The position numbers were made by a program, and so were the translations under genes. 64,000 nucleotides of DNA. It comes from Citrobacter enshiensis. Lineage in GTDB: Bacteria > Pseudomonadota > Gammaproteobacteria > Enterobacterales > Enterobacteriaceae. Shown in pieces: positions 1 to 64,000 of the stretch (the stretch's first letter is position 1; each line of letters opens with the position of its first letter). Below the pieces are notes generated by a model. That model was not told the origin of the DNA. It made no database searches and saw nothing but the letters and a program-made list of their open reading frames with translations. The DNA lies in contig NZ_CP119862.1 of assembly GCF_029338175.1 (NCBI RefSeq), positions 1,736,001-1,800,000 of the forward strand, in the 5' to 3' direction.

Positions 1-2086
1 CAGAGTTAACATCGGCCAGTTGCGAAAGCGAGGAGAGCGATTTACGAATTTTGGGTTCCCATTCGCGAAGCGCCGCCAGGTCATCTGACAGTAGCGTGTA
101 CTGATAGCTGGCGTTGGCCTGACGTCCACCGACGCGGATATCCTGCACCGCCATCAGAAACAGATTGGCGCCGGGCTCTTTTGCCAGTTTGACCCGCAGC
201 CTGTCGATGATCTGCTGAGCGGTTTCGTGGCGCTCATCGCGAGATTTCAGGGTGATAAACATCATGCCGCTGTTGACTCTCGAACCGCCGGTAAAACCGG
301 TGACGTTATTCACCGCCGGATCGTCACGGATGATTTTCATAAAGTCTTCGAGTTTACCGCGCATCGCCTGGAACGAAATGCTCTGATCGGCCTGAATGCC
401 GCCCATCAACACCCCAGTATCCTGCTCAGGGAAGAAGGTTTTGGGGATCGAAATATAGAGCCAGATGTTCAGCGCGATGGTGCCAAGCAGGACAACGCCC
501 ACCAAACGGGTATGTTTTAACACCCATTTCAGTGAGTTGCCGTAACCTTGTTGCAATGCGACCAGCAGGCGTCCAAAACCCCGCTTGCGCGTCTGCTCGC
601 GCGGCTTGCCGGATTTGAGCATCCAGCCGCACATCATCGGGGTTAAGGTCAGCGAGACGAGCAGTGAAATCCCTATCGCCACCGACAGCGTAACGGCAAA
701 TTCGCGCAGCAGCCTGCCGGGCAATCCCCCCATCAGCAGCAACGGCAGAAATACCGCCACCAGCGAAAGACTCATCGAGAGCACGGTGAAACCGACTTCC
801 CGCGTTCCCTGTAGCGCCGCCTGTAAGGGTTTCATTCCCGCTTCAAGGTGGCGGGAGATGTTTTCCAGCACCACGATGGCGTCATCGACGACAAAACCGG
901 TCGCAATAGTTAACGCCATCAGCGACAGGTTATTCAGGCTAAAGCCGCACAAATACATGGCGGCGAAAGTACCAATCAGCGAAACCGGCACGGCGACGGC
1001 AGGGATCAAGGTTGCACGCCCGGAACGCAGGAATAAAAACACTACCAGCACCACCAGGGCGACGGAAATGATCAGCGTCTGTTCTACCTCTTCCAGCGAG
1101 GCCCGAATTGTCGGAGAACGGTCCTGGGCAATTTGTAGATCGATGGAGGCCGGGATCAGCGTTTGCAGGTCAGGGATCTTTGCCCGAATACTGTCCACCG
1201 TCTGAATGATGTTGGCTTCCGGCAGTTTGCGGATCATCAACAATATCGCCGGTTTCGCGTTGGTCATCCCGGCATTACGCACATCCTGAACCGAGTCGCT
1301 GACCGTGGCGACATCACCCAGCCGTACGGCCGCGCCGTTGTTGTAATGAATGATCAGCGGCTGGTATTCCGCAGCGGTTTTCAGTTCATCATTGGTCTGA
1401 ACCTGCCAGCGACGGCCCTGGTCTTCAAGCGCACCCTGCGGTTTTCGCACATTGGCATCGCTGATGGCGGTACGCACATCGTCCAGCGAAACGCCCTGGT
1501 TAAACAGCGCCTGTGGATTCAGCCCAACGCGCACGGCGGGTAACGAACTGCCGCCGACGTCCACATCGCCCACGCCGTCGATTTGGGCGATGGTCTGGGC
1601 AAGCTGCGTCGAGGCAAAGTCATACAGCTCGCCCTGAGTCCAGGTATCCGATGTCAGCGTCAGGATCATGACCGGCGCATCAGACGGATTGGCCTTCCGG
1701 TAGGTCGGGCGGCTGGGCATTCCGCTGGGGAGCAAACTTTGTGCGGCGTTGATCGCCGCCTGCACGTCACGCGCGGCACCGTTGATATCGCGGTCGAAAT
1801 TAAACTCAAGAATAATGCGCGTGCTGCCCAGTGAGCTACTGGAGGTCATTTCAGTGATGCCGGCAATGCGCCCCAACGCGCGTTCCAGCGGCGTGGCGAC
1901 CGAAGAGGCCATTGTCTCCGGTGAAGCGCCCGGCAACGAGGCGCTTACCATGATTACCGGGAAATCTACCTGCGGCAACGGCGCGACCGGCAACAGCCGG
2001 AAGCCCAGCACGCCGCACAGGGTAATCGCGAGAGCGATCAAAATGGTGGCGACCGGACGATAAATGAAAAGGGCGAAAAACTTCAT
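1..2086 (-). CDS. mdtC: Multidrug efflux RND transporter MdtC (N-terminal 695 codons, cut by window edge)
   Basis: Inner-membrane RND proton/drug antiporter subunit that pairs with MdtB in the MdtABC-TolC pump (bile salts, novobiocin in E. coli). The ATG at 2086-2084 directly follows the mdtB stop codon (TAAATG), so the two genes are translationally coupled. The frame is open all the way to base 1, where it reads LSQLADVNS, matching about residue 690 of the roughly 1025-aa family protein, so only the C-terminal third is missing. The TM4 motif [11 protein letters not shown], with the paired Asp residues of the RND proton relay, lies near residue 400. No break is seen in the visible part. The gene is recognised from the protein sequence and the operon position. 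Confidence 0.95.
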
Positions 2087-5000
2087 TTACGCTTCCTCTT
2101 CCCGGCGCGAAAAGCGGTTTTTCATCGACAGCGATAAGCGGTCAAACAGCAGATAAATGACCGGCGTGGTGAACAGTGTCAATACCTGGCTGACCAGCAG
2201 ACCGCCGACCATGCCAATGCCCAGCGGACGGCGCAATTCGGCCCCTACGCCGGTACTTAGCATCAACGGCAATGCCCCCAGTAATGCCGCCAGGGTCGTC
2301 ATCAGGATCGGGCGAAAACGCAGCAAACAGGCCTGGAAGATGGCTTCCTGCGGTGCCATGCCCTGTTCGCGCTCAGCGGCAAGGGCAAAGTCGATCATCA
2401 TGATGGCGTTTTTCTTGACGATCCCAATCAACAGAATGATGCCGATGATGGCGATAACATCCAGTTCACTGCCTGCAATCATCAAGGCCAGTAGCGCGCC
2501 GACGCCAGCCGTTGGCAACGTGGAGAGAATGGTGATGGGGTGAATAAAGCTTTCGTACAGCACACCGAGCACGATGTACATCGCCACCACCGCCGCGACG
2601 ATAAGCCAGACGGTGTTGCCGAGAGCGGCCTGGAAGGCGAGGGTGCTACCCTGGAACTGAGTGGTGATATCCGCAGGCAGATTGAGCGTTTTTTCGGTGT
2701 CCAGGATCGCCTGTACCGCATCGCCGAGCGCATAGTCGTCCGGTACGTTAAAGGAGATGGTCGTGACCGGGAACTGATCGAGATGGTTAATGGAAAGCGG
2801 GGCAAAACGCTGGCCGATGCTGGCGATAGCGCTGAGCGGTACTATGCCGCCGTCGCGACCGGTCAGACGCACGGAATCTAATGCCGCCAGCCCCGGCGTG
2901 TTTTCCGTGTTGTGTTCAAGGACCACGCGATACTGGTTTGCCTGGGTATAAATCGTCGAAATCAGCCGCTGGCCGAACGCGTTATACAGGGCGTTATCGA
3001 CATCAGCCATACTGATCCCCAACCGGCTGGCGCTGTCACGATCAACATTGACATATGCCACCAGACCTTTGTCCTGCCAGTCGCTGCTCACGTCAGAAAG
3101 CTGCGGCAACTGCTGCAGTTTTTCCACCAGTTGTGGCACCCAGGTGCTTAGCGCATCCAGCGATGTCGCCTGCAGCGTGAACTGATACTGCGTCCGGCTC
3201 ACCTGGGTATCGATGGTGAGATCCTGCGTTGGCTGAAGATAGAGATCCACGCCCGGCACGGTGTCTACCGCTTGCTGCAGACGTGAAATCACCTGCGAAA
3301 CGCGATCGTCACGCTCATCAAGGGGCTTCAGGTTGATTTGCAATCGGGCGCTATTCAGTGCCGGATTGGTGCCATCCACGCCGACAAACGCGGTCAGACT
3401 TTCGACAGCAGGGTCTTTGAGAATGAGGTCGGAAACCTGGCGCTGACGCTGCGCCATGTTGGCGAACGAGCTGGATTGCGGCGCCTGCAGCGTTCCCTGA
3501 ATAATGCCGTTATCCTGGATCGGGAAGAAACCTTTCGGGATAAATACCCACAACATCACGCTCAGGAGCAGCGTGCCCAGGGCGACGCTGAGCGTCAGCC
3601 AGGGATGATTGAGCACTTTCGCCAACAGATGACCATATCCGGCGATAATGCGTTCAAACATTTTTTCCGAGGCGCGGGAGAAACGGTTTTGCTTGCGCAG
3701 TGATTCCTGGCTCAGCATTCGTGCGCACATCATTGGGGTCAGCGTCAGCGACACCACGGCAGAAATCAGAATAGCGACCGCCAGCGTCACGGCAAATTCG
3801 CGAAACAGCCGCCCGACGATATCGCCCATAAACAGCAGTGGGATGAGTACCGCAATCAACGAGAAGGTTAACGAGATAATGGTAAAGCCGATCTCGCCCG
3901 CCCCTTTGAGCGCGGCCGCCAGCGGTTTCTCGCCTTTTTCGATATAACGCGAAATGTTTTCAATGACCACAATCGCGTCATCCACCACAAAACCGGTGGC
4001 GATGGTGAGCGCCATCAACGTCAGGTTATTGATGGAGAAATCGAGAAATACCATCACGGCAAAGGTGCCGATCAGCGACAGCGGTACGGCGACACCGGGT
4101 ATAATGGTGGCAGGAATATTGCGCAAGAACAGGTAGATGATCATCACAACCAGCGCAATGGCCAGCATTAGTTCGAACTGGGTGTCCGTCACCGAGGCGC
4201 GAATATTGGTGGTGCGGTCCGACAGTACCGTCACCTTGACCGATTTCGGCAAACTGTCGGTCAGTTGCGGCAACATCTGGCGAATACTGTCTGCGGTGGA
4301 GATAATATTCGCGCCGGGCTGGCGCTGCACATTCATCACGATGGCTTGTTCTTTATTGGCCCAGGCCCCGAGCCAACGGTTTTCGGCACCTTGTTCAACG
4401 GTGGCGACATCGCCCAGGCGAACAGGTGCGCCGTTTTGATAAGCAATAATCAACTGGCGATATTCATCCACGGACTGCATCTGATCGTTGGCGGAGAGCG
4501 TGACCGCGCGCGTGGGACCGTCGAGACTGCCTTTTGCCGAATTGACGTTCGCGCCGGTGATGGCGGTACGGATGGTTTCGCTGGTAAGCCCCAACGCGGC
4601 GATGGCCTGCGCATTCAGCTTCACGCGTACTGCCGGGCGTTGTCCCCCGGAAAGCGTCACTAAACCAACGCCGGAAACCTGCGAAATTTTTTGCGCCACC
4701 CGTGTTTCGACCATATCTTCTACCTGCGTCATCGGCAGGGCGGTGGAGGTGACGGCCAGCGTCATAATGGGCGGATCTGCCGGGTTCACTTTGCTGTAAA
4801 CCGGAGGGTTAGGGAGATCGTTCGGCAGCAGATTGGTGGCGGCATTAATGGCGGCCTGCACTTCCTGCTCGGCGACATCCAACGGCAGTGAAAGCTGGAA
4901 CTGTAGCGTCACCACCGATGCGCCGCCTGAGCTCTGCGACGACATCTGTTTCAGACCTGACATTTGTCCAAACTGGCGCTCAAGCGGGGCGGTGACGGCG

Positions 5001-5209
5001 GAGGTCATCACATCGGGGCTGGCGCCAGGATAGAGCGTCACCACCTGAATCGTCGGATAGTCCACTTCGGGCAATGCGGCAACGGGCAAGAATCGATAGC
5101 CGATAATCCCGGCCAACAGAATTGCCACCATCAATAGCGTCGTGGCGACAGGGCGCAGAATAAACAGGCGGGATGGGCCGCCCGTTCTGCCTGGCGGTAA
5201 CACCTGCAT
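2087..5209 (-). CDS. mdtB: Multidrug efflux RND transporter MdtB
   Basis: Second RND permease of the MdtABC pump, forming heterotrimers with MdtC in the inner membrane. It is 1040 aa, exactly the E. coli length, and the sequence is nearly the same throughout. N-terminal TM1 (about 15-35) is followed by the porter domain starting [21 protein letters not shown]4 carries [11 protein letters not shown] with the Asp pair. The C-terminal half repeats the fold and contains the family segment [14 protein letters not shown]. The start overlaps the end of mdtA by one base (5209) and the stop abuts the mdtC start, giving a single operon mdtA-mdtB-mdtC read leftward. Confidence 0.98.
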
Positions 5210-6456
5210 CAGGAGTTCGCTCCTTTTTTGCCATATTCTCGCGTAGTGGCTTTACCGTCAGTTGGGGTTGCGGATTGCGCCTCCACCACTTCAACTTTCG
5301 CCCCTTCCGTCAGACGGTCAATACCGTCGGTGACCACACGATCGCCAACGGACAATCCGGCGCTAATCACCACTTTCTGACTGTCCTGAATACCGGGTTT
5401 CACCTGATGTTTGCTGACCCTGTTTTCGTCATTCAATACCCAGACAAAATGGCCTTCGTTACCCATTTGTACGGCGGCAGTCGGAATTACAACGGCATTG
5501 TGCTCGGTATCAACCAGCATTCGCGCATTGACGAATTGATTAGGGAACAACGTATCATCCTGATTATTAAAGCGCGCTTTAATCTTAATGGTACCGGTGG
5601 TGGCATCAATCTGGTTGTCCAGGCTCAGCAATACCCCTTCGCTCAGCTTTTGCGCGTTGGTGCGATCCCAGGCCTCAACCGTGACGGTTTTCCCCGCTTT
5701 TTGCGCCTGCACCACCGTGGCGATATCGCTTTCCGGCAGGGTAAAAATCAGATCGATAGGGTGTGTCTGAGTGATAACGACGATCCCGGTGGTGTCGCTA
5801 CTGGCGATCTGATTACCGATATCCACCTGTTTCAAACCGACGCGACCGTCAACCGGTGCGGTAATGCGGCTCCAGTCAAGCTGAAGTTGCGCGCTGGCGA
5901 CGCTGGCCTCATCAGCTTTGATCGTTCCCTGGGTTTCGCTGACCAGCGCCTGCTGGGCGTCCAGCTCCTGACGAGAAACGAGATTGGTTTTCGCCAGTTG
6001 TTGAAAGCGGGCTAAATCACGACGGGCATTCGCCAGTGTGGCGTTGTCTTTGGCTAACTGTCCCTGCGCCTGGGCTAACGCAACCCTGAACTGGCTGGGA
6101 TCAATTTCCGCCAGCAGATCGCCTGCTTTGACCTGTTGCCCTTCCTGAAAGTGCAGCGCCATCAGTTGACCGTCCACGCGGCTACGCACCGTCACCGTAT
6201 TGGCCGCCGTCACGGTTCCCAGCCCGGTCAGATAGCGTGGCACCGCTTGTTCTACGGCGGTCGCAGCCTGAACTGGCGCTAACGGGCCGGCGCGCATACC
6301 GCGTCGGCCTTGCCCGGCGGGGTGCTGTGCGTGCCCGGTGGCGCCCGGCGCTGTTCCCTGTGTTTCTCCACGACTGTGCCAGAACCAGACTGCGGAAATG
6401 GCCGCCGTAGCGACCACAATAGCGAGCACCCAGCGGAATTTGTTACTGCCTTTCAT
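5209..6456 (-). CDS. mdtA: Membrane fusion protein MdtA
   Basis: Periplasmic adaptor (HlyD/MFP family) linking MdtBC to TolC. The ATG at 6456 gives the 415-aa form starting MKGSNKFRW, as in E. coli, and is preceded at a proper distance by AGGATGAG. An in-frame upstream ATG at 6510 adds 18 residues that no homologue I know has, so I reject it. There is a signal-anchor helix at about residues 8-29, a lipoyl-like half-motif at about 95-125 ([20 protein letters not shown]), an alpha-hairpin around 130-200, then beta-barrel and membrane-proximal domains. There is no lipobox, so it is membrane-anchored rather than a lipoprotein. It is the first gene of the operon. Confidence 0.96.
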
Positions 6457-6519
6457 CGTTATAAGTTTCTCATCCTGAAACGTTTCGCGGAATGATACTA
6501 GTTTAGCCATCTAACAAGG

Positions 6520-6537
6520 GAGAATAATGGAGGAATT
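6520..6537 (-). promoter_or_regulatory. Candidate BaeR box upstream of mdtA
   Basis: Read on the minus strand this is AATTCCTCCATTATTCTC, 64 bases before the mdtA ATG. It matches the published BaeR consensus (TTTTTCTCCATNATTGGC) at 13 of 18 positions, including the CTCCATTATT core. In E. coli the BaeSR envelope-stress system, encoded downstream of mdtD in the same operon, activates mdtA through such a box. The function is inferred from sequence and position. Confidence 0.5.
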
Positions 6538-6689
6538 ATGAAACACTGTCTGGATTCGTCTGAATGGCGACGGGCTTTGCGAAGCGTTACGCAACAATTA
6601 TCGACAAAAAGAGAGGGTGCTGGGTATTACGTTAAAGTGACGGCACGGCGAAGGAGGTAAGCCACTCATTTCAGCAGGACGCTGAAACG

Positions 6690-6830
6690 GGAAAGCCCCT
6701 CCCGAGGAAGGGGCCTTAAATAAGGAAAGGGTTATGATGAGGTTAGTCATCATACTGGTGATACTCTTAGTTATCAGCTTGCCAGCATACTAAGACACCA
6801 GGGGGAGGGGGAAACCTCTCCCTTACCCTC
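6690..6830 (-). ncRNA. sib: Sib-type antisense RNA (antitoxin of the Ibs peptide)
   Basis: The minus strand opposite the ibs-like ORF begins with GAGGGTAAGGGAGAGG, like the 5' ends of E. coli Sib (QUAD) RNAs. It ends in a GC-rich hairpin: arms GCCCCT (6695-6700) and AGGGGC (6709-6714), followed on the minus strand by a short T run. The roughly 140-nt length and full overlap with the toxin ORF fit SibA-E. E. coli K-12 has sibA and sibB at this spot upstream of mdtA. Only one copy is seen here. The ends are approximate. Confidence 0.75.
6734..6793 (+). CDS. ibs: Ibs-like small toxic membrane peptide (19 aa)
   Basis: A 19-codon ORF reads MMRLVIILVILLVISLPAY, almost identical to the E. coli IbsA-E toxins (short, wholly hydrophobic, one membrane span, ending PAY or QAY). 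A purine-rich GGAAAGGG lies just upstream as a ribosome binding site. A second in-frame ATG follows the first, as in the other Ibs peptides. Over-produced Ibs depolarises the inner membrane, and the Sib antisense RNA on the other strand blocks its synthesis. The ORF is recognised from the sequence itself. Confidence 0.85.
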   Translation: MMRLVIILVILLVISLPAY

Positions 6831-6981
6831 ACTCCTTAATTTAGAAGTCACGAAGGAGAAAGTCAATAATGCTGGCAACAAAGCGCGTGTTTGATGAATG
6901 ACAGAAATTTGCATTGTGAGCGCAATGAAGTGGCGATAAGGTTAATAACCTGGATGTGTTCAATGACTATTGGCGATTTAA

Positions 6982-7626
6982 ATGAATTCTGGAGTTGGTC
7001 GTAGTCTAGGTTATATATTTGGTGTAACTGTTGCTTTGCCTTTGGTTATAGCTGTGGCGAATTTTTTATTCTTTCGCGGTAATCAAGTCACCCCTGAGCA
7101 GGTAACGGAATATATCAATGCCAGCGTTATTGTTGAGTTATATATTCCACAGATAGGTGAGGGGCCGGATGAGACGCGAGACGATGATGAAATTTATTAT
7201 CCAAAGTTATCAACAAAGCGAGGTCGCCACACGAAAGTGATTCATCGTTTTATCTTTTTCTCTAAAGAGTACCAAAGATATTTTATGATGGTTAATTTTG
7301 ATGGTTTTGATTATGAAGGCGAATTTAATTTCGACCGAAATAATGACCGAAACCATTACATTTACAGTGGCAACTCCGTTTTTGTGCTGGCGAATATGAC
7401 GCAATGGAACGATGTCCGTTATGGTTCAAAAAGCCAGCCTGTACCCGTTTTTGGGGTTGAAATCAGTAGTCGGGGCTTTACGAACCCTGACATTCTTCAG
7501 GATGCCAAAAAAGCGTTTGATGTTCCTGAACGGGTAAATCGTCAGTTTGTTGAGCAATACCTCAATCACTTTTTACCCGCTGAGGATTTTAAACGCCTGT
7601 TCATTCATCGCAATGAGCGCGAGTGA
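6982..7626 (+). CDS. Uncharacterised membrane-anchored protein, 214 aa
   Basis: I do not recognise this family. The protein has one N-terminal hydrophobic segment (about residues 7-30, GYIFGVTVALPLVIAVANFL) and then a soluble region. That region is rich in aromatic residues and has a charged stretch DETRDDDEIYY near residue 65. It is probably an inner-membrane protein with a periplasmic domain. The codon use and AT content are those of an accessory gene, unlike the mdt and yegD genes around it. It ends inside the 3' end of the convergent YiiG-like gene (26-base overlap), so the two may have arrived together. No clear Shine-Dalgarno precedes the ATG; the 355 bases before it, back to the start of the mdtA operon control region, hold the ibs/sib module. 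Confidence 0.7.
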   Translation: MNSGVGRSLGYIFGVTVALPLVIAVANFLFFRGNQVTPEQVTEYINASVIVELYIPQIGEGPDETRDDDEIYYPKLSTKRGRHTKVIHRFIFFSKEYQRYFMMVNFDGFDYEGEFNFDRNNDRNHYIYSGNSVFVLANMTQWNDVRYGSKSQPVPVFGVEISSRGFTNPDILQDAKKAFDVPERVNRQFVEQYLNHFLPAEDFKRLFIHRNERE

Positions 7627-8656
7627 ACAGGAAGTTATCGCCGTCATCAGGTGTTAGCCAGTTGTATTGATCGACCACACTGTTGTACTTGTCTTGTACG
7701 GCGGGGCAGGAACCATCAACCGTATAGCCCATGTCCATCCCTTCTATGCGCATTTTTTCTGAGCGGGTATAAGGCGTAGGCTCTTTCATTCTTCGCGCAT
7801 ATTTTATGGCTTGCGTCTGGAGATTCTGTGTCTCATAAATAAATAAAGACTCACGGCCTTCTTCATCTGTTGCTTTCAATTTTGCAATTAGCGTATCCAG
7901 TGCAGAGGTCTTTTCTTTGAGCGCATCCACATCGACACTTCCCATTGTAACGTTCTTCTGAATTTCCTGGGCTATCATCGTTGTCTTAAGAGCATAATAA
8001 CGAAAGTTTTTTTGTGCTACGATCTCTTCTTCAGTCAGTGTTTTTTGGTGTTGCTCATCGACCTGTTTCTGAATTGCGGCATACCAGTCGTTTGCGACAG
8101 TCTCAAACGGGACATGATATTTTAACCACTCGCCATGTAACGCTTTACCTTTGATAAAACCATCGTCCTTATAGTTTTCTTGTTTATAATAGACGCGTAT
8201 TTCGCTAATTTTAGCCGCCAGCGCCGTTGCCCTGCGCATATAATCAATGGCGAGTGTATCAATAGACTCGGGTGTGGCGATTAATGTGTGCACCTGACTG
8301 ATTTTTTTATCACAGTCAGATAAGTGATTGTCCGAAATTTCACTAATGCCTGCGCCTGGGCTTTCATTACCCGTTGGGCCATGCTGTAAATCCTTTATCC
8401 AGGAATGATAATGTATAAAACTGCGGTCAAATTCGGGCTGGAGATGATTGATGCAGCCAATATAAATGCGCATTTTTTCACGATAAATTTTATCAGCATT
8501 AAGTTGGTCGGGTGTTATCACCTTTGGCTGGATGAGGGAAGAAGGTTGTTGTGCAATGGTAGTGGTAGATATCGACTCATCATTGTTATTATCGCATCCA
8601 ATCAATCCGATTGAAGTGAAAATAATCGATAGTGTAAATATATTAATTCGTTTCAT
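7601..8656 (-). CDS. YiiG-like lipoprotein, DUF3829 family
   Basis: This 351-aa protein has a lipoprotein signal peptide (MKRINIFTL...) and lipobox L-I-G-C with Cys21, followed by a low-complexity Asn/Asp/Ser linker. The mature part is helical and matches the pattern of E. coli YiiG (also 351 aa): Y.KC-type start, L..GPTG, NYKDDGF.KGK.LH and R.PYS-like segments. The DUF3829 function is unknown. No Asp at +2 is needed to see export; the residue after Cys is Asp22 (C-D-N-N), which in enterobacteria suggests inner-membrane retention. The gene is AT-rich and convergent with the 214-aa gene. In E. coli yiiG lies elsewhere, so this looks like an additional paralogue. Confidence 0.8.
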   Translation of the reverse strand: MKRINIFTLSIIFTSIGLIGCDNNNDESISTTTIAQQPSSLIQPKVITPDQLNADKIYREKMRIYIGCINHLQPEFDRSFIHYHSWIKDLQHGPTGNESPGAGISEISDNHLSDCDKKISQVHTLIATPESIDTLAIDYMRRATALAAKISEIRVYYKQENYKDDGFIKGKALHGEWLKYHVPFETVANDWYAAIQKQVDEQHQKTLTEEEIVAQKNFRYYALKTTMIAQEIQKNVTMGSVDVDALKEKTSALDTLIAKLKATDEEGRESLFIYETQNLQTQAIKYARRMKEPTPYTRSEKMRIEGMDMGYTVDGSCPAVQDKYNSVVDQYNWLTPDDGDNFLFTRAHCDE

Positions 8657-8716
8657 ACTAATAAATGATAATGAAGTAATTTACATAGAAACTTCACTAT
8701 AATCTTTTTATTTAGC

Positions 8717-8741
8717 GCCGGGTAGCACAATGCCGCCCGGC
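8717..8741. repeat. REP-like palindrome
   Basis: GCCGGG and CCCGGC arms separated by 13 bases lie between the stop of the YiiG-like gene's upstream region and the yegD stop. The sequence resembles enterobacterial REP units and may protect the yegD 3' end. Confidence 0.6.
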
Positions 8742-8750
8742 ACTACATGA

Positions 8751-10103
8751 TTAGCGAAAAACCACGTCCGCCCAGCGCGCCAGACCGGCGGTTACCGAAC
8801 CAAAATCATCGCCCCCGGCAATCGGTATTCCCGGTAGCTGTTCGGCCAGCGCTTTCCTGAGCAGCGGCGAACGCGCGCTGCCGCCGGTCAGGTAAATCAC
8901 ATCCGGTTTTTCCTGCGCGTTATCCAGCGCCAGTTGAACCTGTTCCAGAATCCTTGCCAGTGGTTGATTCAGCGCCGCTTCCAGCCCTTGCTGGCTGATT
9001 GCCGCCGCGAGTTCGTCACTGATGAAAGGCAACGACGTGGTGACAGTCGTCTGTTCGGAAAGGGCAATTTTGCTCTCTTCCGCACTGCGCACCAGGCGAT
9101 AGCTCAGACGCTGACGCCAGACTTTGAGCAACAGCGCCACTTTGTCTGCCTCACGCGCGTCACGAACCAGATCGTTAAGCAAGCGACCGTTGGCGGTGCT
9201 GTAAAAATCACTTTGCGCCGGGACATCATTTATGGCGACGGCATTCCACCATGGCAGAATCGGCAGCGCGATGCCTTTTTCTGTTTCGCCACCCATGCCG
9301 AGCAGCGGCATTAGGTTTTTAAACGCCAGTGCGATATCAAGATCGTTACCGCCGACGCGACATCCGCTGTGTCCGAGCAGGCTGGTTTCACGATCGGCGC
9401 GTTGATGCCACTGGGGTCCCATCAACAGTAAGGAGCAGTCCGTGGTCCCGCCGCCGATGTCGACAACCAGAACCCGTTTTTCTTCGGTCAGCGTGGCCTC
9501 ATAATCCAGCCCTGCTGCAACGGGTTCGTACTGAAACACCACTTCCTGAAACCCCGCGCGTTTTGCCGCACGTTCCAGAATCCCTTGCGCCTGGGCATTG
9601 GCGTCGTCTCCGCCTAATCCCTGAAAGTTGATCGGGCGACCAATGACCGCCTGGTTTATCGATTCTGGTAACTGACTCTGAGCCTGAAGACGGATGTGCA
9701 GCATCATGGCGCAAACCAAATCCTCGAACAGCGCAACCTGCTGCGGCTTAAGCCCGCTGGCGCCTAAGAAAGATTTGGGCGATTTAACGAAGTAAACCTC
9801 TTCGGGATCGTCAATGTACTGGGCCAGAGAGGCGAGTCCAAACTGTACGCTGCCCGCATTGACATCAATGTCTTCTTCACGGTTGTAGCGCATCGCGCGA
9901 CGCAACAGTGCCTGCGTTTCTGCATCCGTTGCCGGAACATCGTGATGGCGGTACAACCATTCACTCACCGCTTCGCGCGTGGGAGCACAAAGCATCGAGG
10001 GCAACAGCGTGCTGTTATTTTCCATCCTGAGCAGGCGCGGTTGCCCGTCTTGCATAACGGCCACTGAACAGTTCGCCGTACCGTAATCAAAACCAATAAA
10101 CAC
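8751..10103 (-). CDS. yegD: Hsp70-family actin-like ATPase YegD
   Basis: Putative Hsp70-type chaperone or ATPase of unknown substrate. I chose the GTG at 10103 (GTG TTT ATT GG...), giving 450 aa as in E. coli; the longer frame back to 10190 adds 29 residues not in the family. Phosphate-1 motif IGFDYGTANCSVAV is at the N-terminus, phosphate-2 VVDIGGGTTDCSLL is near residue 205, and the adenosine motif YLTGGSARSP is near 410. There is no DnaK-like substrate-binding domain. It is divergent from alkA with 134 bases between the two starts. Intact. Confidence 0.95.
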   Translation of the reverse strand: MFIGFDYGTANCSVAVMQDGQPRLLRMENNSTLLPSMLCAPTREAVSEWLYRHHDVPATDAETQALLRRAMRYNREEDIDVNAGSVQFGLASLAQYIDDPEEVYFVKSPKSFLGASGLKPQQVALFEDLVCAMMLHIRLQAQSQLPESINQAVIGRPINFQGLGGDDANAQAQGILERAAKRAGFQEVVFQYEPVAAGLDYEATLTEEKRVLVVDIGGGTTDCSLLLMGPQWHQRADRETSLLGHSGCRVGGNDLDIALAFKNLMPLLGMGGETEKGIALPILPWWNAVAINDVPAQSDFYSTANGRLLNDLVRDAREADKVALLLKVWRQRLSYRLVRSAEESKIALSEQTTVTTSLPFISDELAAAISQQGLEAALNQPLARILEQVQLALDNAQEKPDVIYLTGGSARSPLLRKALAEQLPGIPIAGGDDFGSVTAGLARWADVVFR

Positions 10104-10237
10104 TGAAAAATCCCCATGCCAGTGAAGAAGGGGCGTGACTTTAACGAAATGTTGCCGCCCCGACAACTGGAATATGAAAGCAAGGCGCAACGCGTGTAAA
10201 CCGTTTATGCTGAAGATTCACCGTTAAAGGAGTCGCA

Positions 10238-11107
10238 ATGTATACCCTGAGCTGGCAACCGCCGTATGACTGGTCCTGGATGTTGGGTTTTCTCGCCGCG
10301 CGTGCGGTTGAGGGTGTGGAGACCGTGGACGCGTCGTCCTACGTGCGAAGTCTGGCTATCGGGGAGCATCGGGGGCTGCTGACCGCGGTGCCAGACCCTC
10401 AGACGCATTCGTTGCAAATTACCCTGAGTCCCGGTTTACAGCCCGTCGCCGCTGAATGTCTGGCGAAAATTGAGCGCCTCTTCGATCTTCGCTGTGATCC
10501 GTTGCGGGTGAGCGATGCGCTTGGCGATCTGGGGGCTGCGCGCCCAGGGTTACGACTGCCGGGCGCTGTTGATGCGTTTGAACAGGGCGTGCGGGCGATT
10601 CTGGGGCAACTGGTCAGTGTGGCGATGGCCGCTAAACTGACCGCGAAGGTGGCCCGCCGCTATGGCGAGACGCTGGAAGATGCCGCGGGCTATGTCTGTT
10701 TTCCCGGCCCTGAAACGTTGGCCGCTGCGGACCCGGTCGAGCTTAAAGCGCTGGGGATGCCGCTCAAACGTGGCGAGGCGCTGATCCATCTGGCTCAGGC
10801 TATGCTTAATGGCGCACTAACGGTCACGCCGCCCCCTGACATTGAGCTCGGCGTTAAAGATCTGCAAACGTTTCCCGGTATTGGTCGCTGGACCGCCAGC
10901 TACTTTGCGCTGCGCGGCTGGCAGGCAAAGGACATTTTTTTGCCAGACGATTATCTGATTAAACAGCGCTTTCCCGGCATGACGCCCGCTCAGATTCGGC
11001 GCTATGCCGAACGCTGGAAACCCTGGCGCTCCTACGCGTTGTTGCATATCTGGTATACGGAAGGCTGGCAGCCGTCAGTTGATGGCGAAATAGCTGGTGC
11101 TAAGTAG
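10238..11107 (+). CDS. alkA: DNA-3-methyladenine glycosylase II AlkA
   Basis: Base-excision repair glycosylase removing alkylated purines, part of the Ada regulon in E. coli. It has an N-terminal AlkA_N domain and then the helix-hairpin-helix fold. The HhH motif is FPGIGRWTASY, and the catalytic Asp238 lies in LPDDYLIK (the numbering is unchanged from E. coli because the alignment has no gaps before it). The C-terminus runs 7 residues past the E. coli protein (289 against 282 aa). As a result its last 33 bases overlap the convergent dgcE gene. A good AGGAG lies 8 bases before the ATG. Confidence 0.97.
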   Translation: MYTLSWQPPYDWSWMLGFLAARAVEGVETVDASSYVRSLAIGEHRGLLTAVPDPQTHSLQITLSPGLQPVAAECLAKIERLFDLRCDPLRVSDALGDLGAARPGLRLPGAVDAFEQGVRAILGQLVSVAMAAKLTAKVARRYGETLEDAAGYVCFPGPETLAAADPVELKALGMPLKRGEALIHLAQAMLNGALTVTPPPDIELGVKDLQTFPGIGRWTASYFALRGWQAKDIFLPDDYLIKQRFPGMTPAQIRRYAERWKPWRSYALLHIWYTEGWQPSVDGEIAGAK

Positions 11108-14100
11108 CAGATCCAACGGCTGAGCGTCGGCGATGATATCGCCATAAATCAGGTCAATCCCGATGCCGGAAAGCGCATCCATGATAACCGGCGTCTGCAC
11201 CGGACCGACAAGCGTTTTGATCCCCAGTCGCTGTGCATTCCCCTGGATGATTGAAACCAGCATTTCGTCCATCAAATTACCGTGCAGGCTGGTTGCGAGT
11301 TCGCTTTCAAGCAGCAGATAGTCAGCCATGTGCGGGGTCAGATGGCTGAAGAGTTCCAGATCGCGACCGACCTGGCTGAAAATCATCCGGCATCCCACCT
11401 GGCGCAATTTTTGAATCGCAGAAGCGGTCTCCGTTGGATGTGTGATCATGACATCGGCTGGCACAACCAGGTGCAGCAGACGCGCCGGAAGCGGGCTGTG
11501 TTCAAGGTGTGTCAGCAACTCATCAATCAGGGTCGCGCTGCTTAACCCGGCGGCGGAGAGGGGGAGGGCGACGCTCAGCCCCTTGCTGGCAACCGACGGG
11601 GCTGCGTGATGGAAAAACTCATGCAGTACGCGGCGGTCGAGCGCATGATTGAGCGCCGGGTCGACCAGTCCCGCGCGGAAGGACTGCTCTTCCATGACGT
11701 CGCCTTCACTGGTCCACAGGCGTAATGAAATCAACCAGAAACTGCATGTTTCAGGGATCCGTGGCGATGCCACCCCCCGCGCCATCATCAGCAAATGATG
11801 GTCTTTAATCATATGCCACTGCTCATCCAGCGACATCGTTCCCCGTTCTTTGTGAGCCTCTTCTTGCTGAGGTTCATACACAGTGACGCGACCGCGGCCA
11901 TTGTTTTTGGAGGCGTAACAGGCGATGTCAGCCTGTGACATGACGTCCGTTGTCAGATAATTGCGTTCGTCAATCCGCGTTATCCCGGCGCTGGCGCCAA
12001 TCCGGTGCAGGCGTCCTTCCCACATAAAGTGATAATCGTTGATGGCGTTAATCATTCGCGTTGCGATGAAACGGGCGCTTTCGATATTACAGTCTGGCAG
12101 TAACAGCCCAAACTCATCCCCGCCCAGCCGCGCCAGCATGTCGCTGGAACGGAGCATACTGAGCATGAGCGCCGAGATCTCGCGCAACAGCGCGTCACCG
12201 GCGGCATGGCCCGCACTGTCGTTTACGGCTTTGAAACGGTCAAGGTCAATAAAGACCAGGGCGTGGCGTTGGTGGGCGTCGTGAACCGTTTGCAGCAAAC
12301 GCTTCAGGTGGTTTTCGAAGCTGACCCGGTTAGCCAGATGGGTCAGGGCATCATGGGATGCGCTGTAACTGAGCTGGCGCAGCATTTTACGCGATTCAGT
12401 GACGTCCTGGATAACCAATACCGACCCAATATTGCCGCCGTCCAGCGTACTGAGCGGGGTAATGCTGTAATGGATATCGTAGTTGCCGCCGGTACGGCAA
12501 TGCAGCACCACATCCTGCTCAATCGCGGAGCGGGACATGTCCGCGCTATAGATGTTTTCCATTAACGGACCGTTGTCGCCAAAGGTGATGCGCAGCACAG
12601 TCAGTAGCGGCACCCCCATTGCGTCTTTTTGCTGCCAGCCACTCATCTTTTCCGCCACCGGGTTCATAAAGGTGACGTTCATGTCGACGTCAATACAGAC
12701 AACGGCTTCCCCGATGGAGTCCAGCGTAATGTGCAGGCGCTCTTTTTCCTGGTATAGCGCTTCGTTCAACTGCTTCACTTCGGTCATGTCCATATTGATG
12801 CCGAGTAAGCGTTCCACTTCGCCGTCTTTATTTAATACCCGGTTTGCCAGCGAACGGATATGGCGGACACCACCTTTTACCGCAATACGAAACTCCAGTT
12901 TGAAGGGACGGCGGGCGGTGAGCGCGTCCCGGATCACTCTTTCTGCGTGATCGCGATCTTCTGGCAATACGCAGTCATACCAGACTTGCCAGGAGGGTTT
13001 GATATGTGGCGGGAGCTCGTAGAGATCGAACATGCGCTTATCCCAACTGAACACGTCGGGCTGCAACTCCCACTCCCAGATGCCAATGCCGCCCGCTTCA
13101 TTCGCCAGTGTTATCCGCTCCATCAGGCGTTTATTCACCCATTCGGTCTGCTTCAGGTCGTTGATATCTTCAATCTGCGCAATAAAGTAGAGCGGGGTGG
13201 TATCGTTATGGCGCACCAGCGAGACGGTCAGCAGCGCCCACACCACTTCTCCGGCCCGGGTGTAGTAACGCTTTTCCATCGAGTAACTGTTGATATCGCC
13301 GCGAACCAGCATATTGAGCTGTTCAAGATCGTTATTGAGATCTTCCGGCCAGGTCAGTTGCTGGAACGTGAGCGCGCGTAGCTCATCCTGGCTATAGCCA
13401 AGAAACTGGCACAACGCTTTGTTCGCTTGCAGCCACTGGCCTTCGGTACCGACCAGCGCCATGCCGATGGCGGAGTATTCCATGGCGTTGCGAAAGCGCG
13501 CCTCGCTTTCGGAAATGTGTTTACGCTCAGTCCGAAACGCATACATCACCATGGTCATCACGTTGGCGGGCAGCAGAATCATTAAAAACGGCAGCCAGGG
13601 GACGTTCGCCATGATGTGGGTTTTGGGCGTTGAGAGCAGAGAGGGATCGACGGCCATCATTAATGACACCATCATCACGGTCGCGAGGAAGATTAAAAAT
13701 GCTTCCACACGTGGCAGACGTACCGCGCTCCACATCAGCAACACGATGACGCTGGTAAACGGCCACGGCAGATATTGCATTGAGAGCCAACTCAACACCA
13801 GCGTGACGGTCAGCGTCAGCAAGGTCTCAAGCAATAAACGCGGGTCACGGTGGCGCAGCAGATAATGCGGTTTAAACAGCAAACCCAGGGGAACCAGCGC
13901 CAGCGCACCGATTGATTCAGAAAGAACCCAAATAAGAAATGCTTTCAGCGGCGTGCCTTCCGGCACCAGCAACCAGACAAGGAGTCCACCCACCAGAGGC
14001 GGAACCACCGCGCTGCCTATCGCCAGCCGGATCCAGTCGCTAAGATTTTGCAACGGGTTATACCAGGGCAGGAGTTTACGCAGCAATAGTGCGCCGATGA

Positions 14101-14404
14101 CGGCTTCGAAAATGTTAATTGCGGTGTAGGTAAAGTTCAGTGAGGTGTCAGGGAAAAGCAGTAAAGCCGCGCCGAGACTGCCCAGCGAGCAGAAGAGCGC
14201 AATACCTGGCCACATGCGACCCGCGTGACGGTAAAACGCCACCATCATAATGGAGGTCGGGAACCACAAAGGCGCCAACTGTGTACCAAAACGCGATAAT
14301 TCGAGCGAAAACAGCGTAAAGATAAAGGCCACCAGGCTTAAACTGACAAGACGCAGTAAAGGGTGGGGGAGGGTAACTAAAACATGTTGGAATTGTTTAC
14401 TCAT
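11075..14404 (-). CDS. dgcE: Diguanylate cyclase DgcE (YegE) with MASE1, PAS and degenerate EAL domains
   Basis: Makes cyclic-di-GMP that drives curli and biofilm expression in E. coli. The ATG at 14404 gives 1109 aa starting MSKQFQHVL, as in E. coli YegE (1105 aa). The in-frame ATG at 14443 is rejected. Order: membrane MASE1 domain (about 1-300), three PAS/PAC domains (about 300-670), and GGDEF (about 680-840) with the intact active-site motif LGGDEFGLL. A C-terminal EAL-like domain (about 860-1109) lacks the E-x-L catalytic signature and is probably inactive. No frameshift. The 3' end overlaps convergent alkA. Confidence 0.95.
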   Translation of the reverse strand: MSKQFQHVLVTLPHPLLRLVSLSLVAFIFTLFSLELSRFGTQLAPLWFPTSIMMVAFYRHAGRMWPGIALFCSLGSLGAALLLFPDTSLNFTYTAINIFEAVIGALLLRKLLPWYNPLQNLSDWIRLAIGSAVVPPLVGGLLVWLLVPEGTPLKAFLIWVLSESIGALALVPLGLLFKPHYLLRHRDPRLLLETLLTLTVTLVLSWLSMQYLPWPFTSVIVLLMWSAVRLPRVEAFLIFLATVMMVSLMMAVDPSLLSTPKTHIMANVPWLPFLMILLPANVMTMVMYAFRTERKHISESEARFRNAMEYSAIGMALVGTEGQWLQANKALCQFLGYSQDELRALTFQQLTWPEDLNNDLEQLNMLVRGDINSYSMEKRYYTRAGEVVWALLTVSLVRHNDTTPLYFIAQIEDINDLKQTEWVNKRLMERITLANEAGGIGIWEWELQPDVFSWDKRMFDLYELPPHIKPSWQVWYDCVLPEDRDHAERVIRDALTARRPFKLEFRIAVKGGVRHIRSLANRVLNKDGEVERLLGINMDMTEVKQLNEALYQEKERLHITLDSIGEAVVCIDVDMNVTFMNPVAEKMSGWQQKDAMGVPLLTVLRITFGDNGPLMENIYSADMSRSAIEQDVVLHCRTGGNYDIHYSITPLSTLDGGNIGSVLVIQDVTESRKMLRQLSYSASHDALTHLANRVSFENHLKRLLQTVHDAHQRHALVFIDLDRFKAVNDSAGHAAGDALLREISALMLSMLRSSDMLARLGGDEFGLLLPDCNIESARFIATRMINAINDYHFMWEGRLHRIGASAGITRIDERNYLTTDVMSQADIACYASKNNGRGRVTVYEPQQEEAHKERGTMSLDEQWHMIKDHHLLMMARGVASPRIPETCSFWLISLRLWTSEGDVMEEQSFRAGLVDPALNHALDRRVLHEFFHHAAPSVASKGLSVALPLSAAGLSSATLIDELLTHLEHSPLPARLLHLVVPADVMITHPTETASAIQKLRQVGCRMIFSQVGRDLELFSHLTPHMADYLLLESELATSLHGNLMDEMLVSIIQGNAQRLGIKTLVGPVQTPVIMDALSGIGIDLIYGDIIADAQPLDLLLSTSYFAIN

Positions 14405-14744
14405 TACCGCGTTATCCGAATAGCCCGTACCGTCACGGAACACCCGGACGCGTCAGTTTTTATCTGTGGTTATGCTAGTACAAACAATTGACCATTTATA
14501 GGCCAACTGCTCATAAAATGACACGATTAGGTTAATAATTCCTTACGATTGGAAATAATTTTCCGGCCTGCTTTAAAGTTGACCGTTTTAATTTGCGAAA
14601 GGGAAAAGTTGGGGCGTAATTTAGCAGCCGCTGCGTCATCTGCTATCTCGACTGGTATCGCGCGCCTGAAATCCCTATAATTGCCGCGTTTGGCGTTTCT
14701 ACGCCGCCCTCCCTAACATCCAGGTTAATCAGGTCGCTAAATTT
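14405..14744. other. dgcE-udk divergent intergenic region
   Basis: These 340 AT-rich bases lie between the divergent starts of dgcE and udk. They must carry both promoters, but I cannot pin down a convincing -35/-10 pair by eye. No ORF, repeat or RNA gene is visible. Confidence 0.5.
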
Positions 14745-15386
14745 ATGACTGATCAGTCTCATCAGTGCGTCATTATCGGTATCGCTGGCGCGTCCGCTTC
14801 CGGCAAAAGTCTCATTGCCAGTACCCTTTATCGTGAGTTGCGTGAACAAGTCGGTGATGCACATATTGGCGTTATTCCCGAAGACAGCTATTACAAAGAT
14901 CAAAGCCATCTGTCGATGGAAGAGCGCGTAAAAACCAACTATGACCATCCGAATGCGATGGATCACAGCTTGCTGTTTCAACATCTGCAAACGCTCAAAC
15001 GCGGCTGTGCGATTGAACTGCCGGTGTATAGCTATGTTGAACATACCCGAATGAAAGAAACGGTTCGCGTCGAGCCGAAAAAAGTCATCATCCTGGAAGG
15101 CATTTTGCTGCTGACGGATGTACGGTTACGTGAAGAGATGAATTTCTCTATTTTTGTTGATACCCCGCTGGATATCTGTCTGATGCGTCGCATCAAGCGC
15201 GACGTCAATGAGCGCGGCCGTTCTATGGATTCGGTCATGGCGCAGTATCAGAAGACCGTACGTCCGATGTTCCTGCAGTTTATCGAACCGTCTAAACAGT
15301 ATGCGGACATTATTGTGCCGCGCGGTGGTAAGAACCGCATCGCTATCGATATTCTGAAAGCGAAAATCAGTCAGTTCTTTGAATAA
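14745..15386 (+). CDS. udk: Uridine/cytidine kinase Udk
   Basis: Phosphorylates uridine and cytidine to UMP and CMP in pyrimidine salvage. It is 213 aa, the E. coli length, with the P-loop [11 protein letters not shown] at residues 11-21 and near identity throughout. It is the first gene of the rightward group udk-dcd-asmA. Intact. Confidence 0.98.
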
Positions 15387-15426
15387 GCCCAGCGAATTGT
15401 GTACCGTTCAGTGATAACCTGGTTCG

Positions 15427-15451
15427 CCCTTGACGCACCAGGCGTCAAGGG
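15427..15451 (+). other. Intercistronic hairpin between udk and dcd
   Basis: A perfect 10-bp stem (CCCTTGACGC / GCGTCAAGGG) with a 5-base loop lies 41 bases after the udk stop and 26 bases before the dcd start. No T run follows, so it is not a classic terminator. It could stabilise udk mRNA or cause partial termination (inference). Confidence 0.6.
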
Positions 15452-15477
15452 ATTGATGCTCAAAAGGAGAAAGTACT

Positions 15478-16059
15478 ATGCGTTTGTGTGACCGAGATAT
15501 TGAAGCCTGGCTGGATGAAGGCCGTTTGTCGATCAACCCGCGACCTCCTGTAGAGCGCATCAACGGCGCTACAGTCGATGTGCGCCTGGGCAATAAGTTT
15601 CGCACGTTCAGTGGCCACACGGCCGCGTTTATCGACCTGAGTGGTCCTAAAGCTGAAGTGAGCGCCGCGCTGGATCGCGTGATGAGCGATGAAATCGTGC
15701 TGGAGGAAGGCGAGGCCTTTTTCCTGCATCCTGGCGAACTGGCGCTGGCGGTGACCTATGAATCTGTTACGCTGCCGCCGGATTTGGTGGGATGGCTGGA
15801 CGGTCGTTCTTCGCTGGCGCGTCTGGGGCTGATGGTGCACGTCACTGCGCACCGCATCGATCCCGGCTGGTCGGGTTGTATTGTGCTGGAGTTCTACAAT
15901 TCCGGGAAATTACCGCTGGCGCTGCGCCCTGGCATGTTGATTGGCGCGCTGAGCTTCGAGCCGCTTTCCGGCCCGGCAGCGCGCCCGTACAATCGTCGTG
16001 AAGATGCGAAGTATCGCGATCAACAAGGCGCTGTTGCCAGTCGGATTGATAAAGACTAA
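15478..16059 (+). CDS. dcd: dCTP deaminase Dcd
   Basis: Deaminates dCTP to dUTP, the main source of dUMP for thymidylate synthesis. It is 193 aa, the E. coli length, with the family core RSSLARLG and [13 protein letters not shown] and the catalytic Glu in [17 protein letters not shown] stands 8 bases before the ATG. Intact. Confidence 0.98.
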
Positions 16060-16085
16060 GCCTTTTCCGATCCATTGAGGATAGC

Positions 16086-17939
16086 ATGAGACGATTTCTG
16101 ACGACGCTGATGATTTTACTGGTCGTGCTGGTGGCCGGTTTTTCTGCGTTAGTTATGTTGGTAAATCCAAATGATTTCCGCGCTTATATGGTGCAGCAGG
16201 TTGCTGCGCGTAGCGGATATCAACTCGAACTGGATGGTCCACTGCGTTGGCATGTCTGGCCGCAGCTTAGCATCCTCTCCGGGCGGATGACCTTAACGGC
16301 ACATGGCGCAAGTGAGCCGTTAATTCGCGCTGACAACATGCGTCTGGACGTCTCTTTGTGGCCGCTTCTGAGCCATCAGCTCAAGGTTGAGCAGGTGATG
16401 CTGAAAGGGGCGGTGATCCAACTGACCCCGCAATCGGAAGCGGTGCTCAGCAAAGACGCCCCGGTTGCGCCAAAAGACAATACATTACCGGATATCGCCG
16501 AAGATCGCGGCTGGTCGTTTGATATCGCCAGTTTACGCGTGGCGGACAGCGTGCTGGTTTTCCAGCATGAAAACGATGAGCAGGTGACGGTTCGCGATAT
16601 CCGCCTGCAAATGGAACAGGATACCCAACATCGCGGTTCGTTCGAGTTTTCCGGACGCGTCAATCGTGACCAGCGCGATCTCAACCTCGCTCTGAATGGT
16701 ACGGTTGATGCTTCTGATTACCCGCATAATCTGACGGCCACGATTCAACAGTTCACCTGGCAATTGCAGGGCGCCGATTTACCGAAGCAGGGGATTCAGG
16801 GGCAAGGACAATTGCAGGCACAGTGGCAGGAAGAGGAAAAAAGGCTCTCTTTTAGCCAGCTGAATTTGACCGCCAATGACAGCACGCTCACCGGAAAAAC
16901 AGAGGTAACGCTCAATGATAAACCGGAATGGGTGATTGACCTCCAGTTTGGCAAGCTGAATCTTGATAATCTTCTCCCGCGCAGTGAAGAGGCGCCTGGC
17001 GCAAACGGTATTGCGCAGCAGGTGCAGAGCCAGCCAACGCTGGCGAGACCGGTTATCTCTTCACGGATTGATGAACCGGCTTACAGCGGCTTGCACAGTT
17101 TTTCTGCTGACATTTCGCTGCAGGCTGCCAATGTGCGCTGGCGGGAAATGGAATTTACCGATGTTGCCGCCAAAATGTCGAATCAGTCAGGGCTGCTGAA
17201 TATCGACCAACTACAGGGGAAACTCGATGGCGGTCTGGTGTCGCTACCGGGCGCACTGGATGCCAGGGCGCAGGAACCACAGGCGGTGTTTCATCCTCGT
17301 CTTGAGAATGTGGAGATTGGAACTATTCTTCAGGCCTTTAATTACCCCATCTCTCTGACCGGGAAGATGTCGCTGACCGGGGAGTTTTCTGGCGCGGATA
17401 TTGATGCACAGGCGTTTCGTCACAGCTGGCAGGGTCAGGCGCATGTTGAAATGAACGACACGCACATGGAAGGGATGAACTTCCAACAACTGGTGCAACA
17501 GGCCGTGGAGCGAAACGGGGGCGATGTACAATCACAACAAAGTTTCGATAACGCCACGCGTCTGGATCACTTTGAGAGCGATGTCACGCTCAGAAAAGGT
17601 GAGCTGACGCTCAACGATATGCAGGGGCAATCTTCGCATCTGGCGCTTTCCGGTAAAGGGACGTTGGATCTTAGCGATCAGACCTGTGACACCCAGTTTA
17701 ATCTTCTGGTACTCGACGGCTGGACAGGGGACAGTAAGCTGGTCTCTTTCTTGAAAGAGACGCCGGTTCCGCTCCGGGTTTACGGGAGTTGGGATTCTCT
17801 GAATTACAGCCTACAGGTAGACCAGGTCTTGCGTAAACACATGCAGGATGAAGCGAAACGTCGTCTCAACAACTGGGCGGATCGCAATAAAGATAGCCGT
17901 AACGGTAAAGACGTGAAGCAGTTGCTTGATAAGATGTAA
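16086..17939 (+). CDS. asmA: AsmA family inner-membrane protein
   Basis: AsmA-like proteins span the envelope and are linked to outer-membrane biogenesis and phospholipid transport. It is 617 aa, the E. coli length, with one N-terminal transmembrane helix (about 4-27) and a long periplasmic beta-rich body including the C-terminal DUF490-like part. It follows dcd by 26 bases. Its last 17 bases, including the stop codon, form the start of a 40-bp tandem duplication that continues past the gene. Confidence 0.96.
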   Translation: MRRFLTTLMILLVVLVAGFSALVMLVNPNDFRAYMVQQVAARSGYQLELDGPLRWHVWPQLSILSGRMTLTAHGASEPLIRADNMRLDVSLWPLLSHQLKVEQVMLKGAVIQLTPQSEAVLSKDAPVAPKDNTLPDIAEDRGWSFDIASLRVADSVLVFQHENDEQVTVRDIRLQMEQDTQHRGSFEFSGRVNRDQRDLNLALNGTVDASDYPHNLTATIQQFTWQLQGADLPKQGIQGQGQLQAQWQEEEKRLSFSQLNLTANDSTLTGKTEVTLNDKPEWVIDLQFGKLNLDNLLPRSEEAPGANGIAQQVQSQPTLARPVISSRIDEPAYSGLHSFSADISLQAANVRWREMEFTDVAAKMSNQSGLLNIDQLQGKLDGGLVSLPGALDARAQEPQAVFHPRLENVEIGTILQAFNYPISLTGKMSLTGEFSGADIDAQAFRHSWQGQAHVEMNDTHMEGMNFQQLVQQAVERNGGDVQSQQSFDNATRLDHFESDVTLRKGELTLNDMQGQSSHLALSGKGTLDLSDQTCDTQFNLLVLDGWTGDSKLVSFLKETPVPLRVYGSWDSLNYSLQVDQVLRKHMQDEAKRRLNNWADRNKDSRNGKDVKQLLDKM

Positions 17940-18002
17940 GAATTAACCGGATGGTCACCAAATGCTTGATAAGATGTAAGAATTAACCGGATGGTCACCA
18001 AA
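17923..18002. repeat. Perfect 40-bp tandem duplication at the asmA 3' end
   Basis: Bases 17923-17962 and 17963-18002 are identical. The unit covers the last 5 sense codons of asmA (the first one partial), its TAA and the left arm of the asmA/yegH terminator. asmA ends in the first copy, so the protein is not changed. It could be a recent slippage duplication or an assembly artefact. Confidence 0.95.
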
Positions 18003-18022
18003 TTGCTGGCCATCCGGTTTTC
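17987..18022. terminator. Bidirectional terminator between asmA and yegH
   Basis: An 8-bp GC-rich stem, CCGGATGG (17987-17994) / CCATCCGG (18010-18017), is followed by TTTT on the plus strand and by A-rich sequence on the other side. It separates convergent asmA and yegH. The left arm is present twice because of the 40-bp duplication. Confidence 0.75.
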
Positions 18023-18024
18023 CA

Positions 18025-19612
18025 TCACACCTCGTAGTCCAGATCATCCTCATCATGGCGCAGCGGAATCAACTGAACCTTTTGCACCCGGTGGCTTTCG
18101 ACCTGTAGCGTTTTTAACAGATAATCGCCGACCTGAACTTCTTCACCGGGCTTCGGTACCCGCTGTAGGTATTCCATCAGCAGCCCGGCGATAGTGTGGT
18201 ATTCACGTTTCTCGTCCAGCGGCAACGGGACATATTGCACAAGGTCTTCCAGCGGCATATGGCCATTGGCGGTCCAGGAGCCGTCCGGGTTCTTCTGAAT
18301 GTCGTGACGGGCGTCGATCTCCTCGATTTCATTGGGCAGGTTCCCGGCAATCGTCTCCATCACATCACTGAGTGTGACTATCCCTTCGACAGAACCAAAC
18401 TCATCCACGACAAAGGCAAAGTGGGTACGCGCGTTACGGAATTGCTCCAGGGCGGTAAGCAACGGCAGCGTTTCCGGGAACACCAGCGGCTGGCGGATCA
18501 AGCGCCCGCAGGTCGAGCGGCTTCGCCACGCAAGATTGCTGCAACAGGTCGATGACGTGCACCACGCCAAGCAAATCTTCTTGCTCATTTTCTGCGGTGA
18601 CCACCAGACGGGTATGCTGATTTTTCTCCAGCAAGGCGCGAACGTCTGCTTCGGGAGCGCTGAGATCGATATGCTCAATATCGTGACGCGAGGTCATGAT
18701 ACTGCTGACAGTACGTTGATTCAGATTCAGGACCCGCCCAATCATCCGCCGCTCTTGCGGATTGAAGATCTGGCGATTATCGTGATCCACCAGCATTGAG
18801 GCGGTTTGCGCATCCAGTTCTGCGTCTTCTTTTTGCCCGCTCAGCAGGCGCATGACCGCCTCTGTGGTGCGCTGGCGCAAGGTATGGTTCGCAGACAGAA
18901 AGCGACGGCGGTTAAAAATAGCCAGTTGGTTAAGGGCTTCAATCATCACCGAGAAACCAATAGCGGCATACAGATAACCTTTCGGAATGTGGAACCCAAA
19001 CCCATCCGCCACAAGGCTGAACCCGATCATCAGCAGGAAGCTGAGACACAGAATAACGATAGTCGGGTGGCTGTTAACAAAGCGCGTCAGGGACTTGCTG
19101 GCGAGCAGCATCAGGCTAATGGCGACAATCACGGCGGCCATCATGACGGCAAGGTGATCAACCATCCCCACGGCGGTGATGACCGAATCGAGCGAGAAGA
19201 TGGCATCCAGTACCACTATTTGCGCCACCACACCCCAGAATTTTGCCCCCTTACGCTGTGTGGGATTATCGCTGTCTTTCCCTTCCAGCCTTTCGTTCAG
19301 CTCCATGGTGGCTTTAAACAGTAAGAAGAAGCCGCCAAACAGCATAATCAGGTCACGTGCGCTGAAGCTAAGCTCATGCACGGTGAAGAGGGGGTTGGTC
19401 AACGTGACCAGCCATGAGATTGACGCCAGCAGCAGCAGGCGCATGACCATTGCTAGCAGCAGCCCGATGATACGCGCGCGGTCACGCTGCGCAGGAGGCA
19501 GTTTTTCAGCGAGGATAGCAATAAAGACGAGGTTATCAATGCCGAGGACTAACTCAATCACAATAAGCGTGACGAGTCCGGCCCAGATTGACGGATCGGC
19601 AATCCATTCCAT
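18025..19612 (-). CDS. yegH: TerC/CBS/CorC-domain membrane protein YegH (interrupted by indels)
   Basis: Predicted inner-membrane transporter-like protein. The N-terminus is a TerC domain (about 1-230) with [12 protein letters not shown] and LDAIFSLDS motifs, then two CBS domains (about 300-430), then a CorC/HlyC domain ending DDLDYEV. E. coli YegH is 527 aa. Here the frame breaks around 18500-18545: after HVIDLLQQS one base is missing and two are extra within about 40 bases, leaving two overlapping frames (18434-19612 and 18025-18678). Conservation resumes perfectly on both sides, so a sequence error or a very recent mutation is likely. YegH function is not established. Confidence 0.85.
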
Positions 19613-20299
19613 AGTAAACGTAATACCCCTGGTTATATGACAATTGTCACAATTCGATCATGGATAAAGCTGGGCCAAATTGCAATGCCGCAACGCGATT
19701 TCTCTTCCTTTTATATCAAATGGCGGCAGCGGAAAATTGACGTCAAAATAACCACACTATTTTCACAGAGGATGCATAGAGTGCGGAATTATATTTAGGA
19801 TATATCGCAGGTAGTTGGTCGAAATGAATATTGTCAACATCAATAAAATCCTAAAATTATAAACAAACCAGGCTTAATATTAATCTTAAAAAGAGTGAGG
19901 TACAGACTTGTTACCTTGCCTGCTATTACGTTAGCTGCAACAATTCTGGCAACATTAACGGCCTGGCAATAAAAATATTCTTCCGCGACGAAGCAGACGC
20001 GCTCTGTGCTTTATTATTTTCTGCGATGTGGCTTCGTTGGTAAGAATGTGAAAATAAAGAGGATTAAAAACATAAATGAATCAGTGTATTGGTAGCTAGA
20101 AAGCCAAGGGCGGTAGCGTGCCTGGCTGCCTGAAGACGAGCCCTCAATTATTCTGTCAATAGCCTGTGGACGAAAGCCGATTTTTTAGGATTGATGCCAG
20201 TTAAATTCCTGGTCAATTAACTGCAAGGTAAATATGAACAGGTGAAGTCGCTATTTAAAATGCACAGGATAATTACTCTGCCAAAGTGATAAATAATCA
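19613..20299 (+). promoter_or_regulatory. Colanic acid operon control region and long untranslated leader
   Basis: These 687 AT-rich bases between divergent yegH and wza hold the colanic acid promoter region. Visible elements are a JUMPstart/ops sequence at 20082-20120 and a weak RcsAB-like stretch TTAGGATATATCGC at 19796-19809, matching about 10 of 14 consensus positions. A possible -35 TTGTCA lies at 19831. In E. coli the Rcs phosphorelay with RcsA activates this promoter and RfaH antiterminates it. The exact promoter cannot be fixed by eye. Confidence 0.5.
20082..20120 (+). promoter_or_regulatory. JUMPstart with ops element upstream of wza
   Basis: The 39-base block begins CAGTG and contains GGTAGCT, ending with the exact 12-base ops core GGCGGTAGCGTG (20109-20120). 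RfaH is recruited to RNA polymerase paused at ops and keeps it transcribing through long surface-polysaccharide operons. It lies 180 bases before the wza start. Confidence 0.9.
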
Positions 20300-21443
20300 A
20301 TGATGAAATCCAAAATGAAATTGATGCCATTATTGGTGTCGGTAGCCCTGATAAGTGGTTGCACAGTACTTCCGGGCAGCAATATGTCTACGATGGGTAA
20401 AGATGTCATCAAACAACAGGACGCTGATTTTGATCTCGACCGAATGGTGAATGTCTATCCGTTAACCCCGCGTTTGGTTGAACAATTACGTCCGCGACCC
20501 AACGTGGCGCAACCCAATATGTCGCTAGACCAGGAGATCGCCCGCTACCAGTACCGGGTCGGTGCAGGCGACGTGCTGAATGTGACCGTCTGGGACCACC
20601 CGGAACTGACCACGCCAGCGGGGCAATATCGTAGCTCCAGCGACGCCGGTAACTGGGTACAGCCCGATGGCACCATGTTTTATCCCTACATTGGGCAAAG
20701 TCAGCGTGGTCGGAAAAACGCTGGGTGAAATCCGCAGTGATATTACCGGGCGCTTAGCGAAGTACATTGCTGACCCGCAGGTGGACGTTAATATCGCCGC
20801 TTTCCGCTCGCAGAAGGCGTATGTCTCCGGGCAGGTGAATAAATCGGGCCAGCAGGCGATCACCAACGTTCCTTTGACCGTCCTCGACGCCATTAACGCC
20901 GCAGGTGGTCTGACGGACGCCGCCGACTGGCGCAATGTGGTGCTGACCCATAAAGGGCAGGAGCAGCGCATTTCTCTGCAGGCGCTGCATGCAAAACGGC
21001 GATACTCAGTCAAAAACCGACTGCTGTACCCCGGGGACATTCTGTTTGTGCCGCGCAATGACGATCTGAAAGTCTTCGTGATGGGCGAAGTGAAGAAACA
21101 GAGCACCCTCAAAATGGACTTCAGCGGTATGACGCTGACCGAAGCGCTCGGTACTGCGGAAGGCATCGACCTGACGACCTCCAACGCCAGCGGCATCTTC
21201 GTGATCCGTCCGCTGAAAGGCGAGGGCGGGCGTAACGGCAAGATTGCCAATATCTATCAGCTTGATATGTCCGATGCCACCTCTCTGGTGATGGCGACGG
21301 AATTCCGTCTGCAACCTTACGACGTGGTGTATGTCACCACCGCGCCGGTGGCTCGCTGGAACCGTCTGATCAATCAGTTGCTGCCGACCATCAGCGGTGT
21401 CCGTTACATGACGGATACGGCCAGCGACATTCACACCTGGTAA
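20300..21443 (+). CDS. wza: Colanic acid outer-membrane export lipoprotein Wza (frameshifted)
   Basis: Octameric outer-membrane channel for colanic acid (about 379 aa). It has a signal peptide with lipobox LISGC (Cys21), the polysaccharide export domain ([18 protein letters not shown]), then SLBB-type repeats and the C-terminal amphipathic helix [14 protein letters not shown]. An extra G at 20693-20695 (reading YIGQSQR in place of [10 protein letters not shown]) breaks the frame. Near 20988 and 21015 a further extra C and a missing A cancel each other. Outside these points the protein equals the E. coli one, so I treat it as one gene. Confidence 0.9.
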
Positions 21444-21448
21444 TCGTC

Positions 21449-21890
21449 ATGTTTAACAAAATCTTGGTTGTCTGCGTGGGGAATATTTGCCGTTCCCCAA
21501 CGGCAGAACGTTTGCTGAAAAGTTATCACCCCGCGTTGATGGTGGACTCTGCCGGTTTAGGGGCACTGTCTGGCCACGGAGCGGACCCGTCGGCATTCAG
21601 CGTCGCGGCGGCGCATAACCTCTCTCTGGAAGGGCACTGCGCGCGTCAGATTTCCGGCCGTATGTGCCGCGACTACGACCTGATCCTGACCATGGAGAAA
21701 CGCCATATTGCCCGGTTATGCGAGGATGGCGCCGGAGATGCGCGGCAAAGTGATGTTGTTTGGTCATTGGGATAGTGAACGTGAAATACCCGATCCGTAT
21801 CGCAAAAGTCGTGATGCGTTTGAAGCGGTGTACTCACTCCTTGAACGGTCTGCCCGCCAGTGGGCGCAGGCACTGAATGCAGGGCAGGGG
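21449..21890 (+). CDS. wzb: Low-molecular-weight protein-tyrosine phosphatase Wzb (frameshifted)
   Basis: Cytoplasmic phosphatase that dephosphorylates Wzc. The P-loop C-V-G-N-I-C-R-S gives the nucleophile Cys9 and Arg15, and the Asp loop is DPYRKSR. An extra G near 21725 (GAGG for GAG before ATGGCGCCG) shifts the frame. The 3' end has lost its own stop: the restored frame runs straight into the wzc ATG, implying another indel around 21880-21890. E. coli Wzb is 147 aa, which fits this span. The end coordinate is approximate. Confidence 0.88.
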
Positions 21891-21896
21891 AAAACA

Positions 21897-24060
21897 ATGA
21901 CAGAAAAAGTAAAACAGTCTGCGGCGCCGGTAACGGGCAATGATGAGATTGATATCGGTCGTCTGGTGGGGACCGTGATTGAGGCGCGCTGGTGGGTTCT
22001 TGGCATCACGGCGGCGTTTGCGCTGTGCGCCAGCATCTACACCCTCTTCGCCACGCCTATCTACAGTGCCGATGCACTGGTGCAGATTGAGCAAAATAAC
22101 GGCAACTCACTGGTCCAGGATATCGGCTCAGCTCTGTCGAATAAACCGCCAGCGTCAGACGCAGAAATCCAGCTTATTCAGTCACGTCTGGTGCTGGGAA
22201 AAACGGTGGACGATCTGGATCTGGATATCGCCGTCACTAAAAACAGTTTTCCGTTGTTTGGCGCCGGGTGGGATCGCCTGATGGGGCGTCAGAATGACAC
22301 GGTAAAAGTGACCACGTTCACCCGCCCGAAGGCGATGAATGAACAGGTGTTTACCCTGCATGCTCTGAGCTACAAAACCTACGAACTGACCAGCGACGGC
22401 GGTTTAAGCGCACGGGGTCAGGTGGGACAATTGCTGAGCAAAGAGGGGGTGACCCTGAACGTTAGCGCGATTCAGGCCGCGCCAGACAGCGAATTCACGG
22501 TGACCAAATTCTCCACCCTGGGGATGATCAACGCGTTGCAAAACAACCTGACGGTGACGGAAAACGGGAAAGATACGGGCGTATTAAGCCTCAGTTTTAC
22601 CGGGGAAGACAGAGAACAGATCCGCGACATTCTCAACAGCATCACCCGCAACTATCTCGAGCAAAATATTGCGCGTAAATCAGAAGAGGCGGCAAAAAGC
22701 CTGGCGTTCCTGGCGAAACAGCTGCCTGAAGTGCGTGACCGTCTGGACATCGCAGAGAACAAGCTGAACGCCTTCCGCCAGGATAAAGACTCGGTCGACT
22801 TGCCGCTGGAAGCGAAAGCGGTGCTGGATTCGATGGTCAACATCGATGCCCAGTTGAACGAACTGACCTTCAAAGAGGCGGAAATCTCCAAGCTGTACAC
22901 CAAAGTGCATCCGGCTTACCGCACATTGCTGGAAAAACGCAAGGCTCTGGAAGAGGAAAAAAACAAGTTGAATGGCCGCGTGACGGCGATGCCGAAAACG
23001 CAGCAGGAAATTGTCCGTCTGACGCGTGACGTGGAATCCGGCCAGCAGGTCTATATGCAACTGCTGAATAAACAACAGGAACTGAAAATCACGGAGGCCA
23101 GCACGGTAGGTGATGTCAGGATCGTCGATCCGGCCAATCGCACAGCCCGGCGTGCTGAAACCGAAGAAAGCGCTGATTATCCTCGGCAGCATTATTCTCG
23201 GTCTGATGCTTTCTATCGTTGGTGTTTTGCTGCGCGCCTTGCTTAATCGGGGGATTGAAAGCCCGCAGGCGCTGGAAGAGAACGGGATCAGCGTTTATGC
23301 CAGTATTCCGCTGTCGGAGTGGCAAAAAGCGCACGATAACGTCAAAACCGTTAAAGGCGTTAAGCGCTATAAGCAGAGTCAGTTGCTGGCGGTGGGCAAT
23401 CCCACTGACCTGGCCGTTGAAGCGGTACGTAGCCTGCGCACCAGTCTGCACTTCGCCATGATGCAGGCGCAAAACAATGTGCTGATGCTGACGGGCGTGA
23501 GTCCTTCCATCGGCAAAACGTTTGTCTGCGCCAACCTTGCGGCAGTCATCAGCCAGACCCATAAACGCGTACTGCTGATCGACTGTGACATGCGCAAGGG
23601 CTACACCCATGAGCTGCTCGGCACCAATAACGTGAATGGGCTGTCCGATATTCTGGCGGGAAAAGGGGAGGTCGCCACCAGTGCCAAGCCGACCTCTATC
23701 CCCCATTTCGATCTCGTGCCGCGTGGGCAAGTCCCGCCGAACCCTTCCGAGCTGTTGATGAGCGAACGTTTCGGCGAGCTGATTCGCTGGGCCAGTGCGA
23801 ACTATGACCTGGTGCTGATTGATACGCCGCCTATCCTCGCGGTGACCGATGCCGCGATTGTAGGACGTCATGCCGGTACCACGCTGATGGTGGCGCGTTA
23901 CGCCGTCAACACGCTGAAAGAGGTGGAAACCAGCCTGAGCCGCTTTGAACAAAATGGGGTTCCGGTCAAAGGCGTGATCCTCAACTCCATATTCCGCCGG
24001 GCTTCCGGGTACCAGGATTACGGTTACTACGAGTACGAATACACGTCGGATTCAAAATAA
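21897..24060 (+). CDS. wzc: Colanic acid tyrosine autokinase Wzc (frameshifted)
   Basis: Inner-membrane polysaccharide co-polymerase and BY-kinase working with Wza and Wzb (about 720 aa). Order: cytosolic start MTEKVKQ, TM1 (about 32-52), Wzz-type periplasmic domain with long helices, TM2 (about 425-445), then the kinase. The kinase has Walker A GVSPSIGKTF, Walker A' VLLIDCDMRKG, Walker B VLIDTPP and a C-terminal Tyr cluster (YQDYGYYEYEY). An extra C near 23134 (DPANR in place of DPAIAQPG) shifts the frame just before TM2. Otherwise it is near-identical to E. coli. Confidence 0.92.
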
Positions 24061-24122
24061 AAAATCGTGAGTGGCCTGCTAATTCAGTAGGCCTGATAAG
24101 CAAAGCGCCATCAGGCATAGCT

Positions 24123-24157
24123 GCCGGATGGCGGCGTAAACGCCTTATCCGGCCTAC
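24123..24157. repeat. REP (BIME) palindrome between wzc and wcaA
   Basis: GCCGGATGGCGGC...GCCTTATCCGGCCTAC is a standard enterobacterial REP unit with imperfect inverted arms. It sits in the 134-base gap between wzc and wcaA, where it could dampen or stabilise the long transcript. Confidence 0.85.
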
Positions 24158-24194
24158 ACGCTGTGCCATCAGGCAAAACTTCCCGGAAACGAGT

Positions 24195-25039
24195 ATGAAA
24201 ACAGACAACCCATTGATTTCAATTTATATGCCAACCTGGAAACCGGCAACAGCTCGCCATTCGGGGCGATTAAATCGGTATTGCGCCAGGATTACCGTCA
24301 CTGGGAGATGATCATCGTAGATGATTGCTCCACCTCGTGGGAACAGTTGCAGAAATTTGTTGAAGAGCTGAACGATCCTCGTGTGCGCTATATTCACAAC
24401 GACACTAACTCTGGTGCCTGCGCGGTGCGCAATCAGGCCATCATGCAGGCCAATGGCGCCTACATTACCGGAATTGATGATGATGATGAATGGACGCCGA
24501 ACCGTCTGAGCGTCTTCCTTGAACACGCGCATCAACTGGTGACGCACGCTTTTTTATATGCCAACGATTATGTCTGTGAGGGGGAGGTCTACTCGCAGCC
24601 TGCCAGTTTGCCGCTGTACCCTAAATCGCCGTACTCGCGCCGTTTGTTCTACAAGCGCAACATTATTGGCAATCAGGTTTTTACCGGGGCGTGGCGTTTT
24701 AAAGAGTGCCTGTTCGATACGTCGCTTTCGGCGGCGCAGGATTATGACATTTTTCTGCGCATGGTCGTCGAATATGGCGAGCCGTGGAAAGTGGAAGAGG
24801 TGACGCAAATCCTGCACATCAATCACGGCGAGATGCAGATCACCTCATCGCCGAAAAAATTCTCCGGCTACTTTCATTTTTACCGCAAGCACAAAGACAA
24901 ATTCGACCGGGCCAGCAAAAAGTATCAGCTGTTTACGTTGTATCAGATCCGCAACAAGCGCATGACGTGGCGCACGTTGCTGACGCTCTTTTCCGTACGC
25001 AACGGCAAACGACTGGCTGACGGACTGCGGGGGCGCTAA
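24195..25039 (+). CDS. wcaA: Colanic acid GT2 glycosyltransferase WcaA (frameshifted)
   Basis: Family-2 glycosyltransferase assembling the colanic acid repeat. The start ATG at 24195 reads MKTDNPLISIYMPTW. Extra bases at 24240-24242 (A) and 24263-24266 (G) break the frame in the first 25 codons, after which the frame from 24281 matches E. coli WcaA (279 aa) to the end. Typical GT2 features are IIVDDCSTS and the DXD-like GIDDDDEW. The stop lies 2 bases before wcaB. Confidence 0.9.
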
Positions 25040-25041
25040 GC

Positions 25042-25530
25042 ATGCTGGAAGATTTACGCGCAAACAGCTGGAGCCTGCGTCCGTGCTGCATGGTGCTGGC
25101 GTACCGTGTCGCCCATTTCTGCTCCGTCTGGCGCAAAAAGAATGTGCTGAACAACCTGTGGGCGGCGCCGGTACTGGTGTTGTACCGCATCATCACCGAA
25201 GGCTTTTTCGGTTATGAAATACAAGCCGCGGCCACCATTGGCCGCCGATTCACCATCCATCACGGTTATGCGGTGGTGATTAACAAACACGTGGTGGCGG
25301 GCGACGATTTTACCCTCCGCCACGGCGTCACTATCGGTAATCGCGGCGCTGACAATATGGCCTGCCCGGTGATTGGCAACGGCGTGGACCTGGGCGCCAA
25401 TGTCATTCTGCTCGGCGGCATCACTATTGGTCATAACGTGACGATTGGCGCAGGCAGCGTCGTGCTCGACACCATCCCGGACAACGCGCTGGTGGTGGGC
25501 GAGAAAGCGCGCGTGAGGATCATCAAATGA
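25042..25530 (+). CDS. wcaB: Colanic acid acetyltransferase WcaB
   Basis: O-acetyltransferase of the serine-acetyltransferase/left-handed beta-helix type, 162 aa as in E. coli. The C-terminal two thirds show hexapeptide repeats (IGRRFTIHHGYAVVINKHV, IGNRGADN, ITIGHNVTIGAGSVV). Intact. It overlaps wcaC by 4 bases. Confidence 0.95.
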   Translation: MLEDLRANSWSLRPCCMVLAYRVAHFCSVWRKKNVLNNLWAAPVLVLYRIITEGFFGYEIQAAATIGRRFTIHHGYAVVINKHVVAGDDFTLRHGVTIGNRGADNMACPVIGNGVDLGANVILLGGITIGHNVTIGAGSVVLDTIPDNALVVGEKARVRIIK

Positions 25531-26744
25531 ACATTCTGCAATTTAATGTGCGGTTGGCGGAAGGCGGCGCGGCAGGCGTGGCGTTAGATCTTCACCAGCG
25601 TGCGCTGCAAAAAGGACTGACCTCCCGCTTTGTGTACGGCTATGGCAAAGGCGGTAAGAAAAGCGTTAGCCATCACCGCTACCCGCACGTCATCAAGCAC
25701 ACTCCGCGTCTGACCTCGATGGCGAACATTGCGCTGTTTCGTGTGTTCAATCGCGATCTGTTCGGCAATCTGAATAATGTATACCGCAGCGTAACCCGCA
25801 CGCCTGGCCCCGTGGTGCTGCATTTTCATGTGTTGCACAGTTACTGGCTGAATCTTGCTGAGGTGGTGGCGTTCTGCGAAAAGGTCACAAACCACAAGCC
25901 CGACGTGACGCTGGTGTGGACGCTGCACGATCACTGGAGCGTCACCGGACGCTGCGCCTTTACTGACGGCTGCGAGGGGTGGAAGTCTGGCTGCCAGAAG
26001 TGCCCAACACTCAATAACTATCCGCCGGTTAAGGTGGATCGCGCGCATGAGCTGGTGGACGAAAAGCGCCAGCTGTTTCGTGAAATGCTGGCGCTGGGCT
26101 GCCAGTTTATCTCTCCCAGCCAGCATGTGGCGGGGGCCTTCAATAGTCTGTATGGCGCAGGACGTTGCCGGGTCATCAATAACGGTATTGATGTGGCAAC
26201 CGAAGCGATTCTCTCAACGCTGCCCCCGGTCGTTGAAACCCAGGGCCGGCCGAAAATTGCCATTGTCGCGCACGACTTACGTTATGACGGCAAAACAAAT
26301 CAACGGTTGGTACGCGAGCTGATAGCGCTGGCCGACAAGGTGGAACTGCACACCTTCGGTAAGTTTTCGCCATTCGAAGGGGCCAACGTCATCAACCACG
26401 GCTTTGAAACGGATAAAGGGACGCTGATGAGCGCCCTTAACCAGATGGATGCGTTGCTGTTCAGTTCCCGGGTCGACAACTATCCGCTGATCCTCTGTGA
26501 GGCGCTGTCCATCGGCGTCCCGGTTATCGCGACCCACAGCGAGGCCGCGCGGGAAGTCTTGCAAAAATCAGGGGGGAAAACCTTCGCTGAAGAGGAGGTA
26601 ATACGGCTGGTGCAGCTGAGCAAATCAGAGATTGCCAAGGCGGTATTCGGGAGCACGCTGGCCGCGTTTCGTGAACGCAGCCGTGCGGCGTACAGTGGAG
26701 ATCAGATGCTGGAGGAGTATGTCTCGTTCTATCAGAATCTGTAG
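25527..26744 (+). CDS. wcaC: Colanic acid GT4 glycosyltransferase WcaC
   Basis: Family-4 retaining glycosyltransferase, 405 aa as in E. coli, intact. An early motif FNVRLAEGGAAGVALDLH and the C-terminal donor-site segment DNYPLILCEALSIGVPVIAT mark the two Rossmann domains. Its 3' end overlaps the start of wcaD by 26 bases. Confidence 0.94.
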   Translation: MNILQFNVRLAEGGAAGVALDLHQRALQKGLTSRFVYGYGKGGKKSVSHHRYPHVIKHTPRLTSMANIALFRVFNRDLFGNLNNVYRSVTRTPGPVVLHFHVLHSYWLNLAEVVAFCEKVTNHKPDVTLVWTLHDHWSVTGRCAFTDGCEGWKSGCQKCPTLNNYPPVKVDRAHELVDEKRQLFREMLALGCQFISPSQHVAGAFNSLYGAGRCRVINNGIDVATEAILSTLPPVVETQGRPKIAIVAHDLRYDGKTNQRLVRELIALADKVELHTFGKFSPFEGANVINHGFETDKGTLMSALNQMDALLFSSRVDNYPLILCEALSIGVPVIATHSEAAREVLQKSGGKTFAEEEVIRLVQLSKSEIAKAVFGSTLAAFRERSRAAYSGDQMLEEYVSFYQNL

Positions 26745-27931
26745 TTATCTGCTGCTGCCGCTTATCTATCTGTTGGTTAACGTCAAAATTGCGCAGTTGG
26801 GCGAAAGTTTTCCCATCACCATCGTCACCTTTCTGCCGATCCTGCTGTTGTTATTTGTGGAACGCATCAACATAAAAAAACTGATGATCGCGTTAGGCGT
26901 AGGGGCAGGGCTGACGGCGTTTAACTTTCTGTTTGGTCAGTCGCTGGATGCCAGCAAGTACGTGACGTCAACCCTGCTGTTTGTCTATATCGTCATCATT
27001 ATTGGCATGGTCTGGAGCATTCGCTTCAAAACGATTTCACCGCACAACTACCGTAAGATCCTGCGTTTTTTCTACCTGGTGGTGGCGCTGGTGGTGTTGC
27101 TCGCTGCGGCTGAAATGGCGCAGATCATTCTCACCGGCGGCAGCAGTTTAATGGAAGGAATTTCGAAATATCTTATTTACAGTAATAGCTATGTTCTGAA
27201 TTTTATTAAATTCGGTGGTAAGCGAACAACAGCACTGTATTTCGAACCCGCATTTTTTGCTCTGGCCTTAATCTCAATTTGGCTCAGTATCAAACAGTTT
27301 GGTATCAAAACACCTAAAACTGATGCTATGATTCTGGCAGGGATAATATTATCAGGATCGTTTTCAGGAGTAATGACGTTTATTCTATTTTACTTACTGG
27401 AGTGGGCGTTTCAGTATCTGAATAAGGACGCGATAAAGAAAAAATTACCACTGGCGATAATCTCATTGGCCGTATTTTTGGTCGGTTTGATATTTGCATT
27501 TCCTTACATCTCGACCCGCCTCGGTGATTTAGGTACTGAAGGCTCATCATCCTATTATCGTATTATCGGTCCGTTAGTGATGGTGGGTTATTCGTTGAGC
27601 CATATTGATGGTGTAATCAGATTTGGCTCACTTTATGAATATGTTGCATCATTCGGAATTTTTAACGGTGCAGATGTCGGTAAAAACAATAGACAATGGG
27701 TTGTATCTGCTGATTATTTATTTTTCCTGGTTCGCGGTGTTATTGACGCTGTGGTACATGTGGAAAGTCCTTAAAATGACATTAAATGCGTTTGGCGATA
27801 ATCAGAATTTTCGGGTGCAGCTTTATCTTTTTACGCCGGTGTCGCTGTTTTTTACCGGTTCGATATTTAGTCCGGAATATGCATTTTTAATTGTGTGTCC
27901 GTTTATTTTACGTAAAGCGCTTAGCGTCTGA
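26719..27931 (+). CDS. wcaD: Putative colanic acid polymerase WcaD (frameshifted)
   Basis: Polytopic inner-membrane protein thought to act as the Wzy-type polymerase of colanic acid (405 aa in E. coli). The start ATG at 26719 lies inside wcaC; the longer open frame upstream of it is only the wcaC shadow. There are about ten hydrophobic segments. An extra A in the run at 27682-27686 (after FNGADVGK) breaks the frame; the C-terminus continues in the frame ending 27931 with FILRKALSV. From about 27160 the codons become noticeably AT-rich, as this gene is in E. coli. Confidence 0.9.
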
Positions 27932-27963
27932 GTCATCAGGCGCAATGTTACGAGGTCATTCAC

Positions 27964-28713
27964 ATGTTGCTCAGTATTATCACCGTCGCCTTTCGTAATC
28001 GGGAAGGTATCGTCAGAACGCATGCGTCGTTAGCGCATCTGGCACAGGCGAAGGAGCTCAGCTTCGAGTGGATCGTAGTGGATGGCGGTTCCAACGACGG
28101 AACCCGTGAATTTCTCGAAAATCTGAACGGGGATTACCACTTACGCTTTGTCAGCGAGCCGGATAACGGTATCTATGATGCGATGAACAAAGGGATTGAG
28201 ATGGCGCGCGGTCGCTTTTGCGCTGTTCCTCAACTCTGGCGATATTTTTCATCCACAGGCTGCCCGTTTCGTCCGCCAGCTGCAATCACAAAAAGATGAT
28301 CGGATGATTACCGGCGACGCGCTGCTGGATTTTGGCGATGGTCATAAAATAAAACGTAGCGCGAAACCCGGTTGGTATATTTATCACAGCTTACCGGCGA
28401 GTCATCAGGCAATATTTTTTCCGGTCAGCGGTCTAAAAGTCTGCCAATATGATCTGCAATATAAGGTTTCTTCCGATTATGCACTGGCCGCCAGGATGTA
28501 TAAAAACGGATACCCCTTTAAAAAACTGAACGGCCTGGTGTCTGAATTTTCAATGGGTGGGGTGTCCACGACGAATAATCTGGAATTATGCCAGGATGCG
28601 AAAAAAGTGCAGCGCCAGATATTACGGGTGCCGGGTTTTTGGGATGAATTGTCCATGGCACTTACGCCTGCGCACAACGGGTAAAACGAAGACCTTATAT
28701 AACAAAAACGTAA
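27964..28713 (+). CDS. wcaE: Colanic acid GT2 glycosyltransferase WcaE (frameshifted)
   Basis: Family-2 glycosyltransferase (248 aa in E. coli) with [10 protein letters not shown] and [15 protein letters not shown]. An extra T at 28216-28219 and an extra C at 28653-28654 break the frame. After the second, the frame reads [17 protein letters not shown], matching the E. coli C-terminus. The true stop is probably the TAA at 28711-28713 after a further one-base slip, so the end is approximate. Confidence 0.87.
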
Positions 28714-28728
28714 ATATAAGGAGATGTG

Positions 28729-30430
<1,702 letters not shown>

Positions 30431-30431
<1 letters not shown>

Positions 30432-31408
30432 TGATGAAAAAACGTATTTATATTGCTGGTCATCGTGGAATGGTAGGTTCCGCTATCTATCGGCAGCTTG
30501 CACAGCGAGACGATGTTGAACTGGTTGTTCGTCATCGTGAACAACTTAATCTGTTGGATACGCAAGCCGTTAATGCTTTCTTTGCCAGCGAAGATATTGA
30601 TCAAGTTTATCTGGCTGCGGCTAAAGTTGGTGGAATTATGGCTAATAACAACTATCCATCTGATTTTATTTATGAAAATATGATGATGGAGAATAATATT
30701 ATCCATGCTGCACACAGTTTCAATGTTGAGAAACTTCTTTTTCTGGGGTCGTCATGTATTTATCCTAAATTTGCGCAGCAGCCAATTAAAGAAAGCGAAT
30801 TACTCCAGGGGTCACTCGAACCCACAAATGAGCCGTACGCAATTGCTAAAATTGCGGGAATAAAGCTTTGTGAATCTTATAACAGGCAGTATGGAAGAGA
30901 TTACCGCTCCGTGATGCCAACAAATTTATATGGGCCTAACGATAACTTCCATCGTCATAATTCACATGTTATTCCGGCCCTGCTGCGTCGTTTTCATGAG
31001 GCTGCTCAGCGTAATGAAAAATATGTGGAAGTATGGGGGAGTGGGGAACCGATGCGAGATTTTTTGCATGTGGATGATATGGCCGCTGCCAGCATTTATG
31101 TAATGGAACTTGATCACGAGGTGTGGCAGAAGAATACCGATCCAATGCTTTCTCATGTCAATGTGGGGACAGGGGAAGACTGTACTATCCGGGAGCTTTC
31201 TGACGTTATTGCGAAAGTTGTCGGTTTGAAGAGTGAAATTATTTTTGACTCTTCGAAACCAGACGGTACACCACGAAAATTACTGGATGTGAGTCGCTTA
31301 AGACGCCTTGGCTGGCAACATGAAATTGGGCTGGAACAAGGGCTGGCAAACACTTATCGCTGGTTTATTGATAATCAGCAGAAATTCAGGGGGAGTAATG
31401 CTCCTTAA
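30431..31408 (+). CDS. fcl: GDP-L-fucose synthase Fcl (divergent, AT-rich copy)
   Basis: Epimerase-reductase that makes GDP-L-fucose from the Gmd product. It is 325 aa, intact, with the NADP motif [10 protein letters not shown], Ser of GSSCIYP and the catalytic YAIAK. It is clearly an Fcl but drifts from the E. coli colanic acid protein at many positions. The codon use is AT-rich, like O-antigen-cluster copies. This is the left end of an AT-rich block (30431-34548) inside the GC-rich colanic acid operon, which suggests replacement by recombination. Confidence 0.93.
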
Positions 31409-31877
31409 TAAAGAAGACTTTGCTCACATAGTGCGCTCTACCCCTCTGATCTCACTGGATTTTATTATTGAAAATGAATTTGGCGAGTTTTTAGTTGGGA
31501 GGCGAAATAATAGACCAGCAAAGGGATATTGGTTTGTCCCTGGTGGGCGAGTATTAAAAAGTGAAACTCTGGAGCAGGCGTTTATTCGTTTAAGCGAGGA
31601 GGAGTTGGGTCAGCAATTCGTTCTTATGGATAGTCAATTTTTCGGCGTCTGGCAACACTTTTACGATGACAATTTTTCTGATGCTCGTTTTTCGACGCAC
31701 TATGTCGTTCTGGGGTTTCGGCTCAAAATAAATTCTACTGCCACGATGCTACCCTTAAAGCAGCATGATACCTGGCGTTGGGCGAAATCAGAGGTGCTTC
31801 TTACTGATGAGGATGTCCACCATAATACTCGAGCTTACTTTAATCCAGAGCTGCAGCACCAGGTGCCCGGCTTATGA
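31398..31877 (+). CDS. gmm: GDP-mannose mannosyl hydrolase Gmm (WcaH)
   Basis: Nudix-family hydrolase of GDP-mannose and GDP-glucose, 159 aa as in E. coli. The ATG at 31398 (after GGGGGAGTA) starts MLLNKEDF and overlaps the fcl end by 11 bases; the upstream in-frame ATG inside fcl is rejected. The modified Nudix box [20 protein letters not shown] starts near residue 50. It belongs to the AT-rich block. Confidence 0.92.
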
Positions 31878-33099
31878 GAATTCTGGTTTACGGTATTAAC
31901 TACTCACCTGAACTTACTGGAATCGGCAAGTACACCGGCGAGATGGTGGAATGGATGGCGGGCATGGGCCATGACGTTCGTGTCATAACAGCACCTCCAT
32001 ACTATCCTCAGTGGAAAGTAGAAAAGGGCTACTCATTTTGGCGTTATCGTCGGGAAGAGGGGAAGGCCACAGTTTGGCGCTGTCCTTTATATGTTCCTGG
32101 ACAACCAACGACACTTAAACGGTTACTGCATTTGGCCAGCTTTGCCCTGAGCAGTTTTTTTCCCTTGATGGCTCAGCTTCGTTGGAAGCCTGATCGCATT
32201 ATTGGTGTGGTGCCGACACTATTTTGCACGCCGGGAATGCGTCTGTTAGCGAAATTAACAGGTGCTCGTACGTTGCTGCATATTCAGGATTATGAAGTGG
32301 ATGCCATGCTTGGGCTAGGTATGACGGGGGAAAGGTAAATCTGGAATACTCGCCAGACTGGCAACAGTATTTGAGCGTAGCGGTTTGCTGAATGTTGACA
32401 ACGTCTCCACGATCTCTCATTCAATGATGAAAAGAGCGCAGGGAAAAGGGTTTCCGGCGGAAAAAATGATCTTTTTCCCTAACTGGTCGGAAGTTGCGCG
32501 ATTTCGCGAGGTGAATGTTACTGAGGTGGCTCGATTAAGGCATCAGTTGGGCTTACCAAAGGGAAAAAAAATCATTCTCTATTCCGGCAATATTGGTGAG
32601 AAGCAGGGGATGGAAAATATTGTCGAAGCAGCTGCTGTTCTCGAGAATAAACCTTGGCTATTTGTCATTGTTTGGACAAGGCGGAGGGAAAGCTAGAATA
32701 GAAAAAATGGTAACGGAACGTGCGTTGAGTAATGTGAATTTCTATCCGCTACAACCCTATGAAACATTACCCGCGTTACTAAAAATTGCAGATTGTCATC
32801 TGATAGTTCAGAAGCGTGGTGCAGCCGATGCCGTTTTGCCTTCCAAACTGACGAATATTCTGGCTGTGGGTGGTAATGCCGTGATCACTGCGGAAGAACA
32901 TACTGAACTGGGACAACTTTGCCAGAAACATCCAGGTATTGCGACTTGCATTGACCCGGAATCAGTGGATGCACTGGTTGCAGGTATCACTCAATCATTA
33001 TCTTTACCCGAAAATAATGTCGTTGCTTATACCTATGCTGAGCACACATTCAATAAACAAAATGTGTTAAACCAATTTATTATAGATTTACAGGACTAA
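31874..33099 (+). CDS. wcaI: Colanic acid GT4 glycosyltransferase WcaI (frameshifted)
   Basis: Family-4 glycosyltransferase (407 aa in E. coli) starting [20 protein letters not shown]. An extra G in the run at 32326-32330 and an extra T at 32671-32673 break it into three frames; the joined product follows E. coli WcaI, including [12 protein letters not shown] and [22 protein letters not shown]. It overlaps gmm by 4 bases. AT-rich compared with wcaC or wcaJ. Confidence 0.88.
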
Positions 33100-33102
33100 T
33101 TT

Positions 33103-34548
33103 ATGCGTCAGTGCAATCTTTATCCAGTGATTATCGCAGGAGGCTCAGGAACCCGCTTATGGCCTTTATCCAGGACCTTGTACCCTAAGCAGTTTCTGTG
33201 TCTTGGAGGAGATACATCGATGCTTCAGTCGACAGTATGCCGTTTGAATGGGCTTGAATGTGCTCCTCCACTCGTAATTTGTAATGAGAAACATCGTTTT
33301 ATTGTTTCTGAACAACTTCAGGAAATTGGGCAGTTGTCAGGAAATATTATTTTGGAACCATCCGCGAGAAACACTGCCCCAGCAGTTGCTCTTGCAGCGA
33401 TAGCCGCATGTAATAGCAATCCCGATCATGAACCTATTTTGTTAGTGTTGGCTGCAGATCATGTTATCGAAGAAAATAAAGCTTTCCAGGAAGCTGTAAT
33501 ATCTGCTATTCCTTTGGCTGAAAATGGTAAGTTAGTTACCTTTGGTATAGTGCCTGATGCACCTGAAACAGGATATGGATATATTCGCCGGGGGGATGTG
33601 ACTAATACGGAAATAAAAGTGGACTCAGTCGCATTTAACGTCGATGCTTTTGTGGAGAAGCCAGATTTAAAAGCCGCAGAGAAATATATTTCTGGAGGAG
33701 ATTACTACTGGAATAGTGGTATGTTTTTATTCCGTGCTCGACGATATCTTGAAGAACTTGAAAAATATCGGCCAGATATTTTTCAGGCTTGCCAGGATGC
33801 AATGAATAATGCAGAGCAGGACAATAATTTCATTCGTGTTGGCAGTGCTGCTTTTCAGGGGTGTCCCAGTGAATCCATTGATTACGCGGTGATGGAAAAG
33901 ACCACTGATGCTGTTGTTTTACCAATGAATGTTGGATGGAGCGATGTAGGTTCATGGTCTTCGCTTTGGGAAATTAGCAACCAAAATGAAGATGGCAATG
34001 TTCATCATGGCGATGTGATAAGCCATAATACAGAGAATAGCTTTGTTTATGCTGAGTCAGGACTCGTTACAACCGTAGGCGTGAAGGATCTTGTTGTCGT
34101 TCAGACAAAAGATGCGGTGTTAATTGCAAATAAACATGACGTACAGGTTGTAAAGAAAATTGTAGAACAAATAAAAGTTACTGGTAGACAAGAACATCAT
34201 ATTCATCGTGAAGTCTTTAGACCGTGGGGGAAATATGACTCCATCGATGAAGGTAATCGTTATCAGGTGAAAAGAATCACAGTGAAACCGGGGGAGGGAT
34301 TCGCGTTAAGGATGCATCATCATCGTGCTGAGCATTGGATTATCGTCGCAGGGACGGCAAAAATCACTATTTGCAATGAGGTTCAGTTATTTAGTGAAAA
34401 TCAGTCAGTCTATATTCCTCAGGGGACGATTCACTGTCTTGAAAATCCCGGTAAAGTACCACTTGAAATGATTGAGGTTCGCTCGGGAGTGTATCTCGAA
34501 GAAGATGATATTGTACGGTTTAGTCAACCCAATAAATATATTGAATGA
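33103..34548 (+). CDS. manC: Mannose-1-phosphate guanylyltransferase ManC (CpsB position)
   Basis: Makes GDP-mannose from mannose-1-phosphate and GTP. It is 481 aa, intact. The N-terminal pyrophosphorylase signature is [12 protein letters not shown] and the metal-binding region follows FVEKP. The C-terminal cupin-type (PMI-II-like) domain has MHHHRAEHW. It sits where cpsB is in E. coli, but manB (cpsG), which should follow, is absent. It is AT-rich and ends the foreign-looking block. A second manC is at 43205. Confidence 0.94.
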
Positions 34549-34923
34549 TTATTAAATTATTGTTCATAAAGATTTGTTTCAATATAAGATATTACGGTGT
34601 GAATTATATAAGTATCACTCGTTCTGTTCGTTTGTTTTTCCACTCGGTCAGAGGTTAACAGTTATCTGGATAAGGGGGGCCATGACGAAATTAACGTCCA
34701 TGAGGTTCACTGCAGTTCAGGCGGTAAATTATTCTTAACTGCGAGACGCAGACGTTGATAATAGCGAAAGGATTGCGGTGTGCCAGAGTTGACATGATTA
34801 ACATATTATTGGGCACTGACGAGAGCTATTTCGCCATCATCAGGCGTTGTTGAATCAGTAATGTCAGTGCTTCTCTTATCCAGTCAGGGAATGCCTGGAT
34901 AAGGGCTAAGAACAGGAACAACG
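34549..34923. other. manC-wcaJ gap where manB (cpsG) is missing
   Basis: These 375 bases contain no ORF. The first about 80 bases are very AT-rich, like the block to the left; the remainder has mixed composition. The last part holds a perfect 9-bp hairpin, CTTATCCAG (34875-34883) / CTGGATAAG (34895-34903), followed by the wcaJ ribosome-binding region. In E. coli manB (about 1.37 kb) occupies this place. I see no recognisable manB remnant by eye. Confidence 0.6.
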
Positions 34924-36318
34924 ATGACAAATCTAAAAAAGCGCGAGCGAGCCAAAACCAATGCATCGTTAATCTCTATGGTGCAACGCTTTTCAGATAT
35001 CACCCTCATGTTTGGCGGGCTGTGGGTCGTCTGCCAGGTGAGCGGCTTGCCATTTCTGTATATGCACCTGTTGGTGGCCTTAATTACGTTGGTGGTGTTC
35101 CAGATGCTGGGAGGCATAACGGATTTTTACCGCTCCTGGCGCGGGGTCAAAATTTCGACGGAGCTGGCGCTGCTGCTGCGTAACTGGACGCTGAGCCTGG
35201 TGTTTAGCGCGGGTTTAATCGCCTTTAATAACGACGTTGAGAACCGTCCTGCCGTCTGGCTGGCGTGGTATCTGCTCTCAAGCGTTGGACTGGTGGTCTG
35301 CCGTTCGTTGATTCGTTACGGGGCAGGCTGGTTACGCCATCGTGGTTACAACAAACGGCGGGTGGCGGTGGCGGGCGATTTGCCCGCCGGTCAGGCGTTG
35401 CTGGAGAGTTTTCGCAACGAACCGTGGCTGGGCTTTGAAGTGGTCGGGGTGTATCACGACGCGAAACCGGGCGGCGTGTCATCGGACTGGGCGGGCAATC
35501 TGCGACAGCTGGTGGAGGATGCCAAAGCGTCACGCATTCATAACGTTTATATCGCCATGTCGATGTGTGACGGCGCGCGGGTGAAAAAGCTGGTGCGGGA
35601 ACTGGCTGATACAACCTGTTCGGTGATCCTGATCCCCGATGTCTTCACCTTCAATATTTTGCACTCCCGCATCGAAGAGGTGAGTGGTGTGCCGGTCGTG
35701 CCGCTGTATGACACGCCGCTCTCGGGCATCAATCGTCTGCTTAAACGTGCCGAAGACATTGCGCTGGCGTCGCTGATTCTGTTGCTGATTTCTCCGGTGC
35801 TGTGCTGCATTGCGCTGTCGGTCAAACTGACGTCTCCCGGCCCGGTTATTTTCCGCCAGACGCGCTACGGCATGGATGGCAAACCGATCAAAGTGTGGAA
35901 ATTCCGATCCATGAAAGTGATGGAAAACGATGCGGTGGTCACTCAGGCGACGCAAAACGATCCCCGCGTGACCCCCGTGGGAAACTTCCTGCGCCGCACG
36001 TCTCTGGACGAGTTGCCGCAGTTCATTAACGTGTTGACGGGCGGCATGTCCATCGTTGGGCCGCGACCGCATGCGGTGGCGCACAACGAGCAATACCGCC
36101 AGCTTATCGAGGGTTACATGCTGCGCCACAAGGTGAAACCGGGCATTACCGGCTGGGCGCAAATCAACGGCTGGCGCGGTGAGACCGACACCTTAGAGAA
36201 GATGGAAAAGCGGGTTGAGTTTGATCTGGAGTACATCCGCGAATGGAGCCTGTGGTTCGACATCAAGATTGTCTTTCTGACTGTGTTTAAGGGCTTTGTT
36301 AACAAAGCGGCTTACTGA
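34924..36318 (+). CDS. wcaJ: Undecaprenyl-phosphate glucose phosphotransferase WcaJ
   Basis: Initiating enzyme of colanic acid, transferring glucose-1-phosphate to undecaprenyl phosphate. It is 464 aa as in E. coli, intact. There are N-terminal membrane helices (about 25-140), a CoA-binding-like middle domain, a re-entrant helix (near 280-300), then the catalytic domain with KVWKFRSMK, RRTSLDELPQ and VGPRP. The composition is GC-rich, marking the return to the native operon. Confidence 0.96.
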   Translation: MTNLKKRERAKTNASLISMVQRFSDITLMFGGLWVVCQVSGLPFLYMHLLVALITLVVFQMLGGITDFYRSWRGVKISTELALLLRNWTLSLVFSAGLIAFNNDVENRPAVWLAWYLLSSVGLVVCRSLIRYGAGWLRHRGYNKRRVAVAGDLPAGQALLESFRNEPWLGFEVVGVYHDAKPGGVSSDWAGNLRQLVEDAKASRIHNVYIAMSMCDGARVKKLVRELADTTCSVILIPDVFTFNILHSRIEEVSGVPVVPLYDTPLSGINRLLKRAEDIALASLILLLISPVLCCIALSVKLTSPGPVIFRQTRYGMDGKPIKVWKFRSMKVMENDAVVTQATQNDPRVTPVGNFLRRTSLDELPQFINVLTGGMSIVGPRPHAVAHNEQYRQLIEGYMLRHKVKPGITGWAQINGWRGETDTLEKMEKRVEFDLEYIREWSLWFDIKIVFLTVFKGFVNKAAY

Positions 36319-36327
36319 GGAACGATC

Positions 36328-37806
36328 ATGAGTTTACGCGAAAAAACCCTCAGCGGCGCCAGGTGGTCGGCGATGGCCACCGTGGTTATCATCGGTCTGG
36401 GACTGATTCAGATGACGGTGCTGGCGCGGATTATCGACAACCATCAGTTTGGTCTGTTAACCGTCTCGCTGGTGATTATTGCGCTGGCCGACACCCTCTC
36501 GGACTTTGGCATCGCCAACTCGATTATCCAGCGTAAAGAGATAAGTCACCTCGAACTAACCACTCTGTACTGGCTCAACGTCGGTCTGGGAATAGTGGTG
36601 TGCGTGGCGGTGTTTCTGCTTAGCGACGTGATTGGCAATGTGCTGAATAACCCCGATCTGGCGCCATTAATCAAAACCTTGTCGCTGGCATTTGTGGTGA
36701 TCCCCCATGGGCAGCAGTTCCGTGCGCTGATGCAAAAGGAGCTGGAATTCAACAAGATTGGCATGATCGAGACCAGTTCGGTGCTGGCGGGGTTTACCTT
36801 TACGGTGGTCAGCGCCCATTTCTGGCCGTGGGCGTTAACCGCGATCCTCGGTTATCTGGTCAACAGCGCGGTCCGTACGCTGCTGTTTGGCTATTTTGGC
36901 CGCAAAATCTATCGTCCCGGACTGCACTTTTCGCTGGCATCCGTCTCATCGAACTTACGTTTTGGCGCCTGGCTGACGGCAGACAGCATCATCAATTATG
37001 TGAATACCAATCTCTCAACCCTGGTGCTTGCGCGCATTCTTGGCGCAGGCGTGGCGGGGGGATACAACCTGGCGTACAACGTGGCGGTCGTTCCGCCGAT
37101 GAAACTCAACCCCATCATTACCCGCGTGCTGTTTCCCGCGTTTGCCAAAATTCAGGACGATACCGAAAAGCTGCGAATTAACTTCTACAAGCTGCTGTCG
37201 GTGGTGGGGATCATTAACTTCCCTGCGTTGCTTGGTCTGATGGTGGTGTCGAACAATTTTGTACCACTGGTTTTTGGCGAGAAATGGCGCGGTATTGTTC
37301 CGGTACTGCAGCTGTTGTGCGTGGTGGGACTGTTGCGCTCCATTGGCAACCCGATTGGCTCGCTGCTAATGGCGAAAGCGCGCGTCGATATCAGCTTCAA
37401 ATTCAATGTGTTCAAAACGTGCCTGTTTATTCCGGCCATTCTCGTGGGTGGTCATCTGGCGGGCGTCATCGGCGTCACGCTGGGTTTTCTGCTGGTGCAA
37501 ATCATCAATACGGTGCTGAGTTATTTCGTGATGATCAAACCGGTGCTGGGCTCCAGTTATCGTCAGTACATCCTGAGCCTGTGGTTACCGTTTTATCTCT
37601 CTTTACCGACGCTGGCGCTGAGTTATGGCCTGGGCGTTGCGTTGCAGGGACATCTGCTACTCAGCGTATTGCTGGCAACGCAAATTGCTGCGGGCGCGCT
37701 GGCCTTTGTCGTGATGATCGTGGCATCACGCCATCCGTTAGTGGTGGAAATTAAGCGCCAGTTTTGTCGCAGCGAAAAAATGAAAACACTGCTACGCGCA
37801 GGATAA
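36328..37806 (+). CDS. wzxC: Colanic acid flippase WzxC
   Basis: Moves the lipid-linked colanic acid repeat across the inner membrane. It is 492 aa, the E. coli length, with about 12-14 membrane segments of the MOP/polysaccharide transport family. It begins 9 bases after wcaJ. Intact. Confidence 0.96.
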   Translation: MSLREKTLSGARWSAMATVVIIGLGLIQMTVLARIIDNHQFGLLTVSLVIIALADTLSDFGIANSIIQRKEISHLELTTLYWLNVGLGIVVCVAVFLLSDVIGNVLNNPDLAPLIKTLSLAFVVIPHGQQFRALMQKELEFNKIGMIETSSVLAGFTFTVVSAHFWPWALTAILGYLVNSAVRTLLFGYFGRKIYRPGLHFSLASVSSNLRFGAWLTADSIINYVNTNLSTLVLARILGAGVAGGYNLAYNVAVVPPMKLNPIITRVLFPAFAKIQDDTEKLRINFYKLLSVVGIINFPALLGLMVVSNNFVPLVFGEKWRGIVPVLQLLCVVGLLRSIGNPIGSLLMAKARVDISFKFNVFKTCLFIPAILVGGHLAGVIGVTLGFLLVQIINTVLSYFVMIKPVLGSSYRQYILSLWLPFYLSLPTLALSYGLGVALQGHLLLSVLLATQIAAGALAFVVMIVASRHPLVVEIKRQFCRSEKMKTLLRAG

Positions 37807-37833
37807 AGCTCAAACATGATTAATGGGATACAA

Positions 37834-39129
37834 ATGAAACTACTCATACTTGGCAACCATACCTGCGGCAACCGTGGCGACAGTGCGATTTTACGCGGCC
37901 TGTTGGATGCTGTTCATCGCCTGGAACCCGACGCTGAAGTCGACGTGATGAGCCGTTATCCGGTGAGTTCTTCCTGGTTACTCAATCGTCCGGTGAGTGG
38001 GCGATCCTATCTGGCTGCAAATGAAGCAGCACAACAGGTGCCGGCAGGGATGATGGGGCGGGTGAAAAAAGTGCTGCGCCGCCGCTATCAACATCAGGTT
38101 CTGCTTTCGCGCGTCACGGATACCGGCAAGCTGCGTAACATTGCGATTGCCCAGGGCTTTACAGATTTTGTCCGTCTGCTGTCGGGCTACGACGCGATTA
38201 TCCAGGTTGGCGGATCGTTTTTTGTCGACCTCTACGGCGTACCGCAATTTGAGCATGCACTGTGTACGTTCATGGCGAAAAAACCGCTGTAGCAATGATG
38301 GGTCACAGCGTCGGCCCGTTTCCAGGACGATCAGTTCAACCGACTGGCGAACTATGTTTTTGGACAGTGTGACGCGTTGATCCTGCGCGAAGCGGTAAGC
38401 CTTGAACTGATGAAGCGTAGCGACATCACGACGGCAAAAGTGGAATCCGGCGTGGACACCGCGTGGCTGGTGGAGCGTCACCTTGAGGATTTTGAAGCGG
38501 CCTACACGGTACAACACTGGCTGGATGTGGCCGCGACGCAGAAGACCGTGGCAATCACACTGCGCGAACTGGCGCCGTTTGATAAACCGTCTGGGGCACT
38601 ACCCAGCAAGGCCTATGAGCAGGCGTTCGCCCGGGGTCGTGAATCGCATTCTGGAGGAAGGGTATCAGGTGATTGCACTCTCAACCTGTACCGGGATCGA
38701 CAGCTATAACAAAGATGACCGTATGGTGGCGCTGAATTTACGCCAGTATGTCAGCGATCCGTCGCGCTACCACGTGGTGATGGACGAACTGAACGATCTG
38801 GAAATGGGAAAAATTCTTGCCGCCTGCGAATTGACCGTGGGAACAACGTCTGCACTCCGCGATTATCTCGATGAACTTTGACACCCCGGCCATTGCCATC
38901 AACTACGAACATAAGTCGGCGGGGATCATGCAGGCAACTGGGATTGCCTGAGATGGCCATCGATATTCGCCATCTCCTGGATGGCAGCCTGGAAACAAGG
39001 GTTGCCGATACGCTGGGGGCAGTTGCCGGAACTGGGAACACGCGCGTTTCTGCCGCTGTGGCACGTGAGCGTGAACAGGGGTTACGCATGGTTGAATCGG
39101 TGTTAAGCCGCATCAGGGAGGGAAAATGA
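37834..39129 (+). CDS. wcaK: Colanic acid pyruvyl transferase WcaK (multiply frameshifted)
   Basis: Polysaccharide pyruvyl-transferase family, 426 aa in E. coli. The ATG at 37834 (MKLLILGNHTCG) is preferred over the one at 37816. The coding sequence is broken at several points: near 38000-38030 (compensated), 38291-38325, 38630, 38870 and 38935. The pieces, read in order, match WcaK (QVGGSFFVDLYGVPQFEHA, DSYNKDDRMVALNLRQ, EMAIDIRHLLDGS). This gene has the densest damage in the window. Confidence 0.85.
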
Positions 39130-40350
39130 AAGTTAGCTTCTTTTTACTCAAATTCCCGTTGTCCTCAGAGACTTTTGTGCTGAACCAAATCACCGCGTTT
39201 ATCGACATGGGGTTTGAGGTCGACATTGTCGCGCTGCAGAAGGGCGATTTGCAAAATACCCACGCGTCATGGACGAAATACAGTCTGGAAGCAAAACGCG
39301 CTGGTTGCAGGATGAGCCGACGGGGCGGCCTCGCAAAAGCTTGCGCTATCGCGCATTCAAAACGTTATCGGGGACTTCATCGTGCGACGACATGGAAAGC
39401 GCTCAACGTTTCCCGCTACGGTGCCGAGTCACGCAACCTGATCCTTTCCTCTATTTGCGCTCAGGTCACGACACCGTTTGATGCGGATGTCTTTATCGCC
39501 CATTTTGGTCCTGCGGGGGTAACGGCGGCGAAACTGCGGGAACTTGGGGTACTCAAAGGCAAGATCGCCACTATTTTCCACGGCATTGATATCTCGAGTC
39601 GGGAAGTGGCTCAACCATTATACGCCCGAGTACCAGCACCTGTTTCGGCGCGGTGATTTGATGCTGCCCATCAGCGACCTATGGGCTGCGCGCCTGAAAG
39701 GGATGGGCTGTCCGCCGGAGAAGATCGCGGTATCACGCATGGGCGTGGATATGGCGCGGTTTACCCATCGGCCGCTTAAAACGCCAGCAACGCCGCTGGA
39801 AGTAATCTCCGTTGCCCGCCTTACCGAGAAAAAAGGGCTGCACGTCGCCATTGAAGCCTGCCGCCTGCTTAAAGCGCGCGGCGTGGATTTCCGTTATCGC
39901 ATTCTGGGTATCGGTCCGTGGGAAAGACGTCTGCGCACGCTGATCGAGCAGTACCAACTGGAGGATGTAATTGACATGCCCGGATTTAAACCCAGTCATG
40001 ACGTAAAAAAAATGCTGGATCAGGCCGATGTCTTTCTGCTGCCTTCGGTCACGGGGGCGGACGGGGATATGGAAGGTATTCCTGTAGCATTGATGGAAGC
40101 GATGGCGGTAGGTATTCCGGTTATCTCTACGGTGCATAGTGGGATCCCGGAACTGGTGGAAGCTGGAAAATCCGGCTGGCTGGTGCCCGAAAACGATGCC
40201 CCGGCGCTGGCCGAACAACTGGCCGCATTCAGTCGAATCGACGGCGAGGCGCTCCGACCCGTGGTGCAACGCGCTCGTGAAAAAATTGAGTCTGATTTTA
40301 ACCAGCAGGCGATCAATCTTCAGCTCTCCAGCCTGCTGCAAACGCTATAA
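39126..40350 (+). CDS. wcaL: Colanic acid GT4 glycosyltransferase WcaL (frameshifted)
   Basis: Family-4 transferase (406 aa in E. coli) starting MKVSFFLLKFPLSSETFVLNQ, with the donor-site segment EGIPVALMEAMAVGIPVIST. A missing A near 39293 and an extra G near 39610, with others between, split it; from 39620 to the stop the protein is intact. It overlaps wcaK by 4 bases. Confidence 0.88.
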
Positions 40351-40361
40351 ATTGAGGTTGT

Positions 40362-41768
40362 ATGCCAGAGAAGACACTCTCCCGACGTACCTTTCTGACG
40401 GCAGGCTCCGTCCTTGCCGCACTCCCCATCCTCCATACTCCGCTTGCCCGCGCCGTTGAACCCCGAAGGACCGTCAATATCCAGGAATATAATCCGCAGG
40501 ACTGGGTAGCCTCGTTCAGACGCGCGTTCGATGACGCGCAAACCGTCGTTGTGCCCGCCGGAGTGGTCTGCAAAAACATCAATACGGGGATTTTCATCCC
40601 TGCCGGTAAAACGCTGCACGTACTTGGGCGGCTAAGCGGCAACGGCAGAGGCCGATTTGTGCTACAGGATGGCTGTCAGGTCACAGGGAAGGGGGGCGGT
40701 AGCCTGCACAACATCACGCTGGACGTTCGCGGTTCGGACTGTGTTATCAAAGGGATTGCCATGAGCGGGTTTGTCTCCGGTGACCCAGATTTTATATTGG
40801 CGGCAAAAAACCGCGGATTATGCGCAATCTGATCATTGATGACATCACGGTGACTCAGGCGAACTATGCCATTCTGCGCCAGGGATTCCATAACCAGGTT
40901 GACGGCGCGCGGATCACTCATAGCCGTTTCAGTGACCTACAGGGCGATGCGATTGAATGGAATGTGGCGATCAACGATCGCAATATCCTGATTTCGGATC
41001 ATGTCATTGAACGTATCAACTGCACTAACGGCAAGATTAACTGGGGGATCGGCATTGGGTTAGCGGGAAGCACGTATGACAATCGCTACCCGGAAGAGCA
41101 AACGGTGAAAAACTTTGTGGTGGCAAACATCACCGGCTCTGATTGTCGGCAACTGGTCCACGTCGAGAACGGCAAACACTTTATCATTCGCAATGTGAAG
41201 GCCCGAAATATCACACCGGATTTCAGTAAGAAAGCAGGGATAGATAATGCCACGGTGGCAATATATGGTTGTGATAATTTTGTGATCGATAATATTGATA
41301 TGGTGAATAGTACTGGAATACTTATTGGTTACGGTGTGGTTAAAGGTCGATATTTATCCATCCCACAAAATTTCAAATTGAATGATATTCATCTCGATAA
41401 TACTCATCTTGCCTGGAAGCTACGCGGCATCCAAATCGCTTCCGGAAACGCGCCCTCGTTTGTGGCGCTCACTAACATTGAGATGAAGCGGGCGACACTG
41501 GAACTGCACAATAAGCCGCAGCATCTTTTTTTACGTAACATCAATGTGATGCAGACGTCCACCACCGGGCCCGCGCTGAAAATGCACTTTGACCTGCGCA
41601 AAGACGTGAGAGGGAAGTTTATGGCCAAACAGGACACGTTGTTGTCTCTGGCCAACGTGCATGCGGTTAATGAGAAAGGGCAGAGTTCGGTAGATATCGA
41701 CAGCATCAATCACCAGGTCGTCAATGTTGAGGATATCAATTTCAGATTGCCGGAACAGGGCTCGGTAG
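40362..41768 (+). CDS. wcaM: Colanic acid biosynthesis protein WcaM (frameshifted)
   Basis: Last gene of the colanic acid operon, 464 aa in E. coli, a beta-helix-like (right-handed parallel repeat) protein with no proven activity. The N-terminus carries a twin-arginine-like signal, [17 protein letters not shown]. Several small indels lie between 40760 and 40815 ([11 protein letters not shown] in place of SGFGPVTQIFIGG). Near the 3' end an extra G at about 41758-41760 removes the natural stop (GAACAGGCTCGGTAG expected), so the open frame runs on to 41869; I place the end at the TAG 41766-41768. Confidence 0.85.
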
Positions 41769-41934
41769 TTTTATGTACATTCCTGAAAAACACATGTCTA
41801 TTCTTCAGATTATGGCTACTGCATTCTCTGGATAAGCGGCGTAACATCTTCAACAGGGCCGCCATGTAATTCATGCTGGCTAAAACATGCTAAAGAGCTA
41901 TAATTCAGCAACCATTTTGCAGGTGGATGAAATA

Positions 41935-42825
41935 ATGATTAATTTGAAAGCAGTTATTCCGGTAGCGGGTCTGGGTATGCACATGTTGCCTGCCACCAAG
42001 GCAATTCCCAAAGAGATGCTGCCGATCGTCGACAAACCCATGATTCAGTACATTGTCGACGAGATTGTGGCTGCTGGGATCAAAGAAATCCTCCTGGTAA
42101 CTCACGCGTCCAAAAACGCGGTCGAGAACCATTTCGACACCTCCTACGAACTGGAATCTCTCCTCGAGCAGCGTGTAAAACGCCAATTGTTGGCGGAAGT
42201 ACAGTCCATCTGTCCTCCTGGTGTGACGATCATGAATGTGCGCCAGGCTCAACCTCTTGGTTTGGGTCATTCCATTCTGTGCGCGCGCCCGGTTATTGGT
42301 GATAACCCGTTTGTCGTTGTATTACCTGATATTATTATCGATAACGCCAGTGCTGACCCACTGCGTTATAACCTTGCTGCCATGGTGGCCCGCTTCAATG
42401 AAACCGGTCGTAGCCAGGTACTGGCGAAGCGCATGAAGGGCGATCTTTCAGAGTATTCTGTTATTCAGACGAAAGAAGCACTGGATAATGAGGGTAAAGT
42501 GAGCCGCATCGTTGAGTTCATCGAAAAACCAGATCAGCCGCAAACGCTCGACTCTGATCTGATGGCGGTGGGTCGCTATGTCCTCTCTGCGGATATCTGG
42601 GCTGAACTCGAAAAAACTGAACGAGGTGCCTGGGGTCGCATCCAGTTGACTGACGCCATTGCCGAACTGGCGAAAAAACAGTCTGTTGATGCAATGCTGA
42701 TGACTGGTGACAGCTATGACTGCGGTAAAAAAATGGGTTATATGCAGGCGTTTGTGAAGTATGGGCTGCGTAACCTGAAGGAAGGGCCGAAGTTCCGTAA
42801 GAGTATTGAGAAGTTGCTGAGTTAA
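41935..42825 (+). CDS. galF: GalF, UTP-glucose-1-phosphate uridylyltransferase-like protein
   Basis: GalU paralogue that marks the boundary between the colanic acid and O-antigen clusters. The ATG at 41935 gives 296 aa beginning [22 protein letters not shown]. The GLGMHMLP motif, in place of GLGTRMLP in GalU, identifies GalF. An upstream in-frame ATG (41887) is rejected. Intact and nearly identical to E. coli. Confidence 0.97.
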
Positions 42826-42865
42826 CGCCGAAAACTTTGGTTATTTGAAATACAGGTTGGTAGAG

Positions 42866-42925
42866 CGGCAGTCTAAGTCGAGGTTGAAGGTCGTCCTGAT
42901 GCCTCAATCTTACTGCCGTTTTTTT
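42866..42925 (+). terminator. galF terminator-like hairpin
   Basis: CGGCAGT (42866-42872) pairs with ACTGCCG (42912-42918) and is followed by TTTTTTT. The loop is long (39 bases), so other internal pairing is likely, but the stem next to the T run is typical of a rho-independent terminator. Confidence 0.6.
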
Positions 42926-43091
42926 ATAAAATTCAAATGCTAAAAAGGGTGATAGTGTTAGGAAATACTCATACACAATTAGATATTTTTCCTTGTTTCG
43001 TCAGTTAAGAAATAAGAGAATATACGGATAAAGGATTTCATAGAGCCTTCTGAATTTGATGAAATCATACTAAAGCCAATCAAAAAATGAG

Positions 43092-43129
43092 CAGTATCCT
43101 GGTAGCTGTAGAGCCAGTGCGGTAGCGTG
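43092..43129 (+). promoter_or_regulatory. JUMPstart upstream of the O-antigen operon
   Basis: The block CAGTATCCTGGTAGCTGTAG...GCGGTAGCGTG matches the JUMPstart consensus; the ops core has GCGGTAGCGTG with T in place of the first G. It lies 76 bases before manC. RfaH recruitment is expected by family knowledge. Confidence 0.85.
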
Positions 43130-43204
43130 CTCAATTCTCAAGCAATAGCGACAAACTTTGTGTGCTGATCTTAATATAAAGCGTCAATATTTTAAGGACT
43201 TAAA

Positions 43205-44621
43205 ATGTTACTTCCTGTGATTATGGCCGGTGGTACCGGTAGTCGTTTGTGGCCTATGTCGCGCGAACTCTATCCAAAGCAGTTTTTGCGTCTTTATGGA
43301 CAGCGGTCAATGCTGCAGGAAACAGTGCTTCGCCTGGATGATGTTGACGCCCGTGAACCCGTAGTGATTTGCAATCAAGAGCACCGATTCCTGGTGGCTG
43401 AACAACTGAGGCAGATCAATAAGCTCTCTCACAATATTATTCTTGAACCCGTTGGTCGCAACACAGCACCAGCTATTGCACTGGCAGCCTTGAGTGCAAT
43501 TGAAAATGGTGACGATCCAATTCTCCTGGTGCTGGCTGCTGATCATATAATCAACAACAAACCGGCATTTCATCAGGCGATTAAATCAGCGTTCAAATTT
43601 GCTTTACAAGGACGCTTGGTTACATTCGGAATTGTCCCTACCGGGCCTGAAACGGGTTATGGTTACATTCACCGTGGCCAGGTCGAAACGCTGGATGAGC
43701 AAGTTGCGTATCAGGTCAGTCGTTTTGTTGAAAAACCGAATAAGAGAACCGCCGAAGGTTATATCGATTCCGGTGAATATTACTGGAATAGCGGGATGTT
43801 CATGTTCAAAGCCAAGAAATATCTTGAAGAACTGGAAAAGTTTAGACCGGATATTCTTGAGTCATGCAAAGCCGCTATTCGTGGCGGCAAAGACGGTGAT
43901 GATTTCATCAAGATCGATCGTGATCTATTTATCGCCTGCCCGGATGAATCTGTCGATTATGCTGTAATGGAAAAAACGACAGATGCCGTAGTCGTCGGAC
44001 TTGATGCTGACTGGAGTGATGTCGGTTCCTGGTCTGCATTGTGGGATGTCAGTGCTAAAGATCAGAAAGGAAATGTTCTCACGGGGGATACTTTCCTGCA
44101 TAACGCAAACAACTGTTATGTTAATACAGACGAGAAACTAGTTGCTGCCATCGGGGTTGATAACCTTGTAATTATTAATACAAAAGATGCAGTACTGGTG
44201 GTTGATAAAGATCAGGTGCAGGATGTCAAAAAAGTTGTCGAGTACCTGAAGGTCAATCATCGCAGCGAATACAAACGCCATCGGGAAATTTATCGACCCT
44301 GGGGGCGTTGCGATGTGGTTGTGCAATCTGAACGTTTTAATGTCAATCGTATTACTGTCAAACCAGGCGCTGCATTCTCAATGCAGATGCATCACCATCG
44401 CACTGAGCACTGGGTTGTGCTTTCCGGCACCGGTGAAGTAACGATTAAAGATCAAAAATTCCTGTTAACGAAAAATCAATCGACTTTTATCCCTATTGGC
44501 GCACAGCATGCGTCTGGAAAATCCTGGAAAAATTCCACTGGAATTACTTGAAATTCAGTCAGGTTCCTATTTAGGTGATGACGATATTATTCGTATTAAA
44601 GACCAATACGGTCGTTGCTAA
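43205..44621 (+). CDS. manC: Mannose-1-phosphate guanylyltransferase ManC, O-antigen copy (frameshifted)
   Basis: Supplies GDP-mannose for the O polysaccharide. It has the [12 protein letters not shown] signature, FVEKPNK and the cupin HHHRTEHW. An extra G at about 44510 (CAGCATGCGTCTGG in place of CAGCATCGTCTGG) ends the open frame early at 44551; in the restored frame the protein continues [17 protein letters not shown] and ends at TAA 44619-44621, about 471 aa. It is a clear homologue of, but distinct from, the manC at 33103. Confidence 0.92.
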
Positions 44622-44642
44622 TATTTGAAGGTAACAAGATTT

Positions 44643-46022
44643 ATGTCCAAGCTAACCTGTTTTAAAGCCTATGATATTCGTGGAAAATTAGGTGAAGAGT
44701 TAAATGAAGATATTGCATATCGCATTGGACGTGCGTATGGCGAATTTCTAAAACCCAAAACAATAGTGGTGGGTGGTGATGTACGTTTGACCAGTGAGAG
44801 CCTGAAGCTTGCATTGGCAAATGGCCTGATGGATGCCGGAACTGACGTGCTGGATATTGGTCTGAGCGGGACGGAAGAAATCTATTTTGCAACTTTCCAT
44901 CTTGGTGTGGATGGCGGCATAGAGGTTACAGCAAGCCATAATCCTATGGATTACAATGGGATGAAACTGGTTCGTGAAAATGCGAAACCGATCAGCGGTG
45001 ATACCGGGCTGCGTGATGTTCAGCGTTTGGCGGAAGAGAATGATTTTGCGCCGGTTGAGCAAAATCAACGTGGCAACTATAAGCGGATCTCTGTTCTGGA
45101 TGATTACGTTGATCACCTGATGGGCTACATTGATTTTGCGAGCTTTACTCGCCCAATGAAATTGGTGGTTAACTCCGGAAATGGGGCAGCAGGTCATGTG
45201 ATCGACGCTATTGAGCAGCGTTTTAAAGCTGCAAATGTTCCGGTTACTTTTATTAAAGTACATCATCAACCAGACGGTACTTTTCCAAATGGTATCCCTA
45301 ACCCACTATTGCCAGAATGCCGGCAGGATACTACCGATGCTGTAAAAGCGCATGGCGCAGATTTAGGCATTGCGTTTGATGGCGACTTTGACCGTTGTTT
45401 CCTGTTTGATAGTCAGGGCCAATTTATTGAGGGCTACTATATTGTTGGTTTGCTGGCTGAAGCATTCCTGCAAAAAGAACCTGGAGCAAAAATTATCCAT
45501 GATCCTCGCCTGACATGGAACACAATTGATATTGTGACCAAAGCAGGTGGTGTGCCGATCATGTCCAAAACTGGCCATGCTTTTATCAAAGAGCGTATGC
45601 GTAAAGAAGATGCTGCTTATGGTGGTGAAATGAGTGCGCACCATTATTTCCGTGATTTTGCCTATTGTGACAGCGGTATGATTCCATGGTTGTTGGTGGC
45701 TGAACTAATTTCCATGAAAAATAATACATTAGATTCGCTTCTTAATCATCGAGTCAGCAAGTTTCCTTGCAGTGGTGAAATTAATTATAAGGTTGTTGAT
45801 GTTGCTCCGATCCTTGATGAGGTTGAAATTGCTTATGAAAATTCCACGGTAATTAATAAAATTGATGGTTTGTCTTTTGAATCACCAGAATGGCGTTTTA
45901 ATATCCGTTGTTCAAATACAGAATCATTATTGCGCTTGAATGTCGAGGCAAAAGGTGATCAAGAAATTGTCAAGCAAAAAGTTACAGAAATAGAGTCAAT
46001 AATAATGAGGTTTCACCAATAA
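44643..46022 (+). CDS. manB: Phosphomannomutase ManB
   Basis: Interconverts mannose-6-phosphate and mannose-1-phosphate. The ATG at 44643 gives 459 aa starting [14 protein letters not shown]; the earlier TTG at 44625 is not needed. The phosphoserine loop is [13 protein letters not shown], the metal loop [11 protein letters not shown] and the sugar-binding loop GEMSAHHYF. It is the only manB in the window and so probably serves both the O antigen and colanic acid. Its stop overlaps the wzm ATG (TAATG). Confidence 0.95.
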
Positions 46023-46816
46023 TGCGTAGTCTTATTAATGGATTATGGAGTTACCGAGGATTTATTTTAGGTAGTATTAAACGTGAGTTTCAATCTAAAT
46101 ATAGAAACTCATTATTAGGTTTTCTGTGGAATATTTTAAATCCACTGGCAATGATTATCATCTATACTGTGATTTTTTCTCAAGTCATGCGGGCAAAATT
46201 ACCAGGAGTCGATCATTCATTTGCATATAGCATTTATCTTTGTGCTGGAGTATTAACTTGGGGATTGTTTTCTGAAATAGTATCACGTTCACAGGTTATG
46301 TTTGTTGATAACGGAAACTTATTAAAGAAGATAAATTTCCCCAGGGCATGTATTCCGGCAATTATAGTTGGTAGTGCTTTACTTAATTTTATTATCGTTT
46401 TTTCTATATTTTGCGCTTTCTTACTGATTAGTGGCTTTTTCCCTGGTATTGTTATACTTTCTCTTATTCCAATCATTGGGATATTAATTCTATTCGCAAT
46501 TGGCCTTGGCATGACTATTGGCGTGCTTAATGTATTTTTTAGCGACGTTGGCCAATTTTTTGGAATATTTTTGCAGTTTTGGTTTTGGCTAACACCAATT
46601 GTCTACTCTGTAGCGATTTTGCCTGAAAACCTGAGAGAATATATTTCATTTAATCCCATGTCCGGCATTGTAATGGCCTGCCAGACAGTATTGGTCAAAG
46701 GTACCCTGCCAGATTGGAATAGTATATTGCACGCGACAATAATAGGGTTATTACTTTGTATGTTAGGTATGCGTTTATTTCAACGCAGGGCGGCAGAAAT
46801 GGTGGATGAATTGTAA
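46022..46816 (+). CDS. wzm: O-polysaccharide ABC transporter permease Wzm
   Basis: ABC-2 type membrane subunit that exports undecaprenyl-linked O polysaccharide. It is 264 aa, with about six membrane segments after an N-terminal amphipathic start (FILGSIKREFQSKYRNSLLGF). Intact and strongly AT-rich. It is coupled by TAATG overlaps to manB upstream and wzt downstream. Its presence, with no wzx/wzy pair in the locus, places this O antigen in the ABC-transporter pathway. Confidence 0.95.
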   Translation: MRSLINGLWSYRGFILGSIKREFQSKYRNSLLGFLWNILNPLAMIIIYTVIFSQVMRAKLPGVDHSFAYSIYLCAGVLTWGLFSEIVSRSQVMFVDNGNLLKKINFPRACIPAIIVGSALLNFIIVFSIFCAFLLISGFFPGIVILSLIPIIGILILFAIGLGMTIGVLNVFFSDVGQFFGIFLQFWFWLTPIVYSVAILPENLREYISFNPMSGIVMACQTVLVKGTLPDWNSILHATIIGLLLCMLGMRLFQRRAAEMVDEL

Positions 46817-48041
46817 TGGGTTCTATCAGTGTAAGCAATATCGGTAAAGCATTTAAGCAATACCCTAATCGCTGGGCGCGATTAATTGAATGGTTTTGTC
46901 CTGGAAATATAATTAAGCATCGATTAAAGTGGGTATTGCAGGATATTAACTTTACAGTTAGTCCTGGTGAAGCTGTTGGGATCATCGGGATTAACGGTGC
47001 AGGTAAAAGTACTCTTCTGAAAATGATTACCGGTACAAGTCAACCCACTAAAGGAAGTATTCATATTTCTGGAAGAGTGGCGGCTCTGTTGGAACTGGGG
47101 TATGGGATTTCATCCTGACTTCACGGGGCGCCAGAATGTTTACATGGCGGGCCAATTAATGGGCTTACATGCCGAAGCCATTAGCAATCTGATGCCAAAA
47201 ATTGAAGAATTTGCTGAAATTGGTGACTATCTTGATAGTCCTGTGAGAGTGTATTCTAGCGGTATGCAAATGCGCTTGGCATTTAGCGTTGCCACCGCTG
47301 TACGACCAGATGTGCTAATTGTCGACGAAGCACTATCTGTAGGTGATGATTATTTCCAGCATAAAAGCTTCGAAAGAATCCGTGAGTTTCGGCGTCAAGG
47401 GACGACACTATTAATTGTATCACATGATAAACAAGCGATTCAGAGTATTTGTGATCGAGCGATTTTGCTAAATGCTGGGCATATCGAGATGGAAGGAGAG
47501 CCTGAAGCTGTAATGGATTACTACAATGCTTTGCTCGCAGCAAAACAAAATCAAAAAGTAGAACAAAAAACCACATCGGAAGGTAAAATCCAGACAATAT
47601 CTGGTACGGGCGAGGCTGAAGTCTCAAAAATATGTTTACTAGATCAGCATAAAAATACCGTTGAGTTTATCAATGTTGGTCAAGCTGTTATTTTGCATGT
47701 TGAAGTTAAGGTCAATGCAGATATTCCCCCGGTTAGTATTAGGTTATGGCATTAAAGATCGTTTGGGACAAGTTTTATATGGGACTAATACTGATTTTAA
47801 AGATAAAGTTATTGAGAATGTGAAGGCTGGATCTATTGTTGTCTATGATTTTAGTTTTGACGCGAACCTCGGGCCCGGAAGTTATTCGATACAAACCGCA
47901 CTCGTTAGTACTGATAGTCATTTAGTCAATAACTATGAATGGCGTGATTTAGCTTTGCTTTTTAATGTAGTGAATATTGATAAAACTAAATTCGTTGGTT
48001 TAACTTGGCTCGACCCGAAAATAGGGGTTTATGAAAGATGA
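46816..48041 (+). CDS. wzt: O-polysaccharide ABC transporter ATPase Wzt with C-terminal substrate-binding domain (frameshifted)
   Basis: ATPase partner of Wzm. Walker A is GINGAGKST (about 59-67), the signature is SSGMQMRLAF, Walker B is VLIVDEALSVGD and the switch His is in IVSHD. The C-terminal part (about 250-407) is the extra beta-sandwich that in E. coli O8/O9a Wzt recognises the capped non-reducing end of the glycan. It ends FVGLTWLDPKIGVYER. An extra G at 47097-47100 and another at 47731-47732 split the frame; the joined length is about 407 aa. It overlaps the next gene by 4 bases (ATGA). Confidence 0.9.
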
Positions 48042-49250
48042 CTTTTATTTCATATGCACAAAATTTAGAAGATGTTGTTCTCTGGAAAGCACTAAAAAAT
48101 ATAGAAAATGGATTTTATATTGATGTTGGTGCCAATGATCCACTTATTGACTCTGTGACTAACTCGTTTTACAATAATGGTTGGCATGGTATAAATATTG
48201 AGCCAATAAATACACATTTTAAAAAATTAGTGTTGGAACGACCAAGAAGATATAAATCTAAATTGTGCAATAAGTGAGTCTAAAGGGAATTTAGATATTT
48301 GGGAGTGTGAAGTGCGTGGTTGGGCTACTCTTGACCGCCATGTTGCAGAGACCCACGAAAAAAATGGTCATATAGGCAAATGGCATAATGTTGAAGTTAA
48401 AACTTTAGCTGAAGTGTGCGCAGAATATGAACCTGAGAATATTCATTTTTTAAAAATAGATGTCGAAGGTTTAGAAATTTCAGTCCTTAAAGGAAATGAC
48501 TGGAGTAAATATCGACCATGGATTGTTGTCGTAGAAGCAACATTCCCAAATACCCAAATTGACAGATATTCAGATCTCGAAGAACTTCTTGTCGCTGAAA
48601 ATTATGTTTTTGCATATGCCGATGGCTTAAACCGTTTTTATGTTTCTGCTGAACATATAGAACTTCTTCCGTCGTTGAAATACCCACCTAACATTTTTGA
48701 TGACTACCAAACATATAGTGAGTATTCAGCCTTGCAGGAGGTGAAAATTTTTGAGAAAAAAAATATTTCCTTATTGCAAGACAATGTTAAAATTACGGAA
48801 GAATACCATTTGTTATCTCAAAAAAATTTGAGTTTATCTGCAGAAAATGAGAGGGTTAGCATAGCTAATAACCTGCTTTCTTTGGAAAATGAGAAGCTTA
48901 GTGTAACTAATAATGAGCTTTCCAAAAAGTATGAAGTTATTTTAGAACATGTTAAAAAACTTGAGCATGAGAATGCTATAACAAAGAAATATGTGGGTGA
49001 AATTTTAAATAGTACTTCATGGCGTATTACGGCACCGGTAAGATTGATTGGACAATTAAAACATGGGAAGAAGAATGATTCCACACTTAAACATTCGTGG
49101 CTATCAAAAAAACTGATAAGAAAGTTAATTAATCAAATAAATAAACATCCTAAACTAAGATATCAAATAGTAAACATTATAAAAAAAATAGGCCTTTATT
49201 CCATAGTCCGTTCTGCTTATTTAGGTGTTTTTATAAATAATGCATCCTAA
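48038..49250 (+). CDS. FkbM-family methyltransferase fused to a long coiled coil; candidate chain terminator/ruler (frameshifted)
   Basis: Residues about 1-200 are an FkbM-type SAM-dependent methyltransferase: FYIDVGANDP (SAM loop), NNGWHGINIEP and the family motif LKIDVEGLE. Residues about 230-317 are rich in Glu, Leu, Asn and Ser with heptad spacing (LSAENERVSIANNLLSLENE, then EKLSVTNNELSKKY) and read as a coiled coil. Then comes STSWRITAPVR, a tail motif seen in many surface-glycan enzymes, and a basic C-terminus. An extra A near 48247 breaks the frame after residue about 70; the joined protein is about 403 aa. The position right after wzt is where WbdD lies in E. coli O8/O9a, and WbdD also joins a methyltransferase to a coiled-coil ruler. 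The role as terminator is inference. Confidence 0.75.
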
Positions 49251-49395
49251 AACTACATTTCCTGAAAATGAAATGGTTTCTTATAAAAGTAATACAGTTT
49301 TACCGTTTGCAACAATTCATTCGCTAAGTGTTGATGAGTTGCATAATAGAATCAAAAATGAGCTTAAAGCTACCACAGAAGAGCGAGGTGAGTAG
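49240..49395 (+). CDS. Small coupled ORF, 51 aa, function unknown
   Basis: ATG at 49240 overlaps the end of the FkbM gene by 11 bases. The ORF reads MHPKTTFPENE...HSLSVDELHNRIKNELKA...ERGE and its TAG overlaps the GTG start of the glycosyltransferase (TAGTG). This is the same coupling style as the rest of the operon, which argues for real translation. I recognise no family. It is mostly polar, with a predicted helix SVDELHNRIKNELKA. It could instead be the 5' part of the glycosyltransferase separated by an indel. Confidence 0.5.
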   Translation: MHPKTTFPENEMVSYKSNTVLPFATIHSLSVDELHNRIKNELKATTEERGE

Positions 49396-52300
49396 TGAAT
49401 TACTGCAATCAATACTCCGAATTAGAAAATTTCAAAGGCCTGCGTGTTGCTGTACTAACCACAGAGTCAGCCAAGGGTGAAGTCGGTGGCGCTGAACGGT
49501 TCTATCAAGGTTTATTAGCTGGATTAATAGAAATCGGTTGTGAAGCTGAAATTGTTCCTGTGATTGCCGATGAGTCCTCCTTTGAACAAATAAAAAATAA
49601 TTATCAATATTGCCGTGAATTGGACTTGAGTCGTTATGATGCCGTAATTTCGACCAAAACTCCAAGTTTTGCTGTTAATCATCCGAATCACGTAATGTAC
49701 CTGGTTCATACGGTTCGCGTATTTGATGATATGTTTTACGAAAGCTTCCCTGAATGCGATACGATGCGTTTAGCTGAACGGGCAATGCTTCATCGATGGG
49801 ACTTTGATGCCATTAGTAAAATCAAGGCAAAGTTCTGCATTGGTCATGAAGTATCCAAGCGTCTATACCGCTGGCGAGGAATACACTCAGATGTTATTCA
49901 TCCTCCATTAGGTGTTAACGGGTTTAAACAGGGCGAAATGGGGGATTACTTTTTCTTACCTGGAAGACTGCACCCATGGAAACGTGTTGACCTCGCGATT
50001 AATGCTATTAAGGCATCTAACTTACCTTTAAAATTAGTTATTGCGGGTACTGGTGAGGCTGAAGAAAAATTAAAAGAATTGGCTGGTTGTGATGCCAGAA
50101 TTCAATTTGTAGGACGCCTTAGTGATGAAGAGCTTTTAGATTATTATGCTAATGCCCTTGCGATTGCGTTTGTGCCCAAAAAAGAGGACTATGGATACGT
50201 CACACTTGAAGGTTATGCCAGTGGTAAACCTGTAATCACCTGCACTGATTCTGGCGAACCCACATACTTCGTTAAGCATAAAGAAACTGGTATTATTTGT
50301 GAGCCGACTAGTGAATCTTTGAGGGAAGGTTTTGAATGGATCTTTAACAATAAAGATCTTGCAGCAGTGATGGGGGGGAAGGGCTATGAAAAAATCCAAG
50401 GGATGTCATGGCCAATTGTGGCTAAACAATTAGTATCTGCTGCAATGGCTCCGAATATTGAGCTAAAACAATTGCCTATAAATGTCACTATTGCTGATAT
50501 GCAACCAATCGATCCTCCTGTTGGAGGTGGTCGCCTACGCTTACTTGGGGTTTATCACGACCTAGGCGATAATGTTAAAGCTACGTATGTGGGTTCTTAT
50601 GATTGGCCAGGAGAAAATTATCGACGTCATAAATTGAGCCCAAATTTAGAAGAAATTGATATTCCATTAAGTCAAGAACATCATCTTGCGGCCCAAGAAT
50701 GGGCTACTCAGGCAAATGGTAAGACAGTAATCGATGTTGTCTTTAGCCAGCAAGGACATTTGTCATCTGATTATTTGTCAGGTGTTATAGATAATATCAA
50801 AATGGCAGATGTAGTCGTCTTTTCTCACCCTTGGGTTTATCCTCTCATTGACCCAAGTTTATTGCAGGGAAAAGTTATTATTTATGATTCGCAGAATGTA
50901 GAAGGTTATTTGCGTGCTCAACTATTTGATGAGAGCAATATGGCCGAATTAGCTGCGATCCGACAGGTTATTTCTGATGAGTATTTACTAGGCCAGCGAG
51001 CAGATCTCATTCTTGCATGTTCACAAGAAGACTTATTACGTTTTAATCGTATTTATGAGTTTTCACCAGAAAAAATGCGAGTTGTTCCTAATGGAGTGAT
51101 GGCTTTTACACGTCCTGTTCCAGGGGATAATGAGCGGTTAGCGGCTAAGAAAGCATTAAATTTTTCCATTGACAATCGTTTAGCTATTTTTATTGGCAGC
51201 GCATATGGGCCAAATGTCGAAGCTGCTAAATTCATTGCAGAAGAATTGGCACCAGAAGTTCCTGAGGTTACCTTTATCATTGCCGGTGGAGTTAGCACTG
51301 TGGTTGGCAAGGTTAAATGTAAGAACGTACATTTGACAGGACCTCTTAGCGATAAAGATAGAGACTTGTGGCTAACTGCAGCGGATTTGGCCGTAAATCC
51401 TATGTTTTCGGGTTCTGGCACGAATATTAAAATGTTCGACTTTATGTCCATGGCTTTACCAACAGTTACAACAAAAATTGGTGCTCGTGGTATAGATACG
51501 GCTGGATTAAATGCAATGCTTGTTGTTGAACCAACTGTAGAAGCTTTTAGTTCTGCTTTACATAATTTGCTTGATCATGAATATTGTAGGGCTATTGGTG
51601 TGGCAGCGCGCCAATGTGTTGAGAATAGCTATTCTTGGGAACGAATCTCGAATATTGTCGGGAAGATGTTATCTTCACGTGCTGAACTCGCTAATCAACC
51701 ACAGCCCTTTTTCTCTGTTGTTATTCCAAGTTATGAACGCCCAGAGCAATTGCTTGATCTTATGCATTGCTTGCAAGGTCAAATTGAGCGTGATTTTGAA
51801 GTGATCGTAATAGATCAAAGTGCGGTTCCCTGGTCGGAATCTGAACGAAATTTCGGCTTCCCACTTTGCTACTATCATTCTCCCGTAAAAGGTGCTGTGG
51901 CAGCGAGAAATACCGGGGCAATGCTAGCTCAAGGCAAAGTAATTGCCTTTACTGATGATGATTGCTGTCCTGACTCGAATTGGTTGGCAAATGCACGTAA
52001 ATATTTTAATATCCCAGATATTGTTGGTGTAGAAGGTCAAATTACGTCAGACCATCACGGTGATGAAAACTGGCGTCCTGTAACAAATGTCGGCTTTGAA
52101 GGCATTGGTTTTATGACCGCAAATTTAATGGTTAGAACTGCAGTATTTCATTATCTTGGCGGGTTCGACCTACAATTTGATCGTCCCCATTTCCGTGAAG
52201 ACACCGATTTTGGATGGCGTATGCAAAAAATTGGGATGGTACCTTATGCAAAAGATGTAGAGGTATTCCACCCTGCGCAACCACGATCAAAAGAACGAGA

Positions 52301-52496
52301 GTCACTAGCAAGCCGTTCGAATTTTTTCCAGAAAGATGCTTTGCTTTATCGCAAACATCCTGAAAAGTATCGTGAACTCTTTGTATTAGAGAAACATTAC
52401 GCAATTACTCCAGGTTTTAAAGAAAATCTGCTATTGGGTTTCGAAAAAGAGAATGAAACGGTTCCTCAGTGGATGGTTGATTTTTTAAATTCGTAA
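49395..52496 (+). CDS. Trimodular glycosyltransferase (GT4-GT4-GT2), 1033 aa
   Basis: Probable polymerase or main-chain transferase of the O polysaccharide. Module 1 (about 15-350) is a GT4: AERFYQGLLAG, LPGRLHPWKRVDLAI, and E-x7-E region KKEDYGYVTLEGYASGKPV. Module 2 (about 370-770) is another GT-B/GT4-like unit: GGGRLRLLGVYHD, IIYDSQNVEGY, FIGSAYGPNVEAA, NPMFSGSGTNIKMFDFMSM. Module 3 (about 772-1033) is a GT2: SVVIPSYERPEQLL, FTDDDCCPD (DXD-type), GGFDLQFDRPHFREDTDFGWRM. The GTG start at 49395 is set by TAGTG coupling. Intact. Multi-domain transferases of this kind polymerise glycans in ABC-dependent O-antigen loci. The linkage specificity cannot be read. Confidence 0.85.
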   Translation: MNYCNQYSELENFKGLRVAVLTTESAKGEVGGAERFYQGLLAGLIEIGCEAEIVPVIADESSFEQIKNNYQYCRELDLSRYDAVISTKTPSFAVNHPNHVMYLVHTVRVFDDMFYESFPECDTMRLAERAMLHRWDFDAISKIKAKFCIGHEVSKRLYRWRGIHSDVIHPPLGVNGFKQGEMGDYFFLPGRLHPWKRVDLAINAIKASNLPLKLVIAGTGEAEEKLKELAGCDARIQFVGRLSDEELLDYYANALAIAFVPKKEDYGYVTLEGYASGKPVITCTDSGEPTYFVKHKETGIICEPTSESLREGFEWIFNNKDLAAVMGGKGYEKIQGMSWPIVAKQLVSAAMAPNIELKQLPINVTIADMQPIDPPVGGGRLRLLGVYHDLGDNVKATYVGSYDWPGENYRRHKLSPNLEEIDIPLSQEHHLAAQEWATQANGKTVIDVVFSQQGHLSSDYLSGVIDNIKMADVVVFSHPWVYPLIDPSLLQGKVIIYDSQNVEGYLRAQLFDESNMAELAAIRQVISDEYLLGQRADLILACSQEDLLRFNRIYEFSPEKMRVVPNGVMAFTRPVPGDNERLAAKKALNFSIDNRLAIFIGSAYGPNVEAAKFIAEELAPEVPEVTFIIAGGVSTVVGKVKCKNVHLTGPLSDKDRDLWLTAADLAVNPMFSGSGTNIKMFDFMSMALPTVTTKIGARGIDTAGLNAMLVVEPTVEAFSSALHNLLDHEYCRAIGVAARQCVENSYSWERISNIVGKMLSSRAELANQPQPFFSVVIPSYERPEQLLDLMHCLQGQIERDFEVIVIDQSAVPWSESERNFGFPLCYYHSPVKGAVAARNTGAMLAQGKVIAFTDDDCCPDSNWLANARKYFNIPDIVGVEGQITSDHHGDENWRPVTNVGFEGIGFMTANLMVRTAVFHYLGGFDLQFDRPHFREDTDFGWRMQKIGMVPYAKDVEVFHPAQPRSKERESLASRSNFFQKDALLYRKHPEKYRELFVLEKHYAITPGFKENLLLGFEKENETVPQWMVDFLNS

Positions 52497-52529
52497 CTTT
52501 AGTAAATGAACTGAAATAGGAAATATTCT

Positions 52530-53568
<1,039 letters not shown>

Positions 53569-53569
<1 letters not shown>

Positions 53570-54467
53570 TGTCTGGCGCCGGAAAACATGCCCTTGTAAC
53601 AGGGATTAACGGGTTTACCGGCCGCTATGTGGCAGCGGAGTTGTCCGCTGCCGGATATCGGGTTTTTGGTCTTGGGGCTGCGCCATTTGATGATCCTGAC
53701 TATTATCAGGTCGATCTTACTGATATTTCTGGGTTGACTGACACTATTAATCGCATTAAACCTAATGTAGTCATCCACCTTGCGGCAATAGCTTATGTTG
53801 GGCATGGTGATGCGGATGCTTTCTATAATGTCAATCTTCTGGGTACCCGCAATCTATTACAAGCTTTGAGTTCCAGCCTGGCACCTCTGGGATGCTGTAC
53901 TGCTTGCCAGTAGCGCAAATGTCTATGGCAATGGTACTGCAGGAAAGTTAAGCGAATCGACAGTCGTCAATCCAGCAAATGATTATGCGGTGAGTAAGTT
54001 GGCGATGGAATATATGTCTCATTTGTGGATGGATAAGCTTCCAATATTTATAACCAGGCCATTTAATTATACCGGTGTAGGTCAAACAGATAATTTTTTA
54101 CTACCCAAAATAGTCAAGCATTTCAAAGCTAAATCACCCACAATTGAACTTGGCAATATTGATGTATGGCGTGACTTTACTGATGTCCGTGCATTAAGCA
54201 AAGCGTATGTTAAATTACTGCATGCCAAACCTTTTGGCGAAGTAATAAATATTTGTTCTGGGCGAACATACTCCTTAAGAAAAGTAATTGAGTTGTGTGA
54301 AAAAAATAACAGGGCATCATCTTGATATTCAGGTGAATCCTGCTTTTGTTCGCGCGAATGAAGTAAAAACTCTGAGCGGTGACACATCTAAACTTCAAGT
54401 ATTTATCCCTGACTGGATGTCCCCACCACTTGAGGTCACTTTGCGCTGGATGTTGGAAAGCGAGTAA
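53569..54467 (+). CDS. rmd: GDP-4-keto-6-deoxy-D-mannose reductase Rmd (frameshifted)
   Basis: SDR reductase giving GDP-D-rhamnose, about 298 aa. It has GINGFTGRYVA (NADP motif), HLAAIAYVGHGD, the Ser of SSANVYG and catalytic YAVSK. Breaks lie at about 53870-53891 and 54300-54307; the last part reads DIQVNPAFVRANEVKTLSGD. Fcl-type motifs (HRGMVGSA) are absent, so the product is D-rhamnose rather than L-fucose. The stop overlaps the next ATG (TAATG). Confidence 0.88.
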
Positions 54468-55603
54468 TGAAAGTTATATTCGGAACTGACGCAATTAAAT
54501 ATCCATTGACTGGCATTGGGCGCTATGCGTATGAGTTAGCAAATCGATTATCGGTGAGTACAGATATATCCGAACTGTTTTTTTTAAATGGTAGGAAACT
54601 TACACAGCAACTTCCTTCTGCCAGAGAGACAGGGTCTTCAACCGAAGGGTTGAAGCAATATATAAAAAAGAGTCGACTTGCATCCGAGACTTACCGCCTT
54701 ACGGCTCCGTGGTTAAAAACTCATGTATTAAGAAAACATAAAGATACCATTTACCATGGTCCAAATTTTTATCTACCACCAAAAGTCGACCGCTGTGTAG
54801 TAACATTCCATGATCTTTCTGTATTTACTTTACCTGAGTGCCATCCACCAGAACGAGTCAGGTATATGCGGAAAGAACTTTTGCAGACTGTAAAACGGGC
54901 CCAAATTTTTATTACTGACTCTGATTTTACAAGAAAAGAGTTAATTAATTATTTTTGCCTCCCGGAAGATCGTGTATTTACTGCAAAACTAGCATGCAGT
55001 GGTGAGTTTAGGCCCTATGGTGAAAACCAGATCTCTGCAGTTTTAAATAAATACCAACTTTGTTTCAAACGCTATAGCTTATTCACTGGGTCTATTGAGC
55101 CAAGAAAGAACATTGGCACCTTATTAGACGCGTATGAGCGTTTGCCATTACCTATCAGACAACATATACCTTTAGTTATTAGCGGCTTCAAAGGGTGGAG
55201 CAGTGAGCTACTTCATCGTCGCTTTGCAAAAGGTGAGCGTGAGGGATGGTTATATTATTTGGGCTTTACTCCTGCCGCTGATTTACCCGCACTGTATGCC
55301 GGGGCTGTAAGTTTTTTGTTTCCATCGCTTTATGAGGGATTTGGCCTACCTGTACTGGAAGCTATGGCAACGGGCACTCCGGTCGTATGTTCAAACAGTT
55401 CCTCTCTTCCCGAAGTTGCAGGCGAAAGTGCATTAATGTGCGATGCTATGGATGTTGACACATTAACAAATCTAATCAGAAAAAGCCTTGAGGATACATC
55501 GTGGCAAACGCTGGCTTCAGAATGCGGGCAGGTACATGCGAGCCAATTTTCATGGGAAAGATGCGCAATTGAGACTATTGCAGCATATAAACAGGTAGAA
55601 TAA
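54467..55603 (+). CDS. GT4 glycosyltransferase, WbpY-like
   Basis: 378 aa, intact. The N-terminal acceptor domain begins KVIFGTDAIKYPLTGIGRYAYEL and the C-terminal donor domain has FTGSIEPRKN and FPSLYEGFGLPVLEAMATGTPV (E-x7-E). The pattern is that of Pseudomonas WbpY and E. coli O9a WbdB-type transferases, which add alpha-D-Rha or alpha-D-Man. A D-rhamnosyltransferase role is inferred from the gmd-rmd neighbours. Confidence 0.8.
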   Translation: MKVIFGTDAIKYPLTGIGRYAYELANRLSVSTDISELFFLNGRKLTQQLPSARETGSSTEGLKQYIKKSRLASETYRLTAPWLKTHVLRKHKDTIYHGPNFYLPPKVDRCVVTFHDLSVFTLPECHPPERVRYMRKELLQTVKRAQIFITDSDFTRKELINYFCLPEDRVFTAKLACSGEFRPYGENQISAVLNKYQLCFKRYSLFTGSIEPRKNIGTLLDAYERLPLPIRQHIPLVISGFKGWSSELLHRRFAKGEREGWLYYLGFTPAADLPALYAGAVSFLFPSLYEGFGLPVLEAMATGTPVVCSNSSSLPEVAGESALMCDAMDVDTLTNLIRKSLEDTSWQTLASECGQVHASQFSWERCAIETIAAYKQVE

Positions 55604-55608
55604 GATTA

Positions 55609-56731
55609 ATGTTGAAAGTATTGCACTTCTATAAAACTTATTATCCCGATACGTTTGGTGGAATTGAGCAGGTTATTTATCAATTGAGTGAGTCAGGCTC
55701 TGCATATGGGGTATGCCCAACAATACTTACACTCAGCAAACGCGGGGATATAGATAACGTACATATTGGTGTGCAACGAGTTTTTTATTCTAAAGCAAAT
55801 TTTGAGATAGCTTCGACTCCTTTTTCCTTATCTTGTATCCGTAAGTTTAAAAAACTGGCCCAGGAAGCCGACATCATCCATTATCACTATCCATTTCCTT
55901 TTATGGATATGCTGCATTTCATGTTGTAGAATAAAAAAACCTACGGTCGTGAGCTATCACTCTGATATTGTTAAGCAAAAATCTTTTTTACGGCTTTACA
56001 CACCATTGATGAACCGTTTTTTGAACTCAGTTAATTGTATTGTGGCAGCCTCACCAAATTATGCTCAAACAAGCCCTGTTTTGCAGAAATTTAAATCTAA
56101 AGTCAAAGTTGTCCCTTATGGATTAGACGAAAAATCTTATCCAAAAGCGGATGACGAAAGGATAAGTTACTGGAAAAATAAGTTTGGAGATAAATTTTTC
56201 TTGTTTGTAGGTGCCTTTAGATATTACAAAGGGTTACATACTCTATTAGAGGCAGTACATACAACCTCTTTACCTGTTGTAATTGTCGGTGGGGGTACGG
56301 TAGAAACCGAGCTGAAATTAAGAGCAAAAGAGTTGAATCTCTCCCATGTCCATTTCGTAGGGGCATTACCAGATGAGGATAAGGCTGCTTTATTAACGCT
56401 ATGTTATTCTGTTGTTTTTCCATCACATCTTCGTTCAGAAGCATTTGGAATAACTTTATTGGAAGGTGCTTTATATGGAAAGCCTTTGATTTCCTGTGAG
56501 ATCGGCACTGGAACAAGTTATATAAATCTGAATAAAAAAACTGGTTTAGTGGTTTTGCCATCAGATAAAATCGCACTTAGAAGTGCGATGATTCAACTGT
56601 GGGAAAACGAAGATTTGGCCAAGCAGTATGGGGAAAATGCAAAAACAAGATTTTATGAATTATTTACATCACAAAAAATGATAAAAGGATATCATAGTAT
56701 TTATAATGCTATGATAAGTAAAAATTCTTGA
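55609..56731 (+). CDS. GT4 glycosyltransferase, WbpZ-like (frameshifted)
   Basis: Begins MLKVLHFYKTYYPDTFGGIEQVIYQ, the N-terminus typical of Pseudomonas WbpZ and E. coli O9a WbdC, which add the first D-Rha or D-Man to the lipid-linked primer. The donor domain has VGAFRYYKGLHTLLEA and EAFGITLLEGALYGKPLI. An extra T near 55927 stops the first frame at 55929; the joined protein is about 373 aa. It is the last gene of the coupled operon. Confidence 0.82.
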
Positions 56732-57186
56732 GTCTTGTATATTAATAGAACTATGGCTAAAGTGTTCTTTATTTTATTGGTCGAAAATACTTTTGCACTT
56801 ACAGCGTTTTAGTGTTATGAATGGAATTAAAATATTTTAACTTACAGGAGGGTTTCTAAAGTTTTATTTTCAAAAATACGTTGCGTAAATCAAATAATAT
56901 TTGAGGCGTCAGCGGATCGAGTATATTAAATTATCTATTGCTTGGCATTTGGATGTGATATTTTTTAAAGGGAATTTATTTATATTGTACTAATTATGGA
57001 AGTTATTTTTGCTCACCAATGACGTTCTGTCGCCGCGTTGCCCATAACTATCAGTTATTACTGGGCATTTTCTTTATTCCAGACATAATGTTAGTGGCTG
57101 GTATTGTCAGTATCCCGCATAATCGTACCATTCACATTTAGAGATCTTCCGGCATAATCATTCTGCCAACGAAGGAGATCGCTATT

Positions 57187-58218
57187 CGTAAAGCACGTTT
57201 TACTGAGCATTAGATCATCACCGTGATTAAATCGGTTGAAGCCGGACAAACTGTTAAGGATGTCTGACGGAAGCTGGTATCTCTGAAGCCACTTATTACA
57301 ACTGGAAGTCAAAATACGGTGGTATGGAAGCATCCGATATTAAAAAAGATAAAGGATCTTGAGGATGAGAACCGACGCCTCAAACAGATGTTTGCCGATC
57401 TCAGTCTTGAGGACCGGGCACTGAAAGATGTTATCGAAAAGAAGCTTTAAAAACCAGCCTTTAATCGTGAGGCTGGTAAACGCATCTGACAACGACATTC
57501 GGGCTCCGTATTCGTCAGGCCTGCCGGAGTCTGAATCTGAGCAGAACGGTTTACCATTACCTCCCGGATACTGCTCGTGATGAACCTGTTATTTTCGCAT
57601 TATAGGCTGCCGCCGAACGGCATCCACGATATGGTTTTCCAAAGTTATTTCAGATTCTGCAGCGGCAGGAATACCAGTGGAATCATAAAAGGATCCACCG
57701 TATTTACTGTCTGCTTAAGCTGAATTTTCACTGCAAAGGTAAACAGCGTCTGCCTGTGCGTATAATCCATCACCGGTGGCTCCGCCAAAAGCGTTAAACC
57801 AGAGTTGGTCTGCATGACGCTCTGATTGTGGTCGTCGTTTTCACACGTTCAATGTCGTTGATGACTTTAATCGTGAAGCGTAGTGGATCGAAATAGACCT
57901 GAATCTGCCAGCCCAGCCCAGCCCAGCCCAGCCCGTAGCCATTAGTCAGAGACTAAATAAGTAGCATGGCCGGAATTTATCTCTCTGACGCTGGCCGCAT
58001 GGCCAGAGAGTCATGCAGTAAAGTTGGAATTTATCAAGCCGGGTAAACCAACTCAGAATGCTTTTATAGAACGCTTTAACCAAACGTATCGTACAGAAAT
58101 ACTCGATTTTTATCTATTCAGAACCCTTTATGAAGTGCGGGAAATGCCGGAAAATGGTTGTCAGAATACAACAATGAACGCCTGCACGAATCACTGAATA
58201 ACATGACAAGGCCGGGAT
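57187..58218 (+). mobile_element. Degenerate IS3-family element (IS407-like group)
   Basis: 57187-57450 reads as an IS3-type orfA with in-frame stops: RKARFTEH*, EAGQTVKDV, YYNWKSKYGGMEASDIKK, ENRRLKQMFADLSLED. From about 57450 pieces of orfB appear in changing frames (VYHYLPDTARDEPV, RHPRYGFPKLF, HKRIHRIYCLLKLN). Near 58020-58200 the DDE C-terminus is seen (LEFIKPGKPTQNAFIERFNQ, NNERLHESLN). A region between the two orfB parts is lost. No clean terminal inverted repeats were found. The element separates the O-antigen operon from the gtr cassette. Confidence 0.8.
57908..57934. repeat. Five tandem CCAGC units
   Basis: CCAGC is repeated five times and followed by CC inside the dead orfB of the IS remnant. 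It is a slippage-prone short tandem repeat. Confidence 0.9.
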
Positions 58219-58641
58219 CTCAAAAAGTGCATGGAACTAAAACGGGTCTATTTGCACTATGGCTTCTAATTATATGTGTTCATTGATTTAGTTTAACGTG
58301 AGCTACTATTTCAGGTTTGTATTGGAAATTATTAAAAAGTTAACTTCATCGCTGATATAAGTTTCCCTCTGCATCTGGCTCACCCCTTAATAACATATGT
58401 ATCATGAGGGGGTAATTAATGATGAGGAGTATTTTATACTGTCATTTTTATATTTTTTGGAGGGAGTGATATTTGATGAATATGGTATTTATAGATATAT
58501 GTGAAAATTTCGGCTAATAAAGTAGGTGGGTGTTTCTAAAAAAAATGGTTTAAACTGTTTACTCTTAATCTATCTGGGGCTGTGTGTGCATAAAGAATTA
58601 GAGTTATTTTTCTATATTTTAATTGGTGGGGATATTAGTTG

Positions 58642-60267
58642 ATGCGATTTAACTTTTACGGTCTACTTTCTATTGCTATCGGATTTATATTTTTCACCCT
58701 TTGTGTAGGGATCTCACCACTTAATGTCACAAATATATCTTTTTTAATGAATGGAGATGCTGCTCAGCATTGGATTGGTTGGGAGTTTTTTAGGCATACA
58801 CCTTTACTTCAGTGGCCAATTGGTAAAAACTATGGATATGGAATTCAGTTGCATAACTCAATCGTTTATACTGATTCAATACCTATATTTTCTGTCTTTT
58901 TCAAAATATTCTCTGGCATGGTGCCAGTGGAATTTCAATATACTGGGCTGTGGTTACTGCTCTGCTTTTGCCTGCAGGGATTTTTTTCATTTACATTAAT
59001 AAAGAAAATAACTGGGAATGATATTTATTCACTACTGGCAAGTATCATTTTTGTGATTTCGATTCCATTTATTGATAGAATTGGAGGGCACTTCGCTTTA
59101 GCTGCTCATTGGTTGATTCTCTGGGCGCTCTGCCTATATTTTAATCGTGAGTTTACATTTAAAAATTGGATCGCATTATTAATTTTTTCCTCATGGGTCC
59201 ATGCTTATCTTCTGGCTATGACTTTGACTATTTGGATTTTAGATATAACTAATAAAGTCTATCAGAAAAAAATATCAACGAAAGCGATTATCTTGCACAT
59301 TGTATTGTCATTTTCATTATTATTATTGGCAATGTACTCTATTGGATATTTTACTATATCAGGGAGTTTCTCATCAGGAGGGTTTGGGTATTACAAGCTA
59401 AACTTGAACTCAATAATTAATCCCTATTATGGACCATTTTCATCGATTATAAATCCGTTACCTGCAGGTAAGGGAGAGTATGAAGGGTTAAATTACATTG
59501 GTGCTGGTGTGATGTTATTGCTGGTTTTCTCGATTTTTGGTGTAAAACGCACAAAAAAAAATATCAGCGATGAGTTATCTACACATATCCCACTGTTATT
59601 GCTATCGATAGCATTAACTATTTATGCATTAAGTAATGTCATTAGTTGGGGCAATGATATTTTATTGGAGTATTATATACCTAACTTTATGAAGAGTATC
59701 ACTAATACTTTTAGAGCGTCAGGAAGATTTTTTTGGATTGTTTACTATTTGATATTTACTGTATCTATTGTTGGGATTTATAAATATTTCAAATTTCGAA
59801 CTGCTATTATTATTTTGTTTTCTTGCGCAGTTTTACAGATTTACGATGTCCATCATGTTTTAAATGTTAGAAAAAATGGCTTTGAAGTTTACCATCATGG
59901 GTACACACTTAATGGCTCAAATTGGTCGTATGTCGCAAAAAATTATGAGAAAATACTCACCCCCTCTCCTTGGTTATTTGGTGATGATTATTTAAAATAT
60001 GCCTATTTTGCATCCGTAAATAATATGAAAATAAGCTTTGGTTATTTTGCAAGGGTTAATATGGATGTTTGGAACAAACAAACCTTAGATATTGGCAAAG
60101 CTATAAGTACAGGAGATTTGGAGGAAGGTGCTGTTTATTTATTTAAGGATAAAACTCAGTATGAGAAAGTATTGGGTAGGGTAAATCAGAGAACATATAA
60201 TTTCGAAGATAATGGCGTTTACGTGATTGGATTAATGAAGTCACCTATGTCATACACTAAATCTTGA
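58642..60267 (+). CDS. Polytopic membrane protein, DUF6311-like; candidate serotype-specific glucosyltransferase
   Basis: 541 aa, ATG at 58642. About 10-12 hydrophobic segments fill residues 1-400, followed by a soluble periplasmic tail of about 140 residues. The early loop after TM1 carries NGDAAQHWIGWEFFR and LLQWPIGKNYGYG, the shape of GT-C enzymes with an acidic residue in the first loop. The position just before gtrA-gtrB suggests it transfers glucose from undecaprenyl-phosphate-glucose to the O polysaccharide, although in phage cassettes the specific gtr gene usually follows gtrB. DUF6311 assignment is from memory of its motifs. Very AT-rich. Intact. Confidence 0.7.
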   Translation: MRFNFYGLLSIAIGFIFFTLCVGISPLNVTNISFLMNGDAAQHWIGWEFFRHTPLLQWPIGKNYGYGIQLHNSIVYTDSIPIFSVFFKIFSGMVPVEFQYTGLWLLLCFCLQGFFSFTLIKKITGNDIYSLLASIIFVISIPFIDRIGGHFALAAHWLILWALCLYFNREFTFKNWIALLIFSSWVHAYLLAMTLTIWILDITNKVYQKKISTKAIILHIVLSFSLLLLAMYSIGYFTISGSFSSGGFGYYKLNLNSIINPYYGPFSSIINPLPAGKGEYEGLNYIGAGVMLLLVFSIFGVKRTKKNISDELSTHIPLLLLSIALTIYALSNVISWGNDILLEYYIPNFMKSITNTFRASGRFFWIVYYLIFTVSIVGIYKYFKFRTAIIILFSCAVLQIYDVHHVLNVRKNGFEVYHHGYTLNGSNWSYVAKNYEKILTPSPWLFGDDYLKYAYFASVNNMKISFGYFARVNMDVWNKQTLDIGKAISTGDLEEGAVYLFKDKTQYEKVLGRVNQRTYNFEDNGVYVIGLMKSPMSYTKS

Positions 60268-60426
60268 TTGGGGAATATTTATACCAAATTGCTTTTTAGT
60301 GCTATTTAATTCTTGGGGTTATAGTTGTTATTGTTTTATTCTGGTATTGCAGTCTCTCATTTGTAATTAAGAATCGATGATTTGACTTTCACCACTGCTA
60401 GTGGTCTACATAGAACTGTTTCATAA

Positions 60427-60461
60427 AACTAAGTGTGCGACCTGTGGCCGCGCACTTAGTT
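60427..60461 (+). other. Strong hairpin upstream of gtrA
   Basis: AACTAAGTGTGCG pairs with CGCGCACTTAGTT (13 bp, one G-U) around a 9-base loop, 40 bases before the gtrA ATG. No T run follows. It could regulate gtrA translation or mark an old recombination or att junction, as phage gtr cassettes lie beside attP. The function is unknown. Confidence 0.6.
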
Positions 60462-60500
60462 GATAGTTCACTTCTTTCTCTTAATTTCTTTATATTACGT

Positions 60501-60863
60501 ATGCTAAAATTATTTACTAAATATACATCTATAGGTGTGCTTAATACAGCAATCCACTGGTGCATATTCGCTATTTGTATCTATAAATTGGGCACCAATC
60601 AGATCGTGGCAAATCTCGCTGGTTTCGTTGTTGCAGTCAGTTTTAGTTTCTTCGCTAATGCACGCTTTACATTCAAAGCATCCACTTCGACAATGCGCTA
60701 TATTTTATATATTGGGTTTATGGGAGCTCTTAGTGCTTTAATTGGTTGGGGGGCTGATATATGTTCCCTACCTCCACTGGTCACTATGATTACTTTTTCT
60801 ATAATTAGCTTGGTTTGTGGTTTTTTATATTCAAAGTTTATTGTTTTTAGAGTTTTTAAATGA
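60501..60863 (+). CDS. gtrA: GtrA-family bactoprenol-linked glucose flippase
   Basis: 120 aa with four membrane segments, starting [20 protein letters not shown], as in Shigella/Salmonella phage and E. coli GtrA. The ATG at 60501 is preferred to the frame start at 60435. GtrA is thought to flip undecaprenyl-phosphate-glucose to the periplasm. It overlaps gtrB by 4 bases (ATGA). Confidence 0.93.
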
Positions 60864-61777
60864 AAATATCACTGCTTGTTCCAGTATTAAATGAAGAAGA
60901 TACAATACCTATATTTTATAATAAAGTTAGGAGAGATGACGCACTAAAGAAATATGAAGTGGAAATAGTGTTTATCAATGATGGAAGTAAAGATTCAACA
61001 GAATCAATAATAAATGCACTCGCTATTGCTGACCCACTGGTGATGTCTCTGTCCTTTAGCCGAAACTTCGGAAAGGAGTCCGCTCTCTTTGCCGGTCTGA
61101 CACATGCCTCTGGTGATGCTTTAATCCCTATAGATGTTGACCTTCAGGATCCTATAGAAGTAATTCCGCTGTTAATTGAGCGGTGGGAATCAGGTGCAGA
61201 TGTGGTGCTGGCAAAGCGTTCAGATCGCGCATCTGATAGTCGATTAAAGCGAAAAACAGCCGAATGGTTTTACAAGCTACACAATAAAATTAGTAATCCC
61301 CCCATTGAAGAGAATGTAGGTGATTTTCGCTTAATGTCTCGTGAGGTTGTCGAAAACATCAAGCAGATGCCGGAGCGCAATTTATTTATGAAGGGCGTTC
61401 TTTCCTGGGTTGGCGGACGTACAGATATTGTTGAATATGCTCGGGCTGAACGTGTGGCTGGTAGTTCAAAATTCAATGGCTGGAAATTATGGAACCTGGC
61501 ACTGGAGGGTATTACCAGTTTCTCAACTTTTCCCCTTCGGATCTGGACTTACATAGGTCTATTTGTTGCGGGATTGGCCTTTATCTATGGTATCTGGATG
61601 GTCGTTGATACCTTAGCGTTTGGTAACCCTGTCAGGGGATATCCTTCATTAATTGTATCTGTTCTTTTTTTAGGGGGGGTTCAATTAATTGGTGTCGGAG
61701 TTTTAGGTGAGTATATTGGTCGTATTTATATTGAAGTAAAACAGCGACCTCGATATATTCTAAAAAAGAGAAAATAA
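60860..61777 (+). CDS. gtrB: Bactoprenol glucosyltransferase GtrB
   Basis: 305 aa GT2 enzyme that makes undecaprenyl-phosphate-glucose. It has [33 protein letters not shown] (DXD-type), [12 protein letters not shown], then two C-terminal membrane segments (about 232-254 and 266-288). Intact and very close to the E. coli protein. Confidence 0.95.
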
Positions 61778-61970
61778 ATGTTAACGAGGTCTAACATCGA
61801 ATATTTTTTAACCGTTGATGACGAGCTGCATAAAACATGGCGCCGCAGATATCTCCTGTCATGCGATAATTCTTGGCAATCATCTACCCAATACCCTCCA
61901 ACCTGAGTTAACATTTGAGTTTTCCAAGCCGCGCATAACCCGCGGTGAGCACACCTGACAGGAGTAAAAA

Positions 61971-63377
61971 ATGTCTAAGCAACAAATCGGCGTCGTTGGG
62001 ATGGCTGTTATGGGGCGCAACTTGGCGCTTAACATCGAAAGTCGTGGCTATACCGTGTCCGTTTTCAACCGCTCCCGTGAAAAAACCGAAGAAGTGATTG
62101 CCGAGAACCCTGGCAAGAAACTTGTGCCTTCCTACACGGTTAAAGAGTTTGTTGAATCCCTTGAAACGCCTCGCCGTATCCTGTTGATGGTTAAAGCCGG
62201 TGCGGGTACTGATGCTGCTATCGATTCCCTAAAACCCTATCTTGATAAAGGCGACATCATCATTGATGGTGGTAACACGTTCTTCCAGGACACGATTCGT
62301 CGTAATCGTGAACTTTCTGCAGAAGGTTTCAACTTTATCGGGACCGGTGTCTCCGGAGGTGAGGAAGGCGCACTGAAAGGGCCTTCTATTATGCCTGGTG
62401 GTCAGAAAGAAGCCTACGAACTGGTAGCACCGATTCTGACGAAGATAGCTGCAGTGGCGGAAGATGGTGAACCGTGTGTGACTTATATCGGTGCCGATGG
62501 TGCGGGTCACTATGTAAAAATGGTGCATAACGGCATTGAATATGGCGATATGCAGTTGATCGCTGAAGCCTACTCCCTTCTAAAAAGGGGCCTTGACCTT
62601 AGCAATGATGAGCTGGCCAGTACCTTCACCGAGTGGAACAACGGCGAGCTGAGCAGCTACCTGATCGACATTACGAAAGACATCTTCACCAAAAAAGATG
62701 AAGAAGGTAAATACCTGGTCGATGTGATTCTCGATGAAGCGGCTAACAAAGGTACTGGAAAATGGACCAGCCAGAGTTCTCTTGACCTCGGCGAACCGCT
62801 GTCTCTGATCACCGAGTCTGTATTTGCACGCTACATCTCCTCGCTGAAAGATCAGCGTGTGGCGGCGTCTAAGGTTCTGACAGGACCGAAAGCGCAGCTG
62901 GCAGGTGAAAAAGCAGAATTTATCGAGAAAGTTCGTCGTGCTCTGTATCTGGGTAAAATCGTTTCTTATGCTCAGGGATTCTCTCAGTTGCGTGCCGCTT
63001 CTGACGAGTACAACTGGGATCTGAACTACGGTGAGATTGCGAAAATCTTCCGCGCGGGTTGCATCATTCGTGCCCAGTTTCTGCAGAAGATTACCGATGC
63101 GTATGCCGAGAATGCGAATATTGCAAACTTGCTGCTGGCACCGTACTTCAAGAACATTGCTGATGAATACCAGCAAGCGCTGCGTGACGTCGTGGCTTAT
63201 GCGGTTCAGAACGGTATTCCTGTTCCGACCTTCTCTGCAGCTGTTGCCTATTATGACAGTTATCGTGCTGCAGTTCTGCCTGCTAACCTGATCCAGGCGC
63301 AGCGTGACTACTTTGGTGCGCATACTTATAAACGCACTGATAAAGAAGGGGTCTTCCATACTGAATGGATGGAATAA
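61971..63377 (+). CDS. gnd: 6-phosphogluconate dehydrogenase, decarboxylating
   Basis: Pentose phosphate pathway enzyme, 468 aa as in E. coli. It has the NADP motif [15 protein letters not shown], substrate loop [21 protein letters not shown], catalytic Lys/Asn in [16 protein letters not shown] and the C-terminal [17 protein letters not shown]. gnd borders the O-antigen locus and is often exchanged with it. GGAG at 61960 precedes the ATG. Intact. Confidence 0.98.
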
Positions 63378-63450
63378 TCTTTATTATTTCGATGAGCTCG
63401 ATTTTATATATTCAGTTGGTTAATTGAGCGAGTCGGGCAATGTATAAAAA

Positions 63451-63482
63451 ACCGTAATCTCTTTGAGATTACGGTTTTTTTT
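63451..63482 (+). terminator. gnd rho-independent terminator
   Basis: A 10-bp stem, ACCGTAATCT (63451-63460) / AGATTACGGT (63466-63475), with a 5-base loop, is flanked by A6 on the left and T8 on the right. Confidence 0.92.
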
Positions 63483-63492
63483 ATCCCTGCAT

Positions 63493-64000
63493 GAACACCA
63501 CCTCCTATGGAGGTGGTCAGCAATAAGTTGGCTCTGCCAATAATGTTACTCATGGGAAAATCCGAATCTGTTATCCACATAACTGATAAGGATTTAACCA
63601 TGAGTAGATTCCAGAAAGCATCTCATGTGCTCTGGTGTTGTCAATATCCGTATGGACACCCAAGTACCGATTTCGCATCCTTAGGAACAATGTTGGCAAA
63701 GAGGTCTACAAGCAGATAAGGATCTCAAGTGAGCAGCTCGGGATAGAAGTGGTAGAGCTGAATGTTCAGATAGATCATGTCCATTTACTGGTAAAAGTCC
63801 CGCCACGTCTTTCTATTTCACATGTGATCGGTCATTTGAAAGGTAAAACAGCCCTTAGGCTGTTCAGCAAATTTCCCTACCTGCGGAAGAACAAGTTGTG
63901 GGTAAATCACTTTTGGGCACGGGGTTACTGCGTAGATACCGTAGGTATAAATGAAGAAATGATAAGAAAGCACGTGAAGTATCAGGAAAAGCATGAAGTT
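63493..64000 (+). mobile_element. IS200/IS605-family element, left end and truncated tnpA
   Basis: Begins around a perfect 9-bp hairpin ACCACCTCC-TAT-GGAGGTGGT (63497-63517), the kind of subterminal structure IS200/IS605 transposases recognise at the left end. It continues into a Y1 transposase gene that runs off the window. The position just after the gnd terminator is intergenic. The left boundary is approximate. Confidence 0.75.
63600..64000 (+). pseudogene. tnpA: IS200-like Y1 transposase TnpA (frameshifted and cut by window edge)
   Basis: ATG at 63600 with AAGGA upstream starts MSRFQKASHVLWCCQY. A small deletion near 63645 then shifts the frame (stop at 63719). The continuing frame reads KEVYKQIRISSEQLGIEVVELNVQ, then IDHVHLLVKVPP with the HUH motif (H-V-H) of Y1 transposases, and near the edge VKYQEKHEV, where the catalytic Tyr lies. 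HWPK-like sequence PKYRFRILRNN is seen in the shifted frame. Whether the copy is dead or the deletion is a sequence error cannot be told. Confidence 0.8.

What the first reader, a model, noticed from the sequence alone, without database searches (positions are those of the whole stretch)
48038..49250. FkbM methyltransferase with a coiled coil: a possible new type of O-antigen chain terminator and length ruler
The gene follows wzt and shares a 4-base overlap with it. WbdD occupies the same place in E. coli O8/O9a and measures chain length with a coiled coil while capping the glycan with methyl. Here the methyltransferase is of the FkbM family, there is no kinase domain, and a coiled coil of about 85 residues precedes a STSWRITAPVR tail. 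Wzt here also carries the C-terminal domain that binds capped ends. Seen: domains, order, overlap. Known: WbdD/Wzt mechanism. Inferred: same job by an unrelated methyltransferase.
Basis: partly seen in the sequence, partly recalled or inferred. Interest (0 to 1): 0.78.

Follow-up and report, generated by a model that had tools for sequence, protein, structure and literature searches.

The report
FkbM-type O-antigen chain cap and ruler
This gene most likely makes an enzyme that puts a methyl cap on the end of a bacterium's surface sugar chain and is held at a fixed distance so that chains come out at a set length: a known kind of device, here built with a different family of cap enzyme.

Summary
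Between wzt and a three-domain glycosyltransferase lies an FkbM (Methyltransf_21) methyltransferase, a long helix and an SxSWRxTxPxR tail, joined to wzt by ATGA. The frame is broken twice in this assembly, and the gene runs on to 49395. New evidence: the window's coil is one predicted 98-residue helix with eleven unbroken heptads. A profile built only from FkbM tails finds the C-termini of genuine E. coli O8 and O9 WbdD; shuffles score far worse. Of 80 related loci in named genomes, 59 lie directly behind a Wzt with the cap-binding domain; of FkbM-domain genes in general (115 gammaproteobacterial genomes), 2 of 102. The window's Wzt keeps the tryptophan that lids the methyl cap in Aquifex; five methylphosphate-type Wzt lack it. 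Best reading: a chain-terminating O-methyltransferase with a coiled-coil ruler, that is, WbdD's chassis with another catalytic head. FkbM-paired Wzt lacks the histidine that contacts the C2 hydroxyl beside a 3-O-methyl cap (His in 0 of 51, against 7 of 10 methyltransferase-paired), which hints at a different cap; relatedness is not excluded. Capping and length control are unproven. New variant of a known kind.

The parts
43092..43129 (+). JUMPstart element upstream of the O-antigen locus
   Evidence: Rfam RF01707, 39.8 bits, gathering 35
46022..46816 (+). wzm, export permease
   Evidence: ABC2_membrane 4e-24
46816..48041 (+). wzt, broken over three frames; ATPase part then cap-binding (Wzt_C) part, about 47600-48041
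   Evidence: pieces 46816-47118, 47102-47755, 47661-48041; Wzt_C 3.9e-26 on the last
48038..49395 (+). FkbM-coil-tail gene, broken over three frames (48038-48276; 48240-49250; then to 49395)
48038..48713 (+). FkbM methyltransferase head (two frames)
   Evidence: Methyltransf_21; model
48714..49007 (+). long helix with eleven heptads, proposed ruler
49011..49395 (+). tail homologous to the WbdD C-terminus; last part in a third frame
   Evidence: fktail profile 8e-13 on the window piece, profile positions 1-71 of 115
49395..52496 (+). 1033-aa glycosyltransferase (GT4, GT4, GT2), proposed polymerase
   Evidence: Pfam; same gene and length in L029
52530..54325 (+). gmd and rmd-like genes, both broken; suggest GDP-D-rhamnose or a related sugar
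   Evidence: gmd product name in the syntenic locus L151

Best explanation
A chain terminator of the WbdD kind with another catalytic head. The O-polysaccharide, probably of D-rhamnose (inferred from gmd and the rmd-like gene), is extended at the membrane by the 1033-aa glycosyltransferase, which docks on the protein's C-terminal tail. The coiled coil (98 residues, about 147 angstrom at 1.5 per residue) holds an FkbM methyltransferase away from the membrane. When a chain reaches it, its end is O-methylated, growth stops, and the Wzt cap-binding domain recognises the methyl group so that the chain is exported. Shown here: domains, coil, tail homology, gene position, cap-site residues. Inferred: the reaction, the ruler action, the sugar and the docking partner. 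The copy in this assembly is broken in frame.
For: FkbM domain. Heptads 0 of 20000 shuffles and a 98-residue model helix. A profile from 37 FkbM tails finds 4 of 4 WbdD-type and 3 of 4 methyltransferase-only proteins of syntenic loci and genuine E. coli O8 WbdD 7.5e-11 and O9 WbdD 6e-7; best of 1000 shuffles and 10 reversals 0.19, best of 900 shuffles 0.22. 59 of 80 named loci directly behind Wzt, 62 of 85 with the window's family, 46 of 62 by a 4-base overlap, Wzt C-terminal domain in 62 of 62, against 2 of 102 FkbM-domain places in general. Cap-site Trp362, Asn313, Ala348, His355, Val380 kept in the window; Trp362 in 48 of 51 FkbM-paired, 10 of 10 methyltransferase-paired, 0 of 5 kinase-paired Wzt (site from PMC9445017). 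Four FkbM proteins behind Wzt exceed 1000 aa; two of them were scanned and carry glycosyltransferase domains, as in the fused K. pneumoniae O7 terminator (PMC11231755).
Against: No experiment. The gene is broken here. General periodicity tests fail for the window's coil. Cap-site residues Leu300, Thr346, His350 and Met353 differ (G, Q, V, D). 12 of 62 Wzt-adjacent FkbM proteins have no tail by profile, some of them cut by a contig end or a frame break, and the profile was built from others of this set. The 80 loci were the best matches to seeds of which two of four lie behind Wzt, so 59 of 80 is not an unbiased rate. Of 100 gammaproteobacterial Wzt_C places only one has FkbM+coil+tail directly downstream.
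Confidence: 0.78

Rival explanations
1. It caps chains with methyl but does not measure them: coil and tail only tether the enzyme, and length is set by something else.
For: [quoted passage not shown] RfbT methylates a terminal sugar, yet the unmethylated serotype is also an O1 serotype (abstract starts in the listing).
Against: Eleven unbroken heptads and a tail homologous to WbdD, where coil length sets chain length (passages). FkbM coils in related loci range from 35 to 392 residues between head and motif, which fits a tunable spacer but is no proof.
Confidence: 0.12
2. It methylates internal or side-branch sugars, or a precursor, and is no terminator.
For: FkbM enzymes act on many substrates (recalled). 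FkbM-domain genes in general rarely lie behind Wzt (2 of 102).
Against: Position behind cap-binding Wzt, coil, WbdD-like tail, methyl-cap site in Wzt.
Confidence: 0.05
3. The gene is a decayed pseudogene in this strain.
For: Frame broken twice, with wzt, gmd, rmd-like and a glycosyltransferase gene also broken. In E. coli O101/O162-type loci the methyltransferase gene was disrupted in 58 of 191 (PMC13168486 section 6).
Against: Breaks are scattered over many genes; similarity continues on both sides of each break, down to the end of the tail, and the heptads are unbroken. This fits assembly errors better. It does not touch the whole copies elsewhere.
Confidence: 0.05

Closest known systems
WbdD of E. 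coli O8 / K. pneumoniae O5, methyltransferase-only terminator
   Same: Directly behind wzt, methyltransferase head, no kinase, SxSWRITxPLR tail, methyl cap
   Different: Head is of the Methyltransf_25/11 kind, not FkbM
WbdD of E. coli O9/O9a
   Same: Same slot, coil, homologous tail
   Different: Methyltransferase plus kinase, methylphosphate cap; its Wzt lacks the methyl-lid Trp
K. pneumoniae O4, O7, O12 coil-bearing terminators
   Same: Cap enzyme at one end of a coiled-coil ruler, polymerase at the other (PMC11231755)
   Different: Heads are Kdo transferases or another methyltransferase-kinase; the word FkbM does not occur in the main text
E. coli O101/O162 methyltransferase
   Same: Methyltransferase plus C-terminal coil, needed for a terminal O-methyl group (PMC13168486)
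   Different: Its family is not named in the passages I read, and I could not fetch the sequence
RfbT/WbeT of V. cholerae O1
   Same: FkbM family (PMC12146696 passage); methylation of the terminal sugar (abstract start in listing)
   Different: Gene of 861 bp, too short for a long coil plus tail; not known here as a length ruler; sequence not compared
A. aeolicus Wzt cap-binding domain
   Same: Trp362, Asn313, Ala348, His355, Val380 kept in the window
   Different: Leu300, Thr346, His350, Met353 not kept; its capping enzyme is not named in the passages read

Membership tests
Coiled-coil chain terminators (WbdD kind) | Cap-forming enzyme N-terminal to a long coiled coil | tested here: met
   Methyltransf_21, then a 98-residue helix with 11 heptads; cap formation itself not tested
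Coiled-coil chain terminators (WbdD kind) | C-terminal region homologous to WbdD's membrane and polymerase-docking part | tested here: met
   FkbM-tail profile: window 8e-13, O8 WbdD 7.5e-11, O9 WbdD 6e-7
Coiled-coil chain terminators (WbdD kind) | Next to a Wzt with cap-binding domain | tested here: met
   ATGA overlap, Wzt_C
Coiled-coil chain terminators (WbdD kind) | Terminal capping and control of chain length | not testable with these tools
   needs chemistry and mutants
WbdD proper (O9a type) | Kinase domain after the methyltransferase | tested here: not met
   no kinase listed for the window pieces or for L029
WbdD proper (O8 or O9a type) | Methyltransferase of the Methyltransf_11/25 kind | tested here: not met
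   Pfam lists only Methyltransf_21 as methyltransferase on the window, L029 and L048; O8 WbdD matches Methyltransf_25/11
FkbM methyltransferases | Curated FkbM models over cut-off | tested here: met
   PF05050 71.4 bits (cut-off 22.7), TIGR01444 50.6 (37.7) on P0001
FkbM methyltransferases | Class I SAM-methyltransferase fold | tested here: met
   Model of L048: Z 13.2 to FkbM structure 2py6, tied with other SAM methyltransferases
Methyl-cap-binding Wzt (A. aeolicus type) | Methyl-lid Trp362 with Ala348 and Asn313 | tested here: met
   W, A, N in the window
Methyl-cap-binding Wzt (A. aeolicus type) | His350 contact to the C2 hydroxyl; Leu300 and Thr346 | tested here: not met
   V, G, Q in the window
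RfbT-like terminal methyltransferase | Sequence similarity to RfbT beyond the FkbM domain | not tested
   RfbT sequence not fetched

The most novel reading that the evidence does not exclude
Coil and tail form a general chassis on which cap enzymes are swapped (FkbM, Methyltransf_11/25, Methyltransf_24, methyltransferase-kinase, perhaps sulfotransferase), and the Wzt cap-binding domain changes with the head. FkbM heads make a cap other than the 3-O-methyl cap of A. aeolicus and E. coli O8, for instance a 2-O-methyl sugar, because FkbM-paired Wzt has Val or another small residue in place of the His that contacts the free C2 hydroxyl (His 0 of 51 and Val 43 of 51; methyltransferase-paired His 7 of 10 and Val 0 of 10). 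Only 3 to 5 contrasts are independent and the tree-corrected sign test cannot reach significance.
Probability: 0.35. Interest if true: 0.75.

Novelty: new variant of a known kind. Interest (0 to 1): 0.6.

Why it matters
If true, a class of chain terminators found behind cap-binding Wzt in six phyla (by record titles) can be recognised from sequence, and one could predict from a genome whether an ABC-exported glycan ends in a methyl or a methylphosphate cap, perhaps even at which hydroxyl. The match between cap enzyme and cap-binding domain becomes directly testable with isolated domains, and the modular heads and coils are of use for glycan engineering in laboratory strains.

Tried and rejected
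General periodicity tests of the coil failed for the window, whereas E. coli O9 WbdD passed (0 of 1000 shuffles) and L029 (14 of 1000) and L032 (32 of 1000) did so more weakly; L048 did not (206 of 1000). The heptad count that succeeded was chosen after inspection; by that same count L029 and O9 WbdD are not remarkable (runs of 5 and 4).

DNA searches of E. coli genomes with 46022-52496 (megablast) and with the L029 FkbM gene (distant) found nothing; 46022-49999 (distant) matched 526 of 5426 genomes, none over 80% of the query, and the listed rows lie in wzm and wzt. The E. coli O101/O162 methyltransferase could not be found, so its family is unknown to me. The A2 profile against PDB sequences gave one hit, to coil and tail positions 228-407 (8gl3, 0.0021), and no methyltransferase. 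Foldseek gave SAM methyltransferases with low TM-scores. The VIA list did not show WbdD, which is no evidence either way.

X. campestris WxcB was dropped as an experimental FkbM case: the paper likens it to WbdD's methyltransferase and kinase (PMC4878081 passages). C. fetus mat1 was dropped: the paper calls it an acetyltransferase (PMC3887049 passages).

That I found no FkbM terminator in print rests on (0 papers each; two papers, by title unrelated, not opened; two papers; passages name FkbM in gene lists), in an open-licence library only. Other searches. Papers were seen as passages only, plus one section each of PMC13168486 and PMC11231755 (part 1 of its discussion).

Rows dropped and labels: the Wzt comparison used 51 of 62 Wzt-adjacent FkbM loci (length 380-560 aa and a found ATPase domain). 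'Kinase' labels rest on Pfam for L035 only, on the PDB match for L039, on NCBIfam for L252 and on similarity for L038 and L040. 'Methyltransferase' labels rest on Pfam for L036, L155, L157, L164, L251, on the record's annotation for L151, on a local profile for L162 and L167 and on similarity for L034 and L037. The Wzt_C survey took 100 places over the cut-off, window excluded; 1 gave no downstream ORF, and high-GC or broken loci may have been misread by the simple ORF rule.

Full report
WHERE IT LIES. The window is part of a single-contig genome of 4.9 Mb, probably of an Enterobacteriaceae relative (Rfam SIB and isrN; inference). A JUMPstart element at 43092 is followed by manC, manB, wzm, wzt, the gene in question, a 1033-aa protein with two GT4 stretches and one GT2, gmd, an rmd-like gene and two GT4 genes, with gnd further on. 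L029 is an intact sister locus with the same order from manC to the second GT4 gene and a glycosyltransferase of the same length.

THE GENE. It begins inside the wzt stop codon (ATGA, 48038-48041). Methyltransf_21 is found on both frame pieces. The first frame ends at 48274-48276; the rest lies in another frame. Similarity to L029's C-terminus goes on in a third frame beyond 49250, to a stop at 49393-49395. The given end is therefore too early and no open 403-aa frame exists. wzt, gmd, the rmd-like gene and a glycosyltransferase gene are broken as well; I take this as assembly error, without proof.

THE COIL. AlphaFold2 on the window's own second piece gives one helix over residues 159-256 (mean pLDDT 83.7). 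The intact relative L048 (394 aa, pLDDT 87.8) shows a Rossmann-like domain, a 56-residue helix, four short helices from the SWR motif on and a terminal helix. In the window, eleven consecutive positions seven apart are I, L, V or F and 8 of 10 Asn share one other register; none of 20000 shuffles reaches either value, and 39 stretches of globular heads reach runs of 5 at most. The test was chosen after inspection, and two general periodicity tests had failed for the window.

THE TAIL IS WBDD'S. The first family search hit WbdD-like proteins only in their C-terminal part. I built a profile from 37 tails of FkbM proteins alone. It finds the C-termini of 4 of 4 WbdD-type and 3 of 4 methyltransferase-only proteins of syntenic loci, a stand-alone coil protein (L030), 14 of 99 proteins directly downstream of Wzt_C places, and the window piece; 1000 shuffles and 10 reversals stay at 0.19 or worse. 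It also finds genuine E. coli O8 WbdD (L251, 7.5e-11) and O9 WbdD (L252, 6e-7). In WbdD this region contacts the membrane and recruits the polymerase (passages).

THE SLOT. In syntenic loci the gene after wzt is FkbM+coil+tail, methyltransferase+coil (with or without the tail), or WbdD. A scan of named genomes with an alignment of four FkbM proteins kept the best 80 of 554 loci. 59 of these, or 62 of 85 with five loci of the window's family, lie -4 to +45 bases behind a Wzt, 46 of 62 with a 4-base overlap. All 62 Wzt match the C-terminal-domain profile, and by record titles they span Pseudomonadota, Myxococcota, Bacillota, Campylobacterota, Thermodesulfobacteriota and Spirochaetota, some as metagenome bins. 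Seven more have one gene between. The tail is found by profile in 50 of the 62, the motif in 48. As a base rate, 2 of 102 FkbM-domain places in 115 gammaproteobacterial genomes lie within 2 kb behind a Wzt_C place, both weak FkbM matches. The two samples were not drawn alike. Conversely, of 100 Wzt_C places in 370 gammaproteobacterial genomes, five have an FkbM match in the next ORF and one has FkbM+coil+tail (L175), so the type is a minority there.

THE PARTNER. In A. aeolicus the cap-binding domain holds 3-O-methyl-mannose with a pocket of Leu300, Thr346, Ala348 and Trp362, Asn313 on the ring oxygen and His350 on the C2 hydroxyl; Trp362Leu essentially abolishes LPS binding (PMC9445017 passages). 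The window keeps Trp362, Ala348, Asn313, His355 and Val380 but not Leu300, Thr346, His350 or Met353. Trp362 is present in 48 of 51 FkbM-paired and 10 of 10 methyltransferase-paired Wzt and is an alignment gap in 5 of 5 kinase-paired ones. That argues for an O-methyl cap and against methylphosphate. His350 is absent from 51 of 51 FkbM-paired Wzt (Val in 43) but present in 7 of 10 methyltransferase-paired ones (Fisher 3e-7), with only 3 to 5 independent contrasts. The window's cap-binding piece has its 14 best matches among FkbM-paired Wzt (51 of the 66 compared are), while its ATPase piece ranks E. coli O8 second. The cap-binding domain of L029 is 47% identical on average to methyltransferase-paired and 28% to kinase-paired ones of its own family and E. 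coli, and up to 62% to FkbM-paired ones elsewhere. On the tree most FkbM-paired domains group together, with two methyltransferase-paired ones inside and three FkbM-paired ones outside. The ATPase domain shows label clustering too, so the clustering is not specific to the cap domain.

WHAT IT DOES. The best reading is a terminator: polymerase on the tail, FkbM head at the far end of the coil, methylation of the chain end, recognition by Wzt, export. At 1.5 angstrom per residue the helix is about 147 angstrom, against about 200 for WbdD (PMC6286764 passage), so somewhat shorter chains are expected (inference). A D-rhamnan ending in 3-O-methyl-D-rhamnose is known from C. fetus serotype B (title in reference lists), and A. 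aeolicus has a 3-O-methyl-capped D-rhamnose/mannose chain, so such a product would be chemically ordinary; which hydroxyl is methylated here is open.

HOW NEW. Coil-bearing terminators with various heads are known (PMC11231755), as are methyltransferase-only heads (O8) and an FkbM-family enzyme tied to terminal-sugar methylation (RfbT). A coil-bearing methyltransferase needed for a terminal O-methyl group was shown in E. coli O101/O162 in 2026, its family not named in what I read. What I did not find in print (open-licence library only) is the FkbM head on this chassis, its spread, or the matching change in Wzt. Hence a new variant of a known kind.

Noticed in passing
L173 1971-6698 (+): Directly behind a Wzt_C gene: a 1576-aa protein with an N-terminal sulfotransferase match (Sulfotransfer_1 25.5 bits, cut-off 22, on its N-terminal piece), a coil-like stretch, the SWR tail start and glycosyltransferase domains. 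It suggests a sulfated chain end.
   Followed up: partly
L178 1959-3179 (+): 407-aa protein overlapping a Wzt_C gene by 4 bases, with the SWR tail start at its end and no Pfam or NCBIfam match: an unassigned head.
   Followed up: partly
L152, L171, L176, L179: Proteins directly behind Wzt_C genes with Methyltransf_24 heads and the SWR tail start: another head family on the same chassis.
   Followed up: partly
L030 5441-6007 (+): A 188-aa protein that is only coil plus tail (tail profile 2e-22), between manB and a glycosyltransferase gene. In the same locus the FkbM gene lies elsewhere and Wzt lacks the cap-binding domain.
   Followed up: partly
window 48714-49007: The coil has Asn in most positions of one heptad register (8 of 10 Asn) beside an unbroken I/L/V/F register: an unusually polar, regular core.
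   Followed up: no
L049, L068, L071, L073: FkbM proteins over 1000 aa directly behind Wzt; L049 and L073 carry glycosyltransferase domains, so terminator and polymerase are fused.
   Followed up: partly
L151 13531-15021 (+), E. coli NT1N31: A methyltransferase of 496 aa in the same slot of a manC-cpsG-wzm-wzt-gmd locus, not hit by the FkbM tail profile.
   Followed up: no
L065 and L085 (Legionella): FkbM genes behind Wzt whose cap-binding domain lacks the methyl-lid Trp, Asn313 and His355; outliers of the set.
   Followed up: no
window 58639-60267 and 60860-61777: A DUF6311 protein and a GT2 gene between the O-antigen genes and gnd, perhaps for a side branch.
   Followed up: no
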